Origin: Polyangium mundeleinium | GTDB taxonomy: Bacteria > Myxococcota_A > Polyangia > Polyangiales > Polyangiaceae | NCBI RefSeq assembly: GCF_028369105.1 | Contig: NZ_JAQNDO010000001.1 | Span: forward strand, 9,332,501 to 9,396,500 | Length of the DNA stretch: 64,000 bases | Reading direction: 5' to 3' | In this document: positions 1 through 64,000 of the stretch, piece by piece | Layout: each line of letters begins with the position of its first letter | Position numbering within the stretch: the stretch's first letter is position 1 | Translations under genes and position numbers: made by a program | Notes under the pieces: generated by a model | Seen by the model: the letters and a program-made list of their open reading frames with translations, nothing else | Databases searched by the model: none | What the model was told of the DNA's origin: nothing

Positions 1-339
1 GTAGCCAGCCGTGGTCGGGCGCAGGATCGAGGGCGACGCGGAGATGCGCCCCGGGGCGGAGATACGCCCGGTTCGCACGGAGACCGGCGGCAAGGAGATG
101 CGCGACGACGGCGGCAAGGAGACGCGCGACGGCGGCGGCGTCGTGCGGCGTACGCCCGCCATGGAGGGCGTCTCGATCAGCGTCGGGTCCTCGCTCGTGA
201 GGCTCGTGTGGTCGAGCAGCTTCGGTCCGAACGCGACGGGATCTTCGGCCGATGAGGCGGGCGGGGCGTCTGTCCCCGGCGGGTGCTCCATCGCCTCGAC
301 GAGCGCTCCCTCCGTCGTTCCCCGTCCCGAAGGCGCCAT
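1..339 (-). CDS. Hypothetical protein, N-terminal part only (cut by window edge)
   Basis: An uninterrupted reading frame of 113 codons runs leftward from an ATG at 339 to the window edge. The visible product is Pro/Ser/Thr-rich, starting MAPSGRGTTEGALVEAMEHP. It then has a run of short repeats of the type RVSLPPSSRISLPP, which looks like a disordered segment ahead of a domain lying outside the window. No function can be assigned. It is divergent from the DHH phosphoesterase gene. The absence of stops and the non-random composition favour a real gene, but high-GC DNA gives long open frames by chance, so confidence is moderate. Confidence 0.45.
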   Translation of the reverse strand, partial: MAPSGRGTTEGALVEAMEHPPGTDAPPASSAEDPVAFGPKLLDHTSLTSEDPTLIETPSMAGVRRTTPPPSRVSLPPSSRISLPPVSVRTGRISAPGRISASPSILRPTTAGY

Positions 340-412
340 GCCCCGATGCTACGTAAAAAACGTCCCGGGCGCGCGGTGCTCGGTCGTGGGGGTCGTGCTA
401 CCGCTGTCCCGC

Positions 413-1390
413 GTGAGGAAGCCCCGCGAGATCGTCGTCGCCACGCATGGCCACTGCTTCGACGGGATGGCGAGCGCCGTCGTGTTCACGCACCTCGTGC
501 GCTCGCTTTCCCCCGAACAGGCGCTCTCGTTCCGGTACCGCTCGTGCGGCTACGGACCGGGCATGGCGACGATCCCGGAAGGGTGGCTCGACGGCGACGA
601 GAACGCGATCCTGGATTTTCGTTACACGAAGAGCCAGCGTCTGTCCTGGTACTTCGACCACCACATCACCGCGTTCGGCTCGGCCGAGGAGCAACGCGCG
701 GCGCTCGCCTCGGGGGACGCGACGCACCACGTGTTTTACGAGCCCACCTACGGCTCGTGCACCAAGCTCATCGCGGACGTGGCGAGCGCGCAGTTCGGCG
801 TCCAGAGCGAGGCGCTCGCGCCGCTCGTCGCCTGGGCCGACGTGATCGACGCGGCCCGCTTTCCCTCGGCCGAGGCCGCGGTCGATCGCGAGGAGCCCGT
901 GCTCAAGCTGGCGTCGGTCGTGGAGCACCACGGCGACGGGCCCTTCCTGAAGGACATGGTGCCGCGGCTGCTCGAACGGCCGCTCGACGAGGTGGCGCGC
1001 GGGGCAGACATCGCCGAGCTCTTCCGGCCGCTCGGAGCCGCACGCGAGACGTTCATCCGCCGCGTGAAGCAGGTCGGGACGAAGATGGGCCGCGTGGTGC
1101 TCGTGGACCTCAGCGACGCGCCGCTCGACGCGGCGGCGAAGTTCGTCACGTACGCCCTTTTCCCGGATGCCATGTACTCCGTGACGCTCACCCGCCAGAA
1201 ACAGCACTGCAAGGTGTCGGTCGGGTACAACCCCTGGTGCGGCAAGGAGCGGCGGCACGACATCGCCGCGATCTGCCGGCGTTACGACGGCGGCGGGCAT
1301 CCGGTCGTGGGAGCGGCGTCGTTCCCGCTCTCGGAGATCACGCGGGCGCGCGCCGTGGCGCTCTCGATCGCGCGGGAGCTCGACACGTGA
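413..1390 (+). CDS. DHH-family phosphoesterase
   Basis: Predicted Mn-dependent phosphoesterase of the DHH superfamily (RecJ, nanoRNase and oligoribonuclease relatives), 325 aa from a GTG start at 413. Visible motifs are D17 in HCFDGMAS (motif I), D68 in ILDFRY (motif II), the D82-H83-H84 signature in YFDHHIT (motif III), and a C-terminal GGGH at 293-296 typical of the DHHA1 substrate-binding domain. The frame is open further upstream, but that stretch has no conserved features and would overlap the divergent gene, so GTG 413 was preferred; GTG 386/395 and ATG 338 are alternatives. The stop overlaps the GTG of the next gene, so the two are probably translationally coupled. The substrate (short oligonucleotides or cyclic-dinucleotide products) cannot be read from sequence. 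Confidence 0.85.
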   Translation: MRKPREIVVATHGHCFDGMASAVVFTHLVRSLSPEQALSFRYRSCGYGPGMATIPEGWLDGDENAILDFRYTKSQRLSWYFDHHITAFGSAEEQRAALASGDATHHVFYEPTYGSCTKLIADVASAQFGVQSEALAPLVAWADVIDAARFPSAEAAVDREEPVLKLASVVEHHGDGPFLKDMVPRLLERPLDEVARGADIAELFRPLGAARETFIRRVKQVGTKMGRVVLVDLSDAPLDAAAKFVTYALFPDAMYSVTLTRQKQHCKVSVGYNPWCGKERRHDIAAICRRYDGGGHPVVGAASFPLSEITRARAVALSIARELDT

Positions 1391-2139
1391 GGTGGCGCGG
1401 CGCAGCGGCCTTCCGGCGCGCAAAAGGGCGGCCGCCGCTCGTGTACGGGCACCGCGGCGTGCGCGGAGCGCGGCCGGAGAACACGCTCGCAGCGTTCGAG
1501 CTCGCGGCCGCGGAAGGCGCGGACGGCGTCGAGCTCGACGTGCGCGTCGATCGGGACGGCGAGCTCGTCGTGCTGCACGATCCGACGTTCGAGCGCGTGA
1601 CGGGCGGCGCGGACACGCGGGCCGCGTCGGATCTGCCGTACGAGGAGATCCGGCGGGTCGACGTGGGGAGCGGGGAGCACGCGCCGCGGCTCACGGAGGT
1701 GCTCGCGCTCGTGCAGGCGCGCGGGCTCGCCGTCAACGTGGAGATGAAACACGACGTGCCGGATCGAGCGGCCGTGGTGCGCGCGACGGCGCGGAAGCTC
1801 GGGGCCTTCGATCCACGCGTGCCGGTGATCGTGTCGTCGTTCGATCCGCGCATGGTCGCGGCGTTCGGCGCGCTCGCGCCGCGGATTCCGCGGGCACTTT
1901 TGGTGCATCGCACGCGCTGGTCGTGGGCCGCGCTCGAGCTCGCGCGGGGCCTCGGGCAGGCAGTGCACGTCGATCGGATCCTCACACAGGGCAGCACGGT
2001 GCGGCGGCTCGCGGCGAGCGGGCTCGTGGTGAACGTGTGGACGGTGAACGACACGCGCGAGGCGCTGGATCTCGCGGCCCTCGGCGTCGACGGCATCATC
2101 ACGGACGTGCCGGGGCTCGTCCGCGCGGCGCTCGGGTAG
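1387..2139 (+). CDS. Glycerophosphodiester phosphodiesterase (GDPD family)
   Basis: Predicted to hydrolyse glycerophosphodiesters to glycerol-3-phosphate and an alcohol, 250 aa. The TIM-barrel active-site motifs are present: GHRGVRGARPENT near residue 20, ELDVRVDRDGELVVLHD (the metal-binding E-x-D and catalytic H), and a late VNVWTVND with the terminal GVDGIITDVPG. It starts at a GTG that overlaps the TGA of the DHH gene (GTGA at 1387-1390). No signal peptide is seen, so it is likely cytoplasmic. It ends 9 bp from the end of the convergent lipoprotein gene. Confidence 0.88.
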   Translation: MRWRGAAAFRRAKGRPPLVYGHRGVRGARPENTLAAFELAAAEGADGVELDVRVDRDGELVVLHDPTFERVTGGADTRAASDLPYEEIRRVDVGSGEHAPRLTEVLALVQARGLAVNVEMKHDVPDRAAVVRATARKLGAFDPRVPVIVSSFDPRMVAAFGALAPRIPRALLVHRTRWSWAALELARGLGQAVHVDRILTQGSTVRRLAASGLVVNVWTVNDTREALDLAALGVDGIITDVPGLVRAALG

Positions 2140-2148
2140 CGGCGCGCT

Positions 2149-3042
2149 CTACTTCTCGCAGGTGACGTAGAGCTTGCGGACGCCGCCGGGCTCGGTCTGC
2201 TGGAAGGCGCCGGGCACGAGGGGCGGGTTCCACTGGGCTTCTTTGTACTGGAAGATCACGTCTTCCTCGGTGTGCGGCACGCGCATGCGGATCGAGCGCG
2301 GCAGTTCCGCGTCGCAGGCGCCGCCGATGGGCTGGATCGGGTCCTCGATGCCGTCGGGATCGACCCGCGGGGGCGCGGTGCGGGCGGCCTCGTGGTTCGA
2401 GAGCTCGGCCTGGTAAAGGTCGGCGCCGCGCTGCGAGACGAGCACGGAGAGGACACGCACGCGCTGCTGGGACCAGGGTTTGTCCCAGTCCTCGGGCCGG
2501 ATGCCGAGGTGGATCTCCTGCTGGGCGTCGCGCGTGCTCGGCACGAGGACGCGGTAAAACCCCTTGTCGGTGTCCCAGTTGATGGTGGGGGCGCCGGGCT
2601 GGTGGAGCAGGACGGGCGCCTCGCCGCGGAGGAGCGAGACGAGCGCGTGCCCGGGGATGGGGACGCGGGTCATGCGCGCGAGGTTGCAGGGGCTCGCCGG
2701 GCCGAAGAGGAATTGTTTCTCTTTCACGTCGAGCATCTGGAAGCGCTCGCCGTCGGCCGTGAGGGTGTAGAGCATGGCCCCGAAGGGGCTGACCACGTCG
2801 AAGCGGACGCGGTCCGGGTTCACGGCGAAGAGGTGCACCTCGCCGCGCACGCGGCCCTCGGGCGCGAAGCGGTCGATCTTGGCCTGGCCTTGCACGCCGT
2901 TGACGCACGCGTACGTGGCCTTCATCCGGCCGAGCGCGTCGTCTCCCGTGGGGAAGACCGACGGGGGCGGACGCGTGCCGCCGCACGCCGTGGCGAGGAA
3001 GAGGGCCGAAACGAGGGAACACCGTGCGACGTGGGCGCGCAT
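2149..3042 (-). CDS. Putative outer-membrane lipoprotein (LolB/DUF4292-like)
   Basis: 297-aa predicted lipoprotein. The signal peptide ends in LATAC with the lipidated Cys at residue 20. The mature part reads like the LolB/LolA-type curved-sheet fold: a strand pattern with GQAKIDRFAPEGRVRGEVHLFA, VRFDVVSPFGAMLYTLTADGE and a later DKGFYRVLV segment, all resembling DUF4292-type proteins. Known relatives bind lipoprotein acyl chains or are uncharacterised, so the role here is inferred only. The start was placed at ATG 3042 because it gives a compact signal peptide; a longer open frame upstream is ignored. It is divergent from the phosphatase gene at 3174. Confidence 0.72.
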   Translation of the reverse strand: MRAHVARCSLVSALFLATACGGTRPPPSVFPTGDDALGRMKATYACVNGVQGQAKIDRFAPEGRVRGEVHLFAVNPDRVRFDVVSPFGAMLYTLTADGERFQMLDVKEKQFLFGPASPCNLARMTRVPIPGHALVSLLRGEAPVLLHQPGAPTINWDTDKGFYRVLVPSTRDAQQEIHLGIRPEDWDKPWSQQRVRVLSVLVSQRGADLYQAELSNHEAARTAPPRVDPDGIEDPIQPIGGACDAELPRSIRMRVPHTEEDVIFQYKEAQWNPPLVPGAFQQTEPGGVRKLYVTCEK

Positions 3043-3173
3043 GCGGGCTCGACCGTTGCAGGAAAGTCCGAGCCCGTCAACGAGGCGAGAGTCTGGAGGG
3101 GGTCGGGCGGGGAGGCGCATTTCTGGCCGCAACGCTCTTTGCGAGCGCCCCGCCGGTGGCGTAGACCCGGACG

Positions 3174-4193
3174 ATGCATGCGCGGATCCCCTCGCTCGCC
3201 ATGGCCGTCTTCGCCCTCGCCCTCGCCGCCTGCGACAAGCGCATTCCGGAGTCGTCCCCGGCGAAGCCCCCCGCCGCCGCGGGGCCGCAAGCAACGCCCG
3301 GCTCCGCAGCAGCGCCGAGCGCGAGCGCGCAGGCGGCGTTCGAGTTGCCGCCGCGCCTCCCGGCCCCGGCCCGGATCGTCGCGATCGGGGATGTCCACGG
3401 CGACCTCGCGGCGACACGCACGGCGCTGCGGATCGCGGGCGCGATCGACGAGAAGGACCGCTGGGCCGGCAAGGATCTCGTGGTCGTGCAGACCGGGGAC
3501 GAGATCGATCGCGGCGACGCGGATCGCGAGATCGTGGACCTCTTCGAGCGCCTCGCCGACGAGGCCAAGGCCGCGGGCGGCGCCGTGATCGCGCTGAACG
3601 GCAACCACGAGGTGATGAACGTCCAGCTCGATCTCCGCTACGTGACCGAGGGCTCCTTCAAGGATTTCGAGGGCGTCCCCGGCGTCACGACCACGGATCC
3701 GCGCCTCGCGCGCGTCCCGGAGAACGAAAAGGCGCGCGCCGCGGCGTTCCTGCCGGGGGGTCCGTACGCGAAAAAGCTCGCCAAGCGGGGCATCGTGGCC
3801 CTCGTCGGCGACACGGTGTTCGTCCATGGAGGCGTCTCGCCCAAGCATGTGCGGTACGGCCTCGACCGGATGAACCGCGAGGTGAGCGCGTGGATGGACG
3901 GCTCCGCGCGGGATCTGCCCGGGCTCATCACCGCGGAGGACGGCCCGGTCTGGCTGCGGCGCTACTCGGCGGCGCCTGGCCCGGACGATTGCCGGGTGCT
4001 CGCGGAGACGCTGACGATGCTCTCCGCGAAGCGCATGGTCGTGGGTCACACGCCGCAGCGCGGCGGCATCACGTCGGCGTGCGGAGAGCAGGTGTGGCGC
4101 ATCGACGTGGGGATGTCGAAGCACTACGGCGGCAAGCCCGAAGTGCTGGAGATCAAGGGCGCGGAGGTACGGCCGCTCCGCGCGGAGCCCTAA
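3174..4193 (+). CDS. Shewanella-like PPP-family metallophosphatase, lipoprotein
   Basis: 339-aa calcineurin-like phosphoesterase carried as a lipoprotein (lipobox LAAC, Cys20) with an Ala/Pro-rich linker to about residue 60. PPP-family motifs appear in order: GDVHGD, GDEIDRG, GNHE, VFVHGG and VGHTP. The GDEIDRG form and spacing resemble the Shewanella-like phosphatases (SLPs), a bacterial and plant branch of the PPP Ser/Thr/Tyr phosphatases. Lipidation places it in the envelope, so it probably acts on periplasmic or surface substrates rather than on cytoplasmic kinases. The ATG at 3174 gives the signal peptide directly. Confidence 0.85.
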   Translation: MHARIPSLAMAVFALALAACDKRIPESSPAKPPAAAGPQATPGSAAAPSASAQAAFELPPRLPAPARIVAIGDVHGDLAATRTALRIAGAIDEKDRWAGKDLVVVQTGDEIDRGDADREIVDLFERLADEAKAAGGAVIALNGNHEVMNVQLDLRYVTEGSFKDFEGVPGVTTTDPRLARVPENEKARAAAFLPGGPYAKKLAKRGIVALVGDTVFVHGGVSPKHVRYGLDRMNREVSAWMDGSARDLPGLITAEDGPVWLRRYSAAPGPDDCRVLAETLTMLSAKRMVVGHTPQRGGITSACGEQVWRIDVGMSKHYGGKPEVLEIKGAEVRPLRAEP

Positions 4194-4257
4194 CCTCCAG
4201 CGTCGAGCTCCAGTGCGGGCCCTCGCGAGCGCGCCGGGATTCCCCTTTTCATGCGTT

Positions 4258-4276
4258 GAAAATGATATTCATTTAC
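4258..4276 (+). promoter_or_regulatory. Candidate Fur box upstream of the RCC1/di-heme operon
   Basis: The sequence GAAAATGATATTCATTTAC lies 47 bp before the ATG at 4323. It matches the classical 19-bp Fur consensus GATAATGATAATCATTATC at 15 of 19 positions, counted by hand, and is a near-palindrome. It is a conspicuous A/T island in very GC-rich DNA. Fur binding here would predict iron repression of the three downstream overlapping genes. This is a motif match only. Confidence 0.6.
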
Positions 4277-4322
4277 ATCTTCGATGCAGCGAACTACCCT
4301 CGGCAGCCCAGGTAGGTACGGG

Positions 4323-6014
4323 ATGAGAACAGGCTTCCTTGCATGGGCGCTGGCGTCGGCGCTGGTGCTTTGCGCAGGCGCTGGTTGCAGCGACGAAGAG
4401 ACGGGCTCTGGCCAGGGCGGCACAGGTGGATCGGCGCCCGCAGGTAGCGGCGGCATCGGCGGTAGCGGCGGCGTTGGCGGCAGCGGCGGCGTTGGCGGCG
4501 CAGGTGGCAGCGTTGGCGGCGCAGGTGGCAGCGTTGGCGGCGCAGGTGGCAGCGTTGGCGGCAGCGGTGGCGCGGGCGGCAGCGGCGGCGCGGGCGGCGT
4601 CGGCGGCAGCGGCGGCGAAGGGGGCGGAGCTCTCCCCGACACGACCCCACCCGTCGTGACGCTCGGAGGCCCCAGCAGCGGCGCCCTCCTCCGCACGGCG
4701 CGCCTCCACGTTTCCGTGTACGCCGAGGATTCAGGCAGCCTGGCCAAGGTCGAATTCACGTGGAACGGCGCCCCCGCCGTGACGCTCGACATGAGCAGCG
4801 GCGTGCCGGTGTTCGACGGCGCCGTGGACGAGCGGCCGACACGCGGAAAAAACACGCTCCTCGTGGCCGCCGAGGATCTGGCGGGCAACCGGACGGAGGT
4901 GCCGCTCGAAGTGACGTTCGAGCGAAGGCTCGGCGCCGGCGGATCCCACACCGGCGCGATCACGGCGGGGAAAGTCGCCGTGTGGGGCCGCAACAACCTC
5001 GGCCAGCTCGGCCTCGGCGTCGGGGACGTCACGTCGCGCTTCGAGCCCGTGCTCGTGCCCGGCCTCGAGGAGATCACCGCGCTCGATCTCCGCCAGAACC
5101 AATCGCTGGCGCTCCGCAAAGACGGCGTCCTGTTCGTCTGGGGAACCAACACCGACGGCCGGCTCGGCCTCGGCGCCCCGGGCATGCCCGACGTCGACAA
5201 ACGCGAGGTCGCCACGCAAAACCCGAACCTGACCGGCGTCCTCGCGGCGACGTTCGGCTACGATCACACGCTCGTCTTGCTCGACGACGGGACGGTGCGC
5301 GCGTTCGGCGACAATAGCTCCGGGCAGCTCGGCGACGGCACGACCGAGGACCGCCATTACCCCGTGGTGGTCACGGGGCTCGACGATGTCATTCAGATCG
5401 TTGGCGGGTCGAAGCACTCGCTGGCGCTGCGGCGCGACGGAACGGTATGGGCCTGGGGGAGGAACCAATACGGCAACCTCGGCCAGGGGACCGCCGACAC
5501 CGATCCGCACCCGACGCCGGCCCAGGTGCCGGGATTGACCGACGTCGTGCACCTCGCTTCAGGGCGGGATCACGTGCTCGCGTTGCGCGCCGACGGGACG
5601 GTCGCCGCCTGGGGGCTCAACCAGAGCGGCCAGGTCGGCAATGGCATGAGCGGCGCAGACGCGGACGTGCTTTCGCCGACAGCCGTCGTGGGATTGCAGG
5701 ATGCTTCGGCGGTATTCGCCGATGGAAACTACAGCTTCGCGGCCCGGACGAACGCGAGCGCGGTCGGCTGGGGGCAAAACTTCAATGGGCAGCTCGGCAT
5801 CGGCGGGGACGATACCGTCGATCGGAGCGCGCCGGACGCGCCGCTCGCGCTGCCCGCGACGCTCGACATCGACCCCGGTGCGACCCACGCGATCGGGCTG
5901 ACGCCGGACGGTGCGGTCTACACGTGGGGATGGAGCACGAACGGCAGCCTCGGGCGGCCGAACCTGCTCAACAACTGGGCCTATCCGACGCCGGGGCTCG
6001 TGACGCAGCCATGA
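4323..6014 (+). CDS. RCC1-repeat beta-propeller lipoprotein with Ig-like domain
   Basis: 563-aa predicted surface lipoprotein. The lipobox AGAGC puts the lipidated Cys at residue 22. A Gly/Ser/Ala/Val linker follows, encoded partly by a perfect 21-bp tandem triplicate. An Ig/FN3-like segment comes next (TPPVVTLGGPSSG through VPLEVTFERR), then seven RCC1 blades recognised by VAVWGRN, LFVWGTN, VRAFGDN, VWAWGRN, VAAWGLN, AVGWGQN and VYTWGWS. Seven blades suit a complete propeller. RCC1 propellers are protein-interaction scaffolds; the ligand is unknown. ATG 4323 was chosen over an upstream frame because it starts the signal peptide. It overlaps the next gene by ATGA and follows a Fur-box-like site. 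Confidence 0.85.
   Translation: MRTGFLAWALASALVLCAGAGCSDEETGSGQGGTGGSAPAGSGGIGGSGGVGGSGGVGGAGGSVGGAGGSVGGAGGSVGGSGGAGGSGGAGGVGGSGGEGGGALPDTTPPVVTLGGPSSGALLRTARLHVSVYAEDSGSLAKVEFTWNGAPAVTLDMSSGVPVFDGAVDERPTRGKNTLLVAAEDLAGNRTEVPLEVTFERRLGAGGSHTGAITAGKVAVWGRNNLGQLGLGVGDVTSRFEPVLVPGLEEITALDLRQNQSLALRKDGVLFVWGTNTDGRLGLGAPGMPDVDKREVATQNPNLTGVLAATFGYDHTLVLLDDGTVRAFGDNSSGQLGDGTTEDRHYPVVVTGLDDVIQIVGGSKHSLALRRDGTVWAWGRNQYGNLGQGTADTDPHPTPAQVPGLTDVVHLASGRDHVLALRADGTVAAWGLNQSGQVGNGMSGADADVLSPTAVVGLQDASAVFADGNYSFAARTNASAVGWGQNFNGQLGIGGDDTVDRSAPDAPLALPATLDIDPGATHAIGLTPDGAVYTWGWSTNGSLGRPNLLNNWAYPTPGLVTQP
4491..4553 (+). repeat. 21-bp perfect tandem repeat, three copies
   Basis: Three identical consecutive 21-bp units begin GTTGGCGGCGCAGGTGGCAG at 4491, 4512 and 4533. 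They encode the Gly/Ala/Ser/Val linker of the RCC1 lipoprotein. Perfect identity suggests recent slippage and a linker whose length may vary between strains. Confidence 0.9.
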
Positions 6015-7480
6015 AGCTCCGCGCGCTCGCCCTGTGCACGCTCGCCGGGTGCCTGGCGGTCGCGTGCTCCAGCGATCCGCCGGCAGACACGACGACCGCC
6101 GCGGGTTCGACCGGCGCAGCGGGCGCAGGGGGCACGGCCGCGGGCACCGGCGGGGCTGGCGGGAGCGGCGGGAGCTCGACCGGGGAAGGCGGAGGCTCGA
6201 TTCCGGACGAGGAGGTCGTTCTCACGCTCGTGAGCCCCCTGCCCGCAATGGCGTTCGAGCGACGCCATGTGGACGTGGACGTCGCGTTCTCCGTGCCGAA
6301 AGGAGGCGCGACACTCCGGCTCACGCTCGGCGAGGCGATCACCGACGAGCAATCGATCGACGCCACGGTGACCACAGGAACGGCGCGGCTCCGGCTGCCA
6401 CGTGCGCGCGGCGCGAACCCGTTTGTCGTGACGATCGCCACAGCGTCGGGAAAAACGGCGACCGTGGAGGGAAATCTCCACGGCGGGCGCCTCGTGACCG
6501 CCTCCATCGACACGATGTTCGCCCTCCGGGACGGGACCCTCGTGCAATGGGGCGGCGGCGATCCGACGCCCGCCAAAAAGGACGCGCCCACCGCGCTCGT
6601 ATCCGTCGCCGAAAACGGAGATACGCTTTTCGCGCTCGACGCCGAAGGGCACGTGTTCAAGGCGCCCGCGGGACAGCCCGCCTTCGAGCCCGTGCCTGGG
6701 CTCGAGGACATCGCGGCAATCGCGCCCGGCGGAGGCCATGCCTTGTTCCTGCGCGCGGACGGTCGGGTCTTCGCCGCCGGGCTCAACAGCCGAGGCCAGC
6801 TCGGCGCGGGCGACACGGAGAGCCACCCGGGCGTCGTCGAGGTCCTCTCGCTCGACGGGATCGTCGCGATCGCCGCCTCCGACGACGCGTCATTCGCGGT
6901 CGACACGAGTGGCCTCGTGCACGCGTGGGGCTCGAACGACGAGGGGCAGCTCGGCCTCGGCGACGAGGACATCTCGCCCCACCCCGATCCGCTCATCATC
7001 CCGAACCTCGTGGACATCGTGGACGTGGCCGCCGGGCGGGACCATGTCCTCGCCTTGACCGCGGCCGGCGGGCTGTATGCCTGGGGGCTCGGATCGAGCG
7101 GCCAGCTCGGCGACGGGTCGGCCGGCATCCTGGCCTCGAAGCCGCAGCCCGTTCCCCTCGTGCTCCCCGGCCCCGCGGTCGCGCTCGGCGCCCGGGGAAA
7201 CACGAGCCATGTCGTGCTGGCGAGCGGCGAGCACCTCGTCTGGGGGCAAAACAGCCTCGCGCAACTCGGCGTGGGCGACACGAACATGCGGACCAAGCCG
7301 ACGCCCAGCCTGGTCGGCCACGTGCGCGCGATCTCCGCAGGCCTCACCGGCGGCGTGGTCGTGGACGCCAGCGGCGGCCTCCAGGCGTGGGGATCGAACA
7401 CGAGCGGGCAGCTCGGCCTCCCGCTGCCGCCCGAAGGCCCGGAACGATCGAGCGTGCCTGTCGTGGTGCCGTGGCCGTGA
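6011..7480 (+). CDS. RCC1-repeat beta-propeller lipoprotein, second gene of operon
   Basis: 489-aa lipoprotein with lipobox LAVAC (Cys19), a Gly/Ala/Thr linker and an N-terminal Ig-like region. A seven-bladed RCC1-type domain follows, of which the first two blades (around LVQWGGG and VFKAPAG) are degenerate. The later blades are clear: VFAAGLN, VHAWGSN, LYAWGLG, HLVWGQN and LQAWGSN. It has the same architecture as the preceding gene but is well diverged, so the duplication is old. Its ATG overlaps the upstream TGA (6011-6014), and its TGA overlaps the GTG of the di-heme gene, indicating one transcript with coupled translation. Function unknown. Confidence 0.84.
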   Translation: MKLRALALCTLAGCLAVACSSDPPADTTTAAGSTGAAGAGGTAAGTGGAGGSGGSSTGEGGGSIPDEEVVLTLVSPLPAMAFERRHVDVDVAFSVPKGGATLRLTLGEAITDEQSIDATVTTGTARLRLPRARGANPFVVTIATASGKTATVEGNLHGGRLVTASIDTMFALRDGTLVQWGGGDPTPAKKDAPTALVSVAENGDTLFALDAEGHVFKAPAGQPAFEPVPGLEDIAAIAPGGGHALFLRADGRVFAAGLNSRGQLGAGDTESHPGVVEVLSLDGIVAIAASDDASFAVDTSGLVHAWGSNDEGQLGLGDEDISPHPDPLIIPNLVDIVDVAAGRDHVLALTAAGGLYAWGLGSSGQLGDGSAGILASKPQPVPLVLPGPAVALGARGNTSHVVLASGEHLVWGQNSLAQLGVGDTNMRTKPTPSLVGHVRAISAGLTGGVVVDASGGLQAWGSNTSGQLGLPLPPEGPERSSVPVVVPWP

Positions 7481-8979
7481 GCCTCCGCGCGGCGCGACGG
7501 ATCGCACTCCTCGCCGTGCTCCCCCTTGGGGTGGCGTGCTCCGACGAAGCCCCCGCGGGCCCCGGCGGTGCGGGCGGTACCGGTGGCGCGGCTTCGGGCA
7601 CCGGCGGTGCGGGCGCGTCAGGCGGCGGACCTGGCGGCGGCGGACTCGGCGGCGGCGCGGGTGCAGGCGGCGCCATGCCGGCCACCTTCGAGCCGGGGGA
7701 AGAACGCCCCGGCGGCGACACGACGATGGATAAGCGCGACGAAAAAAGCTTCCTGCGGCCCGCGGCCAACCTCTCCCTGGAGCGCCTCGGGACCTTCGAG
7801 GCCGGGCTCGCGCTCTTCGACGTCGCCTGGACGGTCGGAGGCGAAGTCGACCGCGACGGCCTGGGTCCAACGTACGTCGGCACCTCCTGCCGGAGCTGCC
7901 ATTTCCGAGGCGGCCGAGGCGCGCCGCCGCCCCCCGGCCAGCCAATGACGTCGATGCTCGTGCGGCTGTCGGTACCCTCCGCGGACGGCGCCGCATTCGT
8001 CCCCGACCCTCGCTACGGCGATCAAATCCAGAACAAGGCCATCCCCGGGGTCCCGCCGGAAGGCTGGTTCTCCGTCGACTACGCAGCCAAAGCCGGCGCA
8101 TACGCCGACGGCACCTCGTACGAGCTGCTGGAGCCGACCTACACGGCCCACGATCTCGCATTCGGCCCGCTCGCCGAGGGCACGCGGTTCTCGCCGCGCG
8201 TGGCGCAGCCGATGATCGGGCTCGGCCTGCTCGCCGCCATCCGCGACGAAGACATCGAGGCGCTCGCCGATCCCGACGACAAAAACGGAGACGGAATCCG
8301 CGGCCGCAGAAACCACGTCTCCGTCGAGGGAAAGCTCTCACCCGGGCGGTTCGGCTGGAAAGCAAACGAGGTGGATCTCGCGCGACAAACCGCGGGGGCC
8401 TTCCTCGGGGACATCGGAATCACCTCCCCACTGCACCCGACCGACAACTGCCCGCCCATCCAGGCGGCCTGCGCCGCAGCCGCAGGCACGACGCTGGACA
8501 TCGACGCAGCTCGCTTCGACGCGATCGTCGTGCTCTCGCACCTCGTCGCCGTGCCCCACCGACCCGACGCCGCCGAGCCCGACGTGCTGCTAGGCAAGGC
8601 GCTCTTCTCGCAAGCCGGCTGCAGCGCGTGCCACGTCCCGTCCTTCGTCACCGGCCCACTCGCAGGTTTCCCCGAGGTCGAAGGGCAACACATCTACCCG
8701 TACACCGACCTCCTGCTCCACGACATGGGCGCAGGCCTCGCCGACGAACGCCCCGACCACGAAGCCGGAGGGCGCGACTTCCGGACCGCGCCACTCTGGG
8801 GCATTGGCATGACGAGCCTCGTCTCCGGTCACACGCGGCTCCTGCACGACGGACGCGCCCGAAACATCGAGGAAGCCATCCTCTGGCACGGCGGCGAAGC
8901 CGAAGCCGCGCGCGCGTCGTTTCGTGCGCTTTCTGGTGTGGAGAGGGCAGCGCTTCTGTGGTTCGTCAGCTCGCTCTGA
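7477..8979 (+). CDS. Di-heme oxidoreductase-like lipoprotein (DUF1111 family)
   Basis: 500-aa lipoprotein from a GTG start that overlaps the previous stop; lipobox LGVAC with Cys21, then a Gly-rich linker. Two c-type heme sites are visible, C138-RSC-H142 and C382-SAC-H386, spaced as in DUF1111/DHOR proteins (di-heme oxidoreductases related to bacterial cytochrome c peroxidases). Residues near the C-terminus (TAPLWGIG, LLHDGRARNIEEAILWHGGEA) are characteristic of the family. Known relatives often sit beside imelysin-type iron-regulated proteins; here the partners are two RCC1 lipoproteins. It probably acts at the outer membrane in iron or peroxide redox chemistry, which is inference. Confidence 0.86.
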   Translation: MSLRAARRIALLAVLPLGVACSDEAPAGPGGAGGTGGAASGTGGAGASGGGPGGGGLGGGAGAGGAMPATFEPGEERPGGDTTMDKRDEKSFLRPAANLSLERLGTFEAGLALFDVAWTVGGEVDRDGLGPTYVGTSCRSCHFRGGRGAPPPPGQPMTSMLVRLSVPSADGAAFVPDPRYGDQIQNKAIPGVPPEGWFSVDYAAKAGAYADGTSYELLEPTYTAHDLAFGPLAEGTRFSPRVAQPMIGLGLLAAIRDEDIEALADPDDKNGDGIRGRRNHVSVEGKLSPGRFGWKANEVDLARQTAGAFLGDIGITSPLHPTDNCPPIQAACAAAAGTTLDIDAARFDAIVVLSHLVAVPHRPDAAEPDVLLGKALFSQAGCSACHVPSFVTGPLAGFPEVEGQHIYPYTDLLLHDMGAGLADERPDHEAGGRDFRTAPLWGIGMTSLVSGHTRLLHDGRARNIEEAILWHGGEAEAARASFRALSGVERAALLWFVSSL

Positions 8980-8997
8980 GCAGCAGGGTGCGCCGCG

Positions 8998-9246
8998 CCG
9001 GGGTTTCACCCCGGACCCGACCAGGGGCTGTCCGCCCCTGGACCTGGACCAGGGCAGCCCTGGACCTCAGGTGCATCGACCGCGATGCGGTCGATGCAAA
9101 GGGGGCATGGTTTCACGTAGCCGCTGAGGCAGCAGCGCGATCGTTTGAGGTCAGATGAGGTGGAGATGGGCGCACCGCTATTCGTTTGGGTTCAAACGAA
9201 TAGCGGCGGCACGGCGGGAGAAGGCGTGGGGGGCAGCACCCCCCAC
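8998..9246. repeat. Cluster of six inverted repeats between convergent genes
   Basis: This 273-bp intergenic stretch (8980-9252) has no gene but six hairpins: CCGGGG/CCCCGG (8998-9014), CCAGGGGC/GCCCCTGG (9021-9041) and CCAGGGC/GCCCTGG (9049-9063). The others are a perfect 12-bp stem around TGCATCGACCGC (9072-9098), a perfect 14-bp stem around CCGCTATTCGTTTG (9175-9206), and GTGGGGGG/CCCCCCAC (9226-9246). Arms and loops were checked base by base. They resemble REP-like intergenic elements. None has a U-tract, so they are poor classical terminators, although the last may end the leftward gene. Confidence 0.75.
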
Positions 9247-9252
9247 CCAGGG

Positions 9253-11088
9253 TCAGGAGGCGCGGAGCGCGTCGAGCAGGTCGACGTCCGGAATCGCGAT
9301 CGGAAGCCGCGCCCGGATGACCGCCACGTCGTTGTCCTCGCACATCCGCGCCACGGCGAGGCCGTCATACAGCGCGATCGGCGCCGTCCCCGGCACAGAC
9401 GCCTCTTCCCGCGCGCCGGACAAGGTTTGTCCCGCCGTGAAGATCCATCCAACCGTGGCCGGCCCGTAGTGGTGGAGCGAGCCACGCAGCTCCGTCACCC
9501 GCTCGCGACCCACCTCACGGCCGTCGCGACGAATCACGATCGCCACCCGGATCTCGTCGTTGCCCATGCGCAAGACGCCCGAGAAATGCGACTCGCCGCC
9601 AGGCGCACCCGCGCGGCGCACCGCGCGAAGCTGCCCAACGCCCATGCGCTCGAGCGCGAGGACACAAACCTCGATGAACGCATGCCCGGGCAGCTCGCCG
9701 AGCTTCCGAGCGAACGCGCGACGAGCCCCATCGCGATAGCGCTCCACCGCAGCAAGGGCCTCCTGCTCCAGGCGCGCAAGATCGCCGCCGAGCAGCCAGT
9801 CCGTCAGGGCCACGCGGCCACCCGCGAAGCGGAAGCGCGGCCGCTGCCCCGCGGCAATCCGCCGGGCATTGTCGGCGCGCACCGCAGCAGCCACCTGCGA
9901 CTGCACGAGCTGCGCATCCCCCGAGAGGCGGCCACGTCGCTGCGCCGTCTCGGCGATCTGCCGCAAAGACACAGCGCCCGCGTTGCGATCGAACGTCGAC
10001 AGGATCGCGGCCACCGCATCGGCAAGCTCACGACCCGCGAGATCATCGAGCGCCGGATGACCTTCCCCGGGGGTCAACTCGATGACCTGCGGGCCCCGGT
10101 AAACAGCCTCGGTCGGCGCCACATCGCGCACGATCTCGCGGTCACGCTCGCGGCCCACGTCGCGGTCACGGTCACGGCCCACGTCGCGCTCGCGCTCGCG
10201 GCCCACGTCGCGGTCGCGGCCCACGTCGCGATCGCGTCCGTCGCGACGAACCTCGAACGCGGGCGTTGCCGTGTACGAAGGCAGCCCGCCTCCGCTCGTC
10301 GGCAGGGCCTGCGCCTCGCCGTTCGTGCTGCGACCGCGGCGACGGCGGCGACGACGCCGACGGCCTTCCCCTCCAGCATCACCAGCGCCCCCACCGGCGC
10401 GGTCGTCCCCACCACCGAGGATCGGCTGATCGTCGTCCTCTTCCTCGTCGAACATCTCGGCGGCGCCAGCAGCCGCTTCCGCGCGCATCACGTCGTCGGG
10501 GCCGGCGGGGCCGGCGTCGATATCTTCCGCCTCGACGGAGCGCGTGAACGACGGCGCCGACGGGCGAGGCATGGGCGGAGCGAGTTTGGCCGCGGGAGCC
10601 GGGGACACGAGCGTCTCGTCGTCCTCGTCGGCTTCTTCCTCGACGGCCGCGACCTCTGCGGGAGCGGCGGGGGCGGCCACGATCTCCTCGGGCGCCTCGT
10701 CCGTCTCGGCCTCCGCGGCCTCGGTCTCGCCTTCTGCCTCTTCTTCAGCAGCCTCCGGGGCGCTGACCTCTTCCTCGACCTCGTGCCGGGCGGCCTTGGC
10801 AGGCTCTTGCTTGCCGCCGCGCTTGCCCTTCTTGCCATCGAGACCCGCGCGAAGCGTCTTCTCGTCCCACTCCCGCAGCGCAAACACGCCGGGCTTCACC
10901 CGGATGAGCGGCGTGTCGGACGAGTCCTTCTTGAGCATCGCGGCGAGCCGGGCGCCCATCGTGACCTCGGGGCTCTTCCCGACGTGGCTGAGCAAGTTCT
11001 TCTCTATCGCGATATCGGTGATCTCTTTGTAGTGGAGCGGCCTGCCGACGAGGCGAAGCACCTCGGCCGCTGCATCGGTAAACGTCAT
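9253..11088 (-). CDS. HARE-HTH protein with C-terminal Mrr-like domain
   Basis: 611 aa. Residues 1-75 form a HARE-HTH domain (AAAEVLRLVGRPLHYKEITD, then a basic helix and IRVKPGVFALREW), a winged helix linked to DNA modification and transcription systems. It is followed by a Lys-rich stretch, a long acidic Glu/Asp/Ala region (about 85-190), a run of ten arginines (about 265), and an Arg/Asp/Glu repeat of the VGRDRDVGRERERDVGRDRD type. The last 150 residues resemble the Mrr fold (AFIEVCVLALERMGVGQL, then VTELRGSLHHYG and GWIFTAGQTLSGA). However, the usual D and Q/E-x-K catalytic residues read as GGESHFSG and VIRR, so nuclease activity may be lost. It is probably a DNA-binding regulator. Confidence 0.75.
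   Translation of the reverse strand: MTFTDAAAEVLRLVGRPLHYKEITDIAIEKNLLSHVGKSPEVTMGARLAAMLKKDSSDTPLIRVKPGVFALREWDEKTLRAGLDGKKGKRGGKQEPAKAARHEVEEEVSAPEAAEEEAEGETEAAEAETDEAPEEIVAAPAAPAEVAAVEEEADEDDETLVSPAPAAKLAPPMPRPSAPSFTRSVEAEDIDAGPAGPDDVMRAEAAAGAAEMFDEEEDDDQPILGGGDDRAGGGAGDAGGEGRRRRRRRRRGRSTNGEAQALPTSGGGLPSYTATPAFEVRRDGRDRDVGRDRDVGRERERDVGRDRDRDVGRERDREIVRDVAPTEAVYRGPQVIELTPGEGHPALDDLAGRELADAVAAILSTFDRNAGAVSLRQIAETAQRRGRLSGDAQLVQSQVAAAVRADNARRIAAGQRPRFRFAGGRVALTDWLLGGDLARLEQEALAAVERYRDGARRAFARKLGELPGHAFIEVCVLALERMGVGQLRAVRRAGAPGGESHFSGVLRMGNDEIRVAIVIRRDGREVGRERVTELRGSLHHYGPATVGWIFTAGQTLSGAREEASVPGTAPIALYDGLAVARMCEDNDVAVIRARLPIAIPDVDLLDALRAS
10126..10248 (-). repeat. In-gene repeat encoding an Arg-Asp-Arg-Asp-Val-Gly array
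   Basis: Alternating units of roughly 18-24 bp encode DRDVGR/ERDVGR peptides inside the HARE-HTH protein. The highly charged mixed Arg-Asp/Glu composition resembles RD-repeat segments of RNA-binding proteins; here it lies just after the poly-arginine run. The units are imperfect copies. Confidence 0.75.
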
Positions 11089-11373
11089 CTTTTGTCCAGC
11101 CCTTCGGGCGCTCCCATCACTTGGGCGCTCCTCTTGGTGCGCGTCGCACGTGCCGCCCTTGTTCCGACGCCACGCGCTGGGCCTCTGCCCGCCACGACCG
11201 GGAAGCGCACATTCGCTCCCACTCGGCCGGACACGCTACTGAACAGCCGCATAACACGGGACGATCCACGAGTCAACCACGGCAGCCCGACCAACCGCCC
11301 CCCTTCGCACAAACACGACGCTACTGTTCGTCCTGGACGGACTTCATCCCAACGAACCCGCGTCGCCTGCCCG

Positions 11374-12921
11374 CTAGGGCCGGTACGTCTTCGGGTTCGC
11401 GAGCTTGCTCGGCAACCAGCGGAAAAAGTCGAGGATCGTGGACGAATCGAAGATCCCGTCGGACGAGTCCCACACGATGAACTCCACCGTGGCGATCTCA
11501 CCGGGCACGATCGGCGCCTCCGTGGTCAGCCATCCCGTGCTGCCGCCGATCGAGCTCGGTGTGTTGTTGCAGGGCGAGTCGAAGTCGTCGTAGCCCGTGC
11601 CCGCGAGCTCGGATTTGCCCCCCGAGCAGAAATTGAACCCCGGCGTCCCGAAGCACCCCGTAGGACCCGCCACGCAACGATCGAAGAAATTCAGGTTCAC
11701 GGAGCCGGGCGTCCCCTGGCCGTCGAACACCACGTTGCGGTTGTTCGCGATTCCCGGCGCGTTCGTCTTCAAAAGCACCACCCACAAGTCGTTGAACGGC
11801 GAGCAAGCATACTCCGGGTACTCCGACGACCAGTACGCATGATCAAACGCAAAACTGTTCGCATTTGTGGGCGTACGCACCTGAATCTTGAGATTGACCG
11901 GGTTGAACGCGGTGGACGCGAAGGGGACCGGGCATCCTGATTTGTTGGTCGGGAAGCCGGGGGGCGTGGCCGACTGCGTGCCGGTGTCCGTGCCGCCCTG
12001 CGGCGTGCCGAACTGGAAGTACGGCTGGCTCGGCGTGGCCGCGAGCCCGGTCGAGAGGAAGACGAAGTTCTGGTTCGCCCGCGGGCCGAGCACGTTGCCC
12101 ATCGACGTGATGATCGCGTGCGACTGCGGGAACGGCGTGCCCGTGCCGTCCGCGAGCCGCAGCTCCGCCGTGATCACGCCCCAGCGCTTGTTCGCGCCGG
12201 TCGCATTCAGCGTCGTCGTCTGGCAAAGCTCGATCGACTTCGCGTAGTCGAGCGGATCCTGCGAGGTGTACTGCAGGCCCGCGCTACACGCGGTGTTCGG
12301 GTTGTCGATCCCGCCGTTGCAGTCGTCGTCCTTCCCGTTCGGGAAATCGAACGCGCCCGGGTTCACCAGCGGATCGGCGTCGTTGCAGTCCCCGTCGCAA
12401 ACCGAGTAGCCATCCCCGTCGGCATCCGGGCAGGGACCGTCCGGGATCACGTCTTGCGGGACGTCTTGCGGGACGTCTTGCGGAACGTCTTGCGGAACGT
12501 CGACCGGGACATCCACCGGCACGTCTTCTGGGACGTCTTCGGGCACGTCGAGCGGCACGTCGAGCGGCACGTCGACAGGAACATCCTCGGGCACGTCGAG
12601 CGGCACGTCGAGCGGGACATCCACCGGCACGTCCTCGATCACATCGATCGGGACATCCTCGACCACGTCGAGCGGCGCGTCCTCGACGATCTCCTCCACC
12701 ACGTCGAAGACGACGATGTCCGGCGACACGTCGGGCGAGACGTCCGGCGACACGTCGGGCTGCGCGTCGTCGCCGGGCGCGTCAGGGCCGGCGTCGTCCT
12801 CGTCCTCGTCGAGGAGGTCGTCGTCCTCGATGTCGGTGCGCGCGCCGCAGCCCGGTCCGAGCCAGACGGCCGGCGTGGCGAGCGCAACAAGAACGAGCCC
12901 CCAGCGAAACGAAAAGCGCAC
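11374..12921 (-). CDS. Choice-of-anchor L / MopE-motif lipoprotein with DVP repeats
   Basis: 515-aa lipoprotein from a GTG start at 12921 preceded by GGGAGG at a spacing of 8. The lipobox LGPGC gives Cys25. Next come an Asp-rich stretch, then about 80 residues of Asp-Val-Pro tetrapeptide-type repeats (VPLDVPLDVPEDVPVDVP and variants). A MopE-type metal-binding motif follows (CPDADGDGYSVCDGDCNDAD, then NGKDDDCNGGIDN). The C-terminal 300 residues match the choice-of-anchor L pattern (Cys-rich, with AYWSSEYPEYACSPFNDLWVVLL and VEFIVWDSSDGIFDSS). The domain is common in myxobacterial surface proteins of unknown role. The Asp-rich modules suggest Ca2+ or other metal binding. Confidence 0.82.
   Translation of the reverse strand: MRFSFRWGLVLVALATPAVWLGPGCGARTDIEDDDLLDEDEDDAGPDAPGDDAQPDVSPDVSPDVSPDIVVFDVVEEIVEDAPLDVVEDVPIDVIEDVPVDVPLDVPLDVPEDVPVDVPLDVPLDVPEDVPEDVPVDVPVDVPQDVPQDVPQDVPQDVIPDGPCPDADGDGYSVCDGDCNDADPLVNPGAFDFPNGKDDDCNGGIDNPNTACSAGLQYTSQDPLDYAKSIELCQTTTLNATGANKRWGVITAELRLADGTGTPFPQSHAIITSMGNVLGPRANQNFVFLSTGLAATPSQPYFQFGTPQGGTDTGTQSATPPGFPTNKSGCPVPFASTAFNPVNLKIQVRTPTNANSFAFDHAYWSSEYPEYACSPFNDLWVVLLKTNAPGIANNRNVVFDGQGTPGSVNLNFFDRCVAGPTGCFGTPGFNFCSGGKSELAGTGYDDFDSPCNNTPSSIGGSTGWLTTEAPIVPGEIATVEFIVWDSSDGIFDSSTILDFFRWLPSKLANPKTYRP
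12445..12690 (-). repeat. Asp-Val-Pro repeat region
   Basis: Tandem 12-bp-type units encode DVPx tetrapeptides (LDVP, EDVP, VDVP, QDVP) in the choice-of-anchor L lipoprotein. Several neighbouring copies are identical (for example four QDVP in a row near 12450-12500), consistent with ongoing expansion and contraction. Confidence 0.8.
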
Positions 12922-12929
12922 GACGTAAG

Positions 12930-12935
12930 CCTCCC
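12930..12935 (-). promoter_or_regulatory. Ribosome binding site fixing the GTG start at 12921
   Basis: GGGAGG on the minus strand sits 8 bases before the GTG codon. It supports this non-ATG start, which also begins a well-formed lipoprotein signal peptide. Confidence 0.6.
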
Positions 12936-13037
12936 GAAGACACCCCCGACGACGGCCCGCGCCGTCGCCCTCCCGGAGAATATCAGGAAACGCAGGAAAC
13001 GTACGCGGTCCGCCTCGAACGGGAGTACGCTCGGGGG

Positions 13038-13403
13038 ATGGAGCTCGGGCGGCTCCTCCAGGAGCTCATCCAGGCCGCGCGCAAAGCGGGCATCACCGTA
13101 CGCTCCGAGTCCTTCGACCCCTCGCTCTCCGACGGCGGCAAGAAGTGGCGCGGGGGGTTCTGTGTCATCCGCGGCAAACGCGTCATCCTCGTGGACGAAC
13201 GCGCACCGCTCGTCGACCGCATCGCCACCATCGCCGCCTCGCTCGCCAGCGTTGACCTCGAACACGTGTTCCTCCCCCCCATCGTCCGCGCGACGATCGG
13301 CGCCTACCAGCGCGAGGCCCCCGAGCGGCCCGTCCCGAACGCGACCGTCCCCCTCCCCCCCGTGCGCGCGCGGCTCCGCCGCACCGACGACGACGAACGC
13401 TGA
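13038..13403 (+). CDS. Conserved-looking hypothetical protein, 121 aa
   Basis: Starts at ATG 13038 eight bases after a GGGGG-type ribosome site. It is a cytoplasmic, mixed-charge protein beginning MELGRLLQELIQAARKAGIT, with a basic core (KKWRGGFCVIRGKRVILVDE), a predicted helix (RIATIAASLASVDLEHVFL) and a Pro-rich tail. It has one Cys and no signal peptide or transmembrane segment. I do not recognise the family. Its globular composition and clean placement between neighbours support a real gene. It is divergent from the choice-of-anchor L lipoprotein. Confidence 0.72.
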   Translation: MELGRLLQELIQAARKAGITVRSESFDPSLSDGGKKWRGGFCVIRGKRVILVDERAPLVDRIATIAASLASVDLEHVFLPPIVRATIGAYQREAPERPVPNATVPLPPVRARLRRTDDDER

Positions 13404-13556
13404 ACCCCGCTTTGGTTTTCGTCCGCGCGCGCGGAGGCAAAACCACCTCTATCGCCGACGCGTGCAGGACGGCCCGATCACGCTCTGGACCGCCGCGTCG
13501 CCTACACCCGCGCCGCCGGCTCGCCACGATTGCGCGAAAAAGGATCGTTTCCAGAA

Positions 13557-13572
13557 TGGCACACGCGTTGCT
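13557..13572 (+). promoter_or_regulatory. Candidate sigma-54 (-24/-12) promoter
   Basis: TGGCACACGCGTTGCT has the invariant GG and GC separated by exactly 10 bases and matches the TGGCACG-N4-TTGCW consensus except at position 7. It lies about 100 bp before the small ORF at 13673. Myxobacteria make heavy use of sigma-54 with enhancer-binding proteins. This is a motif match only. Confidence 0.5.
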
Positions 13573-13672
13573 CTGTAATCGCGCGCGCCTTCGGGCGCGT
13601 CGAGGGAGCGCAGGGCCCACCTCCTTCCGTACCCTTTTTCGGGCCCCATGACGCACTTCGCGCTTTCTTCCC

Positions 13673-14038
13673 ATGACGCAATCCCCGCCAAGGGTCACGC
13701 CTCCGCGGGCCGCGCAGGCCCCCGGGAAATCCCATCGACCTGATTCCACACAGGGCCCCACGCCCGGATCGAACCGCCGTTCGCCGAGCGTGCCGCCGAG
13801 CGCTGAACCTCTGCGCTCGAAGCGCTCCTCGCCGAGCGTGCCGCCGCCTCCCGCGCCCGGCCTCTCCGACGCCGCCGCCGCGCTCTCGGGCGCCGCCGCC
13901 GCGCTCCACGACGCCGCCACCACCCTCGAAGGCGCGGCCGCCCGGCTCGCCGCGATCCGACCTCGCGCCCGTACGAGCACGCACACAGGCGCGACACCCG
14001 CGCCGCCCGGCGCTCCGCCGGACCGCGAACGAACGTAG
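13673..14038 (+). CDS. Pro/Ala-rich hypothetical protein
   Basis: 121-aa frame with a Pro/Ser-rich N-terminal half (RSPSVPPSAEPLRSKRSSPS) and an Ala-rich amphipathic stretch (GLSDAAAALSGAAAALHDAA, continuing TTLEGAAARLAAI) that could form a coiled coil. No family recognised. In its favour are the putative sigma-54 promoter about 100 bp upstream and the regular heptad-like Ala/Leu pattern. Against it, low-complexity GC-rich frames also arise by chance, and no strong ribosome site is seen. It ends 71 bp before the FG-GAP lipoprotein gene. Confidence 0.4.
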   Translation: MTQSPPRVTPPRAAQAPGKSHRPDSTQGPTPGSNRRSPSVPPSAEPLRSKRSSPSVPPPPAPGLSDAAAALSGAAAALHDAATTLEGAAARLAAIRPRARTSTHTGATPAPPGAPPDRERT

Positions 14039-14109
14039 GGAACGGGCATGCCCACGACTTGACGCGCACTTCCGTCCCCGTTCTCCTTCCGCTTCTTGGA
14101 GGTTGGAAG

Positions 14110-16368
14110 ATGCGGAGAACGATGAAAGCGCTTGGTGGGATGTTGATCCTGGCCCTCGGAGGCGTGGCCGCTTGCAGCGGCGGCGATGGGACCGGGGCCG
14201 GCGGCACCGCGGGCACCGCGGGCGCGGGGGGAATGGCCGGCGCGGGGGGGATGGGGGGGACGGCCGGCGGTGGAATGGGCGGGGACGGCGGCTCGGGCGG
14301 CGTGTTCGTCCCGGGATGCCCGTCTGGCATCGTCTGCGGCACGGGCGATTGTTGCGCGCAGGGCTCCGAGTGCGTGATCGACGCGTGCTTGCCGGCCTGC
14401 GCCACGAGCGTCCGATGCGGCGCCGATCTTTCGGTGTGCTGCGGGGCCGGCGAGGTCTGCGTGGCGGACCAATGCGCCAAGCCCGGCGGCAATTGCCTCG
14501 ACTGGGCCGATTGCGCCGAGGGCGAGTTCTGCGAATCGACGCTCGGCGTCTGCTTGCCGCAGCCGCCCCCGGGCGCCGCGACTTGCGAATACAAGCCGCC
14601 CCCCGGCCCCCTCAAGCCGGTGCTGGAATGGTCCTGGACGGAGAGCACCATTTTCCCGGCGTTCCACCAGGTCATCAACATGCCCGTGGTCGTCGATCTG
14701 GAAAACGACGGCACCCCGGACGTGGTGATCGTGACGTCGAACAACTTCAACGCGAACCAGACGGCCTACCTGCGCGCCTTGAATGGCAAGGACGGCATCG
14801 AGAAATGGGACGCGGCCGTGGACGTGTACGCCGATGCGAACCGCGTGCAGCCGCGCGTGACGCCGGCGGCGGCCGACATCGACGGCGACGGACTCGTCGA
14901 GATCGTGACCGGCAAGGCGGGCGGCGGGCTCATCGCGTTCGAGCACGACGGCAAGGTCAAATGGACGTCCAAGCAAGCGGACGGCACCACGGCCTGGACC
15001 GTGGCGCTCGACTCGGCCACGGTGGCGATCGCGGACCTCGAGGGCGACGGCAAGCCCGAGATCGTCGTCGGCGGCGCCGTCTTCGATGCGAATGGAGTCC
15101 TCCGGTTCAACGGCGGCGCGTTCTTCGGGGCAAACACGGGCACCTACGGCGCCGTCAGCATCATCGCCGACCTCGACGGCGTGATGCCGCAGGAGATCGT
15201 GAGCGGCAAAAAAGCGCTCCGGGCCGACGGCACCACGTATTGGGAGCAAGCCGCGCTCAGCGACGGCTATCCCGCCATCGCGGATCTCGACCTCGATGGC
15301 AAGCCCGAGCTCGTCGTGGTCTCGAACGACACCGTGCGTGTCCAGAGCCCGACGACCGGCGCGGTCATCGCCAGCGTCGCGATGCCCGGCAATGGCCTCG
15401 GCGGCCCCCCGACCATCGCTGATTTCGACGCCGACGGCTTGCCCGAGATCGCTGCGGCGAACGGCACGGCGTACTCCGTCTTCGAGTTCGAGGCCGGCGA
15501 GACCGCCACGCTCAGCGTGAAATGGCAAAAGACGACGCAGGACGGCTCGTCGAACCGCACCGGCTCGAGCGTCTTCGATTTCCAGGGCGACGGCGCGGCC
15601 GAGGTCGTCTACAACGACGAGTGCTATTTCCGCGTCTATGACGGCGCCACCGGGGACACGCTCTACGAGGAGAAGAACCCGTCGGCGACGATCCACGAGT
15701 ACCCGGTCGTCGCCGACGTCGACGGCGACAACAACACGGAGGTCGTGCTCGCCGCGAACGACCTCTTCCACCTGAATGGACAGAACGGCTGCCCCTACGG
15801 CACCAATGGCCTGCGGCACGGCATTTACGTGTACGGCGACGCGGACGACAACTGGGTGCGGACGCGCAAGATCTGGAACCAGCACGCCTACCACCTCACG
15901 AACGTGAACGCGAACGGCACCGTCCCATCGCCCGAGTCCGCGAGCTGGATCAGCCCCTTCGGCCTCAACAACTACCGCCAGTCGAACCAGGGCGCCGGCG
16001 TCTTTAATGCCCCCGACCTCCAGGTCAGCCTCGAAGCGTCGCTCGCCCCCTGCCCGGGCGGCGTGGATCTTCGGGCGTTCGTGCAAAACAAGGGCACGAA
16101 CGGCGTCCCGCCCGGCGTGAAGGTGAGGTTTTACCGGGGCAATGGCCCGGACGGCACGTTCATCGGCGAAGCGACCACCACGAAGGCGCTCCTGCCCGGC
16201 CAGTACGAGCTCGTCGTCTTGCAATACAAGACGCTGGCGAGTGACGTCGTCATGTCGTTCTACGTCGAGGTCGACAAGGACGAGGCCGGAGAGAGCGGCC
16301 TGAACGAATGCCTCGAAGACAACAACGGCACCACGCTCGGCGGCGTCGAGTGCGGCGACCTGAACTGA
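14110..16368 (+). CDS. FG-GAP/VCBS-repeat lipoprotein
   Basis: 752-aa lipoprotein starting at ATG 14110 with GGAGG at 14097-14101; lipobox GVAAC (Cys22). After a Gly/Ala/Met linker comes a Cys-rich region (about residues 70-155, with CGTGDCCAQGSECVIDACLP and similar). Then there is a series of FG-GAP/VCBS-type repeats with Asp-rich calcium loops: VVVDLENDGTPDVV, AADIDGDGLVEIV, AIADLEGDGKPEIV, IADLDLDGKPELV, IADFDADGLPEIA and VADVDGDNNTEVV. These build an integrin-alpha-like propeller. The C-terminal 120 residues form a CARDB-like Ig domain (DLQVSLEASLAPCPGGVDLR). It is probably a surface adhesion or binding protein. A strong hairpin follows the gene. Confidence 0.86.
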   Translation: MRRTMKALGGMLILALGGVAACSGGDGTGAGGTAGTAGAGGMAGAGGMGGTAGGGMGGDGGSGGVFVPGCPSGIVCGTGDCCAQGSECVIDACLPACATSVRCGADLSVCCGAGEVCVADQCAKPGGNCLDWADCAEGEFCESTLGVCLPQPPPGAATCEYKPPPGPLKPVLEWSWTESTIFPAFHQVINMPVVVDLENDGTPDVVIVTSNNFNANQTAYLRALNGKDGIEKWDAAVDVYADANRVQPRVTPAAADIDGDGLVEIVTGKAGGGLIAFEHDGKVKWTSKQADGTTAWTVALDSATVAIADLEGDGKPEIVVGGAVFDANGVLRFNGGAFFGANTGTYGAVSIIADLDGVMPQEIVSGKKALRADGTTYWEQAALSDGYPAIADLDLDGKPELVVVSNDTVRVQSPTTGAVIASVAMPGNGLGGPPTIADFDADGLPEIAAANGTAYSVFEFEAGETATLSVKWQKTTQDGSSNRTGSSVFDFQGDGAAEVVYNDECYFRVYDGATGDTLYEEKNPSATIHEYPVVADVDGDNNTEVVLAANDLFHLNGQNGCPYGTNGLRHGIYVYGDADDNWVRTRKIWNQHAYHLTNVNANGTVPSPESASWISPFGLNNYRQSNQGAGVFNAPDLQVSLEASLAPCPGGVDLRAFVQNKGTNGVPPGVKVRFYRGNGPDGTFIGEATTTKALLPGQYELVVLQYKTLASDVVMSFYVEVDKDEAGESGLNECLEDNNGTTLGGVECGDLN

Positions 16369-16383
16369 ACCTCCCTGCATGAA

Positions 16384-16415
16384 AAAAGGGCGGACCCGCG
16401 TGGGCCCGCCCTTTT
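16384..16415. terminator. Bidirectional intrinsic terminator between convergent genes
   Basis: A 14-bp stem with one mismatch (AAAAGGGCGGACCC / GGGCCCGCCCTTTT) and a GCGT loop. It is followed by four T on the plus strand and six T on the minus strand. It sits between the ends of the FG-GAP gene (16368) and the beta-helix gene (16453), so it can serve both. Confidence 0.8.
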
Positions 16416-16452
16416 CCTTATCCGCGCGGGCCCACGGCGGGCCCGCGGCGTC

Positions 16453-19400
16453 TCACGCGGCCTTGCGCCGCCGCCCGATCACGAGGCCGAGCGCGCCGAG
16501 CACCACGAGCAGCGAGCCCGCGTGCCCCTCGTCCGCGCCGGGCGCCGTCCGGCAGCCGCAGCCGCCGTCGTCGGGCAGGTCGCGGCCACCCGCGCCACCC
16601 GCGCCGCCAGCGCCGCCAGCGCCGCCAGCGCCACCCGCACCACCGTCGCCACCCGCGCCGCCGGCACCACCGCCGCCGCCGGCGCCGCCTTGGCCCTCCT
16701 CCGCGCACGATGCGCTGCAGCCGTCGCCGTCCGCCAGATTGCCGTCATCGCATTCCTCGACGCCCGATTGCACGAACCCATCGCCGCAGCTCGCATTCTC
16801 GCACGTCGAGAGGCACGCGTCCGTGTCGTCGTCATTGCCGTCGTCGCACGCCTCGTCCGCCTGCACCACGCCGTCGCCGCATGTCGCCAGCGAGCAGTCG
16901 CTCTTGCAGCCGTCCGTGTCGTCGTCATTGCCGTCGTCGCAGGCCTCGACGCCGTCTTCGACGAATCCGTCGCCGCAAATTGCTTTCATGCAACCCGAGA
17001 CGCAGTTGTCCGTGTCGTTCGTGTTTCCGTCGTCGCATTCCTCGACGCCCGATTGCACGAACCCGTCCCCGCAGCTCGCCGCGAGGCACGTGCCGAGGCA
17101 CGCGTCCGTGTTCGACATGTTCCCGTCGTCGCAGGCCTCGCCCGCCCCGACGACGCCGTCGCCGCAGCCCGGCAGCGAGCAGTTGTTCCGGCAGCCGTCG
17201 TCATCGACCGTGTTGCCATCGTCGCAGGCCTCGACGCCCGACTGCACGACCCCATCGCCGCAGCTCGCCGCCTTGCAGCCGACGAGGCACGCGTCCGTGT
17301 TGTTGCCGTTTCCGTCGTCGCAAGGCTCGACGCCCGCCTGGACGAACCCGTCGCCGCAGCTCGCCTGCACGCATTGATTGAGGCACGCGTCCGTGTTGCT
17401 CGCGTTGCCGTCGTCGCAGGCCTCGACGCCGGCCTGCATGAAGCCATCGCCGCAGCTCGCCTGCACGCAGGTGTTCAGGCACGCGTCCGTGTTCGACACA
17501 TTCCCGTCGTCGCATTGCTCGATGCCGGTCTGGACTTGACCGTCGCCGCATTTCGCGTTGACGCACGTGTTCAAGCACGCGTCATTGTTGCTCTGGTTGC
17601 CGTCGTCGCACTGCTCGAAGCCCGCGCGGAGCACGCCGTCGCCGCACTTGGCCTGCGCGCAGGAGTTCAGACAGGCATCCGTGTTCACCATGTTGCCGTC
17701 GTCGCACTGCTCGACGCCGGCCTGCACGACCCCGTCGCCGCATTTCGCGGTCATGCACGAGTTCAGGCAGCCGTCCTCGTTGTTCATGTTGCCGTCGTCG
17801 CACTGCTCGACGCCCATTTGCACGACGCCGTCGCCGCACTTCGGGGCCTGGCACGTGCTCAGGCATGTGTCATTGTCGTTCTGGTTGCCGTCGTCGCACA
17901 CCTCGACGCCGGCCTGCACGTACCCGTCGCCGCAACCGGCGTTCTTGCAGCCCATGACGCAGGCGTCGGTGTTCACCATGTTGCCGTCGTCGCACTGCTC
18001 GACGCCGGTCTGCACGTACCCGTCACCGCAGCTCGGGTTCACGCAGGCGTTCAGGCAGGTGTCGTTGTTCGACGTGTTCCCATCATCGCATTGCTCGCCG
18101 GCCTGCACGTAGCCGTCGCCGCAGGCAGCGGGCTTGCAGGCGTTCGTGCACACGTCGGTGTTCACCATGTTCCCGTCGTCGCATTGCTCGACGCCGGACT
18201 GCACGTACCCGTCGCCGCAGGCCGCGGTCTTGCAACCCATGACGCAGCCGTCCGTGTTCGACGTGTTCCCGTCATCGCATTGCTCGACGCCCGTCCGGAC
18301 GAACCCGTCGCCGCAGGCCGCCGCCATGCACGTCGCGAGGCAGCCGTCATTGTTCGACGCGTTTCCGTCGTCGCATTGCTCCGGCCCGTTCGCCATGCCG
18401 TCGCCGCAATAGGGCCCGGGGCCCGAGCAGTCGGCCTTGCACTTGCCGTATTGCCCGTTCGCCAACCCGTCGTCGCACGCCTCGCCCGCGCCGAGCGTCC
18501 CGTCGCCGCAGACCGACACCGGCGCGTATTCGTAGGCGCCCATGTCGAACGCCGGGCCATTGAGCCCATCCCCGTCGAGCGGCCGCGTCGTACCCTCGAT
18601 GTCCTTGTTCGGCGCGCCCGTCGCCGTGCCCACGTCGATGCAGAAGCTCGTCGCCTGGAGCTTGAGGTTCGTCGGCGCAGAGACATAAAGCGGGTTCGTC
18701 GAGGTCGTGCCCACGCCCCCGCTCGCCCCCGAATAGTTTGTCGTGTTGCCCCACACGTCCGAGTACGTCACCGTCACCGTCGTCGAACCACCGAACGTGT
18801 CCCTGTAGATTCCGTACGTGTGGTTCGTCACGATCGAATTTTTAACCGTCACCGCGAGCGACGGCGAGGACGTGTACGCGTACACGCCGTAGCCGCCATT
18901 CTGGTTGAGCGTCGCGTTCGTGATCGAAACCGACACGCTCCCCGCGCCCGACGACGACATGTACACGCCGTAGCTCGAATTGTTCCGGATCACGGCGTTC
19001 GTGATCGAACCGCCGCCGAGCCCGGAGTAGTACACGCCGTACGAATTCGTATGCGCCGTGACCCCGGCGAGATCCGGGGCGCCCTCGACCACGCGAACCC
19101 CGTATTGCGCATCCCTGATCGTCATGCCCGTGAGCACGGGGTTCGTCGCCGTTTGCCGGAAGACCACGCCGTACCATTGCCCCGCGCCCGACGTCGACCC
19201 CGCGAGCGTCACGGGCTGCGCCGCCGTTCCCTTCGAGTTCAGCGTGCCGTGCACGATGAGCTCCGTCTCCCCGGTGTCCATCCCCGAGCCCATCGCGTCG
19301 GTCGTCGCGAAACGCACCGTCACACCGGGATCGAGCGTCAGCGTCACACCCGGCGCCACCGTCAAATCACCCGTCGACGTGTACGGCGAGCCCGCCAGGT

Positions 19401-21246
19401 TCAGCGTCGTGTTCGTCCACAACGTGCCGAGCAGGCCGTTCGTCGCATCGCCCGTGTACGGCAGCGCCCCGATATCGGTGCTCGTCGCGCTCGCGAAGCG
19501 TGCCGGCGAATTCGACGTCAACCGCAGGTTCGACGTCGACACGTACAGCGGATTCGCCGAAAAGCTCCCCGTGCCCGCGCTCGCCCCTGAGTAGTTTGTC
19601 GTATTACCCCACACGTTCGAGTACGCCACCGACACGTTCGTCGTCCCGCCGAACGTGTCCCGGTAGACTCCGTACGTGTGGTTCGTCACGATCGAATCCG
19701 TGATGTTCACCGTGAGCGACGGCGAGGACGTGTATGCGTACACGCCATAGCCGCCATTCTGGTTGAGCGTCGCATTCGTGATCGAAACCGACACGCTCGA
19801 CGCGCCCGACGACGATATGTACACGCCATAGCTCGAGTTGTTCCGGATCACTGCATTCGAGATCGACCCGCCGCCGAGCCCGGAGTAATACACGCCGTAC
19901 GAGTTCGTGTACGCCGTGAACCCGGAGAGCGCCGGGGCGCCCTCGACCACGCGAATCCCATATTGCGCATCCGTGATCGCCACGCCCGTGAGCACCGGGT
20001 TCGTCGCCGTTTGCCGGAAGACCACGCCGTACCATTGCCCCGCGCCCGACGTCGACCCCGCGAGCGTCACGGGCTGCGCCGCCGTCCCCTTCGAGTTCAG
20101 CGTGCCGCGCACGATGAGCTCCGTCTCCCCGGTGTCCATCCCCGAGCCCATCGTGTCGGTCGTCGCGAAACGCACCGTCACACCGGGGTCGAGCGTCAGC
20201 GTCACGCCCGGCGCCACCGTCAAATCACCCGTCGACGTGTACGGCGAGCCCGCCAGGTTCAGCGTCGTGTTCGTCCACAACGTGCCGAGCAGACCGTTCG
20301 TCGCATCACTCGTGTACGGCAGCGCCCCGATATCGGTGCTCGCTGCGCTCGCGAAGCGTGCCGGCGAGTTCGACGTCAACCGCAGGTTCGACGTCGACAC
20401 GTACAGCGGATTCGCCGAAAAGCTCCCCGTGCCCGCGCTCGCCCCTGAGTAGTTTGTCGTATTGCCCCACACGTTCGAGTACGCCACCGACACGTTCGTC
20501 GTCCCGCCGAACGTGTCCCGGTAGACTCCGTACGTGTGGTTCGTCACGATCGAATCCGTGATGTTCACCGTGAGCGACGGCGAGGACGTGTATGCGTACA
20601 CGCCATAGCCGCCATTCTGGTTGAGCGTCGCATTCGTGATCGAAACCGACACGCTCGACGCGCCTGACGACGATATGTACACGCCGTAGCTCGAGTTGTT
20701 CCGGATCACCGCGTTCGAGATCGACCCGCCGCCCTGCCCGGAGTAGTACACGCCGTACGAGTTCGTGTGCGCCGTGAACCCAGAGAGCGCCGGGGCGCCG
20801 TCGAGCACGCGAAACCCGTATTGCGCGTGCTGCACGACGAGCTCCGTCGTCGTGAGAACGGCCGTCGCCGCGTCGACGACGACGCCGTACCACTGACCCG
20901 CGCCCGACGACGTGGAGCGGAAGTTCACCGGGCTCGCTGCGGTCCCCTGCACCTCCAGCGTGCCGCGGATCGTCATCTCAACCTCGCCGGTGTCCTGGCC
21001 CGTCATCATGCCGTCCGTCGTGGCGAACTGCACCTCGACGCCGGCCTGGATCGTGAGCTTCGAGCCCGAGGGGACGATGATGTCCCCTTGCACGATGTAG
21101 GGGCTGCCGGCCGGGGTCCAGGTCTGGTTGTTGATGTTGCCGCCCGGGATCGTCGTCGCGGCCTGGGCGGCGCGTGGACACGCGAGCAGAACGACGGCCC
21201 ATAAAAGGGCGATCAACGGAAATACGAGCGCTATCGGGCGCTTCAT
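16453..21246 (-). CDS. Giant beta-helix / DUF4215-repeat surface protein with MYXO-CTERM
   Basis: 1597 aa. It starts at ATG 21246 with GAGGAG just upstream. A Sec signal peptide (MKRPIALVFPLIALLWAVVL, cleaved after AQA) precedes about 880 residues of parallel beta-helix, with repeats such as NAVIRNNSSYGVYISSSG and TLNQNGGYGVYAYTSSPS. This part is built from 286-residue tandem duplications. About 600 residues follow with 19 Cys-rich DUF4215 modules (CGDGxVQxGVEQCDDGN-type). Then come a Gly/Ala linker and a C-terminus with GGCGCRTAP, a hydrophobic helix and RRRK, matching the MYXO-CTERM sorting signal processed by myxosortase. It is predicted to be surface-anchored, probably an adhesin or matrix protein. 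The ligand is unknown. Confidence 0.88.
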   Translation of the reverse strand: MKRPIALVFPLIALLWAVVLLACPRAAQAATTIPGGNINNQTWTPAGSPYIVQGDIIVPSGSKLTIQAGVEVQFATTDGMMTGQDTGEVEMTIRGTLEVQGTAASPVNFRSTSSGAGQWYGVVVDAATAVLTTTELVVQHAQYGFRVLDGAPALSGFTAHTNSYGVYYSGQGGGSISNAVIRNNSSYGVYISSSGASSVSVSITNATLNQNGGYGVYAYTSSPSLTVNITDSIVTNHTYGVYRDTFGGTTNVSVAYSNVWGNTTNYSGASAGTGSFSANPLYVSTSNLRLTSNSPARFASAASTDIGALPYTSDATNGLLGTLWTNTTLNLAGSPYTSTGDLTVAPGVTLTLDPGVTVRFATTDTMGSGMDTGETELIVRGTLNSKGTAAQPVTLAGSTSGAGQWYGVVFRQTATNPVLTGVAITDAQYGIRVVEGAPALSGFTAYTNSYGVYYSGLGGGSISNAVIRNNSSYGVYISSSGASSVSVSITNATLNQNGGYGVYAYTSSPSLTVNITDSIVTNHTYGVYRDTFGGTTNVSVAYSNVWGNTTNYSGASAGTGSFSANPLYVSTSNLRLTSNSPARFASATSTDIGALPYTGDATNGLLGTLWTNTTLNLAGSPYTSTGDLTVAPGVTLTLDPGVTVRFATTDAMGSGMDTGETELIVHGTLNSKGTAAQPVTLAGSTSGAGQWYGVVFRQTATNPVLTGMTIRDAQYGVRVVEGAPDLAGVTAHTNSYGVYYSGLGGGSITNAVIRNNSSYGVYMSSSGAGSVSVSITNATLNQNGGYGVYAYTSSPSLAVTVKNSIVTNHTYGIYRDTFGGSTTVTVTYSDVWGNTTNYSGASGGVGTTSTNPLYVSAPTNLKLQATSFCIDVGTATGAPNKDIEGTTRPLDGDGLNGPAFDMGAYEYAPVSVCGDGTLGAGEACDDGLANGQYGKCKADCSGPGPYCGDGMANGPEQCDDGNASNNDGCLATCMAAACGDGFVRTGVEQCDDGNTSNTDGCVMGCKTAACGDGYVQSGVEQCDDGNMVNTDVCTNACKPAACGDGYVQAGEQCDDGNTSNNDTCLNACVNPSCGDGYVQTGVEQCDDGNMVNTDACVMGCKNAGCGDGYVQAGVEVCDDGNQNDNDTCLSTCQAPKCGDGVVQMGVEQCDDGNMNNEDGCLNSCMTAKCGDGVVQAGVEQCDDGNMVNTDACLNSCAQAKCGDGVLRAGFEQCDDGNQSNNDACLNTCVNAKCGDGQVQTGIEQCDDGNVSNTDACLNTCVQASCGDGFMQAGVEACDDGNASNTDACLNQCVQASCGDGFVQAGVEPCDDGNGNNTDACLVGCKAASCGDGVVQSGVEACDDGNTVDDDGCRNNCSLPGCGDGVVGAGEACDDGNMSNTDACLGTCLAASCGDGFVQSGVEECDDGNTNDTDNCVSGCMKAICGDGFVEDGVEACDDGNDDDTDGCKSDCSLATCGDGVVQADEACDDGNDDDTDACLSTCENASCGDGFVQSGVEECDDGNLADGDGCSASCAEEGQGGAGGGGGAGGAGGDGGAGGAGGAGGAGGAGGAGGRDLPDDGGCGCRTAPGADEGHAGSLLVVLGALGLVIGRRRKAA
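16693..18516 (-). repeat. Array of 19 DUF4215 Cys-rich repeats (about 96 bp each)
   Basis: Each unit encodes about 32 residues: CGDG, then V/Y/F-VQ-x-GVE, then x-CDDGN, an N/T/D-rich spacer, and two more Cys. Counting CGDG cores gives 19. The periodicity can mimic a CRISPR array at DNA level, but the reading frame and conserved Cys show it is protein repeats. Confidence 0.88.
18700..21130 (-). repeat. 858-bp near-identical tandem repeats in the beta-helix gene
   Basis: Matching landmarks at 18721, 19579 and 20437 (GCTCGCCCCTGAGTAG-type sequence in the plus reading) are exactly 858 bp apart, which is 286 codons. The two copies nearer the N-terminus differ at only scattered positions, and the third is somewhat more diverged. 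The N-terminal edge of the first copy is replaced by a diverged version of the same motif. This indicates recent unequal recombination. Confidence 0.9.
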
Positions 21247-21405
21247 GTCTAGCTCCTCGCAGAGACGTTCACGCGGGCACGGGGCATCTTTTCCCCTCCG
21301 GCCCGACGGTGACGCGACGCTACCGCAAGCAGTTCTCCGACTCAACGTCCACTCGATCCCCAGCTTGCCTCCGCGCCGCTTCCATGCCCCAATGATCGTC
21401 CAGCG

Positions 21406-22449
21406 ATGCGCGCAAACGACGACGAGGAGTCCGGGGAAGAGACCGGCACGTTTGGTCCCCTTTTCGACAACCGCGGCACGATCGCCGCCCTCGCCACGAC
21501 CAACGAAAACCTCCCCGCACCCCCGCCCCGCGCCGCGTTCCTCGTCGCCTACGACCGGCTCGCCGAGCTCGCCGCCGCCGCGCGAAAGCCCGGTTTCGCC
21601 GTCGCGGTCATCGACGCGCGCGCGCGCCTCGCCGGCGCCGTCCTCTGCGAGGCAGGATCGCCGCTCACGATCGGCCGGCACACGAAGTGCCGCTTGCAAG
21701 TGCCTTCGTCCGCGATCTCGCTCCGCCACATGGCTGCCCTCGTCCTCGCCGAGGGCGGCGCGCCGAAGCTCAAGGTCTGGGACCTCAACACGAAGCTACC
21801 TTTCCGCGCCGAAGATGGGCAGGAGAGCGGCGCGCTCGCATCCGACGGCCCCACATACCTCTCGATCGGCGCGTACGCGCTCTGGTTCTTGCCGTGCTCC
21901 CCGGCCGTCGCGTGGCCCGAGCGCGCGGGGGATGCGTGGACCTCGATGCCGCCGCGCACGTTCGTCGATCGCCGCGCCCCGGCCGCGGCCGACAAACGCG
22001 CCGGCGTCGACGCATTGCCCCCGCCGCGCCTGCGCGGCGGCCCGTATCGCGGCCTCGAAGAGCCCTCGCGTGTCACCACGCAAGCCTCGCCGCTCCTGCT
22101 CGGCGACGACGAAGAGCCCGAGATCGCCTGGGGCACGATCCGCCTGCAGGCCGGCATGGCGAAGGCGAAGCGGCGCGTCTCGGCGGAGCGCCTCGAACAA
22201 GGCCTGCTCATCGGCCGCTACGAGCGATGTGGCCTCTCCATCGGCGAGATCGACAGAAACGTCTCCCGCGTGCATTTCCTCCTCGTCCGCATCGGCGCGG
22301 ACGTCTGGGCCATCGACACGGGCAGCACGAACGGCGTGCGCCGGAACGGCCGTTCGATCGAGGCCGAGGTCTTGGCGGACGTGGATCGCCTCGAGTTCGG
22401 CTCGCGGATGATCCTCGACTGGCACCGGCTCGAACACCCCGAGGCCTGA
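21406..22449 (+). CDS. Protein with two FHA domains
   Basis: 347 aa. Residues about 75-155 form a degenerate FHA domain (LTIGRHTKCRLQVPSSAISL, then RHMAALVL). Residues about 250-335 form a canonical one (LLIGRYERCGLSI, then NVSRVHFLLV and DTGSTNGVRRNG) with the expected phosphothreonine-binding Arg, Ser-Arg-x-His and Asn-Gly. The linker is Ala/Pro/Arg-rich. FHA domains dock phosphothreonine peptides from Ser/Thr kinases, which are abundant in myxobacteria. Its TGA overlaps the ATG of the oxygenase gene (TGATG at 22447-22451), so the two are co-translated. Confidence 0.85.
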   Translation: MRANDDEESGEETGTFGPLFDNRGTIAALATTNENLPAPPPRAAFLVAYDRLAELAAAARKPGFAVAVIDARARLAGAVLCEAGSPLTIGRHTKCRLQVPSSAISLRHMAALVLAEGGAPKLKVWDLNTKLPFRAEDGQESGALASDGPTYLSIGAYALWFLPCSPAVAWPERAGDAWTSMPPRTFVDRRAPAAADKRAGVDALPPPRLRGGPYRGLEEPSRVTTQASPLLLGDDEEPEIAWGTIRLQAGMAKAKRRVSAERLEQGLLIGRYERCGLSIGEIDRNVSRVHFLLVRIGADVWAIDTGSTNGVRRNGRSIEAEVLADVDRLEFGSRMILDWHRLEHPEA

Positions 22450-23441
22450 TGCCCCCCGACCTCTCCGCCGTCCCGATCGTGGACCTCGCCCCGCTCGTGC
22501 GCGGCGGCCCGGACAAACACTCCGCGGCGCGGGCGATCGACCAGGCTTGCCGCGGCTCGGGGTTCTTTTACGTGGTGGGCCACGGCGTCGACGAGGCCCT
22601 CGCCGCGCACCTCGACGCGCTCTGCCGGACGTTCTTCGCGCAGGATCTCGATCAAAAGAGGGAGATTCGCATGGAAAGGGCGGGCCGCGCGTGGCGGGGG
22701 TATTTCCCTGTCGGCGGGGAGCTCACCTCCGGCAAACCCGACCTCAAAGAGGGCATTTATTTCGGCGCCGAGCACGGAGACGACCACCCGCGTGTCCGGG
22801 CCGAGCTCCCCCTGCACGGGAACAACCTCTTCCCGGACCTTCCGGGCTTCCGCGAGGCCGTGCTCGCGTGGATGGCCGAAATGACCCGCCTCGGGCACGT
22901 GATCCTCGAAGGAATGGCCCTCGGCCTCGGCCTCCCCGCGTCCTATTTCGCCGAACGTTACACCGCGGATCCCACGATCCTCTTCCGGGCCTTCCATTAC
23001 CCGCCTCCGCACGACGCGTCCGAGGGCTGGGGCGTCGGAGAGCACACCGATTATGGTTTGCTCACGATCCTCCGGCAGGACGACGCCGGAGGATTGCAGG
23101 TGAAATCGGGCGGTCGCTGGATCGAGGCGCCGCCCGTCCCGGGATCGTTCGTCTGCAACATCGGCGACATGCTCGATCGAATGACGGGCGGCCAGTATCG
23201 ATCCACGCCGCACCGCGTCCGCAATCGCTCGGGGAGGAGCCGGCTCAGCTTGCCGTTTTTCTTCGATCCAGGCTGGGACGCGAAGATCCAGGCGATTGAC
23301 ATGAGCCGTGCGGACGGCCAAGCGGACGAGCGGTGGGATCACCAAGACGTGCACGAATTTCGAGGGACCTACGGGCAATGGCTGCTCGGAAAAATCGCGA
23401 AGGTCTTCCCGGAGCTCGGGCGAACGGCTGGCGTGACGTGA
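22449..23441 (+). CDS. 2-oxoglutarate/Fe(II)-dependent oxygenase (isopenicillin N synthase-like)
   Basis: 330-aa member of the IPNS/2OG-Fe(II) oxygenase family. An N-terminal DIOX_N region (VPIVDLAPLVRG and GSGFFYVVGHGVDEALA) precedes the double-stranded beta-helix core. The iron ligands are H199 and D201 (GEHTDYGLLTI) and H255 (STPHRV), and the co-substrate-binding R265-x-S267 motif is present, so the enzyme should be active. The substrate is unknown; bacterial relatives oxidise small metabolites or modify natural products. It overlaps the FHA gene, an unusual pairing that hints at phosphorylation-linked control. Confidence 0.87.
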   Translation: MPPDLSAVPIVDLAPLVRGGPDKHSAARAIDQACRGSGFFYVVGHGVDEALAAHLDALCRTFFAQDLDQKREIRMERAGRAWRGYFPVGGELTSGKPDLKEGIYFGAEHGDDHPRVRAELPLHGNNLFPDLPGFREAVLAWMAEMTRLGHVILEGMALGLGLPASYFAERYTADPTILFRAFHYPPPHDASEGWGVGEHTDYGLLTILRQDDAGGLQVKSGGRWIEAPPVPGSFVCNIGDMLDRMTGGQYRSTPHRVRNRSGRSRLSLPFFFDPGWDAKIQAIDMSRADGQADERWDHQDVHEFRGTYGQWLLGKIAKVFPELGRTAGVT

Positions 23442-23597
23442 ATTTCTCCGCGCCCACCCCCGATTTCCAGAGCTTCCTGCCCCCCGCCGCGACGAACGCA
23501 GAATGCAAGCAGGAGGCCAGGACCATAAAATGTCTCGTCCTCTCGCGACGTCCCGGCGTTCGTGCTATCCGGTAGAGCCATCGAGAACCACGACCGC

Positions 23598-24389
23598 ATG
23601 CGCGCCCGACGCCCTTACATCGCGGATCTCACGACCCAGACGCTGCAATCCCTGCTCACGGGTCCCACGCCGCCCGTCGTGCTCGTCCCGGTCGGCTCCG
23701 TCGAGCCGCACGGGCCGCACCTGCCTCTCGGGACGGACACGATCATCGGCGACGCCGTGGCAGAGCGCGCGGCCCTGCTCCTCGAAGCGAAGGGAACGGT
23801 CGCGCTGGTCGGCCCGAGCGTGCCTTATGGAATCACGCGTTTCGCCGAGGGGTTCGCCGGCGCCGTCACGGTCACGGAGGCCGCGCTCATTGCGTTCCTG
23901 CGCGCCGTGATCGAGGGATACTTGCATGCGGGGTTTTCCCATGTTTGCCTGGTTTCGAATCACCTCGAGCCAGCGCACGACGCCGCGGTGAGGGCCTCCC
24001 TCGAGGGCCTGCCCCTGGGGAGCGCCTCCGTCGCCTCGCCGCTCTCGCGCCGCTGGGCGCGCACGCTCTCCGCGGAGTTCAAGAGCGGCGCGTGCCATGC
24101 GGGACGGTACGAGACGTCCATCCTCCTCGCGGCTGCCCCGGACACCGTCGACGAAGCCCGCATGGCGTCGCTCCCGGCGCTCACCATCAGCCTCTCGGAC
24201 GGCATCCGTCAGGGCAAAACGAGCTTTCTCGCCATGGGAATCACGGACGCCTATACGGGCGCGCCTGCCGAGGCCACGGCCGAGGAGGGGCGCGATTCGA
24301 TCGAGCGCCTCGCGACGATGGTCGTGGGCGAAGTGGAAGACGGTCTCGCCGCGAAGGCCCTCCGGGGTGAAGCTTCGCGGGGTGCATGA
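23598..24389 (+). CDS. Creatininase-family amidohydrolase
   Basis: 263-aa creatininase-like metal-dependent amidohydrolase. The signature VPVGSVEPHGPHLPLGTDT carries the metal-binding Glu, His and Asp, followed by VSNHLEPAHD in the place of the family GNGGN loop region. A second conserved Glu lies in HAGRYETSILLA. Relatives include creatininase, formamide hydrolases of riboflavin and F420 synthesis, and mycofactocin MftE; which reaction occurs here cannot be decided. ATG 23598 was chosen because the conserved region begins soon after it; an in-frame start at 23562 is possible. It is 156 bp downstream of the oxygenase on the same strand. Confidence 0.82.
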   Translation: MRARRPYIADLTTQTLQSLLTGPTPPVVLVPVGSVEPHGPHLPLGTDTIIGDAVAERAALLLEAKGTVALVGPSVPYGITRFAEGFAGAVTVTEAALIAFLRAVIEGYLHAGFSHVCLVSNHLEPAHDAAVRASLEGLPLGSASVASPLSRRWARTLSAEFKSGACHAGRYETSILLAAAPDTVDEARMASLPALTISLSDGIRQGKTSFLAMGITDAYTGAPAEATAEEGRDSIERLATMVVGEVEDGLAAKALRGEASRGA

Positions 24390-24406
24390 AATAACAAGGG
24401 GGGGAA

Positions 24407-25171
24407 ATGACGAAAGCACAGGAGACCGGCGGCGACGACCGCTGGCAGCGGACGCTCGTCCAGATGATGCAGGGGCAGGCCTACCGCGAGCTCGCAGCGG
24501 TGCACCTCTTCGGCCACGGCCTCCAATTCGTCCCGGAGATGCGCTGGCTCAAGCTCTTCACCTGGCACATCCGCGAGGAGCTCGAGCACTACGAGGCCGT
24601 GGCGCGCATGTACCATGATTTCACGGGCGAGAGCATCGAGCCCGTCGTGAATGAGCGCCTCGCCGCGCGCCCCGTGCCCCTCGCCGCGAGCTTTTACGAG
24701 CTCGCGATGGCGCAGTTCCTTTATGACCGCGGCGGCTTCTGGCAGCTCCGCGAGTACGAGGAATGCAGCTTCGAGCCGTACCGCAAGGTGGTCCGCAAGA
24801 TCGTCGAGGAAGAGCGTGGACACCAGGCGCTCGGCGAGCGGCTCGTCGTGGAGCTGTCGCTCACGGGGCGATACGACGCGGACAAACAGCGGCTCTTCGA
24901 GCGATGGCTCCGGCAGGGGCTGCTCTCGTTTGGCCGGCCGGGCAGCGACGGGGCGCGATACGCGGTCGCGATTGGGCTCAAAAAGCGTGATCCGGCGGCC
25001 GTGATGCAAGACTTCCTCGACGACATCACCTCGGCCATGCGCCTGTGCGGCCTCGTGTTTCCGTCGCTCGCCGCGCTCGGGATCGAGGGGCCCGAAAAGG
25101 CGCCCGCGGCGCCGGGGCCCGAGAGCGCGCTGCCGCACACCGAGCGCAGCGCGGGCCAGTCCGCGGCGTAG
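24407..25171 (+). CDS. Ferritin-like / PaaA-PaaC-type diiron protein
   Basis: 254-aa all-helical protein with the diiron carboxylate pattern of the ferritin-like superfamily: an early Glu in AYRELAAVHLFGHGL, EELEHYE, a later Glu in YEECSFEPYR, and EEERGHQ. Length and motif order resemble phenylacetyl-CoA epoxygenase subunits (PaaA/PaaC type). No other paa genes are present, so aromatic ring epoxidation is not implied. A purine-rich ribosome site (AAGGGGGGGAA) precedes ATG 24407. The gene lies 17 bp after the creatininase gene, so both probably share a transcript. The tail is Ala/Pro-rich. Confidence 0.78.
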   Translation: MTKAQETGGDDRWQRTLVQMMQGQAYRELAAVHLFGHGLQFVPEMRWLKLFTWHIREELEHYEAVARMYHDFTGESIEPVVNERLAARPVPLAASFYELAMAQFLYDRGGFWQLREYEECSFEPYRKVVRKIVEEERGHQALGERLVVELSLTGRYDADKQRLFERWLRQGLLSFGRPGSDGARYAVAIGLKKRDPAAVMQDFLDDITSAMRLCGLVFPSLAALGIEGPEKAPAAPGPESALPHTERSAGQSAA

Positions 25172-25374
25172 AGCGATTCCCTCCCCCATTTCCTCTCCCC
25201 GCGGGGAGGACGCTCGTCCCATCCCCTGCCTGCGCGATTCCGCGCGCGCCGAAATACCCAATACCATTCGCCCGCGGCATGCGAAAGCCTCCACCGAGGA
25301 CGGCGTTCGGCCGGGCAAAACAAAGAAATGCGCGACGTTCGGGCACGCGCGGAAGGGCGAGGTTCCCGCGCAAC

Positions 25375-25596
25375 GTGGGGCGCCTCCACCGCATCATCCT
25401 TTGCGTGCTCGGACCCTTCCTCTTGTCGCTCGTGACAGGCTCCGCGTTGGCGGCGAACACGATCGACGGCCGTCCGGCGTCGCGCGGCGTCGCATTCGCG
25501 GGTACGTCCACGTGCGTGGCTCTGAATGCCTCGTCGAATGGAGAGGTGGTAACAAATATCTCCAGCGCGGCTTGCTTGTCCGAGGTCGCTTGGTAA
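25375..25596 (+). CDS. Small secreted protein, hypothetical
   Basis: 73-aa frame from GTG 25375 with a textbook signal peptide (RLHRIILCVLGPFLLSLVTG, cleavage after ALA). A short mature peptide follows (ANTIDGRPASRGVAFAGTST) with two Cys. An upstream in-frame ATG at 25279 would add 32 Arg-rich residues and is less likely. No family recognised. The signal peptide is the main support; no strong ribosome site was seen. It may be a fragment of a longer secreted protein. Confidence 0.42.
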   Translation: MGRLHRIILCVLGPFLLSLVTGSALAANTIDGRPASRGVAFAGTSTCVALNASSNGEVVTNISSAACLSEVAW

Positions 25597-25599
25597 TAT
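25572..25599 (+). promoter_or_regulatory. Possible sigma-70-type promoter for the 25760 gene
   Basis: TTGCTT and TAATAT are separated by 16 bp in a locally A/T-rich patch at the end of the preceding small ORF. This would give a leader of about 150 nt before ATG 25760. It is a weak single-site inference. Confidence 0.3.
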
Positions 25600-25759
25600 T
25601 TCATTCATAGGAGCTGCTGACGATGAGGCGCTCCTCGATGACGCAATTCGCTTCGGATCGGAGCGCCCCGTGGAGATGCATCACGCAGCTCCACGAAGGC
25701 GAGCCAAGTAGCAATAGCTAACGACACACCTGCTTCGATACGGGGGAAAGAAACACACC

Positions 25760-26197
25760 ATGAAGAAGCTGCTTTCGTTTGCGTTCGTCGCCGCGATGAT
25801 CGTGCCCTCCAGCGCCGCCATGGCCATCGAGGAGGGGCGTGCGCTCGCGGTCTACGTCAATGATGACGACGCCGGGACGATGATTCCCTACCTTTACAAG
25901 GACGCTGGCAAGGCGTGCCTCTACGTGTCCGAGTGGTACAACCAGGGCTACCTCATCAGCGAGGAGTGCGACCTGCTCGAGCGCAAGACGAAGGGCTACC
26001 TGAGCTGCCTCGGCAACAGCTACATCAACTTCCCGACCACCATCGCAAGCGACGTGTATTGCCGCGGCTTCAATGACTGGGGCCTCTCGCTCCAGGTCGA
26101 GTACATGCACGTCGGCGAGCACTACGACGGGTTCGCCGGCGTCGTGAAGTACGCGGGTTACCCGTACGTCAACACGATCGAGGCGTGGACGTACTGA
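25760..26197 (+). CDS. Small secreted Cys-containing protein, hypothetical
   Basis: 145 aa with a clear signal peptide (MKKLLSFAFVAAMIVPSSAA, cleavage after AMA). The mature part is about 123 residues, rich in Tyr, Asp and Gly, with four Cys (in ACLYV, EECDL, SCLGN and YCRGF) that could form two disulfides. A ribosome site GGGGGAAAG lies close upstream of ATG 25760, and a strong terminator follows, so this is a well-delimited monocistronic gene. I do not recognise the family. The composition suggests a stable secreted or periplasmic protein. Confidence 0.78.
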   Translation: MKKLLSFAFVAAMIVPSSAAMAIEEGRALAVYVNDDDAGTMIPYLYKDAGKACLYVSEWYNQGYLISEECDLLERKTKGYLSCLGNSYINFPTTIASDVYCRGFNDWGLSLQVEYMHVGEHYDGFAGVVKYAGYPYVNTIEAWTY

Positions 26198-26244
26198 TAT
26201 CGTGCCACGATAGGGCCGGCACGCCGGCCTGAGACGGCGAACGA

Positions 26245-26282
26245 CGGGCGCCGCCGCTCACCACGGCGGCGCCCGTTTCTCT
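26245..26282 (+). terminator. Intrinsic terminator after the small secreted protein gene
   Basis: A perfect 12-bp GC stem (CGGGCGCCGCCG / CGGCGGCGCCCG) with a 7-base loop, followed by TTTCTCT, starting 48 bp after the stop at 26197. Confidence 0.85.
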
Positions 26283-26322
26283 CCGGTCGTCACCCTGAAA
26301 TCATCCTTTTGCCCGACAGGCG

Positions 26323-27909
26323 ATGTCGAGGTTCACGATGCACCTGCCCACGAACCAGAAAAAGCCTTTCTTTCGCTCCCCTGCCGGATGGGCCACGCTC
26401 GGGACCGTGCCGGTCCTCGCCCTCGGCGCATTCTTTCTCTGGCCTTCCGCCTCGCCGAGCCACGCCGCCGACGCGCAAGACGCCTCGGTACCTGACGCCC
26501 GCGCCAAATACGTCAATCGCGGCCTCTTCCCCTCCGACGAGCCGGGCGACGAGCAGGCAAGGACGATCACCGGAAAAGTTTATTCGATCGACGGACAGCC
26601 CCTCGCAGGCGTGCAGGTCTCGGCCACGAGCTTCGCCATTGCGGGCAACCTCCCGACCACGGTCGCGTCGCTCGAGACCGACGCCGACGGCCGCTTCGAG
26701 ATGCGCCTCGCCGACGGCACCTATCAGCTCGTCGCGAACAAGAGCGGATACGGGCCCTCGTTCGTGCCCGCGCAGACCGGCGAGAGCGTCAGCCTGGTGT
26801 TGACGAAAAGCGGCACCGTCCGGGGCCGCGTGCTCGACGCCGATCGCGCGCCGATGCAGCGCTTCGTGATCGACGTGCTCACCGCCGCGCCCGATAGCTT
26901 CGCCGCGCCCATGCCGCTCTTTTCCAAGCGATTCGAGGGGACCGACGGCACGTTCGAGGTTTCCGAGTTCCCGGCCTGGCCCGTCGTCATTCGCGCGACC
27001 GCGGTGGACCACGCCCCGGCGTTTTCGAATGCCATCCACCTCGAAAAACCGGGCGACACGCGCGAGGTCGAGCTCCTCCTCGGCGACGGCTGCGTCCTCG
27101 AAGGGACGGTGAAAGACGGCTCCGGGCGCCCGCTCGCGGACGTCTTCGTGGACGCCGAGGCGCGCTTCCCCGGCGGCGTGAGCGAGGTCTCGATGGAGGC
27201 CGCGAGCCGCACCGAGAGCGACGGGGAGGGCCGCTTCCGCCTCGAGCATGCCCCCTCGGGCAAGGTCGTCCTTCGCGGCTACGACAGCGAGCACGCGCCG
27301 AGCACGGTCGTCGTCGAGGTGGCAGCGGATTGCAAGCCGTCGAAGTCCCTCGACCTCGTCATGTCGGACGGCGGCAGCATCAGCGGCGTGGCGCGCAAGA
27401 GCGACGGCAGCCCGCTCCCCGGCGCGCGGCTCACGCTCATGCAGCGCGCGGTCGGGTTCGTCAACGTGATCGCCGACGAGGAGGGGCAATTCCGATTCGA
27501 TTCGATTCCGCCGGGCAACACGCGCCTCGAGCTCGTGTATGGCAATCAGCGCACGTCGGCCGCGGTGCGCGTGGAGGAAGGGGCCGTCACGGAGCGCGAC
27601 ATCACGGTTCACCCGACGGGCCAGGGCGAGATTCGTGGCCGCATCACGGCGGGCGGCGCGCCGCTCGCAGGCGTCCAGGTCCTCGTCGCGACGAACCGCG
27701 GCCGCGAGCAGGGGCTCGATGTCCGGTTTCCCGTGACGGACAAGGACGGCGTCTACAAGCTCGCCGGGCTCCCGGGGGGCCATTATGCCGTAAACGTGGT
27801 CACGTCCGCGAAGACCGAGGGTGTCCAGGTCGAGGAGGGCCAGGTCGCCGTTCTGGACCTCGATATCGCCGAGCCGCCCAAGACGGGCGCGCGCGCCGAA
27901 GCGGAATGA
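26323..27909 (+). CDS. Multi-domain carboxypeptidase-regulatory-like (CarboxypepD_reg) protein
   Basis: 528 aa with an N-terminal hydrophobic segment (TLGTVPVLALGAFFLWPSAS) followed by AxA-like sites, so it is exported or membrane-anchored. The rest is five consecutive transthyretin-like CarboxypepD_reg modules, each opening with G-x-V-x(5)-G-x-P-L-x-G-V-type strands: ITGKVYSIDGQPLAGVQVSA, GTVRGRVLDADRAPM, LEGTVKDGSGRPLADVFVDA, ISGVARKSDGSPLPGARL and IRGRITAGGAPLAGVQVLV. No peptidase domain is attached. Such arrays are extracellular binding or spacer modules. ATG 26338 is an alternative start. Confidence 0.82.
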   Translation: MSRFTMHLPTNQKKPFFRSPAGWATLGTVPVLALGAFFLWPSASPSHAADAQDASVPDARAKYVNRGLFPSDEPGDEQARTITGKVYSIDGQPLAGVQVSATSFAIAGNLPTTVASLETDADGRFEMRLADGTYQLVANKSGYGPSFVPAQTGESVSLVLTKSGTVRGRVLDADRAPMQRFVIDVLTAAPDSFAAPMPLFSKRFEGTDGTFEVSEFPAWPVVIRATAVDHAPAFSNAIHLEKPGDTREVELLLGDGCVLEGTVKDGSGRPLADVFVDAEARFPGGVSEVSMEAASRTESDGEGRFRLEHAPSGKVVLRGYDSEHAPSTVVVEVAADCKPSKSLDLVMSDGGSISGVARKSDGSPLPGARLTLMQRAVGFVNVIADEEGQFRFDSIPPGNTRLELVYGNQRTSAAVRVEEGAVTERDITVHPTGQGEIRGRITAGGAPLAGVQVLVATNRGREQGLDVRFPVTDKDGVYKLAGLPGGHYAVNVVTSAKTEGVQVEEGQVAVLDLDIAEPPKTGARAEAE

Positions 27910-28000
27910 ACGGCGCGGATCGGGCGGGGGTGGCCGGGCGCCGCCCTCGCGAGGCCGCGTGTGCGGCCGCGCCGGTCCGTGATAGGCTCGGGGCCTCGCC

Positions 28001-28765
28001 ATGCCGGAACCCTTGAAAAACAGGTTTACCTTCGAGCTCGGCACGCCCGAGGGCACGCTGCGCGCGAACCTCGCCATCCCGGCCGAGCCGATGCGGCTCG
28101 CGGATCTCTCGCGGCTGGTGATGCCGCTCGACGACCAGATCGTCGCGCTCGGCGTCAAGAGACACCTGCCGACCCTCGGGGCGATCTCGTGCAAGAAGGG
28201 CTGCGATTCCTGCTGTTACCAGCTCGTGCCCATCTCGCCGCCCGAGGCGTTCATGATCCACGATCTCGTGGCGGCGATGCCCGAGGCGCGGCAGGAGGAG
28301 GTGCTCACGCGGGTCGTCGACGCCGAGGCAGCGCTCGAATCGTTCGGGCTCGACGAGGCCTCGTTCTCGGGGATGGCAAACGACGACGCGCTGCGGAAGT
28401 TGCTCATCGAGTGGCATCACCAGAGCGTCGCGTGTCCGTTCCTCGAAAACGGCGCGTGCACGGCGTACACCTCGCGCCCCTCGGGCTGCCGCGAGTATCT
28501 CGTTACGTCGCCGGCGGAGAACTGCACGAAGCTCGGTGAGGCCGTGGTCCGGCGGATGCCGGTCTCGATTCGCATGTCGCTCGCGCTCTCGCGCGTGGCT
28601 GCCCGCCTGCTCGGCGGCGAGCCCACGATCTTCCCGCTCACGCTGGCCATCGGCTGGGCCGAGGCGCACGAGGAGGAGGGCCAGCGCCGATTCGACGGCT
28701 TCATGCTGGTGAACATGCTGCTGGAGGAGCTTTCCGGGGGAAACCCCGCGGACAAACCGTCCTGA
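28001..28765 (+). CDS. YkgJ-family Cys-cluster protein
   Basis: 254 aa. The YkgJ/CxxCxxxCC-type motif is present as CKKGCDSCCYQLVPISPPEA, followed by CPFLENGACTAYTSRPSGCR and NCTKL, giving the eight or so Cys expected to bind zinc or an Fe-S cluster. The remaining residues are helical. The family is widespread and poorly characterised. There is no signal peptide, so it is cytoplasmic. It starts about 90 bp after the carboxypeptidase-regulatory gene with no strong ribosome site, and is convergent with the lipoprotein gene at 28800. Confidence 0.85.
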   Translation: MPEPLKNRFTFELGTPEGTLRANLAIPAEPMRLADLSRLVMPLDDQIVALGVKRHLPTLGAISCKKGCDSCCYQLVPISPPEAFMIHDLVAAMPEARQEEVLTRVVDAEAALESFGLDEASFSGMANDDALRKLLIEWHHQSVACPFLENGACTAYTSRPSGCREYLVTSPAENCTKLGEAVVRRMPVSIRMSLALSRVAARLLGGEPTIFPLTLAIGWAEAHEEEGQRRFDGFMLVNMLLEELSGGNPADKPS

Positions 28766-28799
28766 TCGGGGTTCGTCCGCGGGCCGGGGCGGGGTGGGA

Positions 28800-30572
28800 T
28801 CAGGGCGTCACGAGGCCCGTGAACATGGTGGCGTTCGTGCTTCGTGGCGCGTTCTTGAACGGGGCCGCGAAATCGTCGTTGTCACGCACGGTGGCCGAGA
28901 TCTGGATGAAATAGAATTTCCCGGGCTGCAGGATCCCCTCCGGGAGGGTCACGTTCGGGCTCTTGACGTACACGTTCGCGATGGTACGGCGCGTGGAGAG
29001 CGTACCGTTCGCGTCCGTGAGGTCGGTCGTATCGACGACGCTCACGCGATACCGTGTGGGGCTGCCAAGGGCCGGCGCGGTCCACGTGATTTCCGGCGTC
29101 GTCCCGACGCCCGTCGTCACCTGATCGTACGGCGTGTCCTTACCGGCGACCTTGATGTTTTGCGGGAGGCCGAGGGTCGGCGCGAGCGGCTTGCCCGTGA
29201 GCTCCTCCACGGGCGCGGACAAGGTGAGGTTGCCGCGGAGCGACTCCGAGGTCGTTTCGGGCAGGAGCGATCGAACGTTCTTCGAGAACGAGATGAACAG
29301 GGCGGCAAACTTGTGTCCGCCCGTGAACGGGTCGCCGTAGGAATAGGTATGCGTGTAGTCGCCGGCGAGCACCATCGTCCCCGCGTCGCAGCCGCTCGGG
29401 CACGCAACCGGATCGCAGCCGGTTCCGTGGCAGGCGGGATCCGGGTTCGAATACGTGGTCCCGTGGATCGTGCTGAGGTTGAGCAGCGTGACGAATGAGC
29501 CGATCGAAGGCTCAGGCCCGATGGGCTCGTGATCGACGCTGACGCCGACGGAATGGACACTGAGCGGGGTGTTCGGAAGGAGGGCGTTGAACGCGGAGCC
29601 CTTGTAATCGAGGTCGAAGCTCTTCTGCGGCGCCGGCGCGAAGGTGCCCTTCACCACGCTCGTGCCCCCGTTTGTCATGGTGAACGGCATGGCCTGCATG
29701 GATTCGGCCGTGGCCGTGTAAGTGTAGCCGTTCCAGGGATTGCCGTCGTCGGTCTTCGTGCCGACCTGCTGCGTCACGCCGTGGACGACCGTGACCTCGT
29801 CCCCTTTGCTCGCATCGATGAGCGGCACGTCGCCGAAGAACTGGACGAACGCGTCCTGCGCATCGATTTTCCAGGAGGAGAGCTGGGTGGCTCCGTTGGC
29901 GGGGGGGTTGTCCTCTGGAGGGCTCGACGAGGGGTAGATATAGGAGAGGGCCATGCCGTTCTGCGAATAGACCTGGATCTCGTCGTCGTGCGTCAGGATG
30001 TCGCCCATGTCGTCGTACGTGGCGACCTGCATGGGCACGCCGAGCGTCGCGTCGAACGTGATGTACGTCGGCTGCGATATGGGCGTAAGATCGTGCCGGC
30101 TGCTGTAAAGATATCCGATCTCGAGCGTCCGTGCGTCGGTCGCGACGAACGTCTTGACCGGCGGCGCATTCGGGAACTGAGACGGCGGGCCCTCGAGGGC
30201 GAGGAGATACGGCCCCATGGGGACGTCGGGGATCGAGATGTTCCCGTCTGCGTCGATCGTGCCCGGGTAGGATTGCAGGGTTCCGCCCTGGTCGACGAGG
30301 GCCTCGATCTTCGTCCAGGCTTTGCTGCGCACGGTGACGTCCCCGGTGGTGGGCCGGTGGAGGTCCTTCGAGGTGCCCGTCACACCGTCGGTCGTGCCGC
30401 CGGTACCGCCATTTCCGCCATTGCCACCGGCTCCGCCATCGCCGCCGCTGGCGCCGCTACCGCCGTTCCCGCCGCTGCCGCCACTGCCGCCGCCGCCCCC
30501 ACCACTGCCGCAAGCAGCCGTCGCCGCCACGGCCAGGAGGATGCCCATAGAAAATAAGCTGTAGGTTCGCAT
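28800..30572 (-). CDS. Gly-rich-linker lipoprotein with C-terminal FN3-like region
   Basis: 590 aa; AAGGAG lies 5 bases before ATG 30572. The lipobox TAAC is followed at once by GSGGGGGGSGGSGG and a Gly/Asn/Asp linker to about residue 65. The N-terminal module resembles a CarboxypepD_reg strand set (GTIDADGNISIPDVPMGPYL). The middle is unrecognised, with a Cys-containing loop DPACHGTGCDPVACPSGCDA. The C-terminal 110 residues read like fibronectin type III (PEITWTAPALGSPTRYRVSV, later FYFIQISATV). It is probably a surface lipoprotein of unknown ligand. Confidence 0.78.
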   Translation of the reverse strand: MRTYSLFSMGILLAVAATAACGSGGGGGGSGGSGGNGGSGASGGDGGAGGNGGNGGTGGTTDGVTGTSKDLHRPTTGDVTVRSKAWTKIEALVDQGGTLQSYPGTIDADGNISIPDVPMGPYLLALEGPPSQFPNAPPVKTFVATDARTLEIGYLYSSRHDLTPISQPTYITFDATLGVPMQVATYDDMGDILTHDDEIQVYSQNGMALSYIYPSSSPPEDNPPANGATQLSSWKIDAQDAFVQFFGDVPLIDASKGDEVTVVHGVTQQVGTKTDDGNPWNGYTYTATAESMQAMPFTMTNGGTSVVKGTFAPAPQKSFDLDYKGSAFNALLPNTPLSVHSVGVSVDHEPIGPEPSIGSFVTLLNLSTIHGTTYSNPDPACHGTGCDPVACPSGCDAGTMVLAGDYTHTYSYGDPFTGGHKFAALFISFSKNVRSLLPETTSESLRGNLTLSAPVEELTGKPLAPTLGLPQNIKVAGKDTPYDQVTTGVGTTPEITWTAPALGSPTRYRVSVVDTTDLTDANGTLSTRRTIANVYVKSPNVTLPEGILQPGKFYFIQISATVRDNDDFAAPFKNAPRSTNATMFTGLVTP

Positions 30573-30671
30573 AAGTGCTCCTTACAGCCAGGGATGGTAG
30601 CGACGCCTACGACCACGCGGTAGGAATTTCGCGTCCAGGGCATGAATCGGACGCTCCGCCCACCGCGGATT

Positions 30672-32390
30672 TCATCGACCGAGCATGAGCGCCTCATAAG
30701 GACGTAGCACGGCCTCGCCCTCACGAATCGGGAGCGGCGCGGGGTAGCTGGAAACCAACGGGACGTGACAATCCCCTGGGATCCGCACGCGCCTCGTGGC
30801 GTCGTCGAAATGGAGGAGCACGTCGACGACGTCGTCGCCGAACGTGCGGCGATAAGCGAGGACCTCGGGCGGGAGCACGTGCTCGGGGTAGAGCTCGAGC
30901 GAGCCGGCCTGGAGCGCCGGGTGTTCTTTGCGGAGCCGGAGCAGGCGCTTGTAGCAATGCAGGATCGAGGCGGGATCACGCTCCTCCGCCTCGACGTTGA
31001 TGGTCTCCGACGCTGGGTGCACCGGCAGCCAGGGCGCGACGCCGGGGACCGTAAAACCCGCGTTCGGCGCGGCGGACCATTGCATCGGCGTGCGGCAGGC
31101 GTCGCGGTTCAGGAGGACGCCCGCCGCGTGGAGCTTTCGCGCCACGATATCGGGGAGGAACCGGTACATCCGCGCGAGCGGGTCCTTCGCGGTGGCAAGC
31201 GGTAAATTGAGGTCCCGCATGCCAATTTCCTCGCCGTAATAGACGAACGGAATGCCGCGGGCCGTGAGCTGCACGGCGGCGCTGAGCTTCTCGCGCTCGG
31301 GGTGGTAGCCGAGCCGCTCGCCGCGCCGGGAGCGATCGTGGTTGCCGAAGACCCACGTGGGCACGAGCGGCGCCGGCATCTCGCGCTCGAATTCGAGCAC
31401 GAGCTCGCGAAACCCCGCCGCCGTGAACGGCGCGCGCATGGCCTTGAACAAAAAGACGCTATGAAGGCCGTCGCCGCTGTCGACGGTCGGGGGGTCCGCT
31501 CCGGCTAGCGGAGCTACCCCCCCGACACCCCCCTCGCAATACCGGCGCAGCGTGCTCGGCTGCCCGAAGACCTCGCCGACAAGAAAACGCGGCGGATCCT
31601 GGAACTCGTTGGCGACGCGCCGGAGTGTGCGCGCGAAGGCAATGGTCTCCGGGTGGTGGAGCGTGCGCCGGTAGGATTGCAAGAACCCGTCGGGGTCGTC
31701 CTCGCTCGGGAGAAGGCGGGTCGAGAAGGGGTTGTCCTCGAACCATTCGTCCTTGAAGATCGCGTGGAAGATATCGAGCCGGAGGCCGTCGAAGCCAAAC
31801 GCGAGCCACCGCCGGACGACGCCGAGCATGGCCTCCTGGACCTCGGGGTTGCGATAATCGAGGTCGGGCTGGAACGGCAAGAAGCTCGCCCAGTACCATT
31901 CTTGCGTGCGTTCGTCCCAATGCCAGCCGCGCGGCCCGACGAGCGAGCGCCAGTTGTTCGGCGGCGCCTTCCCGCCGGGCTTCCTGCCGGGCCGCCAGAG
32001 GTACCAATTTCGTTTCGGGTTCGTCCGGCTGGAACGGGACGCGCGAAACCAGGGATGCTCGATCGAGGTATGGTTCAGGACCATGTCCGCGAGGACGCGC
32101 ATTCCACGCGCGTGGGCCTCGTCGAGCAGACGCCGGACGTCGTCCCGCGTGCCGTACTCGGGCGCGACAGCGTCGTAATCGGAGACGTCGTAGCCGAGAT
32201 CCTGCTGGGGGCTGCCGTAAAAGGGGCAGATCCACAGCGTCTCGACGCCGAGATCCCGGAGCCAGTCGAGCTTCCGCACGATCCCCGGCAGATCCCCGAT
32301 TCCGTCGCCGTTCGTATCGAGAAAGGAGCGGGGGTAAATCTGGTAGACGGTCGTCCGTGCCCACCAGGGCGGAAGCTCGGGCCCTTGCAT
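30672..32390 (-). CDS. GH13 alpha-glucosidase / oligo-1,6-glucosidase-like
   Basis: 572-aa glycoside hydrolase family 13 enzyme. Conserved regions are ADMVLNHTS, GFDGLRLDIFHA with nucleophile D206, FLVGEVFG with acid/base E273, and FGNHDRSR with D352; VYQIYPRSFLDTNGDGIGDL and the QQDLGYDVSDY loop suit alpha-glucosidases/oligo-1,6-glucosidases. It has no signal peptide, so it is cytoplasmic and would act on imported malto- or isomalto-oligosaccharides. It follows the expansin gene after only 6 bp. A palindromic insertion encoding about 17 Gly/Ala/Pro-rich residues lies between E273 and D352. Confidence 0.9.
   Translation of the reverse strand: MQGPELPPWWARTTVYQIYPRSFLDTNGDGIGDLPGIVRKLDWLRDLGVETLWICPFYGSPQQDLGYDVSDYDAVAPEYGTRDDVRRLLDEAHARGMRVLADMVLNHTSIEHPWFRASRSSRTNPKRNWYLWRPGRKPGGKAPPNNWRSLVGPRGWHWDERTQEWYWASFLPFQPDLDYRNPEVQEAMLGVVRRWLAFGFDGLRLDIFHAIFKDEWFEDNPFSTRLLPSEDDPDGFLQSYRRTLHHPETIAFARTLRRVANEFQDPPRFLVGEVFGQPSTLRRYCEGGVGGVAPLAGADPPTVDSGDGLHSVFLFKAMRAPFTAAGFRELVLEFEREMPAPLVPTWVFGNHDRSRRGERLGYHPEREKLSAAVQLTARGIPFVYYGEEIGMRDLNLPLATAKDPLARMYRFLPDIVARKLHAAGVLLNRDACRTPMQWSAAPNAGFTVPGVAPWLPVHPASETINVEAEERDPASILHCYKRLLRLRKEHPALQAGSLELYPEHVLPPEVLAYRRTFGDDVVDVLLHFDDATRRVRIPGDCHVPLVSSYPAPLPIREGEAVLRPYEALMLGR
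31489..31522. repeat. In-frame palindromic (REP-like) insertion inside the GH13 gene
   Basis: GGGGGGT-CC-GCTCCG, loop GCTAG, CGGAGC-T-ACCCCCC forms an imperfect palindrome with 7-bp and 6-bp perfect sub-stems. It encodes GGVGGVAPLAGADPPTV in frame within a domain where homologues would be expected to be continuous. It looks like a palindromic element that landed in coding sequence and kept the frame. Confidence 0.65.
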
Positions 32391-32396
32391 GTCGTT

Positions 32397-33239
32397 TTAC
32401 ATCCCGCAGGCGGGGAACTGCCCCTGGCCGGGCGAATCGCCGGCCTCAAGGAAGGGGATCCCGCTGTCTTCGAGCACGCTGCCGTAGACGTCGGTCACGC
32501 GGATCGTGTACGGCCCCGGGCCCATGCCGTTGTCCTCGACGAAATAGTTGTAATCGAGCCTCTGGACCTCGTGCCAGGCGCCGTCGTCGCTCTTCCACTC
32601 GAATTTGGCGATGGCGTTCCGGTGGTTGCGAATCTGCACCGCGGTCCACCACTGGTTCGAGCCCTCCTTGAAATGGTAACGGATCGGCCCGGCGCCGTCG
32701 CAGGGGACGAACTGCCACGAGATCGGGATGCGGCCCTTTTCGAGCGGCGCGAGCAAGGCAAAGGCGTCGGGCGAGAGGTCGATGTCGCCGTGCACGCACT
32801 CGGGGCAGAGATCGACGATACGCACGGTGACCTCGCCGTTCGGCCCTGTGAGATGCGCGCAAGCGCCGCAGACCCCCGAATTCGCATAATCCTCGGCGTT
32901 CATGGCGCCGACGAGCAGCGGCGAATCCGAGGAGACATCGAAGCTGCACGCGCCGGAGCCGGTCGCGGCGTAATAGGTGCCCTCACCCTCGAAGGTCGGC
33001 GCATTGTCGCAAGCGCCGAACCCGGAGCCGGTGCTGCCCGCGCCCGCGCCGCCGTTGCCGCTTCCGCCCGCACCCGCGCCGCTGCCGCCGTTGCCGTTGC
33101 CGCCGTTGCCGTTTCCACCGCTTCCGCCGTCGCCGTCTCCGCCGCCTCCGCTTCCGCCGCATCCGACCAGGAGCGCAAGAGCAGCCGCGAGGCACACGCC
33201 ATAGGAAAAGCGCAACGTCCCGATCGTTCGATAAGACAT
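32397..33239 (-). CDS. Bacterial expansin lipoprotein (EXLX1-like)
   Basis: 280 aa with lipobox LVGC (Cys27) and a long Gly/Asn/Ala linker. Domain 1 is a double-psi beta-barrel (GEGTYYAATGSGACSFDV, VCGACAHLTG, VTVRIVDLCPECVHGDIDLS) in which HGDIDLS carries the Asp essential for wall loosening in known expansins. Domain 2 is a CBM63-like sandwich (SNQWWTAVQIRNHRNAIAKF, continuing EWKSDDGAWHEVQRLDYNYF) with the aromatic binding face. Expansins disrupt cellulose/xyloglucan packing without hydrolysis. It lies 6 bp upstream of the GH13 gene, and probably the two form an operon for plant-polymer use. Confidence 0.88.
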   Translation of the reverse strand: MSYRTIGTLRFSYGVCLAAALALLVGCGGSGGGGDGDGGSGGNGNGGNGNGGSGAGAGGSGNGGAGAGSTGSGFGACDNAPTFEGEGTYYAATGSGACSFDVSSDSPLLVGAMNAEDYANSGVCGACAHLTGPNGEVTVRIVDLCPECVHGDIDLSPDAFALLAPLEKGRIPISWQFVPCDGAGPIRYHFKEGSNQWWTAVQIRNHRNAIAKFEWKSDDGAWHEVQRLDYNYFVEDNGMGPGPYTIRVTDVYGSVLEDSGIPFLEAGDSPGQGQFPACGM

Positions 33240-33324
33240 GGCAGGACGGTACCACCCTGGCCGAGCGCCTGTCCATCCGGCAGGAACTTGGCCCGCGCGT
33301 CCGAGGCCTGTTAGCGGGCCGTTC

Positions 33325-35004
33325 ATGCGGGCCTCATCGTTCCTCGCCACCGTGGCCATCACGAGCCTCGCGACGGGTTGTCCGTTGCTCGAGCCGACCA
33401 TGAGCCAGGACGTGGCCTCCCCCGCGCCGGATACGCTCCCCAAAACGGCGCCGCTGCCCGCCCTTGCCACGCCGGTGCCGGCCCCCGCGCCGCCCCCGGC
33501 CCCGCTGCCGGCCGCAGCACCCGCGGCCGCGCCGCCCGCCGAGGCGACCGTGGATACGCCGGATCTGCCGCCGGATCCGGCCGCGCCCGCGAATCTCGCG
33601 CTCACCGAGCCGGAGGCGCCCGCCCTGCCCGAAGAGCCGGAAGAGCCCGTCGAGCCGACAAAAGAGCCGCCGAAAAAGCCCGAGGCCGAGGTCTTCGAGC
33701 TCGCGAGTGTCGCAAAAGAAACCTGGATCTACGCCGAACCCCGCTGGCGGAGCCGCCGCATCGGATACCTGCGGGCCGGCGCGATTGTCACGCGCGACGA
33801 GAAGCCGAAGAGCCGCGCGAATTGTGAAGGCGGCTGGTACCACATCAAGCCCCGCGGCTACGTGTGTGTCGGGACGAACGCGACGCTCGACATTCATCAC
33901 CCGGTGGTGGAAGCCGCCGCGACGCGGCCCTCGCGCGAGGGTTTGCCCTACACGTATGTGATGTCACGCAATCCGTCGCCGCACCTCTATGCGCGCCTCC
34001 CGACCGACGCCGAGCTGCGCGTCGTGGAGCCGGATCTCGCGAGCCACCTGCGCAAAGTCACGCAGACAGCGCTCGATCCGCAGTTCGTCCCGCTCCCGCC
34101 GCCGGATCCCACGCCAGGCGCCCTGCTCTACGGCTTCGCGGCGCCGCCGCTCGCCGGCGTGTCGCGCGGCGCGAACACGCTCGTCGTCGGGCGCGCCAAG
34201 GGCCGGTCGGGGTTTGCCTTGCTGTCAACGTTCGATCACGAGGAGCGTCGTTATGGCCTGACGACGGAGCTCGCCGTCCTTCCGCTCGATCGCACGCGGG
34301 TCGTCCGGACGTCCCCGTTCCAGGGTTTGCCCCTCGATGAGGCGACCCTGCCGGTGGCCTTCGTGAAGAGCCGGCACGCTATGCGGTATACGTCCGCGAA
34401 CGGCGGCCTCGGCGGGGCCACGAAGCTCGGCCACCGCGAGGCCGTGCCGCTCACGGGGAAATCGATGCGTTCCGGCGGCGCTGCATACCTCGAAGCGCGG
34501 GACGGATCGTGGGTGCGCGAGGATCAGGTGGTGCGCATCGACCCGATGACGCGGCCGCCGGGCTGGGCGCTCGCGGGGCAGAAATGGATCGACGTGTCGA
34601 TCCTGAAGCAAAGCCTCGTGGCCTACGAGGGGACGAAGCCGGTCTACGTGACGCTCGTGAGCACGGGCGCGGACGGACTCGGCGACCCGAAAAAGACGCA
34701 TTCGACCATCCAGGGCGTCTTCCGCATCCACACGAAGCACGTGAGCGTCACGATGGACGGCGACGAGGTGGGCGACGAGTTCGACCTGCGCGACGTGCCG
34801 TTCGTGCAGTACTTCAACGAGGGATACGCGCTCCACGCGGCCTACTGGCACGACGATTTCGGGACGCCCCGGAGCCACGGCTGCGTGAACCTCGCGCCGA
34901 GGGACGCGGCGTGGCTGTTCGGCTGGACAACCCCTGAGGTGCCCGCAGCGTGGCACGCGGGGCTCTCGCTGCGGAGCGGGACGGTCATCTATACCCATCC
35001 GTGA
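33325..35004 (+). CDS. L,D-transpeptidase (YkuD) lipoprotein with SH3-like domain
   Basis: 559 aa with a signal peptide ending ATGC (lipobox-like, Cys19) and a Pro/Ala/Glu-rich linker to about residue 130. An SH3-like region follows (KETWIYAEPRWRSRRIGYLR, then IKPRGYVCVG). The C-terminal catalytic YkuD domain contains HAAYWHDDFGTPRSHGCVNL with the active-site H518-G-C520. It probably makes 3-3 crosslinks in peptidoglycan or attaches proteins to it in the periplasm. The large N-terminal extension may tether it to the outer membrane. It is divergent from the expansin operon. Confidence 0.88.
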   Translation: MRASSFLATVAITSLATGCPLLEPTMSQDVASPAPDTLPKTAPLPALATPVPAPAPPPAPLPAAAPAAAPPAEATVDTPDLPPDPAAPANLALTEPEAPALPEEPEEPVEPTKEPPKKPEAEVFELASVAKETWIYAEPRWRSRRIGYLRAGAIVTRDEKPKSRANCEGGWYHIKPRGYVCVGTNATLDIHHPVVEAAATRPSREGLPYTYVMSRNPSPHLYARLPTDAELRVVEPDLASHLRKVTQTALDPQFVPLPPPDPTPGALLYGFAAPPLAGVSRGANTLVVGRAKGRSGFALLSTFDHEERRYGLTTELAVLPLDRTRVVRTSPFQGLPLDEATLPVAFVKSRHAMRYTSANGGLGGATKLGHREAVPLTGKSMRSGGAAYLEARDGSWVREDQVVRIDPMTRPPGWALAGQKWIDVSILKQSLVAYEGTKPVYVTLVSTGADGLGDPKKTHSTIQGVFRIHTKHVSVTMDGDEVGDEFDLRDVPFVQYFNEGYALHAAYWHDDFGTPRSHGCVNLAPRDAAWLFGWTTPEVPAAWHAGLSLRSGTVIYTHP

Positions 35005-35065
35005 GCCCGCCGAAGCGGCCTCGCTGGGACGTTGCCCGATACGCGGGGTCGATGAACTGCGCGGA

Positions 35066-35109
35066 CAAAAAAGCGAAAACATCGAGCGGCTCGCAAACCG
35101 CTCGATGTT
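35066..35109 (-). terminator. Intrinsic terminator downstream of the first secreted paralogue
   Basis: A perfect 12-bp stem (AACATCGAGCGG / CCGCTCGATGTT) with an 8-base loop. On the minus strand it is followed by a T-rich tract (TTTTCGCTTTTTT). It lies about 70 bp beyond the stop at 35177. Confidence 0.8.
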
Positions 35110-35117
35110 CTCGAGGT

Positions 35118-35133
35118 CCAGGGCTTGCCCTGG
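35118..35133. repeat. CCAGGGC inverted repeat, also seen at 9049
   Basis: CCAGGGC-TT-GCCCTGG. The same arms with a one-base loop occur at 9049-9063, and the preceding GGTCCAGGGC context is similar, suggesting copies of a dispersed intergenic element. Confidence 0.5.
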
Positions 35134-35176
35134 TTCGGCGGGATCCAGGCGGCGCGCCAGTGCGCGCGGCCCGTGA

Positions 35177-35866
35177 TCAGAGGCAGGCGGAGATGTCGAG
35201 CTCGCCGATGGCGAACGGCCGCTCGCTCTGATCGTAGACGTTCGCTTCGTTGGTCGACGTCACGCTCCAGCCGTAGGACAGGATTTCGCCCGTCACCTCG
35301 TCCGAGTAAATTCGCAGGAAGGCCGTGCCGGGGATGTTCGCCGTGAAGACGCCGCCGACGCGACGGCTGTCGGGGTACGACGCATTCTGGCCGTGCTCGC
35401 TGCCCGTCGAGTCGGCGATCGGCAGCGCCCACTGCTTCTGCCCCGTGCGGTACGGCGTGTAGTACCCGGCCGGCGGCGTGATGTCGATCGGCTCGCCGGT
35501 GATCACGGCGGCATGGCCGGTGTACGACCCGGTGGCGTTGATCGCGAAGATCTGGCCCGCGTCGATGTCCGCGATGTTCGTGATCTCGACGAAGTTGTGG
35601 CCCGCGTCGATGTCTTCGTACCACTGCGCGGCGCTCAGGGTCGAGAGTTCGAAGCAGTACAGCCACTGGCTGTTCGTCCAGGCGAGAGCGTTCTTGACCG
35701 CCTTGGTGACGAAGCTGCCGCCATTGCCCGTGTTCGTTGCCGAGGTCACGAGGGCATTCGCCGCGGTGGCGATGGAAGCGTTGAGCACGGGATCGGCATT
35801 CGCGTCCGAGGGGAAGCAGAGAGCCGTCGCGACCGCAGCAGCACCAAAAAGACCGAGCTTATTCAT
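35177..35866 (-). CDS. Secreted protein, paralogue A of a tandem pair
   Basis: 229 aa with signal peptide MNKLGLFGAAAVATALCFPS (cleavage after ANA). The mature protein contains GNGGSFVTKAVKNAL, AINATGSYTGHAAVITGEPI, DITPPAGYYTPYRTGQKQWA, DSTGSEHGQNASYPDSRR and QSERPFAIGEL, all shared almost verbatim with the neighbour. I do not recognise the family, though the GHAAVI and PDSRR segments hint at a Cys- or His-centred NlpC/amidase-like fold (speculative). Start ATG 35866 matches the paralogue's start; a GTG two codons earlier is unnecessary. Confidence 0.82.
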   Translation of the reverse strand: MNKLGLFGAAAVATALCFPSDANADPVLNASIATAANALVTSATNTGNGGSFVTKAVKNALAWTNSQWLYCFELSTLSAAQWYEDIDAGHNFVEITNIADIDAGQIFAINATGSYTGHAAVITGEPIDITPPAGYYTPYRTGQKQWALPIADSTGSEHGQNASYPDSRRVGGVFTANIPGTAFLRIYSDEVTGEILSYGWSVTSTNEANVYDQSERPFAIGELDISACL

Positions 35867-35928
35867 GTTCACACCTCAGGAGGAACGACCGCGGTGGTCG
35901 TCAGGAAAGGGAACGATGGCCAACCGGC

Positions 35929-35996
35929 GAGTGGGCATCAGGAAGTCGGGATATGCGCACTCGATAGGCGGAGCGTGTATATACACCTGCGTCAAC
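35929..35996 (-). promoter_or_regulatory. Duplicated upstream block of paralogue A
   Basis: Shared with 37013-37080: GTGGGCATC, then TGCGCACTCGATAGGCGG, CGTGTATA and CGTCAA in the plus reading. On the coding strand this gives TTGACG, then a TATACAC element, then CCGCCTATCGAGTGCGCA, at 82 bp from the ATG. The spacing does not fit sigma-70, so the exact promoter is unresolved. The rest of the 405-bp gap (35867-36271) holds only the terminator at 36186-36238. Confidence 0.5.
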
Positions 35997-36185
35997 GCAA
36001 AGGCTATAGTGGTTGTGGGGGGGGACGTTATTTTCATTCGCCGTCGAAGCGAAAGCACCTGCCGGACACGCTCGCCCCAATGCACGGCGTCCGCGCGTCC
36101 CTCGCGTACGTCGTGCGGCTCACGTCCCGCTTGCACGTGTGGTACGCTTGGCGGGCTCGTGGCGAGCTTGGCTGGATGGGGTCAA

Positions 36186-36238
36186 ATGAAAAACGCTCCC
36201 AGGAGGGCGCGTCTGTGGGGCGCGCCCTGGGAGCGTTG
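36186..36238 (-). terminator. Intrinsic terminator downstream of the second secreted paralogue
   Basis: A long hairpin with arms AACGCTCCCA...GGGCGCG and CGCGCCC...TGGGAGCGTT and a small bulge, followed on the minus strand by TTTTTCATTT. It lies 34 bp beyond the stop at 36272. Confidence 0.82.
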
Positions 36239-36271
36239 AACCACGCGACTTGGCGCGTGGATGGGATTGGT

Positions 36272-36949
36272 TCAGGGGCTGACGGTGAGCTCGCCGATGG
36301 CGAACGGCCGCTCGCTCTGATCGAAGACGTTCGCGTCGTTGGTCGACGTCACGCTCCACGAGTAGGAGAGGATCTCGCCCGTCGTCGCGTCCGAGTAAAC
36401 CCGCAGGTACGCCGTGCCGGGGACGTTCGCCGCGAAGCCGCTGGAGCTGCGACGGCTGTCGGGGTACGACGCATTCTGGCCGTGCTCGCTGCCCGTCGAG
36501 TCGGCAATCGGCAGCGCCCACTGCTTCGTGCCTGTGACGTACGGCGTGTAGAAGCCGCTCGGCGGCGTGATGTCGATCGGCTCGCCGATGATCACGGCGG
36601 CATGGCCGGTGTACGACCCGGTGGCGTTGATCGCGAAGATCTGGCCCGCGTCGACGTCGTTGATGTTGTCGACCTCGACGAGGTTGGTGCCCGCGGTGAT
36701 GGCTTCGTACCATCGCGCGGCGCTCAGGGTCGAGTAGGAGAAGTAGTACAGCCACTGGCTGCTCGACCAGCCGAGAGCGTCCTTGACCGCCTTGGTGACG
36801 AAGCTGCCGCCATTGCCCGTGTTCGTCCCCGCGACCACGAGGTCCAGCGCCGCGCCCGAAACATCGCCATCACCGGTGGCCCGCGCGTCCGAGGAGAAGC
36901 AGAGAGCCGTCGCGACCGCAGCAGCACCGAAGAGACCGAGCTTATTCAT
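36272..36949 (-). CDS. Secreted protein, paralogue B of a tandem pair
   Basis: 225 aa with signal peptide MNKLGLFGAAAVATALCFSS (cleavage after ARA). It is about 70 percent identical by eye to paralogue A over the mature region, including GSFVTKAVKDALGW, GQIFAINATGSYTGHAAVI, EPIDITPPSGFYTPY and QSERPFAIGEL. Divergence is concentrated in the first 30 mature residues. Function unknown. GGAG lies 9 bases before the ATG. The upstream region is duplicated along with the gene, so the two copies are probably expressed together. Confidence 0.82.
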   Translation of the reverse strand: MNKLGLFGAAAVATALCFSSDARATGDGDVSGAALDLVVAGTNTGNGGSFVTKAVKDALGWSSSQWLYYFSYSTLSAARWYEAITAGTNLVEVDNINDVDAGQIFAINATGSYTGHAAVIIGEPIDITPPSGFYTPYVTGTKQWALPIADSTGSEHGQNASYPDSRRSSSGFAANVPGTAYLRVYSDATTGEILSYSWSVTSTNDANVFDQSERPFAIGELTVSP

Positions 36950-37012
36950 GTGCGCACTCCAGGAAGAAACGACCGGCTTGGTCGTTATGACAGTGGAACT
37001 ATGAACAACCGA

Positions 37013-37080
37013 AGAGTGGGCATCTTCCAAATCGTGGGATGCGCACTCGATAGGCGGCTCGTGTATACCTCATCGTCAAG
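37013..37080 (-). promoter_or_regulatory. Duplicated upstream block of paralogue B
   Basis: Second copy of the block at 35929-35996, with TGCGCACTCGATAGGCGG at 37040-37057, 91 bp before ATG 36949. The remainder of this 489-bp gap (37081-37438) contains no supportable gene; short frames there have no family features or ribosome sites. Confidence 0.5.
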
Positions 37081-37438
37081 GGAAAGGTCAAGCGGCAATC
37101 TGGAAATCGATACGCGTCCAAACGGCCCCTCACCCGGGTGCGTCAGCAGCAGGAAACCGACATGATGCAGTGCGCCATTGCCGTGGACACGTCCGAGGAA
37201 GGGGGGCTGGGGAGGCCAGGTGCATATAAGGAATGGGGGGCCGCCCGGAGGGGACCGTCGCACGGCCGCAGCGGACACCCCACGCGAGCCTGCGTGCGAT
37301 CTCGATGACACGCAGGCCCCGGGACGGGAGCGGAGGGCGGCGGCTTCCCTGTTCCAGGAGTGGCGGGCTCGGGCCCGGGTCGGCGCTTCTTGGTACCGCG
37401 GGCAGGGCGCGGACGGCGACGGCGACGGGGGGCTCGGC

Positions 37439-38299
37439 CTAGCCTCCACCCCCAGCCTCACGCTTCCGCGCATAGAGAAGCCGCAATGCATTCACTGCGC
37501 CAATATGGTACACGGTATTGTGCGCCTCCGCTGGAAGCGGGGCATAATGCCATGCCAGACCCGAAGGCGCATGCCGGCGCAGGATTTCGGCGAGCTGCTC
37601 GGTTTCCTTCGTGTTGTCCTCGACGCCGCCGACCGTCAGGTACAGCGTTTTCCCCAGCACGGCCAGGCTCTTCAAGCGCGGCTCGGCCTGCCTTAGCACG
37701 AAACCATCATTCCACCACAGGCTCGGGCTCACCGCGATGTACGTTCCGAACGCGCCCGGATCCTCGAACAACGTCTCCAGGACAAAAAGCCCCGCGAGCG
37801 ATTCGCCCATGAGGCCCCGCTCCCCGCTGGTCCGATAGTCACGCTCGATCCGCGGGACGAGCTCGCTCGTCAGGAAGGCGCGGAACCGGGACGAACCGCC
37901 GACGCGCGGCGCGATCGCCTTGTCCTTCTCGTTCTCCGTGGGGCCCGTCAGGTCGCGCCGGCGCTCGGTATTCTCGATTCCGATGACGATCACCGGCTCC
38001 ATGATCTCGTTCGCCACGGAGACCTGGACGATGCCGGTGATATGATGAAAATCCTCCGCCACGCCACCGTCGAGCAGATAGACCACGGGGTATCGCTGGC
38101 TGCTCTCCGTGTAATCCGGCGGCAGATAGACCGTGATTCGACGCGGCTCGCCGAGCTCCGCCGAGTCCATGACGAACGATTGGCCAATGACGATGGCCCC
38201 CGGCGGCGCGGCAGCGGGGCTCGGCACGGGAACGCGCGCGGCGCAGCCGAAGAGGGTCAGGCAGGAGCCGAAGGTCACCGCGGAGAGGAGATGGCGCAT
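37439..38299 (-). CDS. Esterase lipoprotein (esterase D / IroE-Fes-like alpha/beta hydrolase)
   Basis: 286 aa with lipobox LFGC (Cys19). The mature part matches the putative-esterase family: ITVYLPPDYTESSQRYPVVY with LLDGG, an oxyanion-side stretch VIVIGIENTERRRDLT, nucleophile Ser in GLMGESLAGLF, acid in YLTVGGVEDNTKET, and His in AEAHNTVYH. Relatives include siderophore esterases (Fes/IroE) and S-formylglutathione hydrolase. With lipid anchoring, a periplasmic or surface esterase is likely; substrate unknown. It is divergent from the ACP operon across 259 bp. Confidence 0.82.
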   Translation of the reverse strand: MRHLLSAVTFGSCLTLFGCAARVPVPSPAAAPPGAIVIGQSFVMDSAELGEPRRITVYLPPDYTESSQRYPVVYLLDGGVAEDFHHITGIVQVSVANEIMEPVIVIGIENTERRRDLTGPTENEKDKAIAPRVGGSSRFRAFLTSELVPRIERDYRTSGERGLMGESLAGLFVLETLFEDPGAFGTYIAVSPSLWWNDGFVLRQAEPRLKSLAVLGKTLYLTVGGVEDNTKETEQLAEILRRHAPSGLAWHYAPLPAEAHNTVYHIGAVNALRLLYARKREAGGGG

Positions 38300-38501
38300 G
38301 CGGCGCCCACCATACCCTCGCCGGTCGAACCCGGAAAGCCCGTGTCCAGGTCGACGCCTCCCTGCATCGTCCGCCATCCCGAAAATGTTTCGCCTGCACC
38401 AAATTGCCGTGCGCATGCTGCACGAGCAGGATCGGCGCGAATCGGGCAGTGGCTGCACAGGCCTTCGATTCGTCCGGCGCTCCTCTGCAAGGATACGGGC
38501 G

Positions 38502-38517
38502 TGGCCTCCGTTTTGCC
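38502..38517 (+). promoter_or_regulatory. Possible sigma-54 promoter of the ACP-methyltransferase-FAAL operon
   Basis: TGGCCTCCGTTTTGCC has GG-N10-GC spacing with intact TGGC and TTGC cores, but the -24 box lacks the usual AC after TGGC. Predicted transcription would begin near 38527, leaving a 30-base leader containing the ribosome site and GTG start. Confidence 0.35.
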
Positions 38518-38546
38518 AGGGCGCCGTTCTCGTATCTTTCAGCACC

Positions 38547-38552
38547 AAGGAG
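38547..38552 (+). promoter_or_regulatory. Ribosome binding site fixing the GTG start of the ACP gene
   Basis: AAGGAG lies 6 bases before GTG 38559, where the acyl carrier protein sequence begins. The frame is open further upstream but without ACP homology. Confidence 0.75.
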
Positions 38553-38558
38553 CTTCTC

Positions 38559-38852
38559 GTGGCCACCCATCTTTCCGTTCCTGAAGCCATCGCCAATGAC
38601 GTCCGCCGGATCATCGCGGAGACCCTGCGTCTGCCCATGGAGCAGGTCTCGCTCGACGCGCGGCTCGACGAGGCGCGCCTCGGCATCGATTCCCTCGGGC
38701 TCATCAAGCTGAATGTCGCGCTCGAAGAGGCCTTCGACATCACGCTGCCCGATTTCACCACGCCCGAGCAGCCGCACATCCGCTCCGTCGGCGACGTGGC
38801 CGCGCTCGTGGCCGACAAGGTCTCCGCCCAGGCGAACGGAGGTGCACGATGA
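38559..38852 (+). CDS. Acyl carrier protein
   Basis: 97-aa four-helix acyl carrier protein. The phosphopantetheine attachment Ser is S45 in LGIDSLGLIKLNVALEEAF. The VRRIIAETLRLPMEQVSLDA helix 1 and the acidic helix 2-3 are typical. The D-S-L is preceded by GI rather than the G-A or L-A of fatty-acid synthase AcpP, which fits a specialised ACP rather than the housekeeping one. Its stop overlaps the ATG of the methyltransferase (ATGA, 38849-38852). Together with the FAAL two genes downstream, it probably receives an activated fatty acid directly. Confidence 0.87.
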   Translation: MATHLSVPEAIANDVRRIIAETLRLPMEQVSLDARLDEARLGIDSLGLIKLNVALEEAFDITLPDFTTPEQPHIRSVGDVAALVADKVSAQANGGAR

Positions 38853-39805
38853 TCTCCCCCGCGCACACGCGCCCCGAGCGCGAGGCCATGGAGCGTTCGC
38901 CCGCGGAGCAACGCGAGCACGAGCGCCGCGTCGTGGCCGAGCATTACCAGCACGACGTCGAGATCTTCTCGATGGTCCTCGATAGTCGCCTTGCCTATGC
39001 GACGGGCGTCTTCGTGCGCCCCGACGAGGACCTGGAGACCGCCCAGGCGCGCAAATTCGCTCGCATCCAGGCCAAGCTCGACATCCAGCCCGGCGAGCGT
39101 GTGCTCGACGTCGGCTGCGGCTGGGGCAGCAATCTCTTGTATCTCGCCGAGCATACGAAAGGAGAGTTCTTCGGGATCACCCTCAGCGAGCGGCAACGCG
39201 AGGAGGCGCTCCGCCGCGCGCGCCTCGCCGGCGTCGCGGATCGCGTGCACATCGACGTCCGGCACGTGGAGGATCTCGCCCTCGAGCCCGCCTCGTTCGA
39301 CGTGGTGCTCTTCAGCGGCAGCATCGTCCACATGCACAACCGCGAGGAGATTCATCACGCGGTGGCGCGGCTCCTCCGTCCCTCGGGGCGCCTGCTCATC
39401 TCGGATTGTTATTATCCGGCCGAGCACCGCGGCGATCGCGAGAGCACGGCGACGGATTACATCTTCGTCGAGGCGCTCGGGTATTGCCGCCTCGTCCACC
39501 TCAGCGAGGAGCTCGGCTTCATCGAGCGCGCGGGGCTCGACATCTCTCACGTCGAGGACCTCACGAGCTCCTACGCGCTCACGCTGGAGCGCTGGATCGA
39601 CAACGTCCGCAAGAACCGCCGCCGCATCGAGGCGATCTCCCCGGGTTTTTCGCGGCTCTTGCAGCAATACATGACCGTCGCCAAGCTCTCGTTCGCGCGG
39701 CGCACGGCGCTCGAATACATGATCCTGGCGACACGAGGACGGCCGCGGGTCGAGGTCGCGTCGTTCCCCATCGCCCCGCCCGTACGCGAAACGGGGGAGC
39801 GATGA
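38849..39805 (+). CDS. SAM-dependent methyltransferase, cyclopropane-fatty-acid-synthase-like
   Basis: 318 aa. An N-terminal helix (EHERRVVAEHYQHDVEIFSM) precedes the CFA-synthase-type Rossmann domain with SAM motif VLDVGCGWGSNLLYLAEH, GITLSERQREEALRRA, DVRHVEDL and SFDVVLFSGSIVHM. The GITLSE and C-G-W-G signatures are those of CFA synthases and mycolic-acid methyltransferases. With an ACP on one side and a fatty acyl-AMP ligase on the other, the substrate is probably a fatty acyl-ACP or a lipid derived from it. It overlaps both neighbours by ATGA. Confidence 0.86.
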   Translation: MISPAHTRPEREAMERSPAEQREHERRVVAEHYQHDVEIFSMVLDSRLAYATGVFVRPDEDLETAQARKFARIQAKLDIQPGERVLDVGCGWGSNLLYLAEHTKGEFFGITLSERQREEALRRARLAGVADRVHIDVRHVEDLALEPASFDVVLFSGSIVHMHNREEIHHAVARLLRPSGRLLISDCYYPAEHRGDRESTATDYIFVEALGYCRLVHLSEELGFIERAGLDISHVEDLTSSYALTLERWIDNVRKNRRRIEAISPGFSRLLQQYMTVAKLSFARRTALEYMILATRGRPRVEVASFPIAPPVRETGER

Positions 39806-41457
39806 GCACGAGGACGATCGCCGGGCTGCTCCGCCGCCGCGCCGAATCGATGAGCGAAGATGTCGCGATTCGATTCAAGGAGGAGGCGGGTTTCGAGGCG
39901 TGGACCTGGCTCCGATTCTGGGAAGAAGCGGTACGCGTCGCAGCCGGGCTCCGGGAAGCCGGTCTGCGCCCGGGCGACCGCGTGCTCGTGCTCGTGCCCG
40001 AGGTCAAGGCCGCGGTCACGACGCTCTTCGGCATCTGGTCGCTCGGCGCGGTGCCCATTCCCATCGGGCTCCCGTTCCGGCTGACCGATATCGAGCGGTT
40101 TCTGGAGCAGCTCCGCACAACGGCGGAAAAACTCTCCGCGCGGGCGCTCGTCACCTCGCGCGCGCTCTCGACGTTCGCAGGCGCGCCGGGGGCGATCCGG
40201 GTCCTTTGCGCGGAGGAGCTTTCGATGGCGCCGCACGGGTTCTCACCCGATCCCGACGCGGCTCCCGGCCCGGCGTTGATCCAGCTCACGAGCGGGAGCA
40301 CGGGGCACCCGCGCGGCGTCGTCCTCGGGCACGAGCGGCTGATGCTGCACATGGCGTGCATGAGCGAGGCGCTGCCGAGCCACGCGGAATCGGTGGCCGT
40401 CTCGTGGCTGCCGTTGCATCACGACATGGGCCTCATCGGCGGGCTGCTTTTTCCTTTTTACAATGGGTTCGTCGCGAACATGCTGGCGCCGCAGGATTTC
40501 CGGGCGCGGCCACTCGCCTGGCTGGAGTCGATGTCCTCGCTGCGGGCGACGATCTGCGCGGCGCCGCCCTCGGCCTACGCGCTCGTCCTGCGGCTCGCGC
40601 GGCGCGCGGCGGAGGCGGGGCTCGACCTTCGGCCCTGGGAATGCGCGATGATCGGCGCGGAGCCCATTTCCCCCGGGCTCTTGCAGCGTTTCGCCGAAGC
40701 CTTCCGGCCTGTGGGCTTCCGCGCCGAGGCCTTTTTCCCGGTGTACGGGCTCGCCGAGGCCACCGTCGCCGTGACCTTCCCGAAGCTGCTCGCGCCGTCA
40801 CGCTTCGCCGTGGTGGATCGCGAATCGCTGGAGCGGACGGGGCGCGCCGTCCCGACCGAGCCAGGTGCGCACGCGCTCGAGCTCACCTGCGTGGGACGAT
40901 CGATTCCGCAAACGGACGTGCGCATCACGGGCAAGGACGGTGAGGTCCTGCCCGAGCGGCAGGTGGGCGAAATCGAGGTCCGCGCGCCGACCCTGATGCA
41001 CGAATATCTCGACGATCCGACGGCGACCGCGGCGGCTTTCCGGGACAGGTATCTGCGCACCGGGGACCTCGGGTATCTCGACGCGGGCGAGCTTTTCGTC
41101 ACGGGGCGGAAAAAGGACCTCATCATCAAGGGCGGGCACAACTTGCTTCCTTCGGTGATCGAGGAGATCGTTTCCGAGGTCGAGGACGTGCGGAGCGGGT
41201 GCGTCGTGGCAGTCGGCGTGCGGGCGGAGGCGGACGAGACCGAGCTCGTGTACGTGATTGCGGAGACGAAGCTCGATCAAGGCGCCCACGACGCGCTCGG
41301 CGAACGGGTGCGCGCCGCGCTCCTCGCGCGCGGAATCGGGGTCGATCGGGTGATGTTCCTGGCCCCCGGGAGCTTGCCGAAGACCACGAGCGGCAAGCTG
41401 CGGAGGCGCGCCGTCGCGGAGGCGCTGGCGCAAGGACGCTCGCTCGAATCAACCTGA
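39802..41457 (+). CDS. Fatty acyl-AMP ligase (FAAL-type adenylating enzyme)
   Basis: 551-aa ANL-superfamily enzyme. Core motifs are A3 LTSGSTGHPRGVVLGH, SWLPLHHDMGLIGG, A5 FFPVYGLAEATVAVTFP, YLRTGDLGYLDAGELFVTGR, KKDLIIKGGHNLLPSVIEEI, and a C-terminal Lys in PKTTSGKLRRRAV. The HHDMGLIGG and YGLAEATV patterns are characteristic of FAALs, which adenylate fatty acids and pass them to an ACP instead of CoA. The ACP gene in the same operon is the obvious acceptor. Its stop overlaps the end of the convergent hydrolase gene by 9 bp. Confidence 0.87.
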   Translation: MSTRTIAGLLRRRAESMSEDVAIRFKEEAGFEAWTWLRFWEEAVRVAAGLREAGLRPGDRVLVLVPEVKAAVTTLFGIWSLGAVPIPIGLPFRLTDIERFLEQLRTTAEKLSARALVTSRALSTFAGAPGAIRVLCAEELSMAPHGFSPDPDAAPGPALIQLTSGSTGHPRGVVLGHERLMLHMACMSEALPSHAESVAVSWLPLHHDMGLIGGLLFPFYNGFVANMLAPQDFRARPLAWLESMSSLRATICAAPPSAYALVLRLARRAAEAGLDLRPWECAMIGAEPISPGLLQRFAEAFRPVGFRAEAFFPVYGLAEATVAVTFPKLLAPSRFAVVDRESLERTGRAVPTEPGAHALELTCVGRSIPQTDVRITGKDGEVLPERQVGEIEVRAPTLMHEYLDDPTATAAAFRDRYLRTGDLGYLDAGELFVTGRKKDLIIKGGHNLLPSVIEEIVSEVEDVRSGCVVAVGVRAEADETELVYVIAETKLDQGAHDALGERVRAALLARGIGVDRVMFLAPGSLPKTTSGKLRRRAVAEALAQGRSLEST

Positions 41458-42075
41458 GCGACGCACGACGAAATCGGAAACCCTCTCCATCATCGTTTCC
41501 AGGTGCTCCGCGAGGGAATGGTTTGCCCTGGGGATCACCTCCAGCGTGACCGGGCCGGGCAGCTCGCGCGCGAACGCGCGGATCACGTCGACGTCGCCCC
41601 ATTCGTCGTGTTCGCCCTGGACCAGGAGCAGCGGCTTTCGTGACTCGCGGAGATAGGAGAAATCGTAGACGTTGATGGGAATCCCGATGCCGATCAGGGC
41701 CTTCACGCGTGGATCCTCCGCGCCGGCGCGCAGGCCGACCCACCCGCCGAAGGAGTAGCCGGCGACGAGGAGGTGGGGGTGCTCGGGGGCGAGGAAATCG
41801 ATCGCCGCGCGGGCATCGTCCACCTCGCCCGCGCCGCCGTCGTAATGGCCCTCGCTCGCCTCGACGCCGCGAAAATGGAAGCGCAGGACCGTGGCCCCCG
41901 CGGCGTGGAGGGCGCGCGTGGCCCGGGAAACGACCTTGTTGTAGAGGGTGCCGCCGGAGTGCGGGTGAGGATGGCAAACCACGGCCGCCGCCGCAGGGCT
42001 CGGGTGGCGCCGGAGCACGGCCTCGATGCGGCCGGCCGGGCCGGGAAGGAAAAAGGTGCCATCGGGGGGGCGCAT
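41449..42075 (-). CDS. Alpha/beta hydrolase (dienelactone-hydrolase / KANL3-like)
   Basis: 208-aa alpha/beta hydrolase. It has AAAVVCHPHPHSGGTLYNKV (the oxyanion HPHP motif of the family), RFHFRGVEASEGHYDGG, nucleophile Ser in LLVAGYSFGGWVGL (GYSFGG), acid Asp in LLLVQGEHDEW, and His in IPRANHSL. No signal peptide. Substrate unknown. ATG 42075 was chosen as the first Met before conserved sequence. It is convergent with the FAAL gene (tail overlap) and divergent from the glutaryl-CoA dehydrogenase. Confidence 0.84.
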   Translation of the reverse strand: MRPPDGTFFLPGPAGRIEAVLRRHPSPAAAAVVCHPHPHSGGTLYNKVVSRATRALHAAGATVLRFHFRGVEASEGHYDGGAGEVDDARAAIDFLAPEHPHLLVAGYSFGGWVGLRAGAEDPRVKALIGIGIPINVYDFSYLRESRKPLLLVQGEHDEWGDVDVIRAFARELPGPVTLEVIPRANHSLAEHLETMMERVSDFVVRRSG

Positions 42076-42172
42076 GCCGTTTCCATAACACGTGGATTGT
42101 CGCGCTCGGGAGCCACGCGCCGCGACGCCCCCTTCCCCGCGCTCGCCATCCGGGCTACACACGCCTCCGACC

Positions 42173-43357
42173 ATGACTGCCCAAGAGCCGCTCTCGCTCG
42201 ACGCCCTCACCGCCATCGACGGCCTCCTCACGGACGAGGAGCGCATGATCCGCGACACCGTGCGCAGGTTCGTGCGCGAACGGTATCTGCCGCGCGCCGC
42301 CGAGCTCTTCGCGAAGGAGCAGTTCGCGACCGACCTCATCCCCGAGATCGCCTCGATGGGCCTGCTCGGCGCCTCCCTGAAGGGATACGGGTGTGCCGGC
42401 ATGAATGCCATCTCCTACGGGCTCGCGCTCGGCGAACTCGAGTACGGCGACAGCGGGCTCCGGAGCTTCGTCAGCGTGCAGGGCTCGCTCGCGATGTACC
42501 CGATCTGGCGCTTCGGCTCCGAGGAACAGAAAAACAAATATCTGCCGAAAATGGCCGCCGCCGAGCTCATCGGCTGCTTCGGCCTCACCGAGCCCGATGC
42601 CGGCAGTGATCCCGGCTCGATGAAGACGCGCGCGCGGCGCGACGGCGATTCGTACGTGCTCACGGGGACGAAGATGTGGATCACGAGCGCGCCGATCTGC
42701 GATCTCGCCGTGGTATGGGCGAAGGTCGACGACGGCGACGCCGCGTCCATCCGCGGGTTCATCGTCGAGCGCGGCACGAAGGGCTTCGAGACGCCCACGA
42801 TCCACGGAAAGATGAGCCTGCGCGCGAGCCCGACGGGTGAGATCGTGCTGAACGAGGCGCGCGTGCCCAAGGAAAACATGCTGCCCGGCGTGGCAGGGCT
42901 CAAGGGGCCGCTCTCCTGCCTCACGCAAGCGCGGTTCGGCATCTCCTGGGGCGCGCTCGGCGCCGCGCGCGCTTGTTACGACGCGGCGGTCTCGTACACG
43001 CGCGAGCGCGTGCAGTTCGGAAAGCCCGTCGCGGCGAAGCAGCTCGTGCAGGAGCAAATCGTGGAGATGGCCATGGACATCGCGAAAGGCCAGATCCTCG
43101 CGCTGCATTTCGGGCGCCTCAAGGACGCCGGCAGCATCACGCCCGTTCAGGTCTCCTTCTGCAAGAAGAACAACGTGGGCCTCGCGCTGCGCGCCGCCCG
43201 CAAGGCGCGCGGCCTGCTCGGCGGCAACGGCATCCTGCTCGACTACCCCGTCATTCGGCACGCGCTGAACCTGGAGAGCGTCTACACCTACGAGGGCACG
43301 GACGAGGTGCACACGCTCATCCTGGGCAACGCGCTGACCGGCCATAACGCATTCTGA
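42173..43357 (+). CDS. gcdH: Glutaryl-CoA dehydrogenase
   Basis: 394-aa acyl-CoA dehydrogenase. FAD/substrate motifs CFGLTEPDAGSDPGSMKT and YVLTGTKMWITSAPICDL are followed by the catalytic base E374 in ESVYTYEGTDEVHTLILG. That tail, and the S-D-P-G-S-M-K stretch, are characteristic of the decarboxylating glutaryl-CoA dehydrogenase (glutaryl-CoA to crotonyl-CoA, lysine/tryptophan degradation). ATG 42173 fits the usual N-terminal length. It appears monocistronic. Confidence 0.87.
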   Translation: MTAQEPLSLDALTAIDGLLTDEERMIRDTVRRFVRERYLPRAAELFAKEQFATDLIPEIASMGLLGASLKGYGCAGMNAISYGLALGELEYGDSGLRSFVSVQGSLAMYPIWRFGSEEQKNKYLPKMAAAELIGCFGLTEPDAGSDPGSMKTRARRDGDSYVLTGTKMWITSAPICDLAVVWAKVDDGDAASIRGFIVERGTKGFETPTIHGKMSLRASPTGEIVLNEARVPKENMLPGVAGLKGPLSCLTQARFGISWGALGAARACYDAAVSYTRERVQFGKPVAAKQLVQEQIVEMAMDIAKGQILALHFGRLKDAGSITPVQVSFCKKNNVGLALRAARKARGLLGGNGILLDYPVIRHALNLESVYTYEGTDEVHTLILGNALTGHNAF

Positions 43358-43423
43358 TATCTCGCCCAAAAAGAATGCGCTCGGCAGCCGACCTCTGGCA
43401 TGATGGAATGCGAGGTCCTTGCC

Positions 43424-45985
43424 ATGTCCACGCACTCTCTTCTTCCGCCCCGGCGTAGCATCGTCGGCCGGGCTGGCCTTGCCGCTTTGCTCGGCGTCGC
43501 GGCCCTCGCCGCCCTCCCCTCCGGGACGGCCCTCGCCGCCCCCGTATTACGAAAACAGTTCGACGGCCACGGCGATTTTCGGCTGATCGGCAATACGCTC
43601 GGGCACGAGTGCGGCAACGTCGGGATCGCGCCCCTCGTCGGCGATGTGCTCTGCGACGGAAGCGGCGACGGCGCTCCCGATATCCACTGGCGCGCGGACG
43701 CGATCGCCCCCGGCACGGCCTCCGCCTCCGAGAGCGTCGCCGTCGCCGACCAGCGCTCGACCGCCGTGCTCACCCTGCCGGCCGGCGCGACCGTGACATA
43801 CGCACGCCTCTACTGGGGCGCGCGCTGGGACAACAATGGCACGGCCGACACGAGCGTGACGCTCGAGCGCCCCGGCGCGTTCTCGCAGCCGCTCATCGCG
43901 GACAATAGCCTCGTGAGCACGAACGTCTCGGGCGGCGTAACCGAGTATTTCTACCAGTCGACCGTGGACGTGACCGCGCTCGTGGCGGCCCAGGGCGCAG
44001 GCGCGTACCGGCTCTCCGGCGTCGACTCGATCAGCTTCGTCGACCTCGTGCAAGACCGGCTCTTCGCCGGATGGTGGCTCGTCGTGTTTTACGAGCTGCC
44101 CTCGGAAAAACCGCGCCACCTCGCACTGCACGACGGCTTCGATCGGATCGGTGTCACGCCGCAGACGCTCGCGCTCTCGGGCTTCACCGTGCCGGGCGCG
44201 GCGATCGACGGCAAGCTCGCCGTCATCGCCTACGAGGGCGACGTGGCGAGCTCCGCCGGTCAGAACGACTACCTGCGCTTCGGCACGGGCGCGCTCAGCG
44301 CCGCGAACGACATCATCGACGCGCAGAATCCCGTAGGAAACTTCTTCAACGCCTCGCGATCGTGGCTCGGCGCGGCCGTCTCGACGGACGGTGATCTGCC
44401 GAAGCTGACGGGCGGCCCCGGCAGCATGAGCGGCATCGATCTCGACGCGGTCGACATCTCCACGAAGATCACGCCCGGCCAGAAGACCGCGAACGTGCAG
44501 GTCGGCAATGCTTCGGGCGCAAACGATATCTTCTGGATCGGCGGGTTCGTCTCGTCGATCACCACGCTCCTGCCCGATTTCTCGACCTCGACGAAGACCG
44601 CGTCGGACGCGAACGCCGGCAAGCTCGTCGTCGGCGACGAGCTCGAATATTCGATCGCCGTCACGAACAGCGGCAACGACACCTCGACCCACACGCGCCT
44701 CGACGACACGTTGCCCCTCGGCGTCTCGTTCGTCCCCGGTTCGCTCCAGATCGTGCAAGGTGCGAACGCGGGCCCGAAGACAGAACAAGCGGGTGACGAT
44801 CAAGGCGAGTACACGGCCGCGACGCGCACGGTCACGGTGCGGCTCGGCACGGGCGCGAACGCAATCACGGGCGGCGAGATGGCCCCCGGCGAGACGGCGC
44901 TCGTGCGCTTCCGCGTGAAGATCGAGCCGAACGCGCCCGCGAACATCTCGAACCAGGCGACGATCAGCGGCGAAGGCAAGCAAGGCGCGCCGTCCACGTC
45001 CTTCCCGACCGACGGGAACGGCGTGTCGCCGGGCAACCCGCCCACGGTCGTCGTGATCGAGGAGTGCACGACGAACGCCGATTGCGGCGGCGCGACGCCG
45101 ATCTGCGACACGACGAGTGACCCGAACACATGCGTGGGCTGCATCGAGGACAGCCAGTGCCCCGGCGACAAACCCGTCTGCGACACGACGCAGAAACAGT
45201 GCATCTGCGTGAGCTCGGGCATGGAGACGTGCGACGGGAAGGACAACGACTGCGACGGGAGCGTCGACGAAGGTTGCAACGACACCGACGGTGACGGGCT
45301 GCCCGACGACGTCGAGGTGGTCCTCGGCACGGATCCGAATGACGCCGACACCGACAACGACGGCGTGCCCGACGGGCAAGAGCCGCTACCAGGCGCCGAC
45401 ACCGACGGCGACGGGCTCATCAACGCGCTCGATCCGGACAGCGATGGCGACGGGATCTTCGACGGCACGGAGATGGGCTACGACTGCAGCGGTCCCGGGA
45501 CGAACCCCGCCGCCGGCAATTGCGTGCCCGACGCGGACATGGGCGCGACGACGACGAATCCGCTCGACCCCGACACGGACAACGGCGGCATCCCCGACGG
45601 CGAGGAGGACAAGGACAAGGACGGCGCCGTGGATCCGGGCGAAGGAGACCCGAACGATCCGAGCGACGACACGGTCACCTCGGGCTCCGGCGGCATGGGC
45701 GGCGCAGGGGGCGCCGGCGGCTCCGGCGGAATGGGCGGCGCAGGGGGCGCCGGCGGCGCCGGCGGAATGGGCGGCGCAGGGGGCTCCGCGGGCGCCGGGG
45801 GCGCAGGTGGAAGCGGCGGACAAGGCGGAGCCGCAGGCAGCGGCGGAGAAGCGCCTCCGAGCGGCTTCGTGATCACCGGCGGCGCGTGCTCGACCAGCAA
45901 GGCGCCGTCTTCGACGGACCCCCTCGCCTGGGCCCTCGGCCTCGCCGGCGCGGCGCTCGCGCTGCGGAGGCGTCGGAGCGGCTGA
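43424..45985 (+). CDS. DUF11/TSP3-repeat surface protein with MYXO-CTERM-like tail
   Basis: 853 aa. A signal peptide (GRAGLAALLGVAALAALPSG, cleaved near ALA) precedes a large N-terminal region of unknown fold (about residues 40-385). A DUF11 Ig-like module follows (KLVVGDELEYSIAVTNSGND to NISNQATISGEG), then a Cys-rich MopE-like motif (ETCDGKDNDCDGSVDEGC). Thrombospondin-3-type calcium repeats (DTDGDGLPDD, DADTDNDGVPDGQE, DTDGDGLINALDPDSDGDGI) lead to a Gly/Ala/Met linker and a tail with Cys, a hydrophobic helix and RRRR, like MYXO-CTERM sorting signals. It is predicted to be anchored at the surface. ATG 43400 is an alternative start. Confidence 0.83.
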   Translation: MSTHSLLPPRRSIVGRAGLAALLGVAALAALPSGTALAAPVLRKQFDGHGDFRLIGNTLGHECGNVGIAPLVGDVLCDGSGDGAPDIHWRADAIAPGTASASESVAVADQRSTAVLTLPAGATVTYARLYWGARWDNNGTADTSVTLERPGAFSQPLIADNSLVSTNVSGGVTEYFYQSTVDVTALVAAQGAGAYRLSGVDSISFVDLVQDRLFAGWWLVVFYELPSEKPRHLALHDGFDRIGVTPQTLALSGFTVPGAAIDGKLAVIAYEGDVASSAGQNDYLRFGTGALSAANDIIDAQNPVGNFFNASRSWLGAAVSTDGDLPKLTGGPGSMSGIDLDAVDISTKITPGQKTANVQVGNASGANDIFWIGGFVSSITTLLPDFSTSTKTASDANAGKLVVGDELEYSIAVTNSGNDTSTHTRLDDTLPLGVSFVPGSLQIVQGANAGPKTEQAGDDQGEYTAATRTVTVRLGTGANAITGGEMAPGETALVRFRVKIEPNAPANISNQATISGEGKQGAPSTSFPTDGNGVSPGNPPTVVVIEECTTNADCGGATPICDTTSDPNTCVGCIEDSQCPGDKPVCDTTQKQCICVSSGMETCDGKDNDCDGSVDEGCNDTDGDGLPDDVEVVLGTDPNDADTDNDGVPDGQEPLPGADTDGDGLINALDPDSDGDGIFDGTEMGYDCSGPGTNPAAGNCVPDADMGATTTNPLDPDTDNGGIPDGEEDKDKDGAVDPGEGDPNDPSDDTVTSGSGGMGGAGGAGGSGGMGGAGGAGGAGGMGGAGGSAGAGGAGGSGGQGGAAGSGGEAPPSGFVITGGACSTSKAPSSTDPLAWALGLAGAALALRRRRSG
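45701..45772 (+). repeat. 36-bp tandem repeat in Gly-rich linker
   Basis: Two adjacent 36-bp units (starting GGCGCAGGGGGCGCCGGCGG at 45701 and 45737) differ at one codon, and a partial third follows. They encode the Gly-Ala-Gly-Met linker before the C-terminal sorting region. Confidence 0.8.
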
Positions 45986-46271
45986 CCTGCTGAAACCGGC
46001 CTCCCCCCTCCCTCGCCACGCCGTGGAGAGGGGGGAAGCTCCACGACGTCCCGTCTCGGCGGATCGTGGCGATCCCACCAGACGTGAAATGGGCTTCGCG
46101 TCGTGCACGCGAGCTTCCGCGGCGTCACGATCGCAGCGGAAACGCAGCGCCCGGGCCCTACGCCCGCGTCGTTTTGATGGATGACCCCAAGGGTCTCACG
46201 AGGCACAATGTCGGACCGAGCGTGGCAGTAGCTCGTGCTCGATTTCCACGCACATGGAACAAGCTCCACAC

Positions 46272-47183
46272 ATGACGTCTCCGTCGCGGCTCGTTCTGCG
46301 CTTCATCTCGGGGAAGTACCAGGGTGGCGAGATCCCGCTGCAGGACGCGCAGGAGCTCGTCGTTGGACGCGCGAGCGACGCGGGCATCGTCCTCGTCGAG
46401 GAGATGGTCTCGCGCAGGCACGCGCGCTTCTTGCTCTCGAACACGGATCTCACGATCGAGGATCTCGGCTCGACGAACGGTACGTTCGTGAACGGCGAGA
46501 AGATCCAGAAGAGCACGCTCAAGGAAGGCGACCGCGTGCTCATCGGCACGAGCATCCTCAAGGTGGTGTCGGCCGAGACCGCCGCCGCCTCGCGTCGAAA
46601 GATGGAGCCGCCGCGCCCCTCCGTGGCGCCCCGCGGCCCCGCACGCTCGATGTCCGGCGCGATCGAGGAGATCCCGCTGCCCGACCTCCTGCAGCTGCTC
46701 GGCACCTCGAAGAAGAGCGGCGTCCTCGTGATCACGTCGGACGACGACGTCGGAAAGATCTTCCTGCACCGAGGCATCGTCACGTACGCGGAGATCAACG
46801 AGGACGACGTGCCGCCGCTGAAGTCCGCGATCCGCATCCTCGCGTGGACACGCGGGACGTTCGACTTCGACCCGCCCGAGGACCGCACGCTCCCGGTGAC
46901 GATCAATCTGTCCGTGCAGGAGCTCCTGATGGAGGGCCTGCGGCAAATCGACGAGCTCAACGCGCTCCGGCACAAGCTGCCGGATCTCGACACGCGTCTC
47001 CTCGTGCCGCATCCGCTCGGGCCCGCGCTGCGTGAGCTCTCGCCGACGGAGATCGAGGTCTTCCAGCTCGCGTACAACCACGGGCACCTCGCCCTCGTGC
47101 TGAACAAGAGCCAGGCGACGGATCTCGATACGACGCAGGCCGTCATCAAGTTGATCAACGCCGGGTATCTGCGGAAGGGCTGA
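46272..47183 (+). CDS. FHA-DUF4388 signalling protein
   Basis: 303 aa. Residues about 5-95 form a canonical FHA domain (ELVVGRASDAGIVL, MVSRRHARFLL, LGSTNGTFVNG). After a short Pro/Arg linker, residues about 120-300 form a DUF4388 module (SGAIEEIPLPDLLQLLGTSK, KSGVLVITSDDDVGKIFLHR, GIVTYAEI), common in delta-proteobacterial signalling proteins with FHA, receiver or GTPase partners. It is probably an adaptor binding phosphothreonine proteins. ATG 46254 is an alternative start. A strong terminator follows. Confidence 0.85.
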   Translation: MTSPSRLVLRFISGKYQGGEIPLQDAQELVVGRASDAGIVLVEEMVSRRHARFLLSNTDLTIEDLGSTNGTFVNGEKIQKSTLKEGDRVLIGTSILKVVSAETAAASRRKMEPPRPSVAPRGPARSMSGAIEEIPLPDLLQLLGTSKKSGVLVITSDDDVGKIFLHRGIVTYAEINEDDVPPLKSAIRILAWTRGTFDFDPPEDRTLPVTINLSVQELLMEGLRQIDELNALRHKLPDLDTRLLVPHPLGPALRELSPTEIEVFQLAYNHGHLALVLNKSQATDLDTTQAVIKLINAGYLRKG

Positions 47184-47230
47184 GCGCCCGGACAAACGCG
47201 CGCTCGGGCGAACCTGCCGAGCGACCAAAG

Positions 47231-47267
47231 AAAAAGGCCACGGGAGCGAATCCCGTGGCCTTTTTTT
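47231..47267. terminator. Intrinsic terminator between FHA-DUF4388 and metalloprotease genes
   Basis: A perfect 15-bp stem (AAAAAGGCCACGGGA / TCCCGTGGCCTTTTT) with loop GCGAA and a run of seven T. The A-run on the other side lets it work for the convergent metalloprotease transcript too. Confidence 0.9.
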
Positions 47268-47333
47268 GATCGAGCCCCCTCACCCCCGGCCCCTCTCCCG
47301 CGGGGAGAGAGGGGTGGGGGGAGGTCGCTCGGC

Positions 47334-50300
47334 TCAGTCGTAGATGCCCTTCATCGTCGGGTCCGCGAGGCCGTACGCCGCGAGGGCCTGACGGATGAAG
47401 TACGGCACCGAGACGTACTTCGAGAGCTTGACGCAAGCGCGGTTCGCCGTGCAGGTGCAGCCGGTGTTGTCGTTGGACGTGCAACGGTCGGCCGACGACT
47501 GGATCGTCGAGTCGAACTTGACGAGCGGCGCGCCGTAGTTCGGCGACGTCGGGTCGCTGTTGATGCGCGCCTTGTACCAGTCGACCGTGCCGTCGTTGTT
47601 GGAGTCGACCTCGTCAACGACGTACCCCTGCTGGAGCAGATCGTTCGCGTACTGGAGGACGCGCGCCGAAATGCCCTTCTGGACGGTCTTCTCGTACTTC
47701 GTGCCCGCGTAGAGGACCTCGGTGCCGAAGGTCTTGGCGACGTACACCTTGCCCATCGGATCGTGGAACTCGATACGAGCGCCGAACTCGGGATCGCCGT
47801 CCACGCCCTGCTCCCACAGGCGGAGCATGTTGATCCACCACTGCTGCTGATTCTCGGGCAGGTAGTTCATCGTCCAGGCGATCAGGAACTTCTGCTGCTC
47901 CCAGCCGATCTGGCCGTCGATGGGCATGAGCGTGTCGACGTTGACCGCCTCGCCCTCGAAGACCTGCGGATCCCAGCCGACCGCCGAGCAGACCGTCGAC
48001 CCCTGGCCGGGGAAGCAGACCTGCGGGCCCTCCGCCGGCCACCAGCTCGTCCAGCCGAGCGGCGTCGTCGGGAACTTCTGCGCGTCGGTGATGGGCGTGT
48101 TGTTGTTCGCCTTGACCCACGCGCCCTTGAGCATGTCATCGCCGGTCAGGTTGTTGCCCAGCCACCGGCGATACCCCTCGGGGAACACGTCCGCGAGCGA
48201 GACCGCGCGGTAACGAGCGTCGAGGAAGTCCTGGCGCGAGGCGCTGATGAAGTTGTCGACCGACTCGGTCATCAGCATCGCGGCGTACGCCTTGTCGTAA
48301 TACGACCCGGCGTTCTGCGTGTACTCGGAGTCGTAGTCGTTGCCCTTGTCGTCCGCGAGGGCGTTCTCGAGCGGCCTGCCGCCGATGCCGATCGCCGCGG
48401 GACCCGCGGGGCTGTTGTCCGAGCGATAGCCCGTCGCGCCGTTCGGCACGGCGAGGACCGTGGGACCCGGCTGCGAGTAGATGTCGTCCGTCGAGCGGAG
48501 GACGAGGTCGTTCGCGACCTTGTGGTGGTTGCCGTACTGCGGGCGAGAGACCTGGCGCGCGAAGTGATCGAACGCGAGGCCCGAGGCCAGGATGTTGTCC
48601 TGGTAGAACTGCTTCGCGATCGAGGGCCACTCCGAGTTGAAGTCGAAGCCGGACTCGAGCGCGAAGTCACGGTAGATGTTCACGAGCAGGCCAAGGCCCT
48701 TGGCCGCGTCGCGCATCTTCGTGTTGTACCGCTCGAGCGTACGGTTCGCCGCACCGCGGACGCTGAAGCTCTGCCGGTTGCGGCGGTAGTTGTCGAAGAT
48801 GTGCCCGACTTCCTGCTGCGTGATGAAGAAGTTGAAGAGCTCGTAGACGTCCGCGCCGTTGTCGTGGCGGTAGACGGCGACGTTGCCGAGGTCGGCCCAG
48901 CGGTCCGTGGCGAAGCCGTAAGGAACACGCGTGCGCTTCGCCGGATCGACGGAGCTGAAGCGACGGCCGAAGTCCACGCCGTTGTCGCGCATCGACTGCC
49001 ACGGCATGTAGTCGACCTTGCGCGTCTTGCACTTGGAGTACTCGCCGTTGACCTTGACGATCAGGCCGTCGAGCAGCGGGTCCCACTTGCCGAGGCGCGC
49101 CTCGTCCCAGTCGGCCGGCTTCAAGCGCTGAACCTGCTCCTCGGTGAGCGAGGTGCAGCTGGCCGCGTCGAGCATCTTCCACGTCCGCTGGAGCTGGGAG
49201 TAGTGGATGTTCGCGGTGCCGTTCGACGTGTACTGGTAGCCGATGATGCCGCCGAAGCCGTCCATCTTGTCGAGGGTGGCGCGGCCGAGCGGTTTGTCGG
49301 CGTTCATGTCCGTGTCGGCATGCACCGCGACCGTCTGGCCGTAGAACATGCGCGCCGCGGCGAAGTCGTACGCGGAGAGGCCGATGAAGTCCTGCGTGAC
49401 CTCACCGCCGTACTCCATGATCGACTGGTGCATGAACATGGTGAGGAGCTGATCACGCTCGTTCGCCGTGACCTGATCGAAGTAACGCGCTCCGACGCAG
49501 TTCTCGCTGTCGGCCTCGTTCTTGAGGTCGTTGCACGCCGCCGTGACCTTGCCGTTCTTCGTGCGGAGCTGCCAGTACTGCGGGCGGAAGCCCCAGGCGT
49601 CCGACGAGCTCACGAAGTTGTGGCGGAGGCCGATGGAGTGACCCATCTCGTGCGCCATGACCGAGTAGTGCGCCTTCTGCGCGATCCAGTGGCGGATCGC
49701 CTCGGCACGATCGAGCTGATCCTGCTTCGAGTTCGCCATCGGATCCGCGAACGTGCCGTACGGCGCGCCCGTGCGGGGATTGACGGCGTCCTTGAACTTC
49801 GCCTGGATCGCCTTGTCGAGCGAGGTGAGGCCGACCGGCGAGGGGAAGGTCGCCTGCATGATGCACATGCCGCGCTCGGCGAGGGCGATCTCCTTCATGC
49901 GCGCGATGTCACGCTGCACCTGCGGATGATTGCCGCGCAGAGGCGAGGCGAAGTTCATCACGGCGTCGTTCAGCGGCAGCTTGTCCGTGCCGGCGAGCTG
50001 CTGCATCGCCTTCGTCGTGAGCTCCGCCTCCATCGGCGAGCCCGCCGCGCGCCTGCGGCGCGCCTCGTACACCGGGCGGTTGGCCGAGGGCGCGAGCGCG
50101 TCGGCGCGCACGTCCCGGACCATCTGCTTGACGTTCTCGAGCGCCTCGGCGAACTCGGGCTTCGTGACGATCGCGCCCTCGCCGCTCTCGACGGCCTTCA
50201 TCTTGTCGGGCATGACGCCCGCCGCGCCGAGCACGCGACGCGAGAGGTCCGCCTGCGTCATCTGCGGGAGCACGCCCGTGCCGCCCGCCGCCTCGCTGGC

Positions 50301-52163
50301 GACCGCCCAGTCCTTGACGTACGTGCCCTCGGTGACCTGGTCGGTCGAGAGCTCGCCGTTCAGGTACCGCATCTGATCGACGAGGCCCTGGCTGAAGAGG
50401 TCCGTGACGTGCGACCAGACGTTCGCGCTCGCCGCGATCTTCTCGCCGGTGAGCGGGTCGTCGGAGTCGACCATGATGCCCCACGGCGAGGGCGTTTGCG
50501 GCGTCGGGATGACGTTGATCTGGTGGTAGCGCAGGTCGCCCATGCGCACCGTGCGCCCCGCCGGACCGCAGGCCGGATCGTCGGTCTCGAGGACCGGGCT
50601 GTGGCAGAGCATGATCATCTGCGGCATCTTCGCGACCGCGATCACGCCCGGATCGATGCCGCGCTCGTTGCCGAGCTGATCCGCGATCGCCTCGCAGTTG
50701 CGGCCGTCGTTCGTCTTGCCGGCGCGGCAGGCGTCGACCTCGTGGGAGAGCTGGATCAGATCCCAGTTGTCGTCCATCTGGCCGCGGTACATCGGGAACT
50801 GGCCGTCGCACGCCCCGGGATCACCGCCCGTCGCCTTGCACTCGGCGTTGCGCGCGGACATGACCGCGGCGCGCATCGCGACGTCCCACTCGTGCGTCGC
50901 CCAGTCCGTGGGCTCGAAGTAATCCGCGTCGGACTCCTTCGTGTAGTACCAGGGCTGCGGGACCTCCTTGCGCAGGCGGTACGGCAGGGTGCAGCGCTGC
51001 TTGAACTCGTCGCAACGCGAGCCCGCCACGCCCGTCCGCTGCGTGACCTCTTCGCACTCGTCCTCGGTGCCGTTGGCATCCGCGTCGCGGTGCGGGTCGT
51101 CGCCCGAGAGCGTCTTTTCGGGGACGAAGCATTTCACCTCGCCCGTCATCTTCTCGGGATCCGCGTAGTAGTGGCTGCGCTCCCAGATGTTGTAGCGCGC
51201 GGCGAAGCGGTACCACTTGTCGTCGCTCATGCCGTAGTTGCGGGCGTAGCCCGAACGATCGACGGTGAACGCGCCGTACGCGCTGAAGCGCTTGCCGTCC
51301 CAGTTGACCGGCTCGTAGTCGCGATCGACCACGCGGCGGAAGGACTGGCGAATCGTGAGCTCGACGGGGTTGCAGGTGCCGGAGGGCGCCGAACCGCCGA
51401 AGAAGTCGTTGTCGAGGAAGCAGGCCGGGAACTTGTCGATGCCCCAGCCGAGGTGGCTGAGGTCGATCATCTTGGGCTTCGCGAACGCCTTGTTCGTGAC
51501 GTCGAAGTAGCCCGTCTCGGGATCGAAGTGCGGCGCGTCAGGATCGTTCGGATCGCTGACGTAGTAGTCCATCGGCTCGTAGTCGACGCCGCCATAGACG
51601 CCGAGCATCGACAGCGTGTCGAAGTCGTACGAGTCGGTGTTCAGGTTCCGGCTCCAGTCGACGCGGAAGTACTCGCGGTCGTACCAGGGCCTGTCCGAGC
51701 CGTTCTCGACGAGGACGTTGAGCTCTTCGCCCGTCGTCGGGTTGTACTCGTAACGGATGTCGAAGTGCGACTGGATGGGGTACGCGACCACGATCACGCC
51801 CTGATCCGTCGAGGGGCCGACGCCCTTCTTGCCGTCGGAATCCTGGATGCGCTCGTAGCTCAAGCGCCCGATCAGGAGGTCCTCCGTGATCTGCCACTTC
51901 AAGCGCGCGACGGGCTGCGCGTACGTGGACGTGAACAAGCCGTCCTGCGCCGCGCCGTACCCGACGTCGACCACCGTGCCCTGGCTCCAGAACTCGGGGT
52001 TGTCCGCGTCGTTGTGCAGATCGTTACCGACGAAGAATGACTTCGCCAGCGCGTTCGCCTGCACGCGGTTGATGGGGTCTCGCTCCTCGGCGCACCCGAG
52101 CGCCCCACCAGCGAGGAGCCCGAGGGTGGCCACGAAGGCGACCCGTAACCTCATCCATCTCAT
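47334..52163 (-). CDS. Large zinc-dependent metalloprotease lipoprotein (metzincin-like)
   Basis: 1609 aa; AAGGAGG lies 7 bases before ATG 52163, and lipobox ALGC gives Cys24. The catalytic site is H838-E839-xx-H842-xx-G845-xx-H848 (AHEMGHSIGLRHNF), with a Met-turn-like SIMEY about 100 residues later, as in metzincin-type DUF5117/DUF4953 zinc proteases. Long N-terminal and C-terminal regions flank the catalytic domain. Two Cys clusters near the middle and C-terminus (DRCTSNDNTGCTCTANRACV) suggest disulfides. It is predicted to be anchored in the outer membrane and to degrade or process external or envelope proteins. It is monocistronic, with its own terminator. Confidence 0.86.
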   Translation of the reverse strand: MRWMRLRVAFVATLGLLAGGALGCAEERDPINRVQANALAKSFFVGNDLHNDADNPEFWSQGTVVDVGYGAAQDGLFTSTYAQPVARLKWQITEDLLIGRLSYERIQDSDGKKGVGPSTDQGVIVVAYPIQSHFDIRYEYNPTTGEELNVLVENGSDRPWYDREYFRVDWSRNLNTDSYDFDTLSMLGVYGGVDYEPMDYYVSDPNDPDAPHFDPETGYFDVTNKAFAKPKMIDLSHLGWGIDKFPACFLDNDFFGGSAPSGTCNPVELTIRQSFRRVVDRDYEPVNWDGKRFSAYGAFTVDRSGYARNYGMSDDKWYRFAARYNIWERSHYYADPEKMTGEVKCFVPEKTLSGDDPHRDADANGTEDECEEVTQRTGVAGSRCDEFKQRCTLPYRLRKEVPQPWYYTKESDADYFEPTDWATHEWDVAMRAAVMSARNAECKATGGDPGACDGQFPMYRGQMDDNWDLIQLSHEVDACRAGKTNDGRNCEAIADQLGNERGIDPGVIAVAKMPQMIMLCHSPVLETDDPACGPAGRTVRMGDLRYHQINVIPTPQTPSPWGIMVDSDDPLTGEKIAASANVWSHVTDLFSQGLVDQMRYLNGELSTDQVTEGTYVKDWAVASEAAGGTGVLPQMTQADLSRRVLGAAGVMPDKMKAVESGEGAIVTKPEFAEALENVKQMVRDVRADALAPSANRPVYEARRRRAAGSPMEAELTTKAMQQLAGTDKLPLNDAVMNFASPLRGNHPQVQRDIARMKEIALAERGMCIMQATFPSPVGLTSLDKAIQAKFKDAVNPRTGAPYGTFADPMANSKQDQLDRAEAIRHWIAQKAHYSVMAHEMGHSIGLRHNFVSSSDAWGFRPQYWQLRTKNGKVTAACNDLKNEADSENCVGARYFDQVTANERDQLLTMFMHQSIMEYGGEVTQDFIGLSAYDFAAARMFYGQTVAVHADTDMNADKPLGRATLDKMDGFGGIIGYQYTSNGTANIHYSQLQRTWKMLDAASCTSLTEEQVQRLKPADWDEARLGKWDPLLDGLIVKVNGEYSKCKTRKVDYMPWQSMRDNGVDFGRRFSSVDPAKRTRVPYGFATDRWADLGNVAVYRHDNGADVYELFNFFITQQEVGHIFDNYRRNRQSFSVRGAANRTLERYNTKMRDAAKGLGLLVNIYRDFALESGFDFNSEWPSIAKQFYQDNILASGLAFDHFARQVSRPQYGNHHKVANDLVLRSTDDIYSQPGPTVLAVPNGATGYRSDNSPAGPAAIGIGGRPLENALADDKGNDYDSEYTQNAGSYYDKAYAAMLMTESVDNFISASRQDFLDARYRAVSLADVFPEGYRRWLGNNLTGDDMLKGAWVKANNNTPITDAQKFPTTPLGWTSWWPAEGPQVCFPGQGSTVCSAVGWDPQVFEGEAVNVDTLMPIDGQIGWEQQKFLIAWTMNYLPENQQQWWINMLRLWEQGVDGDPEFGARIEFHDPMGKVYVAKTFGTEVLYAGTKYEKTVQKGISARVLQYANDLLQQGYVVDEVDSNNDGTVDWYKARINSDPTSPNYGAPLVKFDSTIQSSADRCTSNDNTGCTCTANRACVKLSKYVSVPYFIRQALAAYGLADPTMKGIYD

Positions 52164-52170
52164 CGAAGGT

Positions 52171-52177
52171 CCTCCTT
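52171..52177 (-). promoter_or_regulatory. Ribosome binding site of the metalloprotease gene
   Basis: AAGGAGG on the minus strand at 7-base spacing decides for ATG 52163 over longer open frames upstream. Confidence 0.8.
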
Positions 52178-52347
52178 GCACTGCCGATCCGAAGCCCGCA
52201 GAAGCCCACGCGAGCGGGTACGTACCCGGTCTGCGGGACTGAAAGCACGTTTGATGCCACAACGAATTTCCGGACGTTTTCAAGCACTTGCTTGTTGAAG
52301 CACGGGGCCCCGCCCGGATCCCCGTTAAAGCTCTGACACGACGATCG

Positions 52348-53655
52348 CTAACTCTCGCCCTCCCCCCGCCCCCCGAGGCGCGTGTGACGCGATATCCGCA
52401 ACTCGACCGCACGCGCATGCGCGTCGAGGCCCTCGGCACGCGCGAAGTTCACGATGTGGGGCCCATGACGGAGCAGCGCGGGCGTCGCGTACTGGATGAT
52501 GCTCGCCCGCACGACGAAGTCGTAAACGCCGAGCGGAGAGCCGAAACGCGCAGCCCCGCCCGTCGGAAGGACGTGCGAGGGGCCCGCGAGGTAGTCGCCC
52601 GCCGCGACGGGCGTCATGCCGCCGAGCAGCGCCGCGCCTCCGCCCTCGACGGCGTCGAAGAGCGCCTCGGGATCGGCGACGTGATACGCGACGTGCTCGC
52701 CCGCGACGAGCGAGGCGATCTCCGCGAGGCGCGCGAGGGTCGGGACGACGAGCGCGACGCCACGTGTGCGCATCGCTTCACCCGCGATGGAGTCGCGCGA
52801 GAGAGCCGCGAGCTGAGGTCGGAGCTCGTCGACGACGGCCTCCGCGAGCGCGCGCGAGGTCGTGACGAGGACACACCACGCAGCCTCGTCGTGCTCGGCC
52901 TGCGAGAGGAGATCCGCGGCGACGATGGCAGGATCGGCCGTGTCATCGGCGAGCGCGACGATCTCGCTCGGCCCCGCGATGCCGTCGATGTCGACGTCGC
53001 CGTAGACGAGCTTCTTCGCGCAAGCGACGTAGATGTTTCCAGGTCCGACGATCTTGTCGACGCGCGGCAAGCTCGCCGTGCCGTACGCGAGCGCAGCGAT
53101 GGCCTGCGCGCCGCCCGCGTCGAGGATGCTCGTGACGCCTGCGAGATGCGCAGCCGCGAGGAGGCGATCGTCGGGCGCGGGCGTGGCGAGGACGATGTCA
53201 CGCACGCCAGCCACACGCGCGGGGATCGCCGACATGAGCACGCTCGACGGATACCGAGCCTTGCCGCCGGGCGCATACACGCCGACGCGCGCGAGCGGAC
53301 GCACGCGCATGCCGAGCACGACGCCGTCCTCCTCGTAACGGAAGCCGGTCTCGCGCTGGTGCTCGTGGTAGCGGCGGATCCGATCGGCCGCGAGCTCGAG
53401 CGCGGCGCGGAGATCGGGCTCGAGGCGCGCGAGCGCGGCGGCGCCGTCGAACGCGCGTATCACGAGGGGATCGGGGCGGCGACGTTCGAAGCGCTCGACG
53501 TAGCGGAAGACGGCTTCGTCTCCCTCGGCGCGGACAGCCGACACGATCGCGCGGACGTCTTGCTCGACGGCGCCGAGATCGTCGGCGCCCCGCGCCACGA
53601 GGCGGCCGAGGCTCGCAACGAACGTCTCGGTTCCGTCGATGTGAATCGGGATCAT
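52348..53655 (-). CDS. hisD: Histidinol dehydrogenase
   Basis: 435 aa, the usual length. HisD signatures are VGVYAPGGKARYPSSVLM, VDKIVGPGNIYVACAKKLVY, IAGPSEIVALAD (with conserved Ser-Glu), the zinc-ligand region LLSQAEHDEAAW, and the C-terminal MTPVAAGDYLAGPSHVLPT. It catalyses the last two steps of histidine synthesis (L-histidinol to L-histidine, NAD-dependent). No other his genes are adjacent, so the pathway is dispersed in this genome. Confidence 0.93.
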   Translation of the reverse strand: MIPIHIDGTETFVASLGRLVARGADDLGAVEQDVRAIVSAVRAEGDEAVFRYVERFERRRPDPLVIRAFDGAAALARLEPDLRAALELAADRIRRYHEHQRETGFRYEEDGVVLGMRVRPLARVGVYAPGGKARYPSSVLMSAIPARVAGVRDIVLATPAPDDRLLAAAHLAGVTSILDAGGAQAIAALAYGTASLPRVDKIVGPGNIYVACAKKLVYGDVDIDGIAGPSEIVALADDTADPAIVAADLLSQAEHDEAAWCVLVTTSRALAEAVVDELRPQLAALSRDSIAGEAMRTRGVALVVPTLARLAEIASLVAGEHVAYHVADPEALFDAVEGGGAALLGGMTPVAAGDYLAGPSHVLPTGGAARFGSPLGVYDFVVRASIIQYATPALLRHGPHIVNFARAEGLDAHARAVELRISRHTRLGGRGEGES

Positions 53656-53730
53656 GCGGCAGCGGGCGCGCTGCGGATCAGAGGGATCGCAGCGGAAGCT
53701 CGTGCCGTACCACGTTCCTTTTTCGGCACA

Positions 53731-53749
53731 TAGGCCCGATCGGGGCCTA
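53731..53749. repeat. Small inverted repeat in the hisD / SUKH intergenic region
   Basis: TAGGCCC-GATCG-GGGCCTA forms a 7-bp stem about 75 bp upstream of hisD and 87 bp downstream of the SUKH gene. There is no adequate T-tract, so its role is unclear. Confidence 0.35.
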
Positions 53750-53836
53750 CACCCGCGGGTTTTTCACCGGACGGAGGGGGCGTTCCCGGAAGAACGACCC
53801 CTCGTGGGCACCCAGGACATCGTCCGGAGTGATGTT

Positions 53837-54424
53837 CTACGTCCAGTGACCCGCGCGCAGCGCTGCCGAGTCGATCGTCTTGATCTTCGGCGCGAGCGCC
53901 TCGCGGAAAATCGCCTCGTCCTCGTCGTCGAGCACGCCGTTGCCGAAGCCGGTCGCGACCTCCATGCTCGTCGCGAGGATCCGGAGAAACTGCTGGAAGC
54001 TCGACGCGCAGAGCACGGGTTTGATCGTGTCGGTGCCGAGCATGCACGTGAAGACGGGGCAGTCCCCCTCGGCGTCGAGCTTGCTCGTGTCGAGGAAGTA
54101 CGGGTCCCCGAGGAGCGCGCTGCGCGCGATGATCACCCAGTTCTTGCGCCAGTTCGGGATCTCGGCCGCGGGCTTGCCCCCGAGCGTCTGCTCATCCGCG
54201 AGCTTGTACGACGCGAAGAGCCGCACGCGCTCGACCGGAGTCACGGTCTCGACGTCCGTCGGATCGGCGGCCGTGATGAAGGCGCGATACCGCGCAGGGA
54301 TCCGGAACGTCTTGCGTAGCTCATCGATCACCGCCGGCTCCGCCTTGCCGAAGCTCACCGGGATGCCCCGCTTGGCGAAGATGTCTTTGAGCGCCGCAAC
54401 CGATTCGGCCAGGTCGCTGTCCAC
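53837..54424 (-). CDS. SMI1/KNR4 (SUKH)-family protein
   Basis: 195 aa from GTG 54424 (ATG 54490 is possible but adds an unrelated Arg-rich leader). The SUKH fold is suggested by KTFRIPARYRAFITAADPTD near residue 40, followed by RLFASYKLADEQTLGG, a buried-tryptophan segment NWRKNWVIIARSALLGDPYF with LDTSKLDAEGDCPVF, and a C-terminal helix pair. SUKH proteins are often immunity proteins of polymorphic toxins, but no toxin gene is adjacent. In myxobacteria many are stand-alone regulators. Divergent from the phosphoribosyltransferase. Confidence 0.72.
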   Translation of the reverse strand: MDSDLAESVAALKDIFAKRGIPVSFGKAEPAVIDELRKTFRIPARYRAFITAADPTDVETVTPVERVRLFASYKLADEQTLGGKPAAEIPNWRKNWVIIARSALLGDPYFLDTSKLDAEGDCPVFTCMLGTDTIKPVLCASSFQQFLRILATSMEVATGFGNGVLDDEDEAIFREALAPKIKTIDSAALRAGHWT

Positions 54425-54575
54425 CGAACCTATCCTCCGTCTCGCGGGTCTCGCACACGTCCGAACGCCTGGAAAGAGACTTCCAGCCACGTCCTCCGTG
54501 CCGAACCCTTACACCGGGACCACCGGCGCGCGTAGGAATACCCCGCACGGGGCCAGGTAGTGTAACAGAAAAATA

Positions 54576-55388
54576 ATGGTCGACACCGCCTACGCCGAGA
54601 GCCGGTACCGGGCCGCCGAGATTCCCCACCGCTACGGGCCGGGGATCCATCTGATCGATGACCCGTTCGCCTGGACCCTTTTGACCCGCGCTTGCTCGCC
54701 GGACACAGGCCAGCCGGACATGGGACGCCTGGTCCGCATGCTCTACGAAGGGCTCGCCCGTATCGTGCTGGCCACGGAGTTCCCCCGCGCCCGCGTGGAC
54801 GTCCCCACCCGCATGGCCGTCTCCCACCCGGAGGCCGTCTACCGAGGCACCGCGCTCTCCAGGACCGCCAAGGCCGTGACCGTGGGCATCGCGCGGGCCG
54901 GAACGATGCCCTCGCAGGTGGTCTTCGACCTGATGAACGAGGTGCTCGACCCGAACCTCGTACGGCAAGATCACCTGTTCATGAGCCGGCAGACGAACGC
55001 CCAGGGCGAGGTCATCGGCGCGACGTGGCACGACGCGAAAATCGGCCGTGACGTGGGCGAGCGGTACGTGCTGTTCCCCGATCCGATGGGCGCGACGGGC
55101 TCGTCGATGGTCAGCGCAGTCTCGTACTACAAGAACTCGCTGGAAGGGACGCCGGCGAAGCTCATCGCGATGCACCTGATCGTGACGCCCGAGTACATCC
55201 GGCGCGTGCACGCGGCGCATCCAGATCTCGTGGTGTACGCGTACCGGCTCGATCGAGGGCTGTCGCCGGCGGCCGTGCTGCGCTCGGAGCCCGGGACACA
55301 CGAGGAAGAGCGCGGGCTCAACGAGGTGCAGTACATCGTCCCCGGCGCAGGCGGCGTGGGCGAGATCCTGAACAACGCCTGGGTTTGA
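54576..55388 (+). CDS. upp: Uracil phosphoribosyltransferase-like protein
   Basis: 270 aa. The PRPP-binding motif LFPDPMGATGSSM, the region VGIARAGTMPSQVV (the AGxxP loop), and EVQYIVPGAGGVGEILNNAW near the C-terminus (YIVPGxGDxGDR-like) all match uracil phosphoribosyltransferases, which make UMP from uracil and PRPP. It is longer than typical Upp (about 210 aa) owing to an N-terminal extension and an insertion at 60-90, so substrate specificity should be treated with some caution. Divergent from the SUKH gene. Confidence 0.82.
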   Translation: MVDTAYAESRYRAAEIPHRYGPGIHLIDDPFAWTLLTRACSPDTGQPDMGRLVRMLYEGLARIVLATEFPRARVDVPTRMAVSHPEAVYRGTALSRTAKAVTVGIARAGTMPSQVVFDLMNEVLDPNLVRQDHLFMSRQTNAQGEVIGATWHDAKIGRDVGERYVLFPDPMGATGSSMVSAVSYYKNSLEGTPAKLIAMHLIVTPEYIRRVHAAHPDLVVYAYRLDRGLSPAAVLRSEPGTHEEERGLNEVQYIVPGAGGVGEILNNAWV

Positions 55389-55416
55389 AGCTGGAGCGCG
55401 CGACCGAGGGCGCGAT

Positions 55417-56490
55417 CTAGCGTCGCGTCCTCGGGTTGTGCGCGACGACCATCGCGCGGTAGTCGAGCGCCTTCTCCGAGCGCGAGACGGGCGGGCGTAG
55501 GTCGGGGAGCATGTGCTCGAGGCTCTGCACCATCGCGCCGAGCTCGCTCGCAGACGCGGCGCGGCCCTGCGTGAGCTCGCGGTACACCTCGGCGATCGCC
55601 GGGATGCCGCGCCCCGAGACGTGGCCGCGGCGCGAGAGATCGAGGTAGCTCCGGCCGAGCGCAGCGCCGTCGAAGTTGTGGGACGCGACGAGGTCCTGCG
55701 CGACGCGCAAGACGGCGCGATCCGGGATGCGGCCGTCCTCGTGCAGAACGAAGGCCGCCTGCAAGTAGTTGTAGAACGGGACGACGCGCGCGCCGTAGAG
55801 GCGGAAGTCCGAGGGAGACGACTGCCGATCGAGGTGGATCAGGATGCGCTCGACGACAGGGCCCTTCTCGACGTACCCGGCGAAGCGGACCGCGTCGAGG
55901 ATCGTGTCCTCGTACGCGCCGCCCGCACGCATGATGTCGACGAGCTCGTCGGGCTTGACCTTGCCTTCGCACACGTCGGCGTAGAGCGAGTAGACGAAGG
56001 CGTCGGCCTCGGCGTCGTCGCCGAGCAGAACCTCGCGCACGAGCTCGCCGTTGTCGTCGCGCACGGAGCCGAGCTCGCAACGACGACGAAGAAGCGCGGG
56101 CAGCTTGTAGCCGAGCTGGCCCCGCAGCGCGCGGAAGCGCAGGCGCAGGATGTTTTGCAGGTTCGGCTTGAGCGTGAGCGAGGCCCAGCGCGCGCCGTCG
56201 AGGCGGAGCTTCTGCTCGATGCGCGAGCGGAGCTGCTCGGGGCTGCCGGAAAGGATGTGGATCTCCACGCCCGCACGGCCGAGCTCGCGGAGCAGCGCCG
56301 CCGCGCCGGGGACGGTGCGCTTCTGATCAGGCCTCTCGATCGCGGTGCGGACGAGGTCGCGCACCGTGTCGAAGTCGGTGCGCAGGTAGGTCTTGTCGAG
56401 GTCCCAACGCGCGACGAAGGGAAGAGACGCGCCGCGCGGGGCGGAGCTTCCGGGCGCGAGGCCCTCAGGGACCACGCGTCGCTCGTTCAC
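55417..56490 (-). CDS. HAD-superfamily APP1-type phosphatidate phosphatase domain protein
   Basis: 357 aa. The HAD motif I DLDKT (FVARWDLDKTYLRTDFDTVR) is followed by AGVEIHILSGSPEQLRSRIE (motif II Ser), a helical cap, and motif IV LLGDDAEADAFVYSLYADV. This order is that of the APP1 catalytic domain (phosphatidate phosphatase of yeast App1, DUF2183 in bacteria). No signal peptide. It overlaps the kinase gene by ATGA (56487-56490), so both proteins are made together. A lipid-phosphatase role is inferred from the family only. Confidence 0.82.
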   Translation of the reverse strand: MNERRVVPEGLAPGSSAPRGASLPFVARWDLDKTYLRTDFDTVRDLVRTAIERPDQKRTVPGAAALLRELGRAGVEIHILSGSPEQLRSRIEQKLRLDGARWASLTLKPNLQNILRLRFRALRGQLGYKLPALLRRRCELGSVRDDNGELVREVLLGDDAEADAFVYSLYADVCEGKVKPDELVDIMRAGGAYEDTILDAVRFAGYVEKGPVVERILIHLDRQSSPSDFRLYGARVVPFYNYLQAAFVLHEDGRIPDRAVLRVAQDLVASHNFDGAALGRSYLDLSRRGHVSGRGIPAIAEVYRELTQGRAASASELGAMVQSLEHMLPDLRPPVSRSEKALDYRAMVVAHNPRTRR

Positions 56491-59204
56491 CCCGCGTTCC
56501 AGTCGGCGCGCATGCGCTCGAGGGAGGCCATGAGATCACTCGATCCGAAGGACCGCGCGAGGTCGAGCGCCTGGTGCTGGAAGGTGAGCGCCTCCTTCGC
56601 GCGGCCGCGCTCATGCGCGACGAAGGCGAGCGCCGCGAGCAGGCGCGCGCGCTCGATGCCTCCTGCAGCGAGGTCGAGGGCCTCGCGCAGGACGCCGTCG
56701 GCGTCGGTGAGCGCGGAGGCGCGAGCGAGCGCTTCGCCGAGCTTGCGGCTGAAGATGATCACGGCCTTCTCGGGCTCGTCGAGCTCGCCGCGGAAGAGCT
56801 CGCGGCGCGCGAGGTCGAGGCCGCGGCGGAGCGCGAGGATGGCGCCCGCGCGATCGCCGCGCTCGCCGGCGCGATCAGCGACTTGCTCGAGGAGCATGAG
56901 CGCCTCGAACGTGTCCTGCGCGTGGTAGGCGTGGAGCGCGCGGACCTCGAGCGGGAGCGGGAGCGGCTCGCCATCGCGCCCCTCGAGCGCGCGCACGTGA
57001 AGGTCACGGCGGACAGCGACGGGCGTCGTGGCGAGCGCAATCTCGCGGAGGAGCGGGTGCGCCGCGCGGAAGCCGCCGAGCTCCTGCTCGATCATGCCCG
57101 AAGCGCGGAGGACGGCGAGCAGCGTGCCCGTGTTGCGATCCGAGGGCAGGAGCCGCTCGATGTCCTCCATCTGCGCGTCGTCGCCGAGGACGGAGACAGC
57201 CTGGAGGACGCGGCGCGCCTCGGGCGGGAGGCGCTCGATGCGCTGGGCCACGAGGTCGCCAAGGCGCGCGGGTGGGTTCGTGCCGCCTTCGGAGGAGAAG
57301 CGCAGGACCTGATCGAGGTAAAGCGGCGAGATCGATCGCCCGCCGCCCTGGCCGAGGGTCGCGGCGAGCGGCTGGCTCACCATCTGCGAGATGAGATCGA
57401 GCGGGAGACCTTCGAGCACACGCGTGGCGCCGGCCCAGCCCGGATCGAAGCCAGGCAGGTGCGTCGAGACGACGAGCAGCGGGTGAATCGGCGGCTCGAC
57501 GACGACGTCGGCGAAGGCATTGCGGCTGGCGCCGTCGACGGCGTGCAGGTCGTCGATCGCGAGCAGGACGAGGCGACCCTCGTTGCTCTCGTGCGCGCGC
57601 ATGATGGCCCAGCGGAGGGCCTCGGCTGCGGTGAAGCGCCGATCGTCCGGCAGCACGATGCCTGCGGGGGGCTTCGACCACATGTTCACGCTCGGCTGCG
57701 GCGCGCTGCGATCCTGCTTGCCGAAGATGGCCATGAGGCCGGCGCGCGCCTCGGGGGTCGCGCCGCGCCACTCGTGGGGCTCTCCGCCGCCGGGCGGCAG
57801 CGACGCGAGCGCCACGATCGACTCGCGCAGCACGTAATAACCGACGTCGGCGCCCCACGGATCGGGGCGCGTGAGCACGACGAAGTCGCCGGCCACGGAG
57901 GCGAGGTGGATGAACTCCTGGAGCAGGCGCGTCTTGCCCGTGCCGCCTTCGCCGACGATGCGCGCCGTCGCGAGCGTGCGATCGACGTCGAAGCGGAAGC
58001 TGTCGAGCCACTCGAGATCCCGCTCGCGGCCGACGAACGGCAGCGGCAGCTCGGGCAAACTCGACAGGCGCACGCGCGGCGGCGGCCCCGCGGAGACGGG
58101 GGCGATGCGCCGGGGCTGGCTCAGGGGCGCCTCCCGCGAGATCCGCGCGCCGCACTCGCCGCAGAACTTCTGGTTGCGCGGAGCGATCGTGCCACACGAT
58201 CCGCAGGCCACGCCGGGCTCGTCGACCGAGGGCGGCGGCGCTCCGCGATCGAGCATCACCGCGGCGGAGCGGAGCGCGATCGTAAACTCGTCGGCCGTCT
58301 GGTAGCGGCGGCTGACTTCCTTCTCCATCGCGCGCAGCGTCACGTCGACGAGCGCCAGCGGGATGTTGCGCGCCGGCGCGACGTCGAGCGGGTTCGGCGG
58401 GGGCACCGTGAGGTGCATGAGCACGACCTGCGTCGGCGACTCGGACTCGAACGGCAGGCGGCCCGTGAGGAGCTGGAAGAGCAGCACGCCGCACGTGTAG
58501 AGGTCGCTGCGGCCGTCGATCGGATCCCCGCGCCCCTGCTCGGGGGACATGTAGTCGGGGGTGCCGCAGACGATGCCGGGGCTCGTGATGTGCGTGCTCG
58601 GCACCTCGCGCATCTTGGCGAGGCCGAAGTCGACGACCTTCACGAAATCGCCGCCCGTGCGCATCGGCTCGAGCACCACGTTCTCGGGCTTCAGGTCGCG
58701 GTGGATGATCCCGAGGTGGTGCGCTTCCGCGAGCCCCGCGAGCACCTGGCACATGATGTCGACGATGCGACGGAACGGGAGCGGCCCCTCTTCGTAGTCG
58801 ACCCGCGCGAGATCACGGCCGCGCAGGAACTCCATCACGAGGTAGAGCTGGTTTCCGCTCTTTCCGAAATCGAAGACGCTGACGATGTTCGGGTGGTTCA
58901 GCCGGCTCGCCGCACGCGCCTCGGTGATGAAACGGACGGACGCGCTCTCGTCGCCGAGCAGGTGCGGGTGGATGATCTTGACGGCGACCGTGCGGCCGAG
59001 CGCCTTCTGCTCGGCGCGATAGACCCGGCCCATGCCGCCCACGCCGATGAGCTCGAGGATGACGTAGCCGCCGGGCAGCGTCGTGCCGAGCAGCGGATCG
59101 TCGGCGCGGGTTTGCAGCTCCGAGATCGGAAAGCCGCACACATGACAAAAGCGGTGTGCCGGATCGCACGCGGTGGCGCACTGAGGGCAAAGGACATCCG
59201 ACAC
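56487..59204 (-). CDS. Ser/Thr protein kinase fused to AAA-type ATPase and TPR-like region, with two zinc ribbons
   Basis: 905 aa from GTG 59204 (TTG 59213 is possible). A zinc ribbon at the N-terminus (CPQCATACDPAHRFCHVCG) precedes a kinase domain (about 45-310) with IIHRDLKPEN (catalytic D170) and VVDFGLAK (D192). A second zinc ribbon (CGSCGTIAPRNQKFCGECG) follows at about 335-357. Then comes a STAND/AAA-type ATPase with Walker A GEGGTGKT (K424) and IDDLHAVDGAS as Walker B, and a helical TPR-like tail. The architecture suits a signal integrator whose ATPase may gate oligomerisation. No transmembrane helix is seen, so it is cytoplasmic. Confidence 0.87.
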   Translation of the reverse strand: MSDVLCPQCATACDPAHRFCHVCGFPISELQTRADDPLLGTTLPGGYVILELIGVGGMGRVYRAEQKALGRTVAVKIIHPHLLGDESASVRFITEARAASRLNHPNIVSVFDFGKSGNQLYLVMEFLRGRDLARVDYEEGPLPFRRIVDIMCQVLAGLAEAHHLGIIHRDLKPENVVLEPMRTGGDFVKVVDFGLAKMREVPSTHITSPGIVCGTPDYMSPEQGRGDPIDGRSDLYTCGVLLFQLLTGRLPFESESPTQVVLMHLTVPPPNPLDVAPARNIPLALVDVTLRAMEKEVSRRYQTADEFTIALRSAAVMLDRGAPPPSVDEPGVACGSCGTIAPRNQKFCGECGARISREAPLSQPRRIAPVSAGPPPRVRLSSLPELPLPFVGRERDLEWLDSFRFDVDRTLATARIVGEGGTGKTRLLQEFIHLASVAGDFVVLTRPDPWGADVGYYVLRESIVALASLPPGGGEPHEWRGATPEARAGLMAIFGKQDRSAPQPSVNMWSKPPAGIVLPDDRRFTAAEALRWAIMRAHESNEGRLVLLAIDDLHAVDGASRNAFADVVVEPPIHPLLVVSTHLPGFDPGWAGATRVLEGLPLDLISQMVSQPLAATLGQGGGRSISPLYLDQVLRFSSEGGTNPPARLGDLVAQRIERLPPEARRVLQAVSVLGDDAQMEDIERLLPSDRNTGTLLAVLRASGMIEQELGGFRAAHPLLREIALATTPVAVRRDLHVRALEGRDGEPLPLPLEVRALHAYHAQDTFEALMLLEQVADRAGERGDRAGAILALRRGLDLARRELFRGELDEPEKAVIIFSRKLGEALARASALTDADGVLREALDLAAGGIERARLLAALAFVAHERGRAKEALTFQHQALDLARSFGSSDLMASLERMRADWNAG

Positions 59205-59313
59205 GCGCCGCAAGGTACCACGGTCGGGGCCGAGATTGGGCCGGTTCTGTCAAGCGAACGCGGCCCCCCAACAACTGGTAGGTCCGCGCTGCGATAGGAT
59301 AACCTGCGGGCCG

Positions 59314-60705
59314 ATGCCAACGCCGCGCCTCCGTCTCGGTCAGCTCCTCGTCGATGCAGGGCTGCTCTCGCAGCAAGACCTCGACGAGGTCCTCGCGCTC
59401 CAGAAAACCGACGGGCGACGCCTCGGCACATTGCTGGTGGAGCGAGGTTACATCAACGAGACCCAGCTCACACAGATCCTCTCGCATCAACTGAGCGTTC
59501 CCTGGGTCTCGCTCTTGCACATCGAGTTCTCGCGGCAGCTTTTGAACCTCGTGCCGCACCACGTGGCCGAGCGCTTCTGCGTGGTGCCGATCTACGTCCG
59601 CCACGTGCGCGGGCAGGGCCAGACGCTCTACGTCGCGATGGACGATCCCTCGAACGAGGACGGCCTGCGCGCGTGCGGCGAGCACTCGGGACTGCCGGTG
59701 AAGGCGATGATCGCGCCGCCGAGCGACATCCGGAATGCGATCCGCGTGTACTACGACGTGCAGGTCGGCGCGTCCGCCCAGCCGCCCGCGCACCTGCCGT
59801 CCAACGAGCCTCCGCCGCTCGCCGAGCGTGACACGACGCCCGACGGGACGAGGCCCGAGGTCGCGCCGGAGGTGAGCCTCGCCATCGCGGAGACGCCCGC
59901 CGCGCCGTTCGTGGCGCCGGTGGAAGGGCCGGCGGTCGAGGTCGCGGAGATCACGGTGAGTTCGTTGGAGCTCCCAGGTTCGGATCCCGAGCACTCCCCG
60001 CCGAAGCCGCAGCCGAGCGCGGCGCGCAGCGCGCCGAAGACGCCGCCGCCGCCGACCACGCAGGACGCCGTCGCGCTCGCCGAGGCGCTCGCGCCCGCGC
60101 CGGCACGGGGCAAGATGCCCTCGGCGCCCGACATGCCTCCGCCGCCGACGCTGCCGGATCCGGGCGCGCAGTCGCCGCAGCTCGAAGAGGTCGCCGCGAA
60201 AACGCGTGTGTCGATCGTGGAGGCGCGGCCGTTGCCGCCGCCGTCGGAGCGGCTGCGCCGGGTGCTCGAAATCACGGACGATCCGCAGCCGCCGACGCTG
60301 GACGAGGGCGCCCTGCCCCCGAGTTCGCAGCCCGTGGACACGATCCCGGAGCCGCGGGGCCGCGCGCCGCGCATGATCGCGCTCACGCTGCTCGACGGCA
60401 CGACGATCTCGCTGCCCGCGCCGCGCAAGCAGAAGCAACGCGTACCGACACTCGCGCAGCCGACCGGCGGGCCGTCGGAGGAAGAGCTGCCGCCGTCGAC
60501 GCTGGGGGCCGAGGACGATCGCGCCGGGCTCACGGCGCGGGATCTCGTGGCGGCGCTGCGCGCGGTCTGTCACGGCGCGGACGCGAAGGAGATCCTGGGA
60601 CCGAACCTGCGCTGGGAGGCCATCGCGGCCGCGCTCCTGTCGGTGCTCCTGCGCAAGGGGCTCGTCGCCGACTGGGAGTTCGTCGACGAGCTCAAGAAGA
60701 TCTGA
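59314..60705 (+). CDS. Stand-alone MshEN-domain protein (cyclic-di-GMP binding candidate)
   Basis: 463 aa. The N-terminus has the two 24-residue MshEN motifs: R7-L8-G9 to Q30 (RLGQLLVDAGLLSQQDLDEV) and R36-L37-G38 to Q59 (RLGTLLVERGYINETQLTQI), separated by 5 residues exactly as in MshE/GspE_N domains that bind cyclic-di-GMP. The domain continues to about residue 150. A Pro/Ala-rich disordered stretch (150-390) and a short C-terminal domain (ARDLVAALRAVCHGADAKEI) follow. There is no secretion ATPase, so it is not a pilus/T2SS motor. Divergent from the kinase gene. Confidence 0.82.
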   Translation: MPTPRLRLGQLLVDAGLLSQQDLDEVLALQKTDGRRLGTLLVERGYINETQLTQILSHQLSVPWVSLLHIEFSRQLLNLVPHHVAERFCVVPIYVRHVRGQGQTLYVAMDDPSNEDGLRACGEHSGLPVKAMIAPPSDIRNAIRVYYDVQVGASAQPPAHLPSNEPPPLAERDTTPDGTRPEVAPEVSLAIAETPAAPFVAPVEGPAVEVAEITVSSLELPGSDPEHSPPKPQPSAARSAPKTPPPPTTQDAVALAEALAPAPARGKMPSAPDMPPPPTLPDPGAQSPQLEEVAAKTRVSIVEARPLPPPSERLRRVLEITDDPQPPTLDEGALPPSSQPVDTIPEPRGRAPRMIALTLLDGTTISLPAPRKQKQRVPTLAQPTGGPSEEELPPSTLGAEDDRAGLTARDLVAALRAVCHGADAKEILGPNLRWEAIAAALLSVLLRKGLVADWEFVDELKKI

Positions 60706-60711
60706 TCGGAG

Positions 60712-61884
60712 CTAGCTGCTTTCGCCCTGCCGGATGACGCCGGCGCGGGCGAGGTCGTCGATCTCCGCTTCGGAAAAGCCGGCCTCGCGGAAGATCGCGC
60801 GCGTGTGCTCGCCCGAGCGTGGGGGCGGGGCGAAGGCGACGTCGCGCGGCGTGACGGGCAGCCGAACCTGCGGGATGTCTCCGCGCGGGCTCGGGATGTC
60901 GAAGAAGAGCTCGCGCGCCTTCATGAGCGGATCCTCGCGAAGCTCGTTCGGACCCACCACGGGTTCGAGGCAGCAGTCGTGGCTCGCCCCGATCGCGATC
61001 CACTCGTCGCGCGTCTTCTTGGCAAAGGCGTCGCGCACCGTCGCCTTGATCTCGGCCTGGTGCGGCCCCGGCAGGAGCGCCTCCATGCGCGGCTCGATCC
61101 CGGCCGCGGCGCAGAACGAGATCCAGAACTTCGGCTCCAGCGCGCCGAGCGCGAAGGCGTGTCCGTCCTTCGAGAGGTACGTGCCGTAGGGCGCGATCCC
61201 GCCGACGAGCGTGTCTGCGCCGCGGGGGCGGGTCTCGCCCGCGAGCGCGGCGCCGATCGTGGCCGTGGCGAAGCCGAGGATGCCGTCCGTCATCGAGATG
61301 TCGAGCACGCGCCCCTCACCCGTGCGATCCCGCTCGGCGAGCGCGGCGAGGATCGCGATGACCGACCACATGCCTCCGCTCACGTCGGCGAGCTGAAAGC
61401 CAGGCGGCTGCGGAGGGCCGTCCTCGGGGCCTTGCGAGCCGAGCAGGCCGCCGCGCGCGAGGTAGTCGATGTCGTGCCCCGCGCGGTGCTTGAGCGGCCC
61501 CTCCTGGCCGTAGCCCGTGAGCGCGCAGATGACGAGCTTGGGGAATTTTCCGCGCAGCACGTCGTGGCCGAGGCCGAGACGATCGAGGACGCCGGGGCGG
61601 AACTGCTCGAAGAGCACGTCGTACGAGCTGACGAGCCGCTCGAATGCCGCGCGTCCCTCGGGCCGCTTGAGGTCGAGCAGCGCGCTGCGCTTGCCGCGGT
61701 TCAAGAGCTGGAACGCCGCCGACTCGCCGGCGACCGCGGGCGGCATGTGCCGGAGGTAGTCGCCGCCGGCGAGGTCCTCGATCTTGTCGACGGTGGCGCC
61801 GAGATCGGCGAGCACGAGCGTCGCGAAGGGGCCGGGCAAGAGCCGCGAGAGGTCCAGGATCCGTTTGCCGACGAGGGGGCGCAT
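60712..61884 (-). CDS. Family III CoA-transferase (CaiB/BaiF; alpha-methylacyl-CoA racemase-like)
   Basis: 390 aa. It has RILDLSRLLPGPFATLVLAD with LGATVDKIE, GKRSALLDLKRPEGRAAF, ALTGYGQEGPLKHRAGHDID, and the alpha-methylacyl-CoA racemase-like SFCAAAGIEPRMEALLPGPH region. Families include CoA transferases and 2-methylacyl-CoA racemase; the length and C-terminal pattern lean to the racemase. It lies 105 bp downstream of the SCP2 gene in the same orientation, so a joint role in lipid or branched acyl-CoA handling is likely. Confidence 0.83.
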   Translation of the reverse strand: MRPLVGKRILDLSRLLPGPFATLVLADLGATVDKIEDLAGGDYLRHMPPAVAGESAAFQLLNRGKRSALLDLKRPEGRAAFERLVSSYDVLFEQFRPGVLDRLGLGHDVLRGKFPKLVICALTGYGQEGPLKHRAGHDIDYLARGGLLGSQGPEDGPPQPPGFQLADVSGGMWSVIAILAALAERDRTGEGRVLDISMTDGILGFATATIGAALAGETRPRGADTLVGGIAPYGTYLSKDGHAFALGALEPKFWISFCAAAGIEPRMEALLPGPHQAEIKATVRDAFAKKTRDEWIAIGASHDCCLEPVVGPNELREDPLMKARELFFDIPSPRGDIPQVRLPVTPRDVAFAPPPRSGEHTRAIFREAGFSEAEIDDLARAGVIRQGESS

Positions 61885-61989
61885 CTCGTTTCCTTTGTGT
61901 TCAAAAAGAAATGACGGCGGATGAACGAAGGCCGGCGGCCCTCGGACGGATCCGAGCACGCGCCGGCCTCTTTGCGGGATCGGGATCGA

Positions 61990-62319
61990 TCAGAGCTCGA
62001 AGAGCTTGTTCAGCTTCATCGCGAGCATCTGGTTGCCCTCGAACTTCAGCTTGCCGGCAAAGTAGAGCTGCATGCCGTTCGCCTGCGGGTTCTCCATGAG
62101 CTTGGGGAAGTCGGCCGCCGCGATCTTGATCGTGACGTCGGCGCCGCCGGGGTTCCCCGCCTCGGCCTTCGGGGCCGTCAGGTCGAAGAACCACTCGCCG
62201 CCGCCGTCGCCGCTGATGACGAACTGGTACTTGCCGCCGATCGCCTTTGCCCCCGCGGGGTTCTTGGCGATCTTCTCGGGGACTTCTTCGTTGAAGAGCT
62301 TCTGGATGTCGACGGCCAT
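61990..62319 (-). CDS. SCP2 sterol-binding-domain protein
   Basis: 109-aa single SCP2 domain (IGGKYQFVISGDGGGEWFFD, then GADVTIKIAAADFPKLMENP and MQLYFAGKLKFEGNQMLAMK). SCP2 domains bind fatty acids, acyl-CoAs or sterols in a hydrophobic tunnel. No signal peptide. It lies upstream of the CoA-transferase/racemase gene in what is probably one transcription unit. Confidence 0.9.
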   Translation of the reverse strand: MAVDIQKLFNEEVPEKIAKNPAGAKAIGGKYQFVISGDGGGEWFFDLTAPKAEAGNPGGADVTIKIAAADFPKLMENPQANGMQLYFAGKLKFEGNQMLAMKLNKLFEL

Positions 62320-62450
62320 GGTGCCTCCGGGCAGCGATGCGCCGACGTCATCGTCGGCGCGTTCCTAGCGTCGGCCGGGTGTAGCCGCGAGCGACGGGCC
62401 GCGTCAAGCGGCGGCGAGGACAATGGTTCGGCGGCAAAATTGCGCTTCGA

Positions 62451-63572
62451 CTACGCGCGCGCCCGAGACGGCTGCTGCGAAGCGCGCGGCGCCCTGTCGA
62501 GCGCGGAGCGCACGGGCAAGACGAAGAGCCGATCGATCGCGACACGCGCGTCGCGGGGCGGCGGCTCCTCGGGCGGGGCCTGCATCAAGCGCAGATCCCT
62601 GAGGAGGCTGCGATCGAGATCGCTCTCCTCGCCGAACTCGTAAGGCAGGATCGAGGGCAAAAGCGCGACGAGCACGGCCTCGCTCCCGCCCTGCCGGATC
62701 GACGTGCCCTGGTACACGGCGACGGCCTGGCCAAATGCCTCCTGAAAGACGAAGGGGCGCCACTCGAGGGGCGCGGTGAGGTCGAAGCGACGCTCGCCCA
62801 CCACGAGCTCACGCCCGTCGAGCGTGAGTGGCGCGCCTCGCGCGTCCGAGAGGACGAGGCGCTCGATGCACGAGGGATCGAGCTCTTCGACGGCGAACAC
62901 GAGCGCCGCGAAATCGGAGGGCTGTAGCTCGAGCGGCGCGCCGTCGGGGCCGAGGGCCTCGAGCGCGGCGTCATCGCCGACTGCGGTGAACGCGCGATCG
63001 AAGAGCCCTCCGAGCGCGCGGCGCGCCGTGCCTTCGAACGTCGATCCCACGTAAAAAAGGCCTTCCGGCGAGCTCCACACGGCGACCATTCGATCCCGCT
63101 TGGCGCTGGTCACGAGCGTCATGCCGAAGGGCTCGCCGAGAGGCACGATGTTCTGCGGCGGCCCGCTCTCCGGCTGGAAGAAGAGCCCGTGCCCGTCGAC
63201 GCAGATGCCGCGGGGCGCGGCCTTGTCGCTCGAACGCCTGCGCGAACCGCGCACGAAAAGCACGATCGCCGCCATCACCAGCACGAGCGGCACGGCCACG
63301 CGGACCACGGCGTTCTGCACGACCGCGAGCACGACGAGCGCGACGAGCACGAGCGGCAACGCGGTGTCCCGGGAGGCGGCCTTCGTCGCGCCTGCGCCCG
63401 GGGTGACCGCCGAGAACAGACGCGCGCCTTTTCCAGGTCCGCCCGCCCATCCGTCCGCGAGGTGTGCCGCCAGCATGCCGCGCGTGCGTGTCGCACCCTC
63501 CCGCGGAGACACGCGCGTCCTCGTCGTATCCCTCGGGCTCGCGGCTCCGTTGCGATTGCGCTCGCTTGCCAT
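62451..63572 (-). CDS. Hypothetical membrane protein, two transmembrane segments
   Basis: 373 aa. The N-terminal 65 residues are basic and Gly-rich. Two adjacent hydrophobic helices (about 70-110, LPLVLVALVVLAVVQ and VAVPLVLVMAAIVLFV) lead to a soluble domain with GHGLFFQPESGPPQNIVPLG and FYVGSTFEGTARRALGGLFD, and later strands. No family recognised, and no enzymatic motif is visible. ATG 63572 was preferred; the frame extends slightly upstream without features. Upstream (63573-63758) a 59-bp inverted repeat precedes the ATPase stop. Confidence 0.7.
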   Translation of the reverse strand: MASERNRNGAASPRDTTRTRVSPREGATRTRGMLAAHLADGWAGGPGKGARLFSAVTPGAGATKAASRDTALPLVLVALVVLAVVQNAVVRVAVPLVLVMAAIVLFVRGSRRRSSDKAAPRGICVDGHGLFFQPESGPPQNIVPLGEPFGMTLVTSAKRDRMVAVWSSPEGLFYVGSTFEGTARRALGGLFDRAFTAVGDDAALEALGPDGAPLELQPSDFAALVFAVEELDPSCIERLVLSDARGAPLTLDGRELVVGERRFDLTAPLEWRPFVFQEAFGQAVAVYQGTSIRQGGSEAVLVALLPSILPYEFGEESDLDRSLLRDLRLMQAPPEEPPPRDARVAIDRLFVLPVRSALDRAPRASQQPSRARA

Positions 63573-63678
63573 CGAACCTCCCGGCGGCAGGCGCGTCGCC
63601 CCTCGCAGAGCGTAGCACCCTCGTCGCAGTACGGGAGGGGGGTTCGCGCAGCGCAACCCGCGATGCAAGCTCGCGCTC

Positions 63679-63737
63679 TTTCCAGGACGGAGGAGGCTTT
63701 CCCGGCTCGGCCCGCCCCGGGCCTTCCGCCCTGGAAA
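63679..63737. repeat. Interrupted inverted repeat
   Basis: TTTCCAGGACGGA at 63679 pairs with TCCGCCCTGGAAA at 63725 with one mismatch, and the interior (GGCCCGCCCCGGGCC) can also fold. No T-tract on either strand. It lies 22 bp beyond the stop of the P-type ATPase on the minus strand. Confidence 0.45.
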
Positions 63738-63758
63738 CCGGGCGACCGACGCTTTGCG

Positions 63759-64000
<242 letters not shown>

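Follow-up and report, generated by a model that had tools for sequence, protein, structure and literature searches.

A conserved ACP, methyltransferase and fatty acyl-AMP ligase gene trio in Polyangium mundeleinium and distant relatives, with an altered bicarbonate site in its CMAS-family methyltransferase

Three overlapping genes of Polyangium mundeleinium encode an acyl carrier protein (ACP), a SAM methyltransferase of the CMAS family (MT) and a fatty acyl-AMP ligase (FAAL), which raises the question of whether a fatty acid is activated, carried and methylated here by a unit of its own, and by which chemistry. The genes lie in a window of 64,000 nucleotides (contig NZ_JAQNDO010000001.1, positions 9,332,501 to 9,396,500), within a genome of 13.25 Mb on two contigs. 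According to ORF calls, all three are read in the same direction between 38559 and 41457 on the plus strand: the ACP at 38559..38852 (97 aa), the MT at 38849..39805 (318 aa) and the FAAL at 39802..41457 (551 aa). Both junctions, ACP/MT and MT/FAAL, are ATGA overlaps. The ACP starts with GTG, has AAGGAG just 5' of the start and carries the phosphopantetheine attachment site Ser45 in a GIDSL motif, which classes it as an acyl carrier protein; this serine was conserved in each of the 12 orthologues aligned. The MT contains the SAM motif VLDVGCGWG. In the FAAL, LTSGSTG and, close to the C-terminus, PKTTSGK mark the AMP-binding fold and the catalytic Lys. All three proteins scored above the Pfam cut-off, with PP-binding (PF00550, 9.2e-10), CMAS (PF02353, 1.3e-39) and AMP-binding (PF00501, 4.2e-55), and the MT belongs to the CMAS/CFA synthase family with 136.6 bits against a cut-off of 27. 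Among the NCBIfam matches listed, none reached the curated cut-off for ACP, MT or FAAL. ORFs, sequence and Pfam thus agree with the first-pass annotation, which had described three ATGA-overlapping genes with intact Ser45, VLDVGCGWG, LTSGSTG and catalytic Lys. The genome holds one match to the PPTase family PF01648.

The ligase was closest to the solved FAAL sequences 3pbk (best match, 1.5e-70) and 3kxw. Its region around residues 325-360 aligned in one stretch with the FAAL-specific insertion of 3pbk, 3kxw and 7r7g. In an alignment from which rows L002 and L006 were left out, and in which homologues were classed by the insertion alone, the insertion was shared with the genome's homologues L003-L005 and was missing in the AMP-binding homologues L007, L008 and L010-L012.

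The order ACP-MT-FAAL was found in all 19 distinct loci that were recovered via the MT, with 4-nt overlaps at the ACP/MT junction in 18 of them and at the MT/FAAL junction in all 19. An arrangement that recurs in 19 of 19 loci is not due to chance, and the three genes form a real, self-contained unit. The earlier pathway proposal was to be given up if the three genes were never adjacent elsewhere; the three genes are neighbours in every one of these loci. It occurs in the window's own genus, the Sorangium group, Nannocystis, two further Myxococcota lineages and one acidobacterial MAG. With the MT as query (E ≤1e-30), 12 of the 183 genomes of the order gave a match, namely the genome itself, four of the five other members of its genus, G130 from another genus and six of genus g47, which includes Sorangium; L042 and the S. 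cellulosum So ceGT47 record L051 gave the same matches. No MT match was obtained for G152, a member of the window's genus. The FAAL query returned the same 12 of 183 genomes at E 1e-115. A contig scan (best 80 of 322 relatives) added five Nannocystis records and the acidobacterial MAG, and a phylum search in a sample of 377 genomes added G396. In G164 (g47), the FAAL is frameshifted. The acidobacterial locus L052 contains ACP-MT in a tandem copy with 99.2% identity over 971 nt, and this copy number may be an assembly artefact.

Neither a ketosynthase nor an adenylating enzyme besides the trio's own FAAL was detected in any of the 19 loci (stretches of 14 to 64 kb; flanks mostly about 6 to 9 kb). 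The ketosynthase test consisted of one FabF-like query, which recovered itself in the control L045. In the stretches examined, this bears out the earlier statement that no PKS or NRPS accompanies the trio. It also bears on the explanation that a PKS or NRPS encoded at another place in the genome uses the trio as its starter-unit module. According to the available text of a FAAL review (PMC11837247), FAAL-ACP pairs usually prime assembly lines, and the accessible part of PMC4356899 describes jamABC as doing so. Since none of the 19 loci showed a ketosynthase or a further adenylating enzyme beside the trio, within flanks of mostly about 6 to 9 kb, and since the flanks differ among genera, such a role is considered quite improbable.

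Simple ORF calls showed that the genes flanking the trio change from genus to genus. In the Sorangium group, the upstream genes lie on the same strand as the trio and are not shared by the other lineages; their functions were read by eye only. In the window, an alpha/beta hydrolase (41449..42075, minus strand, about 208 aa from an inferred start; PF20408, PF12146) lies tail-to-tail with the FAAL, as in all five loci of the window's genus. In L038, the hydrolase follows the FAAL by 13 nt on the same strand and in N. exedens (L049) it overlaps the FAAL stop by GTGA. The first-pass annotation had suggested looking for a conserved fourth partner by synteny. This hydrolase partly answers to it, as it adjoins the trio in seven of 19 loci but is missing beside the other 12, a weak 60-aa match in L048 being left uncounted. 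Within the order, hydrolase homologues with more than 50% identity were confined to trio genomes, while more distant relatives (28-43% identity) are common without the trio and 56 of 183 genomes matched at E 1e-8. Given the 12 loci without it and the wide occurrence of its family in trio-free genomes, the hydrolase was rejected as an obligate partner. It is a possible release enzyme. In L052, the gene of a DesA-like desaturase begins within the end of the FAAL gene (ATGA overlap with the stop), and the alpha/beta hydrolase upstream differs from the one that adjoins other trios. As the desaturase is present in this one of 19 loci only, it was discarded as a general neighbour. G396 has a hydrolase-like gene upstream of the trio and a convergent PF01553 acyltransferase downstream.

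A sigma-54 promoter had also been proposed for the trio. A sigma-54-like element, TGGC-N7-TTGC, is indeed present at 38502..38516 on the plus strand, separated by 42 nt from the GTG of the ACP, and its GG and GC were invariant in five of five congeners. The number of such matches in the window was not above chance (3 observed, 1.58 expected; at least 3 in 22 of 100 shuffles) and the 15-column stretch ranked only 69th of 265 in conservation, so it does not stand out from its surroundings. Within 250 nt upstream of 14 other trio loci, the element was found in none, the start used for L046 and L052 not being the real ACP start. The sigma-54 promoter is therefore unproven.

The chemistry of the MT was approached via its active site. 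In CFA synthases, the residues Glu239, His266 and Tyr317 (E. coli numbering) hold a bicarbonate that deprotonates the intermediate; activity drops when bicarbonate is removed or its ligands are mutated, as given in the available text of PMC11387697. In the window's MT, the corresponding positions are occupied by Val160, Ser185 and Tyr242, so that Glu and His are replaced and Tyr is kept. Two further positions that play a role in CFA synthases are changed as well: Thr52 takes the place of the Cys in the YSCA motif, and Cys187 that of the Ile found two residues after the His. These five residues, the kept Tyr included, recurred in each of the 12 orthologues aligned and in all 19 trio loci (L157 being typed via its sub-stretch L129). 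Among the nearest relatives outside the trio (L053-L070; 29-37% identity), most of which come from Solirubrobacterales MAGs, all 18 sequences retain Cys, Glu, His, Ile and Tyr. The only other profile-spanning PF02353 match of the genome lies in the cassette L045 and keeps the Cys, with Asp for Glu and Gln for His. The trio MTs thus lack the full Glu, His and Tyr ligand set of a cyclopropane synthase.

These residues weigh on the first explanation of MT function, the ordinary cyclopropanation of an unsaturated acyl-ACP. The CMAS family, the closest fold and the retained Tyr242 would speak for it. Since all 19 trio MTs carry other residues at two of the three bicarbonate-binding positions, and since CFAS activity falls without bicarbonate or with mutated ligands (PMC11387697, as far as its text was available), this activity appears unlikely from the sequences and is given little weight. 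The catalytic residues are the reason why plain cyclopropanation no longer stands as the leading reading.

The predicted model of the MT (pLDDT 86.7, pTM 0.87) matched stand-alone mycolate cyclopropane synthases best in a fold search, with CmaA1 at Z 35.6 (rmsd 2.0, 273 residues), followed by values of 31.7 for E. coli CFAS, 30.9 for MitM and 28.9 for RebM. RebM and MitM are heteroatom methyltransferases, and the fold search of this model did not separate C- from heteroatom methyltransferases. Like the mycolate cyclopropane synthases described in the accessible portion of PMC11387697, the MT has no N-terminal lipid-binding domain.

The second explanation is an O- or N-methylation of the ACP-bound chain at a hydroxyl, amino or second carboxyl group, from which a methoxy fatty acid, for instance, would result. 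In its favour, the MT loops SIVHMHNR and LISDCY resemble those of MitM (SIIHMPDR, LTDFF) and partly those of RebM (SLHHMPDR, IADF). The phmmer scores against the MT are also close, with 80.7 bits for CFA synthase and 74.5 bits for RebM. The Pfam scores point the other way, as CMAS is by far the best domain match with 136.6 compared to 63.9 bits. In a 37-row tree with midpoint root, nine trio MTs fell on the side of the CMAS sequences and were separated from the RebM-like rows (99/95), a group that was chosen by residue typing and contains neither RebM nor MitM itself. The desaturase coupled to the trio in L052 likewise argues against methylation of a heteroatom. This explanation is a serious rival, though on balance an unlikely one.

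All 19 trio MTs formed one clade with a support of 100/100 and a stem of 3.33 changes per column. Within it, the Sorangium-group MTs clustered with the acidobacterial MT (98/82; 92/89 in the 37-row tree) and not with those of the window's genus. As Sorangium and the window's genus share a family, this grouping suggests that horizontal movement of the trio is likely.

Taken together, the trio is tentatively read as a stand-alone cassette in which the FAAL loads the ACP and the MT methylates the carrier-bound chain without ring closure, a reading that is plausible but falls short of probable. As expected from the families, the FAAL would adenylate a free fatty acid and load it onto the phosphopantetheine arm of the ACP. 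The MT would then transfer the methyl group of SAM to the acyl-ACP chain, most likely at a double bond supplied by a desaturase; a double bond is favoured as acceptor because of the desaturase in L052 and a Scytonema locus that combines FAAL, desaturase, ACP and three CMAS proteins. With two of the three ligands of the cyclopropanating bicarbonate gone, ring closure of the resulting cation is not expected, and a methyl-branched alkene, a methylene or a hydroxy acid may be formed instead. The product could be released by the alpha/beta hydrolase in part of the family or be taken by an acyltransferase. The coupled gene order, the return of the same 12 genomes by the MT and FAAL queries, the FAAL insertion, the match of the MT model to CmaA1 and the replaced Glu and His speak for this cassette. 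The MitM-like loops, a fold that fits C- and heteroatom methyltransferases alike, and the presence of the desaturase in one and of the adjoining hydrolase in seven of 19 loci weigh against it. Of the earlier proposal, a pathway that activates, carries and methylates or cyclopropanates a fatty acid, the self-contained ACP-MT-FAAL unit stands in 19 of 19 loci, and cyclopropanation is weakened by the replaced ligands.

A further explanation separates the MT from the acyl chain: FAAL and ACP would recycle fatty acids, and the MT would act on a substrate other than the ACP-bound chain. Acyl-ACP synthetases are able to salvage fatty acids, which is in its favour. The MT gene, however, lies between the ACP and FAAL genes and overlaps both in nearly all loci, and the enzyme has no lipid-binding N-terminal domain, as in mycolate enzymes, which act on carrier-bound chains. 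Recycling is therefore regarded as very unlikely.

The wider reading builds on methylation of the carrier-bound chain. It holds that the trio is an undescribed, horizontally mobile pathway found in Myxococcota and Acidobacteriota, whose CMAS-derived MT, lacking the full bicarbonate site, methylates FAAL-loaded acyl-ACP to give a free unusual fatty acid that serves as a signal or an envelope lipid. As a whole, it is rather doubtful. The accessible text of PMC12766979 lists Nannocystis, Sorangium and Polyangium, the named genera in which the trio occurs, among genera reported without the VEPE/AEPE/TG-1 iso-lipid signal cluster; a replacement of this cluster by the trio is only a hypothesis. In a literature search covering titles and abstract openings, with most subscription journals outside its coverage, no paper on an ACP-MT-FAAL trio was found. 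In the main text of the FAAL review, as far as available, 'cyclopropan' is absent and a methyltransferase is named once, for desmamides (PMC11837247). FAALs are generally interpreted as enzymes that load polyketide or peptide assembly lines, and the trio is conserved alone in distant bacteria. It suggests a short, independent pathway to unusual fatty acids, with an MT that seems to have lost its cyclopropane chemistry, and would reveal in what way the CMAS fold shifts its chemistry once the bicarbonate site is altered.

Among known systems, the CFA and mycolate cyclopropane synthases (PF02353) share family, fold, SAM motif and the bicarbonate-site Tyr with the trio MT. They differ in the Glu and His ligands, which are replaced in the trio, and the trio MTs form a separate deep clade; compared with CFA synthases, the N-terminal domain is also missing. 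AmxMT1 of anammox bacteria is a class I SAM methyltransferase, annotated as CFA-synthase-like, for which the available part of PMC9821293 reports ACP binding and proposes a branched lipid. It is located in a FASII cluster instead of a FAAL trio and resembles PKS C-methyltransferases (PMC9821293), and its structure 7v6h matched the trio MT weakly (E 1e-6). Imidacins are myxobacterial PKS lipids with a cyclopropane that derives from SAM and, from the text accessible in PMC11301661, do not correspond to an ACP-MT-FAAL trio. In locus L081 of Scytonema sp. RU_4_4, a FAAL and an ACP occur with a desaturase and three CMAS proteins. Unlike the trio, this locus includes another FAAL and, downstream, a large protein that is NRPS-like as read by eye. 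The CMAS protein typed from it retains Cys and Glu and belongs to another clade than the trio MTs.

The closest functional precedent, by analogy, is jamABC of the jamaicamide pathway. Both comprise a FAAL (acyl-ACP synthetase), an ACP and one tailoring enzyme (PMC4356899, PMC11837247, each as far as available), and adjacent genes for these three functions were found in 19 of 19 trio loci. In jamABC, the chain is modified after loading and before its transfer (PMC4356899, PMC11837247), as is also proposed for the trio. The tailoring enzyme of jamABC is a desaturase/acetylenase whose product primes a PKS, according to the accessible text of PMC4356899, whereas the trio employs a methyltransferase with no PKS near.

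Upstream of the candidate sigma-54-like promoter of the trio, a stretch on the plus strand (window about 38380-38470) was well conserved across five congeners. It contains two words resembling TGCTGCAC and could be an activator site.

Two similar adjacent genes on the minus strand (window 35177-35872 and 36272-37030) encode secreted-looking proteins (MNKLGLFGAAAVATALCF...) and were retained in the congeners too. On the plus strand, window 43400-45985 encodes a large protein found in five genus loci; read by eye, it looks secreted and carries repeats rich in Asp and a tail rich in Gly.

In the locus of an acidobacterial MAG (L052, 4283-10280), the genes are arranged as hydrolase, ACP, MT, ACP, MT, FAAL and desaturase. 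The two copies of the ACP-MT unit share 99.2% identity over 971 nt. In one Sorangium-group genome (G164; L041, about 9936-11714), the FAAL reading frame is broken, either through a true frameshift or through an error in sequencing.

The genome of the window carries a second cassette, distinct from the trio, on the minus strand of L045 (G000:C1:3210713-3230000, about 6920-11075), with the gene order FAAL, CMAS methyltransferase, ACP and FabF-like ketosynthase. In the tree, its methyltransferase clusters with CMAS proteins of Scytonema, Nocardia and Streptomyces, and FAAL-like genes are also found near two of these proteins.
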